From NCBI GenBank assembly GCA_947038115.1, contig CAMQVF010000012.1, positions 1 to 34,765 of the forward strand: 34,765 nt of DNA, in the 5' to 3' direction. Under the pieces are notes generated by a model. The model did not search any database. It had not been told where the DNA came from and worked only from the letters and a program-made list of their open reading frames with translations. Position 1 is the stretch's first letter; each line of letters opens with the position of its first letter. The stretch is from an uncultured Spirochaetia bacterium (lineage in GTDB: Bacteria; Spirochaetota; Brachyspiria; Brachyspirales; Brachyspiraceae). Shown in pieces: positions 1 through 34,765 of this stretch. Made by a program: the position numbers and the translations under genes.

Positions 1-801
1 GTAGAAATATCTAACTTCATGAACAAAGAAATGATAATTGGTCATCCTGCCGATTGTATTTATAGTACTTATAATAAAATGATAGAAACTAAATCTGAAT
101 ATCTCATTATTATTGAAAATGAAATTAATATAGGCATTATAAATATTTATGAATTATTCAATAGCTTATATAAAAGCAAAGCCTTAAACACAGAATCTGA
201 ATTAAATACAATTGAAAGCTCTTGTAAACAACTTACAAAAGATAATCAAATAGAATATCTTGAAGAAAAACTTAAAATTCTCTACTCTGAAACAATAACA
301 GACCCACTTACTGGGCTTTTCAATATAAGATATTTTAATAGAAGAATTGAAGGTGAAGTTGAACGTGTAAATCGATATAAAGAAAAAATGAGTATTTTAT
401 TTATCGACTTAGACTGTTTTAAAAAAGTAAATGACACTTATGGGCATGAATTTGGAAACATAGTTCTTGCAAGAATTTCTAGATTACTTAAAAACTCGGA
501 GAACTCTCCTGATTATATACTTAGAAAAAGTGATATTGCCGTTCGCTATGGTGGAGAAGAATTCGTTATAATACTTCCTTCAACATCAAAAGAGCAAGCT
601 AGTAATTTAGCTGAAAGAGTAAGGATGAGCGTAGAAAATACAAATATACCATATAGAAATGAAGTGATAAATGTAACTGTGAGTATTGGCGTTTCCGAAT
701 TCTCAGAAGGTAGTAAAAGCATATCAGAATCGATTAAGCAAGCAGATGAAGCAATGTATCAAGCTAAAACGAATGGTAGAAATTGTATAGTTGTAGTCTA
801 G
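1..801 (+). CDS. GGDEF diguanylate cyclase (5' end outside window)
   Basis: Makes cyclic di-GMP from two GTP. The frame is open from base 1 with no upstream stop, so the true start lies outside the window; the first internal ATG is at 19. Counting from that ATG, the GGDEF domain covers about residues 90-260. It has the active-site GGEEF at 178-182, a DPLTGLFN-type domain start, and an intact inhibitory I-site RKSD at 169-172, exactly five residues before GGEEF. It should therefore be catalytically active and feedback-inhibited by its product. The part before the GGDEF domain (about residues 1-50) resembles the second half of a CBS domain, which is inference; a short coiled-coil-like stretch (about 55-90) links it to GGDEF. 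It converges on the next gene, and the two stop codons share the palindrome CTAG at 798-801. The GGDEF call is secure; the input signal is unknown. Confidence 0.93.
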   Translation, partial: VEISNFMNKEMIIGHPADCIYSTYNKMIETKSEYLIIIENEINIGIINIYELFNSLYKSKALNTESELNTIESSCKQLTKDNQIEYLEEKLKILYSETITDPLTGLFNIRYFNRRIEGEVERVNRYKEKMSILFIDLDCFKKVNDTYGHEFGNIVLARISRLLKNSENSPDYILRKSDIAVRYGGEEFVIILPSTSKEQASNLAERVRMSVENTNIPYRNEVINVTVSIGVSEFSEGSKSISESIKQADEAMYQAKTNGRNCIVVV

Positions 802-1646
802 CTTATAATATCTTCATAAATCTCTTTCGAAGTTTTATAATACTCCAAAGCTTTATCATAATTACCGTCTATATATTCTAAATTACCTAGATGATAATAA
901 GAGCTATAATCAGGCTCAGCTGCTACTTTCGACATATATTCTCGTTTCGATTTTGCTATATCATCATAATTATCAGCAAGCGATACTTCTCTTAATTTTT
1001 TCAAATAAGAAAGATCTTCACTTGAAGGATAAAGTTCTAATGCTAGCAAATACATATCTTCAGCTTCTTGATATTGTTTAAGCGAATGCAAGCAAGACGC
1101 GTAACTATAACAAGAGTTATGATCAAGCATTTTATTTGTAAATAGAACATTATAAAAAACAATAGCTTCTTTATAGTTCTCATTTTTCACATTATAACTC
1201 GCCAAAAATAATAAAATATCCTTATCGACATTAAATAAATCTAAAGTATACTTGGCAATATTTAATGCTCTATCAATTAAGTTTAAATCTATCGCCATAT
1301 TAAAAGCTTTTTTATAAACTTCTAAATTTTTATTTTTACCATCGAAAAGAGAAAATGCTTTTTCATAATGTGTTATTGCTTCCAAATTTTCTTTTTCAGT
1401 GCAAGCAATATCTGCAAGTATAAAATACACTTCATCGGTGCTCGATACATCAGCAATAGTCGCTAGAAGTATTTTTGCATATTTATGAACTTTCGCATCA
1501 TAAAGACTTTGAGCCATATTAATATAAAAATGTATGTCTAAATCAGATGCAAGCCTTATACTATGCTTTAAAGCTTCAATAGCTTCCTCGTATTGACCTT
1601 TTTTTATAAGCTCTTCTGCTAAACTATTCAATTTATTTAATTTCAT
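798..1646 (-). CDS. TPR repeat protein
   Basis: A 282-residue soluble protein made almost entirely of tetratricopeptide-like helical pairs. Examples are the N-terminal repeat with the phrase GQYEEAIEALKHSIRLA and the C-terminal repeat with GNLEYIDGNYDKALEYYKTS. No signal peptide, membrane segment or catalytic domain is visible, so a cytoplasmic protein-protein scaffold is the likely role; the partner cannot be read from sequence. The ATG is preceded by AAGGA at good spacing, which supports this start. It lies downstream of the LamG/FN3 gene on the same strand with a gap of about 50 bases, so the two may be co-transcribed. It ends head-on against the diguanylate cyclase with a 4-base overlap. 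Confidence 0.85.
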   Translation of the reverse strand: MKLNKLNSLAEELIKKGQYEEAIEALKHSIRLASDLDIHFYINMAQSLYDAKVHKYAKILLATIADVSSTDEVYFILADIACTEKENLEAITHYEKAFSLFDGKNKNLEVYKKAFNMAIDLNLIDRALNIAKYTLDLFNVDKDILLFLASYNVKNENYKEAIVFYNVLFTNKMLDHNSCYSYASCLHSLKQYQEAEDMYLLALELYPSSEDLSYLKKLREVSLADNYDDIAKSKREYMSKVAAEPDYSSYYHLGNLEYIDGNYDKALEYYKTSKEIYEDIIS

Positions 1647-1695
1647 AATATAATTCCTTCAATTAGATTAACACATATAATGTATTATCCTAATT

Positions 1696-3132
1696 CTATT
1701 TTGCTGTTGGTCTAGCGTAAATTTCCCCAGAAAATTCACTTTCTAAATCTTCGCTCAAAGCTCCAAATGAAGTTATATTAAAATAATAAAGTTTACCATT
1801 TTCAAGATTATCTATAACACACTTTTTTTCGTTTCCAACAATAATAGGCACGTCATTAAACTCATTATATACCCCGGGTTTTGTCGAGTAATAAATTTTA
1901 TACCCAGCAGCACTATTATTATGCACACTCTCCCAAGTGAGTTCAACTGCCCCATTCATAGGACGAACTTTAAAACTCGTAGGCGGTGCTGGCTTTTCTA
2001 GTATATCATAAACTATATTAATAGAATTAAGAATAGGTGTATACTTTCTTGTGGCATCACTTAATAATACCGCTTTAACTTGTATATATTTAAAATTTAA
2101 ATAATTTAAATCTTCCTTCGAGTTTATATGCTTCCACTCTATTCTATTATCACTAGCAAGAAAATATCTCTCAGATGACCTATAGTAAAGCATTACATCT
2201 GTTCCATTATCAGCCAAGGAATCTAAATTAATACTTTCTAAATAAGCATTATCATCATTAATTTTTATAATATCACTGACAATTTCACCAGAAGGGTTAT
2301 AAACAGTCAAATCGAAATTTCTTTTATATTCAGTAATCATGCTAAATGAATCGATAGCCCCTAAAAAACCACCACCCAAGTAAAGTGGCACACTTGTATT
2401 CGCAGGTAAATAAGGCGTGAACACACCGCCATAATTCTGACCCGATGTCGTCACGTAAACTACCTCTTCTTCTAAACCATTCAAGTATTTTACTAAACGA
2501 CCTGTAGTCGCATCAAAACTAACACTATGATGAGACCACTCACCAATTTTTATATAACTACCCTTTTGCATTGCAACATTAATAAAGTCATCACCACGTT
2601 TGAAAAACACACTAAAATCCCAAACAAGTTTACCACCATATATAGTAGCACTTATGCTTGTATTTTTAATTTCTCCATCTTCTCGATATATAGCAATGAA
2701 GTCAAGAACTGTAGCATTTAAATTCTCTTTAAAAGGCTTCAAATAAAATTCTACCGTAAAACTGCCTGAAAAGTTATTATTAAAAAATGTAGCGTTTTCA
2801 GGCACCATATTAATCATAACTCTTGAATCTTGTCTGGAAAGAAATATTGCCTTCCCATTATTCATTCCTTCTACATATTTAATATCATCTGTAAATTCTA
2901 CAATATGACTTCCAGTTTTATCAAGCATATTATCATCAAAGTCAATAAAAATATTATGAAGATAGCTTGGCATAATCGTCGTGTTGTTTAGCATAAATCT
3001 ATTGCTTATCTTACTATTTACAGATTTATAGAAAACTTTATCACTGTCTGTATTAAAAACGTAGACTTCCGCATATAGCGGAAAAATTGCTACTATTTGT
3101 AATGAAATATAAAAAATAATTTTTTTTAACAT
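1696..3132 (-). CDS. Secreted LamG-like / fibronectin type III protein
   Basis: Likely a periplasmic or surface protein. Residues 1-21 form a signal peptide (Lys-Lys, hydrophobic core, cleavage after L-Y-A before E22) with no lipobox cysteine. A central region (about residues 75-270) looks like a concanavalin/LamG-type beta-sandwich: it has the phrase GSFTVEFYLKP, a 'SHHSVSFDATTGRL' strand and a 'YLGGGFLGAIDSFSM' ending, all typical of LamG-like jelly rolls. Residues about 379-475 are a fibronectin type III domain, with PAPPTSFKV at its start, ELTWES, GYKIYYS and YYFNITSFG. The pairing suggests carbohydrate or host-matrix binding, but that is inference. Domain assignment is by eye; FN3 is the surer of the two. 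The start is set by the signal peptide; the ribosome site before it is weak. Confidence 0.8.
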   Translation of the reverse strand: MLKKIIFYISLQIVAIFPLYAEVYVFNTDSDKVFYKSVNSKISNRFMLNNTTIMPSYLHNIFIDFDDNMLDKTGSHIVEFTDDIKYVEGMNNGKAIFLSRQDSRVMINMVPENATFFNNNFSGSFTVEFYLKPFKENLNATVLDFIAIYREDGEIKNTSISATIYGGKLVWDFSVFFKRGDDFINVAMQKGSYIKIGEWSHHSVSFDATTGRLVKYLNGLEEEVVYVTTSGQNYGGVFTPYLPANTSVPLYLGGGFLGAIDSFSMITEYKRNFDLTVYNPSGEIVSDIIKINDDNAYLESINLDSLADNGTDVMLYYRSSERYFLASDNRIEWKHINSKEDLNYLNFKYIQVKAVLLSDATRKYTPILNSINIVYDILEKPAPPTSFKVRPMNGAVELTWESVHNNSAAGYKIYYSTKPGVYNEFNDVPIIVGNEKKCVIDNLENGKLYYFNITSFGALSEDLESEFSGEIYARPTAK

Positions 3133-3319
3133 AAATATCTACCATTTAATTTAAACATAACTCACATAAAATATTCGGATGTTTTCATTAATCTATTAAA
3201 TAAAATTATATTATCTATTCATTTTATCTAATATCTACATAATATTTCTATTTTTTCCCATAATAAGGTTGATATATATAAAAAAATATATTATTTATTA
3301 ATAATTAAGTTTAGAACCC

Positions 3320-3348
3320 TTGACTTTTTATTTGTAAATCAGTATACT
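3320..3348 (+). promoter_or_regulatory. Strong sigma-70-type promoter of the small RNA
   Basis: TTGACT at 3320-3325, an exact 17-base spacer and TATACT at 3343-3348 match the housekeeping consensus at 5/6 and 5/6. The predicted transcription start is about 3352-3356. It resembles the two tRNA promoters in this window (CTTGAC followed by a T-rich spacer), which suggests a constitutively strong unit. No coding sequence follows before the terminator. Confidence 0.8.
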
Positions 3349-3351
3349 ATG

Positions 3352-3434
3352 ACTAGTAAGGTAATTGGTCACAAGCCGATTCCTTTCATAAACCTCCTTA
3401 TCAACCCTGCTTTACCGTAGCAGGGTTACTTTTT
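3352..3434 (+). ncRNA. Small RNA with exposed anti-Shine-Dalgarno motif
   Basis: A predicted transcript of about 83 nt, not recognised as a known family. Hairpin 1 pairs 3358-3368 with 3376-3385 (AAGG, bulged U3362, AAUUGG against CCGAUUCCUU; 10 pairs including one G-U), with loop 3369-3375. Hairpin 2 pairs 3403-3411 with 3419-3427 (AACCCTGCT/AGCAGGGTT, loop 3412-3418) and is followed by T residues, so it is an intrinsic terminator. The roughly 17-nt single-stranded linker contains ACCUCCUU at 3392-3399, identical to the core anti-Shine-Dalgarno sequence of bacterial 16S rRNA. The promoter, terminator and exposed C-rich seed are seen directly; that it is a trans-acting regulator binding mRNA ribosome sites is inference. 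No start codon with a reading frame lies inside on this strand. Confidence 0.65.
3403..3434 (+). terminator. Intrinsic terminator of the small RNA
   Basis: A perfect 9-bp stem (AACCCTGCT with AGCAGGGTT) with a 7-base loop, followed after AC by five T. In the other direction the stem is not followed by a T tract, so termination is on the + strand. Confidence 0.8.
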
Positions 3435-3590
3435 AAATACAGACAATAAATTTCATAAGATGAGCATGTATCAAAATGATTCATATATACAAATTAGCTG
3501 TATAAAAACAAAACACATGCAACTTAAAAATCAATAAAATATTACAAGATATATGTACAAAAAGAAACAAAAGCAACATATATTATAATA

Positions 3591-3619
3591 TTAATTGGCA
3601 CAGTTATTGCATATATAAT
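3591..3619 (+). promoter_or_regulatory. grpE-dnaK promoter with sigma-54-like element
   Basis: TTGGCACAGTTATTGCAT at 3595-3612 fits the sigma-54 consensus (TGGCAC, five bases, TTGCA), with GG at 3597-3598 and GC at 3609-3610 in exact -24/-12 spacing. It would start transcription near 3622, about 27 bases before grpE. The same stretch can be read as a sigma-70 promoter: TATAAT at 3614-3619, a 17-base spacer and a poor -35 (TTAATT, 3591-3596). Sequence alone does not decide between them. The strong ribosome site AAGGAG (3638-3643) follows. Confidence 0.5.
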
Positions 3620-3648
3620 CGTATAGAAATGATATGTAAGGAGAAAAA

Positions 3649-4254
3649 ATGGAAGACACTACTAATAAAGACAATGAAAGTAGCCAAGAAGAAAACGAGG
3701 CTCACAAATGTGGTTGTGGAAGTTGTAGTTGCGAAGATGCTTCTAGCGATGAATCAAGTGATTTAAATGAAGTAGAAAAACTTGAAAATGAAATAGAAGA
3801 ATTAAAAGTAAAAATTAACGACTATGATGAAAAGTATATGAGAGCTTTTGCTGAAAGTGAAAACATTAGAAAGCGTGCTGAAAAAGAAAGACGAGATATT
3901 ATTAAAAATGCTAATAAAACGCTACTGGCTAAATTATTAGGTTTTATGGATAATTTTGAACGTGCAATCGATTCAGTTTCTAAAGATGAAGAAATGCTTA
4001 ATAATGATTTTTATAAAGGCATAGAACTCATAGGTAAAGATTTTAGTAATTTCTTAGAAGAAGCAGGAGTCAAAGAGATTAATGCTTTAGGTGAAGTTTT
4101 TAATCCTAATATACATGAGGCATTGACTGTTGCAGAGGTTGAAGACGAAACAAAGGCTGATACTGTTGTAGAAGTTTTTATAAAAGGTTATACTTTAAAC
4201 GATGACTTGCTTCGAAGTGCTAAAGTCGTTATAGGTAAAACTAAACAAAGTTAG
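3649..4254 (+). CDS. grpE: GrpE nucleotide exchange factor
   Basis: Co-chaperone that releases ADP from DnaK; it acts in the cytosol as a dimer. The body (about residues 40-200) is typical GrpE: a long coiled coil (VEKLENEIEELKVKINDY), then RAFAESENIRKRAEKE, LLGFMDNFERAID, and a C-terminal beta-wing with FNPNIHEAL and VFIKGYTLNDDLLRSAKVVI. The 201-residue length is normal. The odd part is the disordered acidic N-terminus, which carries four cysteines in a CGCGSCSC cluster (C21, C23, C26, C28) after H19; this is not part of the usual GrpE fold and may bind a metal or be redox-active (inference). AAGGAG five bases before the ATG supports the start. It forms an operon with dnaK 37 bases downstream. 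Confidence 0.97.
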   Translation: MEDTTNKDNESSQEENEAHKCGCGSCSCEDASSDESSDLNEVEKLENEIEELKVKINDYDEKYMRAFAESENIRKRAEKERRDIIKNANKTLLAKLLGFMDNFERAIDSVSKDEEMLNNDFYKGIELIGKDFSNFLEEAGVKEINALGEVFNPNIHEALTVAEVEDETKADTVVEVFIKGYTLNDDLLRSAKVVIGKTKQS

Positions 4255-4291
4255 AAAACAACAAATAATCTAAAGTTTAAGGAGAAAAACA

Positions 4292-6196
4292 ATGGGTAAA
4301 GTTATAGGAATAGACTTAGGAACTACAAATAGCTGTGTAGCTGTTATGGAGGCTGGAAAGCCTGTAGTAATTACAAATAGCGAAGGTAACAGAACAACAC
4401 CTTCGATAGTAGCGTTTACAAGTAATGGTGATAAATTGGTAGGACAGCCTGCTAAAAACCAAATTGTAACAAATCCAGAAAATACAATATCTTCAATTAA
4501 GCGTTTTATGGGTAACACTTATTCTGAAGTTGAAAAAGAACGTTCAAGAATGCCCTACACTGTTTTAGAAGACGGTGGTAAAGTGAAAATTAAAACTGTT
4601 GATGGCGATTTCACTCCTCAAGAGATTTCAGCTCGTGTTCTACAAAAAATGAAGCAAACAGCTGAAGAATATTTGGGTGAAACTGTTACAGATGCAATCG
4701 TTACAGTGCCTGCTTATTTTAATGATAGCCAAAGACAAGCAACTAAAGACGCTGGAAGAATTGCTGGGCTTAATGTTTTACGTATAATAAACGAGCCTAC
4801 TGCTGCTGCTTTAGCTTATGGACTTGAAAAGAAAAAAGATGAAAAAATAGCCGTTTATGACTTAGGTGGTGGTACATTCGACATCTCTATACTTGAACTT
4901 GGTGACGGAGTATTTGAAGTTAAAAGTACAAACGGAGACACTCATTTAGGTGGTGATGACTTTGACCATATTATCATCGACTGGCTTACTGCTGAGTTTA
5001 AAAAAGATCAAGGTATCGATTTAAGTAAAGATAAAATGGCTTTACAAAGACTTAAAGAAGCAGCTGAAAAAGCTAAAAAAGAACTTTCAAGCTCACTACA
5101 AACTGATATAAATTTACCGTTTATAACAGCAGATGCATCAGGCCCTAAGCACTTAAATGTATCTTTGACAAGAGCTAAATTTGAAGAATTAGTAAGAAGT
5201 TTGGTAGAGAGAACTCGCATCCCATGTGAAAAAGCTTTGTCTGATGCTGGTCTTTCAATTAGCGATATTGATGAAGTTATACTTGTTGGTGGGTCAACTC
5301 GTATTCCTTTAGTACAAGAAACTGTAAAAGAGCTATTCAAAAAAGAGCCTAATAAAAGTGTAAACCCTGATGAAGCCGTAGCTATTGGTGCTTCTGTACA
5401 AGGTGGTATTATCGGTGGTGATGTTAAAGATGTATTATTACTTGATGTTACTCCACTTTCAATAGGTATCGAAACTGAAGGTTCTATTATGACAGTTTTG
5501 ATTGAACGTAATACTACAATACCTACAAGAAAAAGTCAGGTATTCTCGACAGCGGCTGAAAACCAAACTGCTGTAACTATTAATGTATTACAAGGTGAGC
5601 GTAAAATGGCTTCTGATAACAGACCTTTAGGACGCTTTGACCTTATAGGAATTCCTGCAGCACCAAGAGGAGTGCCACAAATTGAAGTATCATTCGATAT
5701 TGATGCTAATGGTATTGTTCATGTATCAGCTAAAGATTTAGGTACTGGTAAAGAACAAAAAATACGTATCGAATCTTCAAGTGGATTAAGTGAAGCAGAA
5801 ATAAGTAAAATGGTTGAAGATGCTGAGAAACATAGTGAAGAAGATGACAAGAGAAAAGAAGCTGTTGAAGCTAGAAACAATGGAGATCATTTAATTCACC
5901 AAATAGAGAAATCTATAGTTGACTTGGGTGAGAAAGTTGCTGAAAGTGATAAAACTGAAGTTCAATCTAAAATTACCGACTTAAAAGGCGTTTTAGAATC
6001 GGGCGACACTGAAAAAATTAAAGCAGCGACAGAATCACTTTCTAGCGTTTGGGGTAAAATTGCCGAGAAAGCTTATGCACAAGGTGAGGCTGATCCAAAT
6101 CAAGCACAAGCAGAAGAGAAAAAACAATCATCTGAAGCTAATGACAATGTTGTTGATGCTGATTATGAAGTTGTTGAAGACGAAGAGAAAAAATAA
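4292..6196 (+). CDS. dnaK: Chaperone DnaK (Hsp70)
   Basis: ATP-driven cytosolic chaperone that binds exposed hydrophobic peptides, working with GrpE and DnaJ. It is a full-length protein of 634 residues. The nucleotide-binding domain has the phosphate-1 motif IDLGTTNS (6-13), the phosphate-2 motif DLGGGTFD (190-197) and the adenosine motif VGGSTRIP. The interdomain linker VLLLD is at 381-385, followed by the substrate-binding beta domain and a helical lid. The tail is rich in Q/E and ends in an acidic run after [11 protein letters not shown], as in most bacterial DnaK. No key residue appears altered. AAGGAG precedes the ATG. Transcription from the grpE promoter should cover it and stop at the strong terminator just after it, separating it from dnaJ. 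Confidence 0.99.
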
Positions 6197-6224
6197 TATT
6201 TAATAAATAATAATTAAGAAATTT

Positions 6225-6277
6225 TTCAAGTGTATGGTGTTTAAGATAAAACTTAATATCATACGCTTGAATTTTTT
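6225..6277 (+). terminator. Strong terminator after dnaK
   Basis: Left arm 6225-6245 pairs with right arm 6252-6271 over about 20 positions, with a few G-U pairs and one bulge, a short A-rich loop, and six T at 6272-6277. It would end grpE-dnaK transcripts before dnaJ. Confidence 0.9.
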
Positions 6278-6308
6278 ATCAATACAAAAAAAAGCAACAA
6301 TTTATGAT

Positions 6309-6336
6309 TTGTTTTTTTTTATTAATAATATACAAT
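6309..6336 (+). promoter_or_regulatory. Candidate dnaJ promoter
   Basis: TTGTTT at 6309-6314, 16 bases, then TACAAT at 6331-6336. A start near 6343 gives a leader of about 27 bases to the GTG. The terminator upstream makes a separate promoter likely, but the region is A/T-rich and chance matches are easy. No CIRCE repeat is visible. Confidence 0.4.
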
Positions 6337-6369
6337 ACATGAATTATATTTTAGAAAGGATTTAGTATA

Positions 6370-7503
6370 GTGGCTACAAAAAGAGACTATTATGAAGTTT
6401 TAGATATTGCGAAAACGGCTACAGCCGATGAAGTAAAAAAATCTTATAGAAAAATGGCAGTAAAATATCATCCCGATAAAAATCAGGGTAATAAAGAAGC
6501 AGAAGATAAATTTAAAGAGGCTACTGAAGCCTATGAAATACTGTCAGATGCCAACAAACGTGGCAATTATGACAGATTTGGACATCAAGGTGTACACAGC
6601 GACTTTGCCGATGCCTATGGAAGACGTGGCGGATTTAATGCAAGCGACATTGAAGATGTATTCGGTGGCGGTGGCGGCTTCGATGATATATTCAGTTCAT
6701 TATTTGGATTTGGATCATCAAAAAGAGGAGCATCAAGAAGAAAAGGTGCTGACATTCGATATGATATAACTTTAAGCCTTGAAGAAGCTGCAGCTGGAAA
6801 AAAAATGGACATAGATATTTCGAAAAGAGATGTTTGTGATACTTGTTCTGGATCAGGAGCAGCACCCGGAAGCAAGCCTACCACATGTACTACTTGTGGC
6901 GGAGCTGGTCAGGTGAGACGTACACAAGGCTTTTTTAGCATGACTACTACTTGCCCTGCTTGTCATGGCTCTGGAACTATTATAAGTTCACCTTGTAATT
7001 CTTGTCATGGCGAAGGCACTATATCTAAAGCTAAAAAAATATCTGTGAACATTCCTAAAGGTATTGATGATGGCACTCAACTAAGAGTATCTGGCGAAGG
7101 TGAGGCAATAGGTGGTGGAACTGCTGGTGACTTATATCTATTTATTCATGTAAAAGAACATCCTTACTTTGTGCGTGAAGGCGCTAATTTAATAATTGAA
7201 GTTGGTATAAATATTGCACAAGCCGCTTTAGCTGATGTTATTCATATAAAAACATTAGACGGAAAAATTGTCAAATTAAAAATTCCTGCTGGAACTATTA
7301 GTGGGCAAATGTTTAGAATTAAAGATGCTGGCATTAATAATATTGGGCATGGTTCAAGTATGGGCGATTTATATGTAATTGCAAAAATCGATACACCTAA
7401 GTCATTGACTAGTGAAGAGAAAAAACTTTATACTGAACTTAAAAAATTATCTGCTGATAATAATACACCAACACCTAAAAAACCAAAAAGAAATAATTGG
7501 TAA
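6370..7503 (+). CDS. dnaJ: Chaperone DnaJ (Hsp40)
   Basis: Co-chaperone that delivers clients to DnaK and stimulates its ATPase. The J domain (1-70) has the essential HPD at 34-36. A Gly/Phe-rich region (about 70-125) follows. Four complete CxxCxGxG zinc motifs lie at 156-163, 173-180, 195-202 and 209-216. The C-terminal client-binding beta domains come last. Length is 377 residues, so this is a complete type I DnaJ. Translation starts at GTG (6370), supported by AGAAAGGA nine bases upstream and by the usual N-terminus (KRDYYEVL). It sits 173 bases after dnaK beyond a strong terminator, so it probably has its own promoter. It ends 4 bases from the convergent glycosyltransferase gene. Confidence 0.98.
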   Translation: MATKRDYYEVLDIAKTATADEVKKSYRKMAVKYHPDKNQGNKEAEDKFKEATEAYEILSDANKRGNYDRFGHQGVHSDFADAYGRRGGFNASDIEDVFGGGGGFDDIFSSLFGFGSSKRGASRRKGADIRYDITLSLEEAAAGKKMDIDISKRDVCDTCSGSGAAPGSKPTTCTTCGGAGQVRRTQGFFSMTTTCPACHGSGTIISSPCNSCHGEGTISKAKKISVNIPKGIDDGTQLRVSGEGEAIGGGTAGDLYLFIHVKEHPYFVREGANLIIEVGINIAQAALADVIHIKTLDGKIVKLKIPAGTISGQMFRIKDAGINNIGHGSSMGDLYVIAKIDTPKSLTSEEKKLYTELKKLSADNNTPTPKKPKRNNW

Positions 7504-7507
7504 AGTA

Positions 7508-8617
7508 TTATTTAATATCTAACAAATTTTTTATTAGTTCATTTTTATATTCTGTAGAAGCAAATTTTGACGAAATATATTCATAGGCATTATCAATTAT
7601 GCTTTGATATAAATCTTCGTCAAGAGTTGCTATAGAAAATATATTACTTAAAGCAAGTGGATTATCTGTATCTACAACTAAAGCATTTTCTCTATTTGTC
7701 GCTAATTCGCTTACTGTAGAGTTTTTATCGATTATTAACATAGACTTAAAATACCAAGCCGAAAATATTATAGAATTAAAGTCTTGATTAGTATCATGTA
7801 TAATAACACTATAAGCGTCTTTAATAAACACATCATTGTCAGCATAGCTACCATCACTCACTAAGTCGATGTGCTCATGTATTTTAAGAATATCAATTTG
7901 TTGTTTTATCGAATTATTATAGCCAATAATTTTTAAACGATACTTAACATCTTTCGAATTTTTTATAAAAATAGAAAAAGCAATTATGCACTTTAATGCT
8001 CTATCAAAGTCATTTTTAGCGAAAAGTAAAAAATAATTATATCCATGCTTTTTACTATCATCACCCACTATTTTCGTTTTTCTGTAGCTAGGATAAATAG
8101 TTTCTATATTTTTTATATCTTTATGAATATACCTTATATTTTCCTCTATTTTTTTACTGCTAGTTTTTATAAAATCGATATTTGGAGTATGTTCCATATC
8201 AAGTTTGACTAAAATATCATTTAAAATAAAATTTCTTTTTTTCTTATAAACATCAAAATGAAAACTAAAAACATACCAAACTGTACGAATTGGATAATCA
8301 CTACCTCGATACTCGATAATTTTATTTTTAACCATAGAAGCTAAAATATTCATAGGAAAGTCGAGCGCTACTATAAGCTCAACAGTTGTGAGCTCTTTCG
8401 CTATTCTTTTAGCTGCAGCTTTTAATGATAAATTATTATTTGATACATTTATTTTCTTTCTTACAATGTTAGATGGAAAATTAGGTGGAAAACTTTTAGC
8501 AAATACTGTAACTTTAATATCATTTTTATACATTTCTTCAATTAAATCTAACACAAAATAAATGGAAGGATTTAATATATCTTTCATATCTGAGGCTAAA
8601 AGTGCAATATTCTTCAT
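7508..8617 (-). CDS. Probable GT-B glycosyltransferase (GT4-like)
   Basis: A 369-residue protein with two Rossmann-like halves. The N-terminal half opens with MKNIALLASD and a Ser/Pro-rich loop where GT-B enzymes bind acceptor. The C-terminal half has a strand-turn pattern (YFLLFAKND, YRLKIIGYN), then an 'AYSVIIHD' strand, and TVSELATNRENALVVD. The last corresponds to the donor-binding region of GT4 enzymes, where the usual phrase is E-x-x-x-x-G-x-x-G-x-L-V. The usual ExxxxxxxE pair is not clear, so activity is uncertain. It would transfer a sugar from a nucleotide donor during envelope polysaccharide or glycolipid synthesis; acceptor and sugar are unknown. No signal peptide is present. It stands alone between dnaJ (convergent) and the large TPR gene (divergent). 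Confidence 0.6.
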   Translation of the reverse strand: MKNIALLASDMKDILNPSIYFVLDLIEEMYKNDIKVTVFAKSFPPNFPSNIVRKKINVSNNNLSLKAAAKRIAKELTTVELIVALDFPMNILASMVKNKIIEYRGSDYPIRTVWYVFSFHFDVYKKKRNFILNDILVKLDMEHTPNIDFIKTSSKKIEENIRYIHKDIKNIETIYPSYRKTKIVGDDSKKHGYNYFLLFAKNDFDRALKCIIAFSIFIKNSKDVKYRLKIIGYNNSIKQQIDILKIHEHIDLVSDGSYADNDVFIKDAYSVIIHDTNQDFNSIIFSAWYFKSMLIIDKNSTVSELATNRENALVVDTDNPLALSNIFSIATLDEDLYQSIIDNAYEYISSKFASTEYKNELIKNLLDIK

Positions 8618-8773
8618 AATTTTTATTAATCCAATATAATATCTTTATTTTAAAGTCATATTATGATACATTATAAAAAAGAATTATCAAGTTTAAACTT
8701 TAAGTATTTAACTATTATACATAATATTCCGTTAATACCTATAGTATTTGAATTTTATTTCTGGAGACAATAT

Positions 8774-11635
8774 TTGAGACATATTTCTAAACAAACAACA
8801 TCTCTTCTAGTGGCATTAAGTCTCTTATTTTTATTGCATGGTAATTTAGCATATTCGCAGAGGGCTTTGCGTAAATCGATATATTTTACTAATCCTTCAA
8901 AAAAAGCAATTGTAATGCCTAATAGTGTAAAGACATCTCCATATCGGCTTGACCCTAGTCTTATTGCTGACCCAGCGAGAAGAGAAAGAATAGAGTCGAG
9001 AATATCACAAGCAGAGACTCAAATAAAAGAAGGCATGTACATTGAGGCTTTAGACACTATCGAGGCCATTGAAGGTGAAATACCTAATAATTATAAAATT
9101 TATTTTTTAAAAGCACTCGCTTTCCAAAATATAGGTGACTCAGTATACGCCAATGAGAACTATAGAAGAGCTATAGATTTTAGCCCACCTGATCCACTAC
9201 TATATAAAAATGCAGCTAGCTTTTATAATATACTTGGGCAATATGAAGAATCAATAAAAACATATATTAAAGCATATAAAATTCTAAAAGAAGACGGTTG
9301 GATAAATTATGCTGGTAATCTTGCATTAGAAAATAATGACTTACAAAGTGCTAATTATTATTATAATTTGCTAATAAAAGAGAAGAAAAAAGCATACTCT
9401 TATGAGGGTATTGGAAATATTGAATTTCGTGTTGGTAACTATAAAATGGCATTTGACATATATAGTGAAGCTTTTAAAGAATATAAAAGACGTAACAAAG
9501 AATATACAAACACAATGTTATTTACTGATAATATTTTAAGAATACAGGCTTTAATGGAAAAGGCTAAAGTTTATGAGAATATATCATTATGGCGAGAGCG
9601 TTTTCTTACTAAAGATTTTAATAATGCACTTTTAATACTACGTGAATTAAGTGAATATTCTTCAAAATACCCAGAACTTATGCTTTATACAGCTAAGACA
9701 CATTTTGAAATGGGTGATTTTGATGATGCAAAAAATATTTTACCTTATGTAATACAATCAGCACCTGAATTGGAAGAAGCATATATTTTGCTTGCTCAAA
9801 TGGATGTTTATGATGGAAATTATAATTCTGCTATAAATCAACTTGAAAAAGGTTTTAATTCGGCATATGACAAGCCAGAACTATATGAAGTATTAGTTAA
9901 TATTCTTTATAGTTCTGATAATATCTACTATGCTAATCAAGTTGTCGAGCAAATAGGCCGAGTGTATGAATTATCGCCTGACAATAGAGTTCGTTATGCT
10001 AATTCTTTGATTACTAAAAAAGAATATGACGATGCTCAAGCAATATTAGAGTCGATATCTCCGCCAATTTATGCGGCTAATATGGCATTAAGAAATATAG
10101 AGTATCGAAAAATTTTAGATAAATCACTTGAACTTTATGAGAATAGATATTATTTCGACATAATGAAATTATTAAGTCGTTATAAATTTGCAGGCATAGA
10201 AGAAGAAATAAGAATTAGATATTTAGCAAATGCATATCAAATGCTTGGTTCTATCGACAAGGCTATTGATGTTCTTTATCAAAAGTTTAAAGCTCAAGAT
10301 ATTGGCATAAATAATCTTTTATTCTTACGCCATTTGCTTGAAACAAGAAGAGATAGACCTGAGACTACTCAAGAGCAAAAAAATACTGATTTAGTAACTA
10401 TTAAGGCTACTGTGTTTTTAGAAGAAAATTTAAATAATGACCTTGAATATATACGAAGACATGTTATGGAATTTATTGAATATAGTCAATTTCAAAATGC
10501 CCTAACCTATATGGAAAATATAAAAAAGTCGGGCTTTGCATATGATCAAGTGATAAAACTCGAGGCTATGGTTTATACATATTATGCTGTTTATCTTTAT
10601 GAAACAGGTAATTTAGACCTAGCTAGAGGTGCTGCCGATTTGGCTGTTAGTAGAGATTTTAATAATTATGACTCTATAGTTATCAAAAGAGATATTGAAA
10701 TTGCTCTATTGTTAGAATCTCTAGGCGACTTCACAGATAGCGATGTTAATGTTATTCTTAGTCCAACAATAAGAAGAGTGATAGATATTAACCCAGCCTA
10801 TCTTAGCAATCGAATACTTTTAGCCTCACTTTTGGCACGTGAATATAACTTAGAAGGTTTTGAGATTGCAAAGAAATTAAGAGATATAGCTAATATACCG
10901 GGTCAATATTATGGCATAATGGGTGAAGTATATTTCAAAGCAAGACTCTATCCTTATGCTAATAATACATATGCAAAAGCATTAAAAAATAGCAAATCTA
11001 AAGATATAAGACTTGGAGCTGCTACAGTCAAATACACTATGGGTTTATCTAAAGAAGGTATTGATATACTTAAAAAGTTATCAAAAGAATACCCAGAAGA
11101 TTATAATATTTTATACCACTTGGCTCGTGCTTATACAAAAGAAGAATCAAATTTTGAGAATAGTGGCGATATAATAGTTAAGCTTTTAGAACGTGATCCT
11201 CAAAATCCTCATTATCTATACCTTTATGCTTATTTACAAGAGCTTTTAGGTAGTGAAGAGACGGCGATATCAGCATACACCTCGATAGCGAGAAGTTATA
11301 GAAATTATGCAGCAGCATATTATAAATCAGCATCATTAGCACTTAAATATTATGACGACGCTAAAATTGCCGAGCCTTATGCCCTTTTATACAGAGCATT
11401 AACTCCAAAATCATATCAAAGTCATGCCCTTTTAGGCGCTATATATTTAGATCAAGCCGAAAATGAAAAAGATATTAGTACTGCTGGTTTATTATTTGAA
11501 CAAGCATTAAACAGTTATTCTTATGCTTTAAGTTTTTCTTATTATGGACGTGACCGAAGCAAAAGAAAAGAACTTGCTGATATTGTTCAAGCTATTTCTT
11601 TAAGAATAAGTGAAAGTACTATAACAGGTAAATAA
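8774..11635 (+). CDS. Large secreted TPR protein
   Basis: About 953 residues, nearly all tetratricopeptide-like repeats from about residue 60 to the end (for example MYIEALDTIEAIEG, GQYEESIKTYIKAYK, GNYKMAFDIYSEAF, GDFDDAKNILPYV). I chose TTG at 8774 because GGAG lies seven bases upstream and the product then begins with a normal signal peptide: basic start, hydrophobic core 10-22, likely cleavage after A-Y-S near residue 28. The frame is open back to an ATG at 8663, but that start has no ribosome site and would add 37 residues before the signal. The protein is likely periplasmic or outer-membrane-associated, acting as a scaffold; the partner is unknown. It runs in the same direction as gpsA, which has its own promoter. 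Confidence 0.85.
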   Translation: MRHISKQTTSLLVALSLLFLLHGNLAYSQRALRKSIYFTNPSKKAIVMPNSVKTSPYRLDPSLIADPARRERIESRISQAETQIKEGMYIEALDTIEAIEGEIPNNYKIYFLKALAFQNIGDSVYANENYRRAIDFSPPDPLLYKNAASFYNILGQYEESIKTYIKAYKILKEDGWINYAGNLALENNDLQSANYYYNLLIKEKKKAYSYEGIGNIEFRVGNYKMAFDIYSEAFKEYKRRNKEYTNTMLFTDNILRIQALMEKAKVYENISLWRERFLTKDFNNALLILRELSEYSSKYPELMLYTAKTHFEMGDFDDAKNILPYVIQSAPELEEAYILLAQMDVYDGNYNSAINQLEKGFNSAYDKPELYEVLVNILYSSDNIYYANQVVEQIGRVYELSPDNRVRYANSLITKKEYDDAQAILESISPPIYAANMALRNIEYRKILDKSLELYENRYYFDIMKLLSRYKFAGIEEEIRIRYLANAYQMLGSIDKAIDVLYQKFKAQDIGINNLLFLRHLLETRRDRPETTQEQKNTDLVTIKATVFLEENLNNDLEYIRRHVMEFIEYSQFQNALTYMENIKKSGFAYDQVIKLEAMVYTYYAVYLYETGNLDLARGAADLAVSRDFNNYDSIVIKRDIEIALLLESLGDFTDSDVNVILSPTIRRVIDINPAYLSNRILLASLLAREYNLEGFEIAKKLRDIANIPGQYYGIMGEVYFKARLYPYANNTYAKALKNSKSKDIRLGAATVKYTMGLSKEGIDILKKLSKEYPEDYNILYHLARAYTKEESNFENSGDIIVKLLERDPQNPHYLYLYAYLQELLGSEETAISAYTSIARSYRNYAAAYYKSASLALKYYDDAKIAEPYALLYRALTPKSYQSHALLGAIYLDQAENEKDISTAGLLFEQALNSYSYALSFSYYGRDRSKRKELADIVQAISLRISESTITGK

Positions 11636-11667
11636 AACTTTAAATAGAAAAATCTTATTAGTAATTA

Positions 11668-11696
11668 TTGCTAATAATTTTAATCTGTAATACAAT
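11668..11696 (+). promoter_or_regulatory. gpsA promoter
   Basis: TTGCTA at 11668-11673, 17 bases, TACAAT at 11691-11696, with a predicted start near 11703, about 13 bases before the TTG start codon. A 7-bp inverted repeat (TTATTAG 11655-11661, CTAATAA 11671-11677) overlaps the -35 box. It could be a weak terminator of the TPR gene or an operator. Confidence 0.5.
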
Positions 11697-11715
11697 ATCT
11701 TATCAAGGATTTAAA

Positions 11716-12720
11716 TTGAATAGTATAAATATCAGTATAATTGGTGCAGGTGGTTTTGGACTTGCTTTAGCTAATACTTTTAGTAATAAATATAATGTTT
11801 GTGTTTGGGTTCATAGCAAAAATAATTATGAGGAGCTTTCAAGTAATTATCAAAGTAGTAATTATTTAAAAGCTATAAAACTCAATTCGAATATATCTTT
11901 CACTATGGATATCAAAGAAGCTATAGAAGATAAAAATATTATTATAGTTTCTACGCCTTCATTTGCATTTGAAGATACATGCCTTGAAATAGCAAAATAT
12001 ATTAAAGAAAATCAAATAATATTAATAACAACTAAAGGGCTTCAAATTGGCACAGCATTAACTATGAGCGAGGTTGCTAAAAAATATCTGCCTAAGAACA
12101 TCGACATTCTAACGCTTTCAGGCCCTTCGCATGCAGAAGAATTGGCAGATAAAAAAGTTACTGCAGTTGTTATTGCGGGGAAAGCGGAAGTTGCACAAAA
12201 AGTTCGTGATCTTCTTATTATGCCTCCTTTTTTTAGAATATATAGCTCGACAGATCAAATTGGTGTGGAGATTGGTGGAGCTTTGAAAAATATTATTGCT
12301 GTTGCAGGTGGAATTGCTCAAGGGCTTAAGTTGGGAGATAATGCTAAGGCTGCTTTAATTACAAGAGGACTTGCTGAAATTGTTCGATTTGCTATATTTA
12401 AAGGAGCTAAAGAAAATACACTCTTTGGGCTTTCAGGTATTGGCGATTTAATTGTAACATCATCAAGTGCATTAAGTCGAAATAATAGATTAGGGTTTTC
12501 ACTCGCTATGGGTAAAACTTATGACGAGGTTATAAAAGAAAATCATGGACAAGTGGCTGAAGGTGCTTATGCGGCAAAGGCTGTCTATGGGTATGCCAAA
12601 AAAAATAATATTGAAATGCCTATAACTGAAACGATTTATAATATTATATATAATAATCACAATGTTCATGACGCTGTAATTGATTTGATGAGTAGAGATG
12701 CTAAAGATGAAACTCTTTAA
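11716..12720 (+). CDS. gpsA: Glycerol-3-phosphate dehydrogenase [NAD(P)+]
   Basis: Reduces dihydroxyacetone phosphate to sn-glycerol 3-phosphate, the backbone for phospholipids; a cytosolic enzyme. The N-terminal Rossmann fold begins SIIGAGGFGLALA (GxGxxG). Other family marks are LSGPSHAEEL, the catalytic-lysine region GVEIGGALKNIIAVAGG, GDNAKAALITRGLAEI and GLSGIGDLIVTSSS. The TTG at 11716 is chosen because AAGGA lies six bases before it and because it gives 334 residues with the usual N-terminus. An earlier in-frame start at 11668 would fall inside the predicted -35 box. The DUF1385 gene follows after 52 bases and is probably co-transcribed. Confidence 0.95.
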   Translation: MNSINISIIGAGGFGLALANTFSNKYNVCVWVHSKNNYEELSSNYQSSNYLKAIKLNSNISFTMDIKEAIEDKNIIIVSTPSFAFEDTCLEIAKYIKENQIILITTKGLQIGTALTMSEVAKKYLPKNIDILTLSGPSHAEELADKKVTAVVIAGKAEVAQKVRDLLIMPPFFRIYSSTDQIGVEIGGALKNIIAVAGGIAQGLKLGDNAKAALITRGLAEIVRFAIFKGAKENTLFGLSGIGDLIVTSSSALSRNNRLGFSLAMGKTYDEVIKENHGQVAEGAYAAKAVYGYAKKNNIEMPITETIYNIIYNNHNVHDAVIDLMSRDAKDETL

Positions 12721-12772
12721 TATCTTTTAATTTTAGTATAAAAAGTTTGATTAATAGAGAGGTTAAATATAA

Positions 12773-13798
12773 ATGGAAAATAAATTAGATGAAAATAGAA
12801 TAAAAGAAGGTGTCGGCGGACAAGCTGTTATTGAAGGCATAATGTTACGAAATAAAAGTCATTATGTTGTGGCCGTTAGAAAGCCCGACAAAACTCTTGA
12901 TTATATTAAAAGTGAAGTTCCTGAAAACAAAAGTAAATTTAAGAAAGTAATGTTCATCAGAGGGGTTGTAAACTTTCTTTCTATGATGAAACTTGGATAT
13001 AAAACGCTAGTATTCTCGGCTAACACTGCGATGCCTGAAGGTGAAAAAAAAGAAGAAATAACTCCATTAGCAATGACGCTCACAATGTTTTCTTCACTTG
13101 CTATAGCGATTGGTCTTTTTATTGCATTGCCTTATATTATTACTAATTTGCTAGGAATCGATGAGAAAACTAATTTGGTATTATTTAATTTGGTGCGTGG
13201 TGGTATCAAAATAATTATATTCATAGCCTATCTTTTAGTAATTTCTATGTTTAAAGATATTAAAGATGTTTTTCAATATCATGGCGCAGAACATATGGTC
13301 GTCAATGCTTATGAACATGGGCTTAAACCCGATAAACAAAACATCAGACAATTCACGACAATTCACCCCCGCTGTGGAACAACTTTTCTTTTTTTAGTGC
13401 TTACAATATCGATAGTACTTTATATGTTTACAAGCTATTTGGTTTATAATATTATTTTTGCCGACGCTACTCCCGCTAAAATTATAGCGAACTTAACGGT
13501 ATTGGCTATAAATATTTCACTTCTTCCAGTGGTTTCTGGAATATCTTATGAGCTTTTGAAACTAGGTTTTAAACTCTATTCGTTTCCAGTGGCAAGAATT
13601 TTTATAGTACCCGGTTTATTGCTTCAAAAGATTACTACTAAAAAACCTACTGATGATAAAATCGAAGTGGCATTATACGCATTGGATAAACTTCTCGATG
13701 AGACTGTATTAAACAGAACCGAAGAAGAAGTGCTTTCAACCATAGAGCATAAAAAAACAGATATTACTGCAGATAATGAAAACAAAGTCGCTTCATAG
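12773..13798 (+). CDS. DUF1385 (YqhQ-type) membrane protein
   Basis: A 341-residue integral membrane protein of the DUF1385 family, whose biochemical role is not established. Family marks are all present: GGQAVIEGIMLR at 15-26, HGAEH at 170-174 and HPRCGT at 198-203. The conserved His, Glu and Cys suggest a metal site near the membrane (inference). Hydrophobic segments lie at about 100-124, 139-160, 204-226 and 235-262. The ATG is preceded by AGAGAGG. It follows gpsA by 52 bases and is followed 20 bases later by an unknown membrane-anchored protein, so these three may form one transcript. The family assignment is firm; the function is unknown. Confidence 0.92.
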   Translation: MENKLDENRIKEGVGGQAVIEGIMLRNKSHYVVAVRKPDKTLDYIKSEVPENKSKFKKVMFIRGVVNFLSMMKLGYKTLVFSANTAMPEGEKKEEITPLAMTLTMFSSLAIAIGLFIALPYIITNLLGIDEKTNLVLFNLVRGGIKIIIFIAYLLVISMFKDIKDVFQYHGAEHMVVNAYEHGLKPDKQNIRQFTTIHPRCGTTFLFLVLTISIVLYMFTSYLVYNIIFADATPAKIIANLTVLAINISLLPVVSGISYELLKLGFKLYSFPVARIFIVPGLLLQKITTKKPTDDKIEVALYALDKLLDETVLNRTEEEVLSTIEHKKTDITADNENKVAS

Positions 13799-13818
13799 GT
13801 TAAAAATAAATTTGATAA

Positions 13819-14979
13819 ATGTTTAGTAATAGAAAAAAAATAACTATACACTCAAATGATTTATATATTTATTCCACAGATTATATGGGTAAATATTTAA
13901 AATATCTTATATTTATAGCATTGTTCTTTTTTGTGTTATTTTTTGCATTTATTTATACTTATTTATATGTGCCAAAAAAATCTATTGCTAATGGAGATAA
14001 TCCTATCAGCATAACATCGAATAGTAAAAATGTTATAGCTGATGACAACGGAATATATTACACGGGTAGTTTTACGGATCCACCAATATCGATACCCGTA
14101 AATATTAATAGCCAATTAAATGAAGCCCTAGAAATACTTTATTTATATGTTTTCCATGATAATCAAGCTGTGTTATTCAGACTTTACAAGAAAAAACAAG
14201 AAAAAATATTTAGTTATACTTCTTTTAATTTAATTGATAAAGATATTGAAGAAATGGAAATAGTCGAAAAAAAAGCTACTCATTTAAATTTTTACGATAA
14301 TTTTACAAAGTCTCAATTTAGTAAAAAAGAAGGTAATTTTTATTTAGAAATTCCATCATTTGATATAACAAGCTCGAAACTCACAGCTAATATTGGGAAC
14401 ATTTTAAACTCGAGTTTTAAGTTTTCATTTCCACGTTTTGATGCCTCAATGGTTAATTGGGATAAAAACAAAGCATTGTATGTAGCAATGGCATTTGGAA
14501 AACCTGATGGGCATTTAATTGTACCCGGAAATAATATTGTTTTAGATAAAAATAGTTCAGTTCTTGCCATTCATTTGGTTGGTGAGACGCCATATCGTTA
14601 TAAACATAATATTATATCTGGTGTCGTCTACACATCTTATGAGTTCACCCCTATTCCATTTTTTATATATGATTCAAAACCTGAGTCTGACAATAGCAGA
14701 ATACTTAAATTTTATTATAAAAATAAATGGCATATATCTACCAATTTTAATACTCATACATATAAAAACTCAACTGATTATTATTCAAGAGAAGAAGGCT
14801 TAAGTTTTCTATTCACTAAAGATAGTAAATATATAAAAAATAAAAATGGACTATTTTCTTATAGAAATTCGAAAGTTGATGAAGGCAGAATTACAGGCTA
14901 TATAAAAACAGGAAAAACTAATATACAAATTAGTGGTACTGCGATTAGAGAAAAACTTCATCTCATTAATTTATATTAG
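13819..14979 (+). CDS. Unrecognised membrane-anchored protein
   Basis: I do not recognise this 386-residue protein. A single hydrophobic segment at about 29-51, preceded by basic residues, predicts an inner-membrane anchor with the remaining 335 residues outside the cytoplasm. That part is rich in Asn, Lys, Phe and Tyr and appears mainly beta-stranded. A stretch around residues 175-270 (LEIPSFDITSS, FPRFDASMVNWDKN, GKPDGHLIVPGNN) has the look of a beta-sandwich, and the region with KPDGHL could tempt one towards a peptidase call, but no metal- or serine-protease motif is complete. No good ribosome site precedes the ATG, which lies 20 bases after the DUF1385 stop, so translational coupling is possible. 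Confidence 0.65.
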   Translation: MFSNRKKITIHSNDLYIYSTDYMGKYLKYLIFIALFFFVLFFAFIYTYLYVPKKSIANGDNPISITSNSKNVIADDNGIYYTGSFTDPPISIPVNINSQLNEALEILYLYVFHDNQAVLFRLYKKKQEKIFSYTSFNLIDKDIEEMEIVEKKATHLNFYDNFTKSQFSKKEGNFYLEIPSFDITSSKLTANIGNILNSSFKFSFPRFDASMVNWDKNKALYVAMAFGKPDGHLIVPGNNIVLDKNSSVLAIHLVGETPYRYKHNIISGVVYTSYEFTPIPFFIYDSKPESDNSRILKFYYKNKWHISTNFNTHTYKNSTDYYSREEGLSFLFTKDSKYIKNKNGLFSYRNSKVDEGRITGYIKTGKTNIQISGTAIREKLHLINLY

Positions 14980-15007
14980 TTACACCTCTTTTAAGTATAT
15001 TTTATTA

Positions 15008-15036
15008 TTGATATATAAATAAAATTAGTGTAAAAT
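15008..15036 (+). promoter_or_regulatory. Promoter of the TPR/Mrr-like-rlmE operon
   Basis: TTGATA at 15008-15013, a 17-base spacer and TAAAAT at 15031-15036. The expected start (15042-15044) coincides with the ATG at 15044, so the transcript would be leaderless or nearly so. No Shine-Dalgarno sequence lies before that ATG. Confidence 0.7.
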
Positions 15037-15043
15037 ATATTAC

Positions 15044-16441
15044 ATGGGCATACTTATATTTATAATAGTTTTTGCGTCACTCTTGACTGCATCCTTCTTT
15101 GTATATAAAAAAATGTTTAGTGGCAAAGAAAATTTAGATGCTAAAGCTAAAACTATACTAAAAAGCAAAAATCCTGAAAAAGCAATAAAGCATCTTAAGT
15201 TAGTTATCACGAAAACTAAAGATAATGAAGAAAAATCGAATTTACATGAAATACTTGGCGATGTTTACTTTTCGCTATTAAACTACTCAAGTGCTGTTAT
15301 AGAATATAAAAACGCAATCTCTTTTGGATTTAATACAACAAAAAGAAGGTTATCATTAGCTAAAGCGCTCGCGAAGTCGGGTGGTAAAAAAATAGCATTA
15401 TATGAATATGCTGAAATATTAAAAGAAGATAAAGATAGCCATGAAGTCTACTATCAAATAGGCATTATATATTTTGAAAATTACCAATACAGCATAGCTT
15501 ATGATTATTTTCAAAAAGCATTAAAATTAAATAGAAATTTCGAGGTAGCAACAAAATATAAAGGCATTACGGCTTCGTTTATGAATAATTACGAAGAGGC
15601 TATAGAAGTGCTTGAGCCGATATCTAATGATAATAAAAATGATTCGTTGCTTCAATGGGGACTTGCAAATGCATATAGAATTCAATGCGACTACTCGAAA
15701 GCTATAACTCACTATAAATTAGCGAAACTTGACTTGATTGACAATGATAGAATATTATTTGAAGAAAGTTTATGCCATATAGCATTAGCCGATATTGAGA
15801 GTGCAATAGAAACCCTAGATTTATCTTTAAAATTTCACCCTACAAATGTAGACCTAATTTTAATCACAAAATATACACTTGCTGAATGTTATGAAAATAC
15901 TGGCTCGACAGAAAATACAATAAAACTGCTTGAAGATATTTCTCTTATAGATAATAATTATAAGGATGTCGCAGAAAAACTCGAAAAATATCAAAATTAC
16001 CGATACACAGACGCAATAATAAGTTTTTTCAACGGAGAGAAAGAAGAATTTACAGATAAAGCTCTAAAATTAACTTCAACTATGCAGCTTAATCCATATA
16101 TGATTCAATATACAGCTAAGGATTCTTTAGTTATATTTTCAAAAGAAAGTACAAATGTTCATGCTACAATAAAAATGGTTTATATCAGAAAGTTATTTAA
16201 TCCGATTACAATTATAGAAATGATAGCGCTTTCAAAATATAATCAAAAAAATAATATATTAAAATGTTCTATTGTCACAGCCGCGATATCTCCTCCTGAG
16301 GTTATAAGATACGCTGAAATATCTCATATAGAAATTATTTCAATAAAAGCAATTGAAAATTTAATTCAAAAGTCTCAATCGTCTAGTGTTAAAATCGACG
16401 ATATTAAAATTTCAGATGAGGTATTAAAGTTTGAAGAATAG
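15044..16441 (+). CDS. Membrane-anchored TPR protein with Mrr-like C-terminal domain
   Basis: 465 residues. Residues 3-20 are a hydrophobic N-terminal anchor. About 35-310 are TPR repeats (LHEILGDVYFSLLNYSSAVIEYKNAI, in short pieces; IGIIYFENYQYSIAYDYFQKAL; WGLANAYRIQ). The C-terminal region, about 350-446, follows the strand-helix order of Mrr/restriction-endonuclease-like domains: 'KLFNPITIIEMIALSKYN', then CSIVTAAISPPEVIRYAE and IEIISIKAIENLI. The last two parallel the Mrr phrases for 'VTT..F...A..YA' and 'I.LI....L..LI'. The catalytic D...QxK residues are not evident, so it is probably a non-catalytic relative; this is inference. It overlaps rlmE by 11 bases and heads an operon that continues to trpS. 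Confidence 0.75.
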   Translation: MGILIFIIVFASLLTASFFVYKKMFSGKENLDAKAKTILKSKNPEKAIKHLKLVITKTKDNEEKSNLHEILGDVYFSLLNYSSAVIEYKNAISFGFNTTKRRLSLAKALAKSGGKKIALYEYAEILKEDKDSHEVYYQIGIIYFENYQYSIAYDYFQKALKLNRNFEVATKYKGITASFMNNYEEAIEVLEPISNDNKNDSLLQWGLANAYRIQCDYSKAITHYKLAKLDLIDNDRILFEESLCHIALADIESAIETLDLSLKFHPTNVDLILITKYTLAECYENTGSTENTIKLLEDISLIDNNYKDVAEKLEKYQNYRYTDAIISFFNGEKEEFTDKALKLTSTMQLNPYMIQYTAKDSLVIFSKESTNVHATIKMVYIRKLFNPITIIEMIALSKYNQKNNILKCSIVTAAISPPEVIRYAEISHIEIISIKAIENLIQKSQSSSVKIDDIKISDEVLKFEE

Positions 16442-17012
16442 ACAAGATTACTATTTCAAAAAGGCAAAAGAAGAAAAATATATGGCTAGAAGTGTATATA
16501 AACTTCAAGAAGCTCAAAAAAAATTCAACTTCATTTCATCTTCAGACTTCATCTTGGATGTTGGATGTACTCCTGGGTCATTCAGTCAATATATGTTGAA
16601 TCAAATATTGAGACAAGGCAGTATTGTTGGCGTAGACATTTTACCATGCACCTTAAAACATGAAAAATTCAAGTTTATAGAAGGTGATATTAAAGATATA
16701 GATTTTTCGGATATTTTACAAAACAAGAAATTATTTGATGTAGTAATAAGTGATGCAATGCCAAACACTACTTCAGATAAAGAAACTAACCATTTCCGCT
16801 CCATAGCACTTTGTAGTATGATATTTAATTCAACGATAAATATACTAAAGACTGATGGACACTTTTTTATAAAAACATATGATGGCGGTGACTTAGCTGA
16901 GTTTAAGAAAAATTTAATGGATTATTTTCAGAAAGTATCGTTTTTTAAGCCGAAAAGCTCAAGAAGTGAAAGTAGAGAAATTTTTATTTTTGCATACTCG
17001 AAAAAAGAATGA
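16431..17012 (+). CDS. rlmE: 23S rRNA 2'-O-ribose methyltransferase RlmE (FtsJ)
   Basis: Methylates the 2'-O of a uridine in the 23S rRNA A-loop using S-adenosylmethionine, late in 50S assembly. It has the FtsJ Rossmann fold: RSVYKLQE near the N-terminus and the SAM motif DVGCTPGSFSQ (43-53). The catalytic K-D-K-E tetrad is complete: K24, D108 (in VVISDAMPN), K148 (in FFIKTYDG) and E183 (in SREIF). Length 193 is slightly short but normal for the family. It starts at TTG inside the end of the upstream gene, with GAGG nine bases before it, so translation is probably coupled. An alternative is the TlyA-type FtsJ methyltransferases, but those carry an S4 domain, absent here. Confidence 0.93.
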   Translation: MKNRQDYYFKKAKEEKYMARSVYKLQEAQKKFNFISSSDFILDVGCTPGSFSQYMLNQILRQGSIVGVDILPCTLKHEKFKFIEGDIKDIDFSDILQNKKLFDVVISDAMPNTTSDKETNHFRSIALCSMIFNSTINILKTDGHFFIKTYDGGDLAEFKKNLMDYFQKVSFFKPKSSRSESREIFIFAYSKKE

Positions 17013-17041
17013 AAATCTAATAGTTTTTAGAAGGAGTTAAT

Positions 17042-17473
17042 ATGAATAAAACTGGCGAAGAACAAGCCATAGTTATAGAATTGAAAAACAAAAATGAGGC
17101 TTTGGTTGAACTTAAGCCTAGTAGTGCCTGCGGAAGTTGTAATCTTTGTGCGGTAAAACCTTTAAGAATCACAGTAGAAAATAAAAAAAATGCCTTAGTC
17201 GGTGATACTGTAATGCTTAATACAAATAAATTTAAAAAACCTATTATAGTAATTAATGTCTATGTAATGCCTGTAGTCTTTTTAATTTTAGGTTATTTTA
17301 TAGGCTCTATGTTTTATGACAAGTTATCTTTAACTATGGATAAAGAGTCATTTTCAGCGACAATAGCCGCTCTATTTTTTGCGAGTTATATTATTATTGC
17401 TATAGTTATAACCAAAAAACATAGAAAGCTAACGGCAGCTATAGTTGAAATTATACAAAATAGTAATAATTAA
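17042..17473 (+). CDS. RseC/MucC-family membrane protein
   Basis: 143 residues. The N-terminal cytoplasmic part is a small beta domain (AIVIELKNKNEALVELKP) with the family's cysteine cluster C30, C33, C36 (SACGSCNLCA). Two membrane helices follow at about 64-87 and 103-122. Members act in electron-transfer-linked systems such as reduction of the SoxR iron-sulfur cluster with the Rnf complex, or in sigma-E control. Neither rnf genes nor an anti-sigma factor are nearby, so the role here is open. AGAAGGAG gives a strong ribosome site. It lies 29 bases after rlmE and 32 before the PSP1 gene. Confidence 0.85.
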   Translation: MNKTGEEQAIVIELKNKNEALVELKPSSACGSCNLCAVKPLRITVENKKNALVGDTVMLNTNKFKKPIIVINVYVMPVVFLILGYFIGSMFYDKLSLTMDKESFSATIAALFFASYIIIAIVITKKHRKLTAAIVEIIQNSNN

Positions 17474-17505
17474 TTTTCAAAATACAATAAGGATAGGTTT
17501 ATAAA

Positions 17506-18462
17506 GTGATTGAAAAAATAGCATGCGTTAAATATAGATCTTTTATATCTAAGTTTACATATAAAAATATAACTGATTTAACAATTTATGATAAATGTAT
17601 TATAGAAACAGAAGAAGGCGTCGAATTCGGGAATGTTTTAAGCTTTGAAGAAGTTGAAGCTGAAGAAGTTCTCGAGGAGTCTAAAAATAAAAGTAGTGAA
17701 AGTGGCGATAATTCAAAGGATAAAAAATATCAAGCGAAGTCGCAAGCTCATTACCTAGTCGAAAAAGTGAAGTGTGGTTGTGCATGTGCTGATTCTGACA
17801 AAACAGACTCTGCTTGCTCATGTAAGTCATCTGGTAAAAACAAAATATTCAAGATATTACGTATAGCAACTGACAAAGATATTGAGCAATACGAGACTAA
17901 TGAAAAGGATTCAAAAGAAGCCTATAGAATATGCAAAGATAGAGTTATAGAACATGAGCTTGATTTAAAGCTAGTTACTGCATACTACTTCCTTGATAGG
18001 TCGAAATTATTATTTGAATTCACGGCTAAACAGAGAGTTGACTTCAGAGAATTGGTGAAAGACCTAGCTGCTAACTTTAAAACACGTATTGAACTCAAAC
18101 AAATAGGTGTTAGAGATGAAGCAAAATCGGTTGGCGGATGCGGATCTTGTGGACGTGAAATATGCTGTAATATTATAGGTAGTAGTTTTGAGACTATTAC
18201 TATAAAAATGGCTAAAGAACAAAATATGCCACTGAGCACAAATAAAATATCTGGGCAATGTGGACGCTTAATGTGTTGCCTTGCTTATGAATATAGCACT
18301 TATCTTGAGATTAAAAAAGAGTTGCCTAAAATTGGAACTGGTGTTCGATTTAATAATGTCGATGCCATCATAAGGGATATAAATATAATTAGTCGGAAAT
18401 TATTTATAGAAACTGAAGACAAAAGGTTTTTATATGTTGATATTAAAGAAGTAGAATTATAA
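17506..18462 (+). CDS. PSP1-domain protein (YaaT/RicT-like) with cysteine-rich insert
   Basis: A 318-residue member of the PSP1 family. In Bacillus the relative RicT (YaaT) joins an iron-sulfur RicA/RicF/RicT complex affecting RNA processing; whether that applies here is unknown. The C-terminal PSP1 core is intact: VDFRELVKDLAA, IELKQIGVRDEAK, GGCGSCGREICC (C212, C215, C220, C221), IKMAKEQNMPL and SGQCGRLMCCLAYE (C252, C257, C258). Unusually, a hydrophilic insert of about 50 residues (roughly 58-112) separates the first beta strands from the core and carries five more cysteines (C90, C92, C94, C104, C106). The start is GTG with AAGGATAGG upstream. It is in the run leading to trpS, which starts 18 bases later. 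Confidence 0.92.
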   Translation: MIEKIACVKYRSFISKFTYKNITDLTIYDKCIIETEEGVEFGNVLSFEEVEAEEVLEESKNKSSESGDNSKDKKYQAKSQAHYLVEKVKCGCACADSDKTDSACSCKSSGKNKIFKILRIATDKDIEQYETNEKDSKEAYRICKDRVIEHELDLKLVTAYYFLDRSKLLFEFTAKQRVDFRELVKDLAANFKTRIELKQIGVRDEAKSVGGCGSCGREICCNIIGSSFETITIKMAKEQNMPLSTNKISGQCGRLMCCLAYEYSTYLEIKKELPKIGTGVRFNNVDAIIRDINIISRKLFIETEDKRFLYVDIKEVEL

Positions 18463-18480
18463 AAGAGGTGAGAATCTGTT

Positions 18481-19461
18481 ATGAAAAAAGTTATGCTTAG
18501 TGGAATACAACCTACTGGTTCTTTACATATAGGAAACTATTTGGGTGCGATGAAAAATTGGGTAGCAATGACTGAAGAGATTTTTGGCTATTTTTGTATA
18601 GTTGATTATCATGCAATAACTATCAATTACGAACCTAAAGAAATGCAAAAAAGAATTTTGGAAGCTGCCATTGAGTATTTAGCCTCTGGTCTAACAGATG
18701 ATAAATGTGCTATTTTTGTGCAGTCGCATGTGAGGGCTCATACTGAACTCGCTTGGATTTTTAATTCTATCACTCCTGTCGCTGAACTTGAGAGGATGAC
18801 ACAATATAAAGATAAATCGCATAAAAATGAGTCGAATATTAATGCAGCCCTTCTAACCTACCCCACTTTGATGGCGGCGGATATTTTGCTCTATAAACCT
18901 GATTTTGTGCCTGTTGGTGAAGATCAAACTCAACATTTAGAACTTACGCGAATGATTGTTAGAAAGTTCAATAATAAATTTGGCGAATATTTTACAGAGC
19001 CAGAAATCGCTTATAGTAAAGTTCCAAAAATTTTAGGGCTTGATGGCGTAAATAAAATGAGCAAGTCGCTTAATAATCATATTCCTTTGAGGCTTAGCGA
19101 GGCGGAAACTGAAAAACTCATTCTTAAAAATGCTGTTACAGATACAAATAGAATTAGAAAAACAGATGCTGGAAATCCTAATATTTGTAATGTATTTAGC
19201 TGGCATAAAATATTCTCAAGTGAAAGCACTCAACAAGAATGTTTCGAGTCTTGCACCAATGCCTCTATCGGATGTGTCGATTGTAAAAAGATTTTGATAA
19301 AAAATTTAAATGATGACCTCAGAGAAGTTCGAGAAAAGATTATTTCATACGAGGCTAATAAAGATTATGTTTACGATATTCTTAAAAGTGGTGCAGAGAA
19401 AGCTAATAAAGTCGCCGAGAAAACCTTAAATGAAGTTAAAGAACTTATGGGTATTTTTTAG
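18481..19461 (+). CDS. trpS: Tryptophanyl-tRNA synthetase
   Basis: Charges tRNA-Trp with tryptophan; cytosolic class I synthetase, 326 residues, the normal bacterial length. The N-terminus has SGIQPTGSLHIGNYLGA, with the HIGH-type motif HIGN at 16-19. The KMSKS loop is exact at 192-196 (DGVNKMSKS). PVGEDQTQHLELTR is the typical dimer and substrate region. Near the C-terminus it has a cluster of cysteines (residues about 240-270: NICNVF, QECFESC, GCVDCKK), also found in a subgroup of bacterial TrpS. It is the last gene of the operon beginning at 15044. The ATG has AGAGGTGAG upstream. No attenuator or T-box is seen. Confidence 0.97.
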   Translation: MKKVMLSGIQPTGSLHIGNYLGAMKNWVAMTEEIFGYFCIVDYHAITINYEPKEMQKRILEAAIEYLASGLTDDKCAIFVQSHVRAHTELAWIFNSITPVAELERMTQYKDKSHKNESNINAALLTYPTLMAADILLYKPDFVPVGEDQTQHLELTRMIVRKFNNKFGEYFTEPEIAYSKVPKILGLDGVNKMSKSLNNHIPLRLSEAETEKLILKNAVTDTNRIRKTDAGNPNICNVFSWHKIFSSESTQQECFESCTNASIGCVDCKKILIKNLNDDLREVREKIISYEANKDYVYDILKSGAEKANKVAEKTLNEVKELMGIF

Positions 19462-19462
19462 T

Positions 19463-19493
19463 TTGTTTATAAAAACAAAATCTAAGATATAAT
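19463..19493 (+). promoter_or_regulatory. Promoter of the TRIC-type gene, likely leaderless start
   Basis: A perfect TATAAT at 19488-19493 ends six bases before the ATG at 19500, so the expected start falls on the A of the start codon. The -35 is weak (TTGTTT at 19463-19468 with a long 19-base spacer). No Shine-Dalgarno sequence is present. A 7-bp A/T inverted repeat (TTTGTTT/AAACAAA) overlaps the -35 region. Confidence 0.5.
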
Positions 19494-19499
19494 TAATTT

Positions 19500-20156
19500 A
19501 TGGAAAAAACATTATTTTTGATATATATATTTGAAATTTTAGGCACTATAGCCTTTTCAATATCTGGTGCAATAGTTGCGATGAGGCATAAACTCGATCT
19601 CTTTGGCGTCATAGTTCTAGGCTGTACTACGGCTACTGGTGGCGGCATAATGCGAGATATATTCATGGGAGAATTGCCACCGAGAACATTCTTAAATTCT
19701 GAATATTTAGTGCTGTCATTTATAACTATAATCATAGTATTTTTTATAGCGGCTACACAAAAAGATTATTTTCTAAAAAAAATGAACCTCATAAGTCAAA
19801 TAAATACATTTTTTGACGCCATTGGTTTGGGCACATTTAGTGTTACTGGTGTTCAAATTGCCATCAACTCAACAGGCTATAATAGCAATATGTTTCTATC
19901 AATATTTTTGGGCGTTATCACAGCCATAGGCGGCGGAATTGTTAGAGATATTCTCTGCTGTCAAGTTCCTTATATATTCAAAAAAGAATTATATGCCACA
20001 GTGGCGATTATCGGTAGTTTTAGCTACTATTATTTTTATAAAATATTTGGCATCCCCGATATTGCTGCGACATTTATGAGCGTGATTTTGGTGTTTGTGC
20101 TACGTATTCTTACATTCAAATATAAATGGGAATTACCCATATTAAAAGATTTATAA
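19500..20156 (+). CDS. TRIC-type cation channel family membrane protein (UPF0126)
   Basis: A 218-residue protein with about seven hydrophobic helices, belonging to the prokaryotic trimeric intracellular cation channel family (UPF0126, YicG-like). Its internal duplication is plain: GGGIMRDI at 47-54 and GGGIVRDI at 144-151, each after a T/A-rich helix (TTATGGG, TAIGGG). These glycine/arginine motifs form the pore kinks in the family. Prokaryotic members conduct K+ or Na+; the physiological role here is unknown. It starts 38 bases after trpS but has its own perfect TATAAT directly upstream, with no ribosome site, so it may be translated from a leaderless message. Confidence 0.92.
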   Translation: MEKTLFLIYIFEILGTIAFSISGAIVAMRHKLDLFGVIVLGCTTATGGGIMRDIFMGELPPRTFLNSEYLVLSFITIIIVFFIAATQKDYFLKKMNLISQINTFFDAIGLGTFSVTGVQIAINSTGYNSNMFLSIFLGVITAIGGGIVRDILCCQVPYIFKKELYATVAIIGSFSYYYFYKIFGIPDIAATFMSVILVFVLRILTFKYKWELPILKDL

Positions 20157-20186
20157 ATTTTACTCTATGTAATAAATAAAAAATTA

Positions 20187-21068
20187 ATGAAAGTGCAATT
20201 GAAAAGTATAACTATAAAAAATAATAACCCATCACGGGTAGATAAATTAATAAAACAAAAATTTCCACATTTATCTTCAACTGAAATAGATTTTATATGC
20301 CAAAATAAAAAAGTAAAACTAAATGGCAAAATATTAAAAAAAGGTGACATAGTAAAAAAAAATATAAGTGTCCTTTTGAGCGAAAGCCAAATTAATGGCG
20401 AAATTATAAAAAATAATTCTATAAAACTTGACATAGTATATGAAGATGATTATCTATTATTCGTAAATAAAAATATTAAAATACCCACTGTAGCCAATAT
20501 GTTTTTGAACAGCGAAACTTTATCCAATTATATGGCGGGTTATATCGACACAATAAAAACTGGCGGAGTGCTTAATGCTGGCTCAATTAATAGACTAGAC
20601 AATGAAACTAGCGGGCTTGTATTATTTGCGAAAACTGAAGAATGTTATGATTTATTATATAAAAATTATCACAATAAAACGAATAAAAATATCGAAAAAT
20701 ATTATATTGCAGTAATTGAAGATAATGAAAAAAAGTTAAATCCTTATTTTGAAATGAGCGATTATATTGAAAATGCTACAATTACTAAAATGAAAACAAC
20801 TGATGAAATTAACGAAAAACATTATGCATGCTCAGAAGCTAGTGTTTTAGGAATTATCGATAATTATACATTCTTGCTCATTCGGATTTTCACAGGTCAT
20901 AGACATCAAATAAGGCTTCAACTATCGAGCAGAGGCTTTCCTATAATCGGCGATGAATTATATGGTTCTCCACATAAAAGTCGATTAATGCTTCATTCAT
21001 ATATGATTTGCTTTCATCATCCTATAAATAATAATAAAATAATAATAGCCACTAATAAAATATTTTGA
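20187..21068 (+). CDS. RluC/RluD-type pseudouridine synthase
   Basis: Converts specific uridines in RNA (in this family usually 23S rRNA) to pseudouridine. An S4 RNA-binding domain occupies about 16-63 (SRVDKLIKQKFPHLS, KVKLNGKILKKGDIV). The catalytic domain has the motif INRLDNETSGLVLFAKT with catalytic Asp138; the usual HRLD histidine is Asn here, which some relatives also show. The C-terminal motif GHRHQIRLQLSSRGFPIIGD is complete. Length 293 is typical. Which position it modifies cannot be told from sequence. No ribosome site precedes the ATG. It follows the TRIC-type gene by 30 bases. Confidence 0.93.
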   Translation: MKVQLKSITIKNNNPSRVDKLIKQKFPHLSSTEIDFICQNKKVKLNGKILKKGDIVKKNISVLLSESQINGEIIKNNSIKLDIVYEDDYLLFVNKNIKIPTVANMFLNSETLSNYMAGYIDTIKTGGVLNAGSINRLDNETSGLVLFAKTEECYDLLYKNYHNKTNKNIEKYYIAVIEDNEKKLNPYFEMSDYIENATITKMKTTDEINEKHYACSEASVLGIIDNYTFLLIRIFTGHRHQIRLQLSSRGFPIIGDELYGSPHKSRLMLHSYMICFHHPINNNKIIIATNKIF

Positions 21069-21137
21069 CGCTTGAATTTTTTAGAATTTTGCTATAAAAT
21101 TAGATACTATAATATAAAAAATAAAGGTTTTGGTTCT

Positions 21138-21671
21138 ATGAAAAAATATCTACTTCTAATATTTATAATGCCAATGTTAATTATAAGTTGCAAAAATGAC
21201 GGCGGTTCAACTTATGCTATGGATAAAAGATTTAATAATTTTCTAAAAATTTTACCAGAAGATATTAAAGATGATTTTGTTTTGGATTCGAAAAAATATG
21301 GAACTGAATATAAAAAATTGCAAGAAGAATTATACACTTGGATTGACACAACAATTGAAAATGAAAAAATAACTGAACAAGAAGTTAAAACTAGAATTGC
21401 GGTTGGAAATATTGAATATAATATCGAAACACTTTTGGCTCGTGAATACGAAAGAGTGCTACCATTCTCGCTTATGACAAATGTAAAAAATCATATAGAC
21501 CAAAATCTAACTCCAAGTATAAAAAATCTTGAACAAGACTCCACCTTCTCAAATAAATTTAATAACTTGAAAAAAGATGAAGCCATAGTCAATTTTACTA
21601 CAGATGAAGCAGTTTTTTATTATGTATGGAATTATCTTCTAGGACTTGAAAGACCACGAAGATTTCAATAA
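21138..21671 (+). CDS. Putative lipoprotein
   Basis: I do not recognise the family. Taking ATG at 21138 gives 177 residues with a classic lipoprotein signal: MKKYLLLIFIMPMLIISC, lipobox IISC with the lipidated Cys18, then KND and a Gly/Ser linker. AAAGG lies upstream at workable spacing. The frame is open back to 21072, but that start would place 22 residues before the signal. The mature part is hydrophilic, mostly helical and rich in Lys/Glu/Asn, with no enzymatic motif. It should be anchored to the inner or outer membrane. It ends 16 bases from the convergent ugd gene. Confidence 0.75.
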   Translation: MKKYLLLIFIMPMLIISCKNDGGSTYAMDKRFNNFLKILPEDIKDDFVLDSKKYGTEYKKLQEELYTWIDTTIENEKITEQEVKTRIAVGNIEYNIETLLAREYERVLPFSLMTNVKNHIDQNLTPSIKNLEQDSTFSNKFNNLKKDEAIVNFTTDEAVFYYVWNYLLGLERPRRFQ

Positions 21672-21687
21672 CAAATATTAAATTACT

Positions 21688-22992
21688 CTAATTATCGCAA
21701 CCCATGCAAATATACTCGATGCCACGTCCAATCATTCTGCTATTTTCATACTGATTTCGTCCGTCAAATATAATTTTATCTTTAAGCATACTTTTAATTT
21801 TGTCAAAATTAGGACGTCTAAATTCATTCCATTCTGTGAGAAGAAGTAAAGCATCTGTATTTTCTAAAGCATCATAAGAATTTTTAGCATAATATATTTT
21901 ATCTTTAAATATTTTTCTAGCCTCATCAAAAGCCTTAGGGTCGAATGCTCTAACTTTAGCACCACGTTTAATTAATTCATTTATTATAGTAATGGAAGGA
22001 GCTTCACGCATATCATTTGTACGAGGCTTGAAAGATAGCCCCCATACAGCAAATGTCTTGCCACTAATATTATTATTATATCTATCCAAAATCTTATTTA
22101 TAAAAATTGTTCTTTGCTTAATATTAACTTCATGAACCGATTTTAATATATTTGCCTCCATATCAAAATCATTCGCCATTTTAATCAAAGCCTGAACATC
22201 TTTAGGAAAACAACTTCCACCATAGCCAAGCCCATGAAAAAGAAATTGATTGCCTATTCGTTTATCGGTAGACATTCCAATTCGCACCAAATCAGCATTC
22301 GCACCAACTTTCTCGCAAATATTAGACATCTCATTTGCAAATGATATTTTCGTAGCAAGAAAAGCATTGGCCGCATATTTAGTCATTTCAGCCGAAGCCG
22401 TATCCATTATAATAATTGGAGCACCCGTTCGGACAAATGGAGAATATATATCACGCATTACATCAACCGCTTTTTGAGAATTTGCACCAATAACTACTCT
22501 ATCAGGCTTAAGAAAGTCATCAACTGCAGCTCCTTGTTTTAAGAACTCAGGATTAGAGACAACATCAAAGTCGCCACTATAATGTTTTTTTATTTCATTT
22601 TCAACAAGCTTATGAGTGCCCACAGGAACTGTCGATTTGTCAACTATTATTTTATAATCTTTCATAGCCTTGCCGATATCACTCGCAACCGATAAAACAT
22701 AAGTGAGGTCACAACCGCCGTCATCTTTTGAAGGAGTGCCAACAGCAATAAAACAAGCTGTAGATTTTTCAACTGCATAAGCTAAATCATCGGTAAACTC
22801 TAAACGTTTTTCTTCTACATTATTTATTATAATCTCTTCAAGCCCAGGTTCATAGAGAGGTGTAATCCCTTTTTTAAGCTTAGCTATTTTCTCCAAATCA
22901 TTATCAACACATATAACATCATTACCCATTTCAGCCAAGCAAGTACCAGTGATAAGGCCTACATAGCCTGTGCCAATAACACAGATATTCAT
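21688..22992 (-). CDS. ugd: UDP-glucose 6-dehydrogenase
   Basis: Oxidises UDP-glucose to UDP-glucuronate with two NAD+, supplying acidic sugars for surface polysaccharide; cytosolic. The N-terminal NAD domain begins MNICVIGTGYVGLITG (GxGxxG). The active-site phrase GYGGSCFPKD carries catalytic Cys261. SNPEFLKQGAAVDDF and LKPDRVVIG are also diagnostic, and the C-terminal UDP-binding domain has WGLSFKPRTNDMREAPS. The 434-residue length is standard. It might use UDP-ManNAc or UDP-GlcNAc instead; the phrase GNQFLFHGLGYGG favours UDP-glucose. AAAAGG eight bases before the ATG supports the start. It follows cheA by only 12 bases, so the two should share a transcript. Confidence 0.93.
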   Translation of the reverse strand: MNICVIGTGYVGLITGTCLAEMGNDVICVDNDLEKIAKLKKGITPLYEPGLEEIIINNVEEKRLEFTDDLAYAVEKSTACFIAVGTPSKDDGGCDLTYVLSVASDIGKAMKDYKIIVDKSTVPVGTHKLVENEIKKHYSGDFDVVSNPEFLKQGAAVDDFLKPDRVVIGANSQKAVDVMRDIYSPFVRTGAPIIIMDTASAEMTKYAANAFLATKISFANEMSNICEKVGANADLVRIGMSTDKRIGNQFLFHGLGYGGSCFPKDVQALIKMANDFDMEANILKSVHEVNIKQRTIFINKILDRYNNNISGKTFAVWGLSFKPRTNDMREAPSITIINELIKRGAKVRAFDPKAFDEARKIFKDKIYYAKNSYDALENTDALLLLTEWNEFRRPNFDKIKSMLKDKIIFDGRNQYENSRMIGRGIEYICMGCDN

Positions 22993-23004
22993 AATTTTTA
23001 CCTT

Positions 23005-25377
23005 TTATAGTTTAGTATTATCTTCTTCGTTTTCAACTTTAGATTCTAAATTATTTTCTTTAATAGATTCAATAAATGATTTTAAATTAATTTTATCTAT
23101 CGACGCTTTATCATGATGTGAGGCAGAAATATGTTCCAAAATACGTTTATTACCCAAGTCAATTATAGTTTGAATATCCAAAATAAAGCTAACTCTACCA
23201 TCACCCAAGATAGTTGCCCCAGCTATTCCTTGCGATTTTGTTATTTTATCCTTCAAGGCCTTAATTACGATATCTTGTTCACCTATTAAATTATTTACAA
23301 GTAAAGCTATTTTTTTATCTTCCACCATTAAAATTACAGCATAATAAGACTCGATATCTTCATACTGGCTTGGTAAATTAAATAGATTTTTAATGCTTAA
23401 AACATTAACTAATTCATCTCTTACATTTATAACAAAAACATTTTCAAGCATTTTAATTTCGTCTTTGTCAATTTTTATAGTTTCGACTATACTATTAATA
23501 GGAATTGAATAATATTCTTTTTCACTTTCAACTATCAAAGCTTGAATAATCGCAAGAGTTAAAGGTATTTTAAGAGAAAAACTAGTTCCTTCGCCGACTA
23601 CAGTTTCGATAGTAATTCGTCCATTAATTTTCTCAAGGCTCTTTTTTACAACATCCATTCCAACACCACGCCCAGATAAACTGCTAACCTTTGTGGTGGT
23701 AGTGAAATCAGTTAAATAAATAAGATCAATTTTTTCAATATCAGTTAATTTTGCGTCTTTATCTACAACACCTTTTTTTACAGCACTTTCAAAAATAACA
23801 TTTGGATTCATGCCATAACCATCATCACTAACTTTTATTATTATAAGATTTCCTTCATGCGATGCTGAAAGCCTTATAGTTCCTGTTCTAGGTTTACCCA
23901 GTTTTTCTCTTTCATCTGGTGATTCAATTCCATGCCCTAAAGCATTTCTAATTAAATGCACCAAAGGGTCTACCAAAACTTCAATAACCGATTTATCAAG
24001 CTCTGTATCTTCACCCAAAACCTCTAAAACTACATCTTTCTCTAACTCACGAGATAAATCCCTCACTAGTCGTCTGAATCTATTAAATGTTTGAGCTATT
24101 GGAACCATTCGTATTTTCATTACAGTCGATTGCAAGTCATTTGTAACACGGGTAAGTATTAGATATGAATCTCTAAATTTATCCAATGATTGTTTAAATT
24201 CAGTTCCCATATCAGTCATATATTTTATTTTAGTATTAAAACTTTCTAAATATTCATTTCTAGTTTCTTTAAACTCTTTTTTACTCATAGAGTCTTCAAA
24301 GCGTCTTAAAATTTTAACAACGCTATCTTTATAATATTTTTTTATATCATTGATAGACTCTTCTAATAATTTTTCATAATTTGAAAATTCATTTTCGTAC
24401 TGCTGATAAGAACTTTTATTAATGACAAGCTCACCAACTTGGTTCATCATCTCATCGACTCTGTCACTCTCAACACGCAAAAAACTACTTTGTTTATCTT
24501 GTTTGATGTTTTCTTCAGTGTCGATAGGTTTAGATATATTATTAGGTTTATCTTTTTTTTCTAACTCTTTAGCTATCTTATTAAAGTATTGTTCGTATTC
24601 TATAATATCAAACAACTCTACTTTTATAGACTTTGTAACATCAGGTATTTTTACTTCTGAAGCTATTTTATTTTTATCAAGCTCACTTATAAGTATATAA
24701 AGAACGTCTTCATAAAACTCCTCACTCTCAAGCTCTTTCATACTTGGATTTGTCAATACTAGCTCGCCAATAGATTTAAGCATCAACAAAACTTGAATAC
24801 CACCAACAGTACGCATTGGATGTTTAGTATTAAACTTAACATAAACTAAATATGTATTTATAGAATTCTCAAGACTATCACGTATCGCACTCATAGTATC
24901 AGCAGTAATTTCTATACCATGATACTTGCTTGCATTTTCTTTAGTTGATACTGCATTATTATTTTTACGAGAATTTGTAGCTATTACAAGTCTTGATTTT
25001 CTAAACTCTTCAATAGATTTTAATTCTTTGTTTAAATTACCAGGATATACTTTTTCATCACTTGCCGCATTAATAAGCCCTTTGACTATATCAATACCTT
25101 TCAGTAAAACATCTATAGTATCGCCATCAATATCAATTTTATCATTTCTAATTAAATCAAGTAAATCTTCAAATTTATGAGCATATTTAACAGTATCATT
25201 TAGTTCTACAGCACCAGCACTACCCTTCAGAGTGTGAATAGCCCGAAATATTTCTTGAACAGCATCTTTATTATGATGATCTTTTTCCAAGATTAATATA
25301 TTCTGCTCAAGTCTTTCAAGCATTTCGAAAGCTTCATCAAAGAAGTCTTTAATCATACTTTTTATATAATCGTCCAT
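23005..25377 (-). CDS. cheA: Chemotaxis histidine kinase CheA
   Basis: Receptor-coupled histidine kinase that phosphorylates CheY. Domain order in 790 residues: P1/Hpt about 1-105 with phospho-accepting His48 (IFRAIHTLKGSAG); a P2-like regulatory domain about 152-258; P3 dimerisation about 302-428; P4 ATPase about 428-606; P5/CheW-like about 607-745. In P4 the N-box reads NALGHGIE (N478, H482), where most CheA have Asp before His-Gly; the G1 box DDGYGM (518-523) and G2 GRGVGMD (569-575) are intact. P3 is longer than usual, with a Lys/Glu-rich coiled coil of roughly 70 extra residues (about 330-400). No cheW, cheY or receptor gene is adjacent. ugd follows at 12 bases, an unusual partner. AAAGG precedes the ATG. 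Confidence 0.95.
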   Translation of the reverse strand: MDDYIKSMIKDFFDEAFEMLERLEQNILILEKDHHNKDAVQEIFRAIHTLKGSAGAVELNDTVKYAHKFEDLLDLIRNDKIDIDGDTIDVLLKGIDIVKGLINAASDEKVYPGNLNKELKSIEEFRKSRLVIATNSRKNNNAVSTKENASKYHGIEITADTMSAIRDSLENSINTYLVYVKFNTKHPMRTVGGIQVLLMLKSIGELVLTNPSMKELESEEFYEDVLYILISELDKNKIASEVKIPDVTKSIKVELFDIIEYEQYFNKIAKELEKKDKPNNISKPIDTEENIKQDKQSSFLRVESDRVDEMMNQVGELVINKSSYQQYENEFSNYEKLLEESINDIKKYYKDSVVKILRRFEDSMSKKEFKETRNEYLESFNTKIKYMTDMGTEFKQSLDKFRDSYLILTRVTNDLQSTVMKIRMVPIAQTFNRFRRLVRDLSRELEKDVVLEVLGEDTELDKSVIEVLVDPLVHLIRNALGHGIESPDEREKLGKPRTGTIRLSASHEGNLIIIKVSDDGYGMNPNVIFESAVKKGVVDKDAKLTDIEKIDLIYLTDFTTTTKVSSLSGRGVGMDVVKKSLEKINGRITIETVVGEGTSFSLKIPLTLAIIQALIVESEKEYYSIPINSIVETIKIDKDEIKMLENVFVINVRDELVNVLSIKNLFNLPSQYEDIESYYAVILMVEDKKIALLVNNLIGEQDIVIKALKDKITKSQGIAGATILGDGRVSFILDIQTIIDLGNKRILEHISASHHDKASIDKINLKSFIESIKENNLESKVENEEDNTKL

Positions 25378-25412
25378 AAATATTGAAATGCCTTTAATAA
25401 TTCTTCATTCTA

Positions 25413-25440
25413 ATTATAACATATAATAATTTTTTTTAAA
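25413..25440 (-). promoter_or_regulatory. cheA-ugd promoter
   Basis: On the minus strand: TTTAAA (25440-25435), 16 bases, then TATAAT (25418-25413) with an extended -10 TG. Predicted start near 25406, giving a leader of about 28 bases to cheA. Confidence 0.55.
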
Positions 25441-25511
25441 GTTTTAATAATGATTTTTTATAAATAAACTCATTTAAAATAATATATATATTAACAGATT
25501 GAACTAAGCAC

Positions 25512-25540
25512 TTGACATTTATTTATTAATATGTTAGTAT
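25512..25540 (+). promoter_or_regulatory. tRNA-Tyr promoter
   Basis: Perfect TTGACA at 25512-25517, 17-base spacer, TAGTAT at 25535-25540 with extended TG at 25532-25533. Start expected near 25547, about 15 bases before the tRNA. Same architecture as the tRNA-Asn promoter. Confidence 0.85.
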
Positions 25541-25561
25541 TCTGAAAGGTCAGTTTTAAAT

Positions 25562-25644
25562 GGGTAGGTGGCCGAGGAGTCAATGGCAACAGACTGTAAA
25601 TCTGTCGACGTGAGTCTACGGGGGTGCGAATCCCTCCCTGCCCA
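25562..25644 (+). tRNA. tRNA-Tyr (GTA)
   Basis: Acceptor GGGTAGG pairs with CCTGCCC (25637-25643). The anticodon stem ACAGA/TCTGT holds loop CTGTAAA with anticodon GTA at 25596-25598. A long class II variable arm follows (CGACGTGAGTCTACG), as in bacterial tRNA-Tyr. The T stem GGGGG/CCCTC has loop TGCGAAT. Discriminator A at 25644; CCA is not encoded. No terminator hairpin lies before the STAS gene 51 bases downstream. Confidence 0.95.
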
Positions 25645-25695
25645 CATCTTTTAATCGTTTTTATCAATATGATTTATAGAAAAAAGGATTAATCA

Positions 25696-26025
25696 TTGTA
25701 TTCAACATTATCTTCAGACAATCAATATGTCATAATCAAAATGCAGGGTGATATTAATCTAGGAAACAATAGAGATATATTAAGCAAAATATTTACAGAA
25801 GCACTATCATATCGCACACCTAATATTGTTATCGATTTAGAGGAAATTAAGGATATTGACAGTTCTATACTTGGTAAAATATTAAACTTTTATAAAGAAT
25901 CTAGAATGGCTAATTCAGATTTAGGTATATTGGGTGCAAATAATACAATAAAAGAAAAACTTAATGCATTGCTATTTTTTAATTTCATAAAATGCTATGA
26001 TAACGAAAGCGACATCACTGCTTAA
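25696..26025 (+). CDS. STAS-domain protein (anti-sigma-factor antagonist type)
   Basis: A single STAS domain of 109 residues, like SpoIIAA/RsbV proteins that bind an anti-sigma kinase or a phosphatase-linked partner in a phosphorylation-controlled switch. Beta strands and helices follow the family order: YVIIKMQGDINLGN, PNIVIDLEEIKDIDSSILGKIL. The phosphorylation-site motif is DSS (D55, S56, S57). No cognate kinase or PP2C phosphatase is in the window, so which pathway it serves is unknown. The start is TTG, with AAAAAGGA seven bases upstream. It probably reads through from tRNA-Tyr. It converges on the cNMP-binding gene and the two stops share TTAA at 26022-26025. Confidence 0.87.
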   Translation: MYSTLSSDNQYVIIKMQGDINLGNNRDILSKIFTEALSYRTPNIVIDLEEIKDIDSSILGKILNFYKESRMANSDLGILGANNTIKEKLNALLFFNFIKCYDNESDITA

Positions 26026-26597
26026 TCTAATTCAACACCAGTTTCTTCATCAACACTTCTTTTAGTCTCTTCAACTAGAGCATTAAATAGTGTAAGAACA
26101 TCATTATTACTTCTTCGCAAATGTCTACAAATTGAACGTACAAGTATTTTTAGTATTTTATAGCCAATCTCTTGATGATTATCACAAAACTGATTAAAAA
26201 CATCTCCTGTAACAGAATACAACTCAACATTGCCAGAAGCGACAATACTCGCAGTCCTCACATGCTCATCGACAAGTGAAACCTCTCCTAAAAAAGTTGC
26301 CCCTTTTGGTGAAGAATCAATTATATTAATAACATAGGGCTCACCCATTGCAGTCTTTTTAGATACTATAACCTGACCAGCTGAAACTATATAAAGTTTA
26401 GAGTTAACTTCACCTTCACTTGCAATAAGATCTTTATTTTTATATTTTTCAAACTCTACCACCGAACAAAACTCCCAAAGCTCAGCACTTGAAAGCTCTG
26501 AAAATAATGTTAACTTAGTAAGAGTATTATAAGCATGAGTAAGTAAATCTATTCTTTTTTGAGAAAGAAATTCGGATGACTTTTTTATACCAAGCAT
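26022..26597 (-). CDS. Cyclic-nucleotide-binding domain protein (no DNA-binding domain)
   Basis: 191 residues with one cNMP-binding beta-roll (about 28-140). The phosphate-binding cassette looks functional: GEVSLVDEHVRTAS with Gly104-Glu105 and Arg114, the residues that grip the ribose and phosphate of cAMP/cGMP. The C-terminal part (145-191) is helical and lacks a helix-turn-helix, so it is not a CRP-type repressor by itself. It follows the K+ channel gene by 26 bases on the same strand, so a ligand-sensing partner for that channel is an attractive inference, not shown by sequence. AAGGAG precedes the ATG. Confidence 0.87.
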   Translation of the reverse strand: MLGIKKSSEFLSQKRIDLLTHAYNTLTKLTLFSELSSAELWEFCSVVEFEKYKNKDLIASEGEVNSKLYIVSAGQVIVSKKTAMGEPYVINIIDSSPKGATFLGEVSLVDEHVRTASIVASGNVELYSVTGDVFNQFCDNHQEIGYKILKILVRSICRHLRRSNNDVLTLFNALVEETKRSVDEETGVELD

Positions 26598-26623
26598 AAA
26601 CTGAAACTCCTTAAAAATAAATA

Positions 26624-27793
26624 TTACTTATGTGCATTTATAGCAATTATTGCTGAATGATTTTTTATTATATAATCATCTGGGGGGTTCATAACAGCTT
26701 TATTTCGCTCAAGTTCTCGCACTTCTTTTAATTTTTTTACAAGCGTGCTGATATCGGGTGTTTTTTGAGCTTCATCAATAGCTTCTTTTTTTAACAAATT
26801 TTCAGCCCCCATATTCTCTAAAATACCTATAACTATTTTACCAGTATTTTCTTTATACGTATCAGTTATAGTCTTAAAGTCTTTGCCAATAAAATTACTG
26901 CCAACAGGATCGAGTGATAAAAAAGCATTATCGCCTCTGTCTAAAAGTTTATCAACCACGTTAGTAATTCCAGAACTACCAACAGCACTAGCAAGCAAAA
27001 AGCGTGTGTACTGCGAACCATGAACAACCTCATCGCAATTAAAATCGGTTAGATGCTTTTTATATTTAAATGTAAGAACTTCAGCACAAATATAAAGATC
27101 AGGATTAAGCGACTTAAGCATCATAACAATAACAGCCGTTTTCGCATCAATGCTCTCGACATCGCTAATAACTGAAGTGTCAGAAACAACTATTGCCTTT
27201 TTAGCTTTTTTTATGCCAGCCTTAAGAAGTATAGATTCCTCACTACAATCCCCATCAAGATATGAAACACCCACAATATCTTTAGATGACAACATATTTT
27301 TGAGTTTATCTTTATCAACACTACTAACAATTAAAATATCATTAGGTCTAAGATGATCTTCATATGTAAGAATATCTTGAATTAAAAGATGCAAATCTTC
27401 TTTATGCCCAAGAATAAGGGTATGTTTTTTCATTTTATCAAGCCTTTTTAATTGTTTTTTATCAGACAACTTCTCGCCAACCAAAAATGAAGATACTGCC
27501 GCCGTAAAGAACGATGCGGAAACTATACCTACAAGCATGAAAAAAAATGCTATAAGCCTGCCGAAGTCTGTAGTTGGTATAATGTCACCATAGCCCGTTG
27601 TCGTCATTGTAACTAACGAAAACCAAATGCTATTTATTATATTAATAGTTGTTAATTGCTGATTTTCAGCTATGACATATAAAGCAATAAAAGATAGAAA
27701 GATAATGAATGATAAAAACCATACAAAGTATCTAGCTAATAGAATACGAGGTTTGAAGTTTCTAAATTTGTTTTTTTTAAACATAAAATACAC
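26624..27793 (-). CDS. Two-helix K+ channel with RCK (TrkA-N) domain
   Basis: A potassium channel of the MthK type, 389 residues. TM1 about 22-43, pore helix about 53-63, selectivity filter TTTGYGD at 64-70, TM2 about 78-101, then a cytoplasmic RCK domain from about 115 (HTLILGHKEDLHLL, and DGDCSEESILLKAGIKKAKKAIVVSD). The dinucleotide-type glycine motif is reduced to GHKED, as in ligand-gated MthK-like RCK domains, so gating by an ion or nucleotide other than NAD is possible. The start is GTG at 27793, with GGGGAG 10 bases upstream; ATG at 27784 is an alternative. The ribosome site lies in a predicted hairpin. It follows tRNA-Asn by 56 bases and precedes the cNMP-binding gene by 26. Confidence 0.92.
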   Translation of the reverse strand: MYFMFKKNKFRNFKPRILLARYFVWFLSFIIFLSFIALYVIAENQQLTTINIINSIWFSLVTMTTTGYGDIIPTTDFGRLIAFFFMLVGIVSASFFTAAVSSFLVGEKLSDKKQLKRLDKMKKHTLILGHKEDLHLLIQDILTYEDHLRPNDILIVSSVDKDKLKNMLSSKDIVGVSYLDGDCSEESILLKAGIKKAKKAIVVSDTSVISDVESIDAKTAVIVMMLKSLNPDLYICAEVLTFKYKKHLTDFNCDEVVHGSQYTRFLLASAVGSSGITNVVDKLLDRGDNAFLSLDPVGSNFIGKDFKTITDTYKENTGKIVIGILENMGAENLLKKEAIDEAQKTPDISTLVKKLKEVRELERNKAVMNPPDDYIIKNHSAIIAINAHK

Positions 27794-27801
27794 GCAATAA
27801 C

Positions 27802-27839
27802 AACTCCCCAGATAACTAAATCATCTAATATAGGGAGTT
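27802..27839 (-). promoter_or_regulatory. Hairpin covering the K+ channel ribosome site
   Basis: In the minus-strand RNA, AACUCCC (from 27839-27833) pairs perfectly with GGGAGUU (27808-27802), and an inner AGAU/AUCU adds four pairs. The 3' arm contains most of the GGGGAG ribosome site (27809-27804) of the channel gene. No T tract follows on the minus strand, so it is not a good terminator for tRNA-Asn; on the + strand it is followed by TTTTAAT but no + gene needs it. Confidence 0.5.
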
Positions 27840-27849
27840 TTAATAAATG

Positions 27850-27922
<73 letters not shown>

Positions 27923-27945
27923 ATTTTTTAACTAACTGTTTCAAG

Positions 27946-27974
27946 ATACTAGCATAATAATAATAAAATGTCAA
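27946..27974 (-). promoter_or_regulatory. tRNA-Asn promoter
   Basis: Minus strand: TTGACA (27974-27969), 17 bases, TAGTAT (27951-27946), with an extended TG. Start near 27939, about 17 bases before the tRNA. Nearly identical in design to the tRNA-Tyr promoter. Confidence 0.85.
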
Positions 27975-28023
27975 GTACGTCCATTAAAAATATAAATAAA
28001 AAATATTATTCTAAGATATGCAG

Positions 28024-28052
28024 TTGAAATTTTCTATATTTTGAATTATAAT
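28024..28052 (+). promoter_or_regulatory. Promoter of the GldG-family gene
   Basis: TTGAAA at 28024-28029, 17 bases, perfect TATAAT at 28047-28052. Start near 28059, about 40 bases before the ATG. Confidence 0.75.
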
Positions 28053-28098
28053 CCTCTAAACTTATAAAAACAAATAACGATTAGGATATATCAACTAA

Positions 28099-29736
28099 AT
28101 GTCTAAGAAAAATAGCAAATTAATTTTACGCCTGTCAATGATGATATCTACTGTGATTCTATTTTTCGCATGGATATTTTTCTATATAGTCCCACAAAGA
28201 CCAACTTTAATATTTTGGATAGCTTTGGCTATAGCAGTAGTTAATGCTATTTTATTAATTACTTTAGATAAAAAAGCAATAGTAAACTTTTTCAAGCTAC
28301 GTTTTGTACATAAAGCATTTTTTGGCATATTGTCGCTTTTAATTGTTATCGCTATTCTTACGGCAATATTTATAATTAGTGGTAATTATCCTATTCAATT
28401 CGATGTGACACAAAATAAAGTGTACACGGTGTCGAATCAAACAATAGATGTTTTGTCGCAAATTAAACAGCCACTTTCAATAGTAGTTTTAAGAAATAAA
28501 AGCTCTGACCCCACTTCGGCAGATTGGAGAGCTGATTTACTACTTAAGCAATATACACGTTTAAATAAAAATATAACATTGGAATATATTAATCCTATAG
28601 AAAAACCTTCAGCTAAAACTAAATATCAAATGACACAATTAGGTGAAATTGTACTTAGCTATGGCAAAGGCAAAGAAGTAAGAGTTTATAGAGGAGACCT
28701 AACCAAAGGTTCTAGCAATAATAACATGATTTTTGTAGGTGAAGAGAAATTTACACAATCAATATATTCACTTTTAGAAGATAGAAAAAATGTTGTATAT
28801 TTCACTGTTGGGCATGGTGAGAGACAAATTAGAGATAAAGGTGGTGAAGGGTTATCATCTGTAAAAACTTTTTTAGAAAATGAAAATTACAGAGTGAGAG
28901 AACTTAATATACTACTTGAAAACATCCCAACAGATGCATCTTTAATTGTGATATCTTCCCCAATTGAAAATTTTGCAAGTTTTGAATTTGAAAGACTTAG
29001 CAATTATGTAAAAAGAGGTGGCAGAATATTCATATTGTATGATAGTGTTCTCGATAGAAAAAACTTCAATTCAAATTTAGATAGCTGGCTTTTAGAGTGG
29101 GGATTCGGGCTTACTGGCGATTATGTAATCGACCCGATAAGTAGCGTTTTAATACCCGTAAATATTGTGCCTCAATATGCTCCACATGCAATAACAAAAA
29201 CTCTTAAAGAAGAAAATGTGTTTGCGAGTTTAATTGTCGCTAGAAGTATATCAAGGGTTGACTCACCTCATGGCGACGACTTTGAAATTATTTTGACAAC
29301 AACGCCTCAAGGTTATGGAAAACTTGAACCAACTTTTGACCTTTCAAGAGCTAGGTTTAATCCTCGAACCGACATCGCAGGCCCTGTTAATTTAGGTATT
29401 ATAGGTAATTATGAAGTTGAAGATCGTGATGATTTAAAAGGACAAATTGCATTATTTGGTGATGCAACTTTTATGCTTAATGCCTATATAAATCCGAATC
29501 AAGGTGGCAACTCGGTTGATGTAGCTTTTGCTGGCAATAAAGATCTTTTCATGAACACAGTGGCATATTTACTTGACGCTCAAGAAAAAATAACTATAAG
29601 ACCTAAAGAAACAAACATACGAAACCTAACACTTACAACGACACAAACCAATTTTATTAGATATGTCGCACAAATTGGTATTCCTTGTATATTTGGTATA
29701 TTAGGTATATTAATATGGTTTCTACGCCGCAGATAG
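28099..29736 (+). CDS. GldG-family ABC transporter auxiliary protein
   Basis: 545 residues of the family named for GldG (gliding-motility/ABC-transport auxiliary component). Three N-terminal hydrophobic segments (about 13-31, 37-56, 74-94) precede FDVTQNKVYTVSNQTIDVL, the family's usual start of the extracytoplasmic region (compare D-x-T-x-x-K-x-Y-T-L-S). Then comes a GATase-like fold with YFTVGHGERQI and GGRIFILYD, and one C-terminal membrane helix (about 518-540). Members normally accompany an ABC ATPase and a permease; neither is in the window (tRNA-Asn lies upstream on the other strand), though the extra N-terminal helices might be a remnant of, or fusion to, part of a permease. The flippase gene overlaps its end by 22 bases. 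Confidence 0.8.
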   Translation: MSKKNSKLILRLSMMISTVILFFAWIFFYIVPQRPTLIFWIALAIAVVNAILLITLDKKAIVNFFKLRFVHKAFFGILSLLIVIAILTAIFIISGNYPIQFDVTQNKVYTVSNQTIDVLSQIKQPLSIVVLRNKSSDPTSADWRADLLLKQYTRLNKNITLEYINPIEKPSAKTKYQMTQLGEIVLSYGKGKEVRVYRGDLTKGSSNNNMIFVGEEKFTQSIYSLLEDRKNVVYFTVGHGERQIRDKGGEGLSSVKTFLENENYRVRELNILLENIPTDASLIVISSPIENFASFEFERLSNYVKRGGRIFILYDSVLDRKNFNSNLDSWLLEWGFGLTGDYVIDPISSVLIPVNIVPQYAPHAITKTLKEENVFASLIVARSISRVDSPHGDDFEIILTTTPQGYGKLEPTFDLSRARFNPRTDIAGPVNLGIIGNYEVEDRDDLKGQIALFGDATFMLNAYINPNQGGNSVDVAFAGNKDLFMNTVAYLLDAQEKITIRPKETNIRNLTLTTTQTNFIRYVAQIGIPCIFGILGILIWFLRRR

Positions 29737-31013
29737 GTTTAGAAGGGAAAATTAAAGGTATTTACAGCAAATATAAATATTTTTTCTCATCTTCTATTAT
29801 AGTCCTTATTAATGGGCTTGCGTCTGTATTTAATTATATATCTTTTGTGTATATAAATCGAAATTTAAGCATCGAAGATTTTGCACAGTATAATGCTATT
29901 GTAAACATTGTAACTATAATAGCATTAACACTTTCAAGCTATGGCTATTTTATCGTTCAAGATTATAATAAAAAAAATCAAAATGAGGAATATTACTGGA
30001 CTTATTCTTATATTTTCACATTGTCGATTAGTTTGATATTTCTTTTCTCAATTCCTTTAATGCCAATAATTTTTAATATCAATTCATACACCTCACTTAT
30101 TATAGCGACATTTTTTATTTTTTTCTCGATACTCACAATAACATCACAGTCTTTGCTCAGAGCTAGTGGATATATTAATATAGATTATACAACTCATTTG
30201 ATATCAATATTTATAGTGAAAATTTTACTGCTTGCGATATTTATTCTCACTGGCTTTACATTATTAAAATCGATGATCATACTAAGTGTATGTAATATAT
30301 TAATATTTTCGATGCAAATTTTTTACATGAAAAAACTTAGCATAAAACGATATGCAAGCATTAAAAGTATAAAAGAAAATTATTCGTTTGACGCTTTGAA
30401 AGATATAATAATAAAAATACTACCTATATTAATAATCAATTTTATTTTTAATAGTTTATTCGGTTTCGATGTTTTAATGTCAAAAAGATATCTCAGCGAT
30501 TATTATGCTGGGTATTATTCAACCATGAGCATGATTGCTAAAATGTTTTTTTATATAGGTTCTGCTGTGTCGCTAGTTATGTACTCATATAATTCTGTTG
30601 CTATAAAAGAAAAAAATATCAAAAAAGAAAATACAATAGTGATTTCATCGGTGGTGCTTTTGACTATATTATCTTTAATACTATCTGTAATATTAATAAT
30701 TTTCGCAAAACCTTTTATATTAATACAGTTCACAGAAAAATATAGCGATTTAATTAAGCTCATGCCCTATTCAGTATTTTTTGGCATTTCATTAGTATTT
30801 GCTGTTTTTGTATTTCATTATTTTTTATGCTATAAAATTTATAAGCCGTTTTATTTTTACTTGGTATTATTTTTTATAACTTATATTTTTTTAAGAAACA
30901 GTGAAAGAACTTTTGAAGTATTTATAACAATATTTAAATACTTTTATTTATCACTGCTTTTATATAATACATTAATATTTTTAGTGCATAGAATTAGAAA
31001 AAGAATTAATTAA
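29715..31013 (+). CDS. Polysaccharide flippase-like membrane protein
   Basis: About 432 residues with roughly 12 hydrophobic helices spread evenly along the chain, in the style of Wzx/PST-type lipid-linked oligosaccharide flippases of the MOP superfamily. Typical signs are FNYISFVYINRNLSIEDFAQYN in the first helix pair (shown in short form: a helix then 'LS.EDFA.YN') and SQSLLRASGY in the middle. It would move an undecaprenyl-linked glycan across the inner membrane; the substrate is unknown. ATG at 29715 is preferred over the ATG at 29685: both overlap the GldG gene, but the later one has AGG at reasonable distance and avoids a non-typical N-terminus. Its TAA overlaps the stop of the convergent regulator gene at TTAA 31010-31013. 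Confidence 0.78.
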   Translation: MVSTPQIGLEGKIKGIYSKYKYFFSSSIIVLINGLASVFNYISFVYINRNLSIEDFAQYNAIVNIVTIIALTLSSYGYFIVQDYNKKNQNEEYYWTYSYIFTLSISLIFLFSIPLMPIIFNINSYTSLIIATFFIFFSILTITSQSLLRASGYINIDYTTHLISIFIVKILLLAIFILTGFTLLKSMIILSVCNILIFSMQIFYMKKLSIKRYASIKSIKENYSFDALKDIIIKILPILIINFIFNSLFGFDVLMSKRYLSDYYAGYYSTMSMIAKMFFYIGSAVSLVMYSYNSVAIKEKNIKKENTIVISSVVLLTILSLILSVILIIFAKPFILIQFTEKYSDLIKLMPYSVFFGISLVFAVFVFHYFLCYKIYKPFYFYLVLFFITYIFLRNSERTFEVFITIFKYFYLSLLLYNTLIFLVHRIRKRIN

Positions 31014-31645
31014 TATTTTCTACGTTTCAAATCGATTTGTTTTTGAATTTCTTTTAAATTCTTAACGACTATATAATCGCCTTCAACTGCGATATATTTA
31101 GTTTGAATGAGTAACAACAAAGCTTTTTGAGCCACCATCGGTTTTATAGCACACCAATTAGCAATTTCTAAAACTGTAGTTTTTATTTTTTGTGGCTTCA
31201 CATATTTATCTTGTGGGATTTTTAAATTTTCAGCAAATAAAAGTAAACAATCCATAACTTTAAACTCAGGATTTTCAAGTTGAATAATCATAAGTTTTCT
31301 TTTGGTGTCGATAATACGTAATGCGAACATTCCAATAAGCTTAAAAGCCATAACAGCATTGCCAGATAAAAGATTCTCAAAATTAGTTTTATGTAATTCC
31401 ATGAGAACACAATCTTCATTAGCAATTGCAGAAGCACTACGAGGGGCATCATCTAGCACCGCCATCTCGCCAAAAAAATCACCCTCTTTTACCACACCAA
31501 TAATATTTTCAACATCTCTAACTATTTTAGTGAGTTTGACTGACCCGTTTTGTACAAAGAAAAATCTGTCACCTATCTCATATTCCATAAATATAATTTC
31601 GCCTTCTTTGTAGGCTTTCATATTGTTAGACAAAACATTTTCCAT
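31010..31645 (-). CDS. Crp/Fnr-family transcription regulator
   Basis: 211 residues. The N-terminal cNMP-binding beta-roll (about 10-110) has a full phosphate-binding cassette, FGEMAVLDDAPRSASA, with Glu60 and Arg69-Ser70. After a dimer helix (105-125) comes a C-terminal winged helix (about 128-195). Its likely recognition segment IANWCAIKPMVAQKAL is atypical in sequence but placed as in CRP. It should bind a cyclic nucleotide and DNA; the target site is unknown. The ATG has AGAGGG upstream. It lies 35 bases after the cNMP/TPR gene on the same strand, probably in one operon, and converges on the flippase gene. Confidence 0.85.
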   Translation of the reverse strand: MENVLSNNMKAYKEGEIIFMEYEIGDRFFFVQNGSVKLTKIVRDVENIIGVVKEGDFFGEMAVLDDAPRSASAIANEDCVLMELHKTNFENLLSGNAVMAFKLIGMFALRIIDTKRKLMIIQLENPEFKVMDCLLLFAENLKIPQDKYVKPQKIKTTVLEIANWCAIKPMVAQKALLLLIQTKYIAVEGDYIVVKNLKEIQKQIDLKRRKY

Positions 31646-31680
31646 AAATACTTACCCTCTAATAATATTAGTTATTAAGT

Positions 31681-32220
31681 TTATTTTAACGCTTTCTGAC
31701 ACTCAACTATTCTATTTTGTATCATTTCGTAAGAAGGCAATTTTTCATCTTCAACACTCAAAAATTTTTCATACGCATAAAGAGCATGATCAAAGTTAGC
31801 ATTATCATAATAAAAATCACCCATAGACAAAAAGCCTTCAGCCTGAGTGGGTTTAGATACATTGTCGTTTACTAAAAAATTCTTTTTTTCATTTATAGTT
31901 CTAAGGTCTTTCGAGAATGTTTTTAATATTTTTATAATAATTTCTGGATTTTTTGAAACTAGAAACTCAAATTCAACCATACTAAGAACTATAATCGAAC
32001 AATCAGTAATGCATTGAACAGTATCATTTTGATAAGAATTGCCAAATACACTAACTATCCCAAAGAACTCCCCAATTTTAAGATCTTCACTATCTTCCCT
32101 GCCTGTATCGCTAGATATAAATAAGCTACAAGCAACCCCTGATTTAAGCAAATAGATTTTCTCTGCTTTCTCACCTTTGAAAAATACTAAAGAACCTGCC
32201 TTGTATATCTTTGCATCCAT
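31681..32220 (-). CDS. Degenerate cNMP-fold protein with TPR tail
   Basis: 179 residues. Residues 1-110 form a cNMP-binding-like beta-roll (KAGSLVFFKGEKAEKIYLLKSG, in short pieces), but the cassette reads EFFGIVSVFGNSYQNDTV. The Glu that should follow FG is Ile55 and no Arg occupies the phosphate-binding place, so ligand binding is doubtful. After a linker, residues about 126-178 contain one or two TPR helices (FLSMGDFYYDNANFDHALYAYE). There is no DNA-binding domain. It looks like a protein-interaction module derived from a sensor. It is upstream of the Crp-type gene with a 35-base gap. AGAGG precedes the ATG. Confidence 0.8.
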   Translation of the reverse strand: MDAKIYKAGSLVFFKGEKAEKIYLLKSGVACSLFISSDTGREDSEDLKIGEFFGIVSVFGNSYQNDTVQCITDCSIIVLSMVEFEFLVSKNPEIIIKILKTFSKDLRTINEKKNFLVNDNVSKPTQAEGFLSMGDFYYDNANFDHALYAYEKFLSVEDEKLPSYEMIQNRIVECQKALK

Positions 32221-32267
32221 AAAATATATTATCCTCTAAAATAAATATGACGGCATAAAAACAATCT

Positions 32268-32277
32268 TCCTTAAGGA
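32268..32277. promoter_or_regulatory. Palindrome TCCTTAAGGA upstream of the cNMP/TPR gene
   Basis: A perfect 10-bp palindrome in the gap between the divergent cNMP/TPR and floA genes, about 48 bases from the former. It might be an operator for the neighbouring Crp-type regulator, but it is not the TGTGA-type CRP site and could be chance. Confidence 0.2.
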
Positions 32278-32364
32278 TAACACTTATATCATTTATTTTC
32301 AACATATAATAAACAATTATTCTCATAACTATCAACTTTTTTTAATATAAAACTTAAAATTTAA

Positions 32365-32393
32365 TTGATTTTTTATCTTTTATACTATACGAT
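32365..32393 (+). promoter_or_regulatory. Candidate floA promoter
   Basis: TTGATT at 32365-32370, 17 bases, TACGAT at 32388-32393; start near 32400, leader about 30 bases. Several other -10-like hexamers (TATACT, TATAAT) lie nearby, so the exact promoter is unsure. Confidence 0.35.
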
Positions 32394-32430
32394 ATATCGA
32401 GTTGATATAATTTTACGAGGAGTATTGTTT

Positions 32431-33432
32431 ATGGAATATATGTTATATAGTATGCCGTATTTGCCGATGTTATTTATTATTTTATTTATAGTGATTGCAT
32501 TAGCGATATTTTTGCGATTTTTTCCAATTGGACTTTGGATTACAGCAATTTTTTCCGGTGTAAATATAGGAATAGTTACATTAATTGCTATGCGTCTACG
32601 ACGTGTTAATCCTTCTTTAATTGTACTTAATCAAATTAAATTATGGAAAGCTGGTCTTAAAATTAGCAGTAATGACCTTGAAGCTCATTATTTAGCTGGT
32701 GGAAACCCAACTACTGTGGCAGATGCGTTAATCGCTGCTGACAAAGCTTCTTTAGATCTTACTTTTGAAAGAGCTGCTGCTATTGATTTAGCTGGTCGTG
32801 ACTTACTTGACGCTATAAGGACTTCTGTATCACCTCGTGTTATAGCTACTCCATTAATTGCTGCTGTCGCTAAAGACGGTATTCAAGTTAAAGCCACTGC
32901 TCGTGTAACTGTTAGAACGAACATCAACAGACTTGTTGGTGGTGCTGGTGAAGAGACTATTATTGCTCGTGTTGGTGAAGGAATTGTTACTACTATAGGT
33001 AGTTCTCAAACACATAAAGAAGTTTTAGAAAACCCTGATAGAATTTCTCAACTGATACTTGGCAAAGGACTTGACGCTGGTAGTGCTTTCGAGATTCTAT
33101 CTATAGATATTGCTGATGTTGATGTAGGTAGTAATATTGGTGCTATCTTACAAATTGATCAAGCTGAAGCTGACAAGAAAATAGCTCAAGCTAAAGCCGA
33201 AGAAAGACGAGTTATGGCTATTGCGCGTGAACAAGAGATGAAAGCTCAAGTTGAAGAGATGAGAGCTAAAGTTGTTGAAGCTGAAGCTCAATTACCACTT
33301 GCTATTGCTGATGCTCTTAAAGCAGGCAATATGGGTGTACTCGATTATTATAACATGAAAAATGTTATGGCTGATACTGAAATGCGTCACAGCATATCGG
33401 CTTTAGACGAGAACAACAAAAATCAAAAATAG
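32431..33432 (+). CDS. floA: Flotillin-like protein FloA
   Basis: SPFH-domain membrane scaffold that organises functional membrane microdomains in bacteria. ATG at 32431 has GAGGAG eight bases upstream and gives 333 residues, the standard FloA length; the frame is open back to 32365, but that start falls on the -35 box. Two hydrophobic hairpin segments lie at about 10-30 and 33-52. Family phrases include [57 protein letters not shown] (in pieces) and [21 protein letters not shown] charged coiled coil with repeated Ala/Glu (about 245-290) follows. No nfeD gene is adjacent. It ends before a strong terminator. Confidence 0.95.
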
Positions 33433-33467
33433 TATTCTATAAAAAGATACAAAAGACAGTACAAAAA

Positions 33468-33506
33468 AGTTGCCATCTTAAAAACTAAGGTGGCTAACTT
33501 TTTTTT
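33468..33506 (+). terminator. floA terminator
   Basis: AGTT + GCCATCTTA (33468-33480) pairs with TAAGGTGGC + AACT (33486-33499), with one bulged T and loop AAAAC, followed by a run of eight T ending at 33506. Confidence 0.93.
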
Positions 33507-33557
33507 AAGTAATGATTCTAAAAAAAATAAAAATAAATAGTGTAGAAAATAATAAAA

Positions 33558-34765
33558 ATGAAGACCTCTATAAATATCGTAAATGTTTCGAAAAGCTATG
33601 GGACAAATGTGCTCCTTGATGATGTAAATCTAATGATAGAAGAAAAATCAAAAATTGGTGTTGTCGGCAGAAATGGTGCTGGAAAAACCACTTTTATAAA
33701 AATGTTAATGGGAATTGAAGAACCCGACAGCGGTGAAATAATTATTAGCCCAGAACTTCAAGTCGGCTACTTAAGACAAGATGACGATTTCGACTTGGAT
33801 GAAAATGTTATTGACCATTTAGTGAGAATAACAGGTGCTGAAAAGTGGAAGTGTGCCAAAATTGCCTCACGTTTTGGAATTGATCATAATAAAGCCACAT
33901 TCAATATAGGTAAATTTTCTAGTGGTTTTAGAATGCGTATTAAACTTACAGAAATGATGCTTAATGAACCTAATTTTCTTCTACTCGACGAACCTTCAAA
34001 CTTCCTTGACTTGAATACTCTAATCGACTTAGAAAATTTCCTACTCGATTATAATGGTGGATTTTTAATCATTTCACATGATAGAGAATTCTTGAAGTCT
34101 ACATGCGAAAAAACATTAGAAGTCGACAAAGGCGGATGTGTATATTTTCCTTCTGGCGTTGAAGATTATTTTGAATATAAAAATGAGCAAATTGAGTCGG
34201 GCAAGCGATATAATAAAAATGTCGATGATAAAAAAGCACATTTGCAAAAATTTGTAGATAAATTTGGATCAAAAGCTAGTAAAGCAAAGCAAGCACAGTC
34301 GAAAATGAAGCAAATTGAAAAGCTTAAAACGATTGAAATTGGCAATCCATTACGAAGTGTTAAAATCCATATTCCACATGTGCCAGAAAAAAAAGGTTTT
34401 GCAGTTGTTGCTGATGACTTATCAGTAGGATATAATGGAAAAACTGTATGTAAATCAAAACGAATTGAAATACCCCGTGGTGTGCACGTCGCTGTTCTTG
34501 GTGAAAACGGTGAGGGTAAAACTACTCTACTCCGCACATTGGCAGGCGAATTAGAAAAAGTGGATGGTAACTTTAATTATTCACAAGGAATTAAATTGGC
34601 ATATTTTGCCGAGCATATATATAAAAATTTGAGTGCAAACGACAATGTTCTTTCTTATTTAAGACGTCATGCAAAACCTGGAATACTCACTCGTGAACTA
34701 CAAGCGATGCTTGGAAGTTTTCTTTTTTCAAATGATGATATTTATAAAGATGTCTCTGTTTTAAG
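33558..34765 (+). CDS. ABC-F family ATPase (3' end outside window)
   Basis: The open frame begins at ATG 33558 and runs to the window edge (402 residues), so the gene is cut. ABC-F proteins act on the ribosome, not in transport. The first ATPase has Walker A GRNGAGKTT (37-45), a divergent signature FSSGFRMR (120-127, usually LSGG), Walker B LLLDEPSNFLD (141-151, usually P-T-N-H-L-D) and SHDREFL. A basic linker (about 228-255, QKFVDKFGSKASKAKQAQ) corresponds to the P-site-tRNA-interaction segment. The second ATPase begins near 283, with Walker A GENGEGKTTLL (315-325). A Uup/YkpA-like member is most likely. The ribosome site is weak. It starts 51 bases after the floA terminator. Confidence 0.9.
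   Translation, partial: MKTSINIVNVSKSYGTNVLLDDVNLMIEEKSKIGVVGRNGAGKTTFIKMLMGIEEPDSGEIIISPELQVGYLRQDDDFDLDENVIDHLVRITGAEKWKCAKIASRFGIDHNKATFNIGKFSSGFRMRIKLTEMMLNEPNFLLLDEPSNFLDLNTLIDLENFLLDYNGGFLIISHDREFLKSTCEKTLEVDKGGCVYFPSGVEDYFEYKNEQIESGKRYNKNVDDKKAHLQKFVDKFGSKASKAKQAQSKMKQIEKLKTIEIGNPLRSVKIHIPHVPEKKGFAVVADDLSVGYNGKTVCKSKRIEIPRGVHVAVLGENGEGKTTLLRTLAGELEKVDGNFNYSQGIKLAYFAEHIYKNLSANDNVLSYLRRHAKPGILTRELQAMLGSFLFSNDDIYKDVSVL

Follow-up and report, generated by a model that had tools for sequence, protein, structure and literature searches.

What does the short segment upstream of grpE at positions 3320-3434 encode, and what would its product act on? The window is a 34,765-nucleotide stretch of DNA from a 1.77 Mb assembly (G000) that represents a sister genus of Brachyspira in the family Brachyspiraceae. 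An earlier note on this DNA had proposed a transcript of about 83 nt without an open reading frame, bounded by a promoter and an intrinsic terminator, with the core anti-Shine-Dalgarno (anti-SD) sequence of 16S rRNA lying between two hairpins. The features at the locus are as follows:

3320..3348, + strand: sigma-70-type promoter, TTGACT-17-TATACT; -35 and -10 boxes preserved in every one of the 27 family copies
3356..3434, + strand: small RNA (sRNA) gene of ~79 nt with predicted start at G3356, placed by the spacing to the -10 box and by alignment with relatives
3358..3385, + strand: 5' hairpin, with one predicted at the equivalent place in most relatives
3384..3403, + strand: conserved seed (linker) UUUCAUAAACCUCCUUAUCA; 19/19 sites identical in G000, G011 and G028, which represent three genera
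3392..3399, + strand: anti-SD octamer ACCUCCUU, equal to the 3' end of this genome's 16S rRNA
3403..3434, + strand: intrinsic terminator, with a 9-bp stem at 3403-3427 and a T-run at 3430-3434
3596..3611, + strand: sigma-54-type (-24/-12) promoter TGGCACAGTTATTGCA serving grpE-dnaK-dnaJ; neighbouring feature, outside the sRNA

The promoter and the terminator were both recovered where the earlier note had placed them. The -35 box (TTGACT, 3320-3325) and the -10 box (TATACT, 3343-3348) are separated by a 17-nt spacer and match the consensus at 10 of 12 positions. The promoter scan was non-significant by itself (7 found, 8.2 expected from shuffling). Terminator-like sites numbered 2 in a 1-kb stretch, compared to 0.2 expected. 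The predicted RNA start, G3356, lies ~7 nt past the -10 box, and the predicted RNAs of relatives start at the homologous G. We observed no ATG within the sRNA transcript, in line with the proposed lack of an open reading frame, but the start lies closer to 3356 than to 3352, and the length is corrected from ~83 nt to ~79 nt.

The predicted fold consists of two hairpins with the octamer open between them (-24.8 kcal/mol, z = -5.2; no shuffled sequence equalled it). Folding from the predicted start G3356 gave a z of -5.3, and the mean unpaired probability of the octamer in the predicted fold was 0.97. The genome's own 16S rRNA terminates in ...GGATCACCTCCTTTATT, so the label anti-Shine-Dalgarno is literally correct, and the proposed placement of this sequence between two hairpins agrees with our prediction. 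The octamer ACCTCCTT occurs only once in the window, at 3392-3399. Because 0.56 occurrences are expected per window on both strands, the octamer alone is unremarkable, and the weight rests on its placement in the linker and on its conservation. The octamer singled out in the earlier note is present, but the significant block is wider and covers the whole of the seed at 3384-3403.

We searched 393 Spirochaetota genomes with a pattern that combines the promoter and the seed. Of the 29 Brachyspiraceae, a set that includes B. murdochii 56-150T (G011; PMC3035287) and B. intermedia PWS/A (PMC3163572), 27 gave exactly one match each. The 364 other Spirochaetota genomes gave 7 scattered matches, which is the background rate, and a reversed-pattern control gave 11 matches over all 393 genomes and 0 in Brachyspiraceae. 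The pattern was used for this survey because a covariance model built on Brachyspira copies alone (R1) recovered that genus only and missed known copies. In a mixed alignment (A1) the terminators were misaligned, and the output of RNAalifold on it was uninformative on covariation.

The order of parts was common to 26 of the copies extracted by DNA search (-35 box, -10 box, 5' hairpin, TAAACCTCCTTATCA, terminator with T-run). The 15-nt core UAAACCUCCUUAUCA (TAAACCTCCTTATCA) was unchanged in 26 genomes from three genera. The 27th copy, upstream of grpE in G002, kept the core AACCTCCTTAT, the promoter and the terminator and had lost the bases flanking the core. That this genome keeps just AACCTCCTTAT of the seed points at the anti-SD as the presumptive indispensable part. 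Seed identity between genus representatives was 95-100%, compared to 71-75% against G002. The 5' hairpin was 42-61% identical between representatives and was missing from the minimum-energy fold of the G002 copy. Terminator identity was 48-91%, and the stem was preserved with differing sequences in relatives. A slowly changing open linker between fast-changing stems looks like the pattern of a base-pairing sRNA.

By the promoter and seed pattern, we found no sRNA in G004 (88% complete) and G021 (99% complete). In both of these Brachyspira-group genomes (L071 and L073, respectively), dnaA is followed directly by grpE, and the sRNA is not in between. These are apparent losses, or the gene may have moved to a form outside the reach of the pattern. 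As the two genomes are without the sRNA by this pattern, the lineage does not require it. The earlier note had made conservation of the linker octamer and the hairpins in relatives its decisive comparison, and this expectation was borne out by the octamer in 27/29 family genomes. On comparative grounds, it is close to certain that this is a real, single-copy sRNA gene of the family Brachyspiraceae.

Other occurrences of seed-like sequence were also inspected. A recurrent Brachyspira site, TAATCCTCCTTATCA, was rejected as a second sRNA copy, as it lies inside coding sequence (peptide NPPYQ). Three viral contigs carrying a seed-like 17-mer were likewise rejected, the promoter and terminator arrangement being absent in each; one of these 17-mers lies ahead of the start of a gene on the opposite strand, and two are within gene-like sequence.

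The sRNA was found in three genomic contexts. It lies between dnaA and grpE in Brachyspira and between a divergent LamG/fn3 protein gene and grpE in the window. In G028 its neighbours are a LacI-type regulator gene and miaA, and it is transcribed against both. Its same-strand position upstream of grpE in the window, G001, G002 and the examined Brachyspira genomes would suit a 5' leader or attenuator of grpE-dnaK-dnaJ, in which the terminator sets readthrough and CCUCC sequesters or releases an SD. Such an element would always sit directly upstream of grpE and hold its only promoter; instead, the sRNA is not adjacent to grpE in G028, and past the terminator there is a separate sigma-54-type promoter for grpE. 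The motif TGGCA[CT]-N5-TTGC was present 53-105 nt before grpE in 13/13 family genomes examined, whether or not the sRNA adjoined, and the match at 3596-3611 is the sole one in the window. The duplex between the linker and the grpE ribosome-binding site (RBS) was just moderate (-12.9). We therefore consider a grpE leader very unlikely. The three contexts and the separate grpE promoter indicate that the sRNA is its own transcription unit. With regard to the operon itself, sigma-54 control of a heat-shock chaperone operon (grpE-dnaK-dnaJ) would be unusual.

With its own promoter and terminator, and a conserved anti-SD seed that is predicted to be accessible, the gene has the parts expected of a trans-acting anti-SD sRNA. 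The seed is complementary to UGAUAAGGAGG-UUU-AUGAAA, that is, an SD plus start codon (AAGGAGG-UUU-AUG). We assessed the pairing of the linker with start regions in a sample of ~0.8 Mb of G000 and ~400 kb of G011 (B. murdochii). The mean was -8.70 kcal/mol for 731 genes of G000, compared to -7.64 for the best of 60 shuffled linkers, and -8.75 kcal/mol for 303 genes of G011, compared to -8.05 for the best of 60 shuffles; this statistic measures capacity and not use, as pairing with SDs would be seen for any sequence that contains CCUCC. Gene interiors paired worse with the linker than start regions did (-6.3 vs -9.0).

The best individual start regions reached -20 to -27 kcal/mol and included those of a Spy-like exported protein and an ABC permease. 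The metal-resistance/Spy-like exported protein, whose Pfam Metal_resist match was slightly below the cut-off, has the start GATAAGGAGAGTTT-ATGAA and gave duplexes of -24.9 to -27.3 kcal/mol (L154, L155, L156). Its start motif was read in three genomes, and the same motif was present in a fourth. Strong duplexes were also predicted with the start regions of an exported-protein gene (-25.6) and of further genes encoding signal peptides. A search for the exact extended target GATAAGGAGGTTTATG, with 1 mismatch allowed, returned essentially the sRNA itself only, and among the sampled start regions we detected no individual target whose extended complementarity is conserved between genera.

We also observed a short leader with promoter-like sequence upstream of rnf-like genes in G000 (contig C1 near 85,900; L141:1455-1585). 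Within it lies a 9-codon ORF, directly followed by a strong hairpin; the start of this ORF, ATAAGGGTTTATGAAAAAA, shows complementarity to the seed of the sRNA (-20.9 kcal/mol). This leader is possibly a target, a sponge or an attenuator.

We compared the sRNA with small RNAs of similar design. In streptococcal csRNAs (cia-dependent small RNAs, RF02379), a pair of stem-loops flanks an unpaired stretch that is complementary to the SD and AUG, and CAU is present in 53/61 of these RNAs (PMC3091779). Control of comC by csRNA pairing was shown via compensatory mutations (PMC4507080). The Brachyspiraceae sRNA likewise has two stem-loops and an open linker complementary to SD and AUG. The csRNA model spanned its full length (1-93) on the Brachyspiraceae sRNA but scored 16.6 bits, compared to a threshold of 57 (E = 6.2); homology was not detectable. 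A search of the window against Rfam at gathering and permissive thresholds returned just two tRNAs, with csRNA at noise level. We found one copy of the sRNA per genome (27 genomes), whereas csRNAs have several siblings, five of them in S. pneumoniae. The two also belong to different phyla and differ in linker order and flanks, and csRNAs are CiaRH-controlled, which the Brachyspiraceae sRNA is not known to be. The Brachyspiraceae sRNA is csRNA-like in design and stands outside that family. It is new and specific to Brachyspiraceae, and its functional kind is known already.

Rhizobial anti-SD sRNAs such as NfeR1 (PMC10746234) are described as trans-acting, with anti-SD motifs that pair with mRNA RBSs. 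The NfeR1-type family in Rfam did not match the Brachyspiraceae sRNA. By description, NfeR1-type RNAs are set apart as alphaproteobacterial RNAs with a different motif and structure. The Gram-positive RsaE, FsrA and LhrC act with a C-rich single-stranded seed at SDs and are largely or partly Hfq-independent. Their seeds are different, the start-codon part is absent, and none of the three had an Rfam match to the Brachyspiraceae sRNA. These comparisons uphold the remark in the earlier note that other bacterial sRNAs pair with ribosome sites; streptococcal csRNAs share the architecture, and we found none described for Brachyspira.

Overall, the locus probably encodes an independent sRNA of csRNA-like type, which acts in trans and keeps translation from being initiated on many mRNAs. 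Positions 3320-3434 (+) would form an independent gene for a ~79-nt regulatory RNA, present as a single copy across Brachyspiraceae, which would display its unpaired and near-invariant seed with a protective hairpin on the 5' side and the terminator hairpin on the other. The ACCUCCUUAU portion of the seed would pair with the Shine-Dalgarno sequence, and CAUAAA would pair with the start codon region, in many mRNAs. This pairing would compete with the 30S subunit and lower translation. If regulation is selective, the affected mRNAs would be those with AUAAGGAG..UUUAUG starts. We infer transcription of the sRNA, its pairing in the cell, the direction of its effect and the identity of its targets from sequence. 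A PF17209 search for Hfq gave no match in 29/29 Brachyspiraceae genomes and, as a control, matched 5/14 known genomes, including E. coli and B. subtilis. As no Hfq homologue was detected, the sRNA would act without Hfq.

Several other readings of the seed were weighed. One assigns it to the minus strand, where AAGGAGG-TTT-ATG would give a small protein its RBS and start codon. An ATG does follow the SD-like sequence in most copies, but the peptides are unrelated between copies (MKGIGL, MKRDN, MKNCINLT..), G001 has no ATG there, the spacing after GGAGG is just 3 nt, and the + strand carries both the conserved promoter and the T-run of the terminator. We regard this reading as extremely improbable. 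A protein partner is a less remote explanation: the linker may be bound by a protein (e.g. a binder of the 16S 3' tail, or S1), with the RNA serving as a decoy or titrating molecule. Conservation exceeds the 8 bases in common with 16S rRNA (AUAA...UUAUCA), and its strictness past the octamer could reflect a protein or RNA partner instead; the lack of a conserved extended target among the start regions sampled is also consistent with such a decoy. However, the linker outside the octamer is unlike the 16S tail, the additional conserved CAU is what start-codon pairing predicts, and G002 retains AACCTCCTTAT only. Overall, a protein decoy appears rather unlikely. It is quite unlikely that the sRNA is a global mimic of the 16S tail, that is, an abundant Hfq-free RNA that masks SD sites generally and tunes total initiation in Brachyspiraceae. 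The earlier note had offered both regulation by RBS pairing and a bare 'decoy 16S tail'. The former is the best-supported mechanism, and the latter is less fitting than a csRNA-like RNA because the seed includes CAU.

The strongest duplexes, with the Spy-like protein, the exported protein and other signal-peptide genes, would also suit an sRNA dedicated to a single primary envelope target or a small number of them, similar to enterobacterial envelope-stress sRNAs. Among the top-20 start regions of G011, 11/20 were signal-like, compared to 24% (P = 0.002). The enrichment in G000 was weak (P = 0.047), and without the bases from the start codon on, the counts were 6/20 in G011 (P = 0.36) and 5/20 in G000 (P = 0.44). 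Because the enrichment was gone without start-codon bases, it is explained by the AUG-AAA-AAA starts of signal peptides, and we do not claim an envelope regulon. A target conserved across genera was not found for this reading either, and we consider it unlikely.

Brachyspira are intestinal spirochaetes, and several are animal pathogens. We found no small RNA described in Brachyspira in the open-access literature. The csRNA-like, trans-acting RNA that we favor is a family-wide and sharply delimited sRNA candidate, with a nearly frozen seed in a drifting scaffold. Its csRNA-like design in another phylum, with Hfq undetected, points to a possible independent invention of the same solution. The sRNA would provide a simple, testable entry to post-transcriptional control in Brachyspira.
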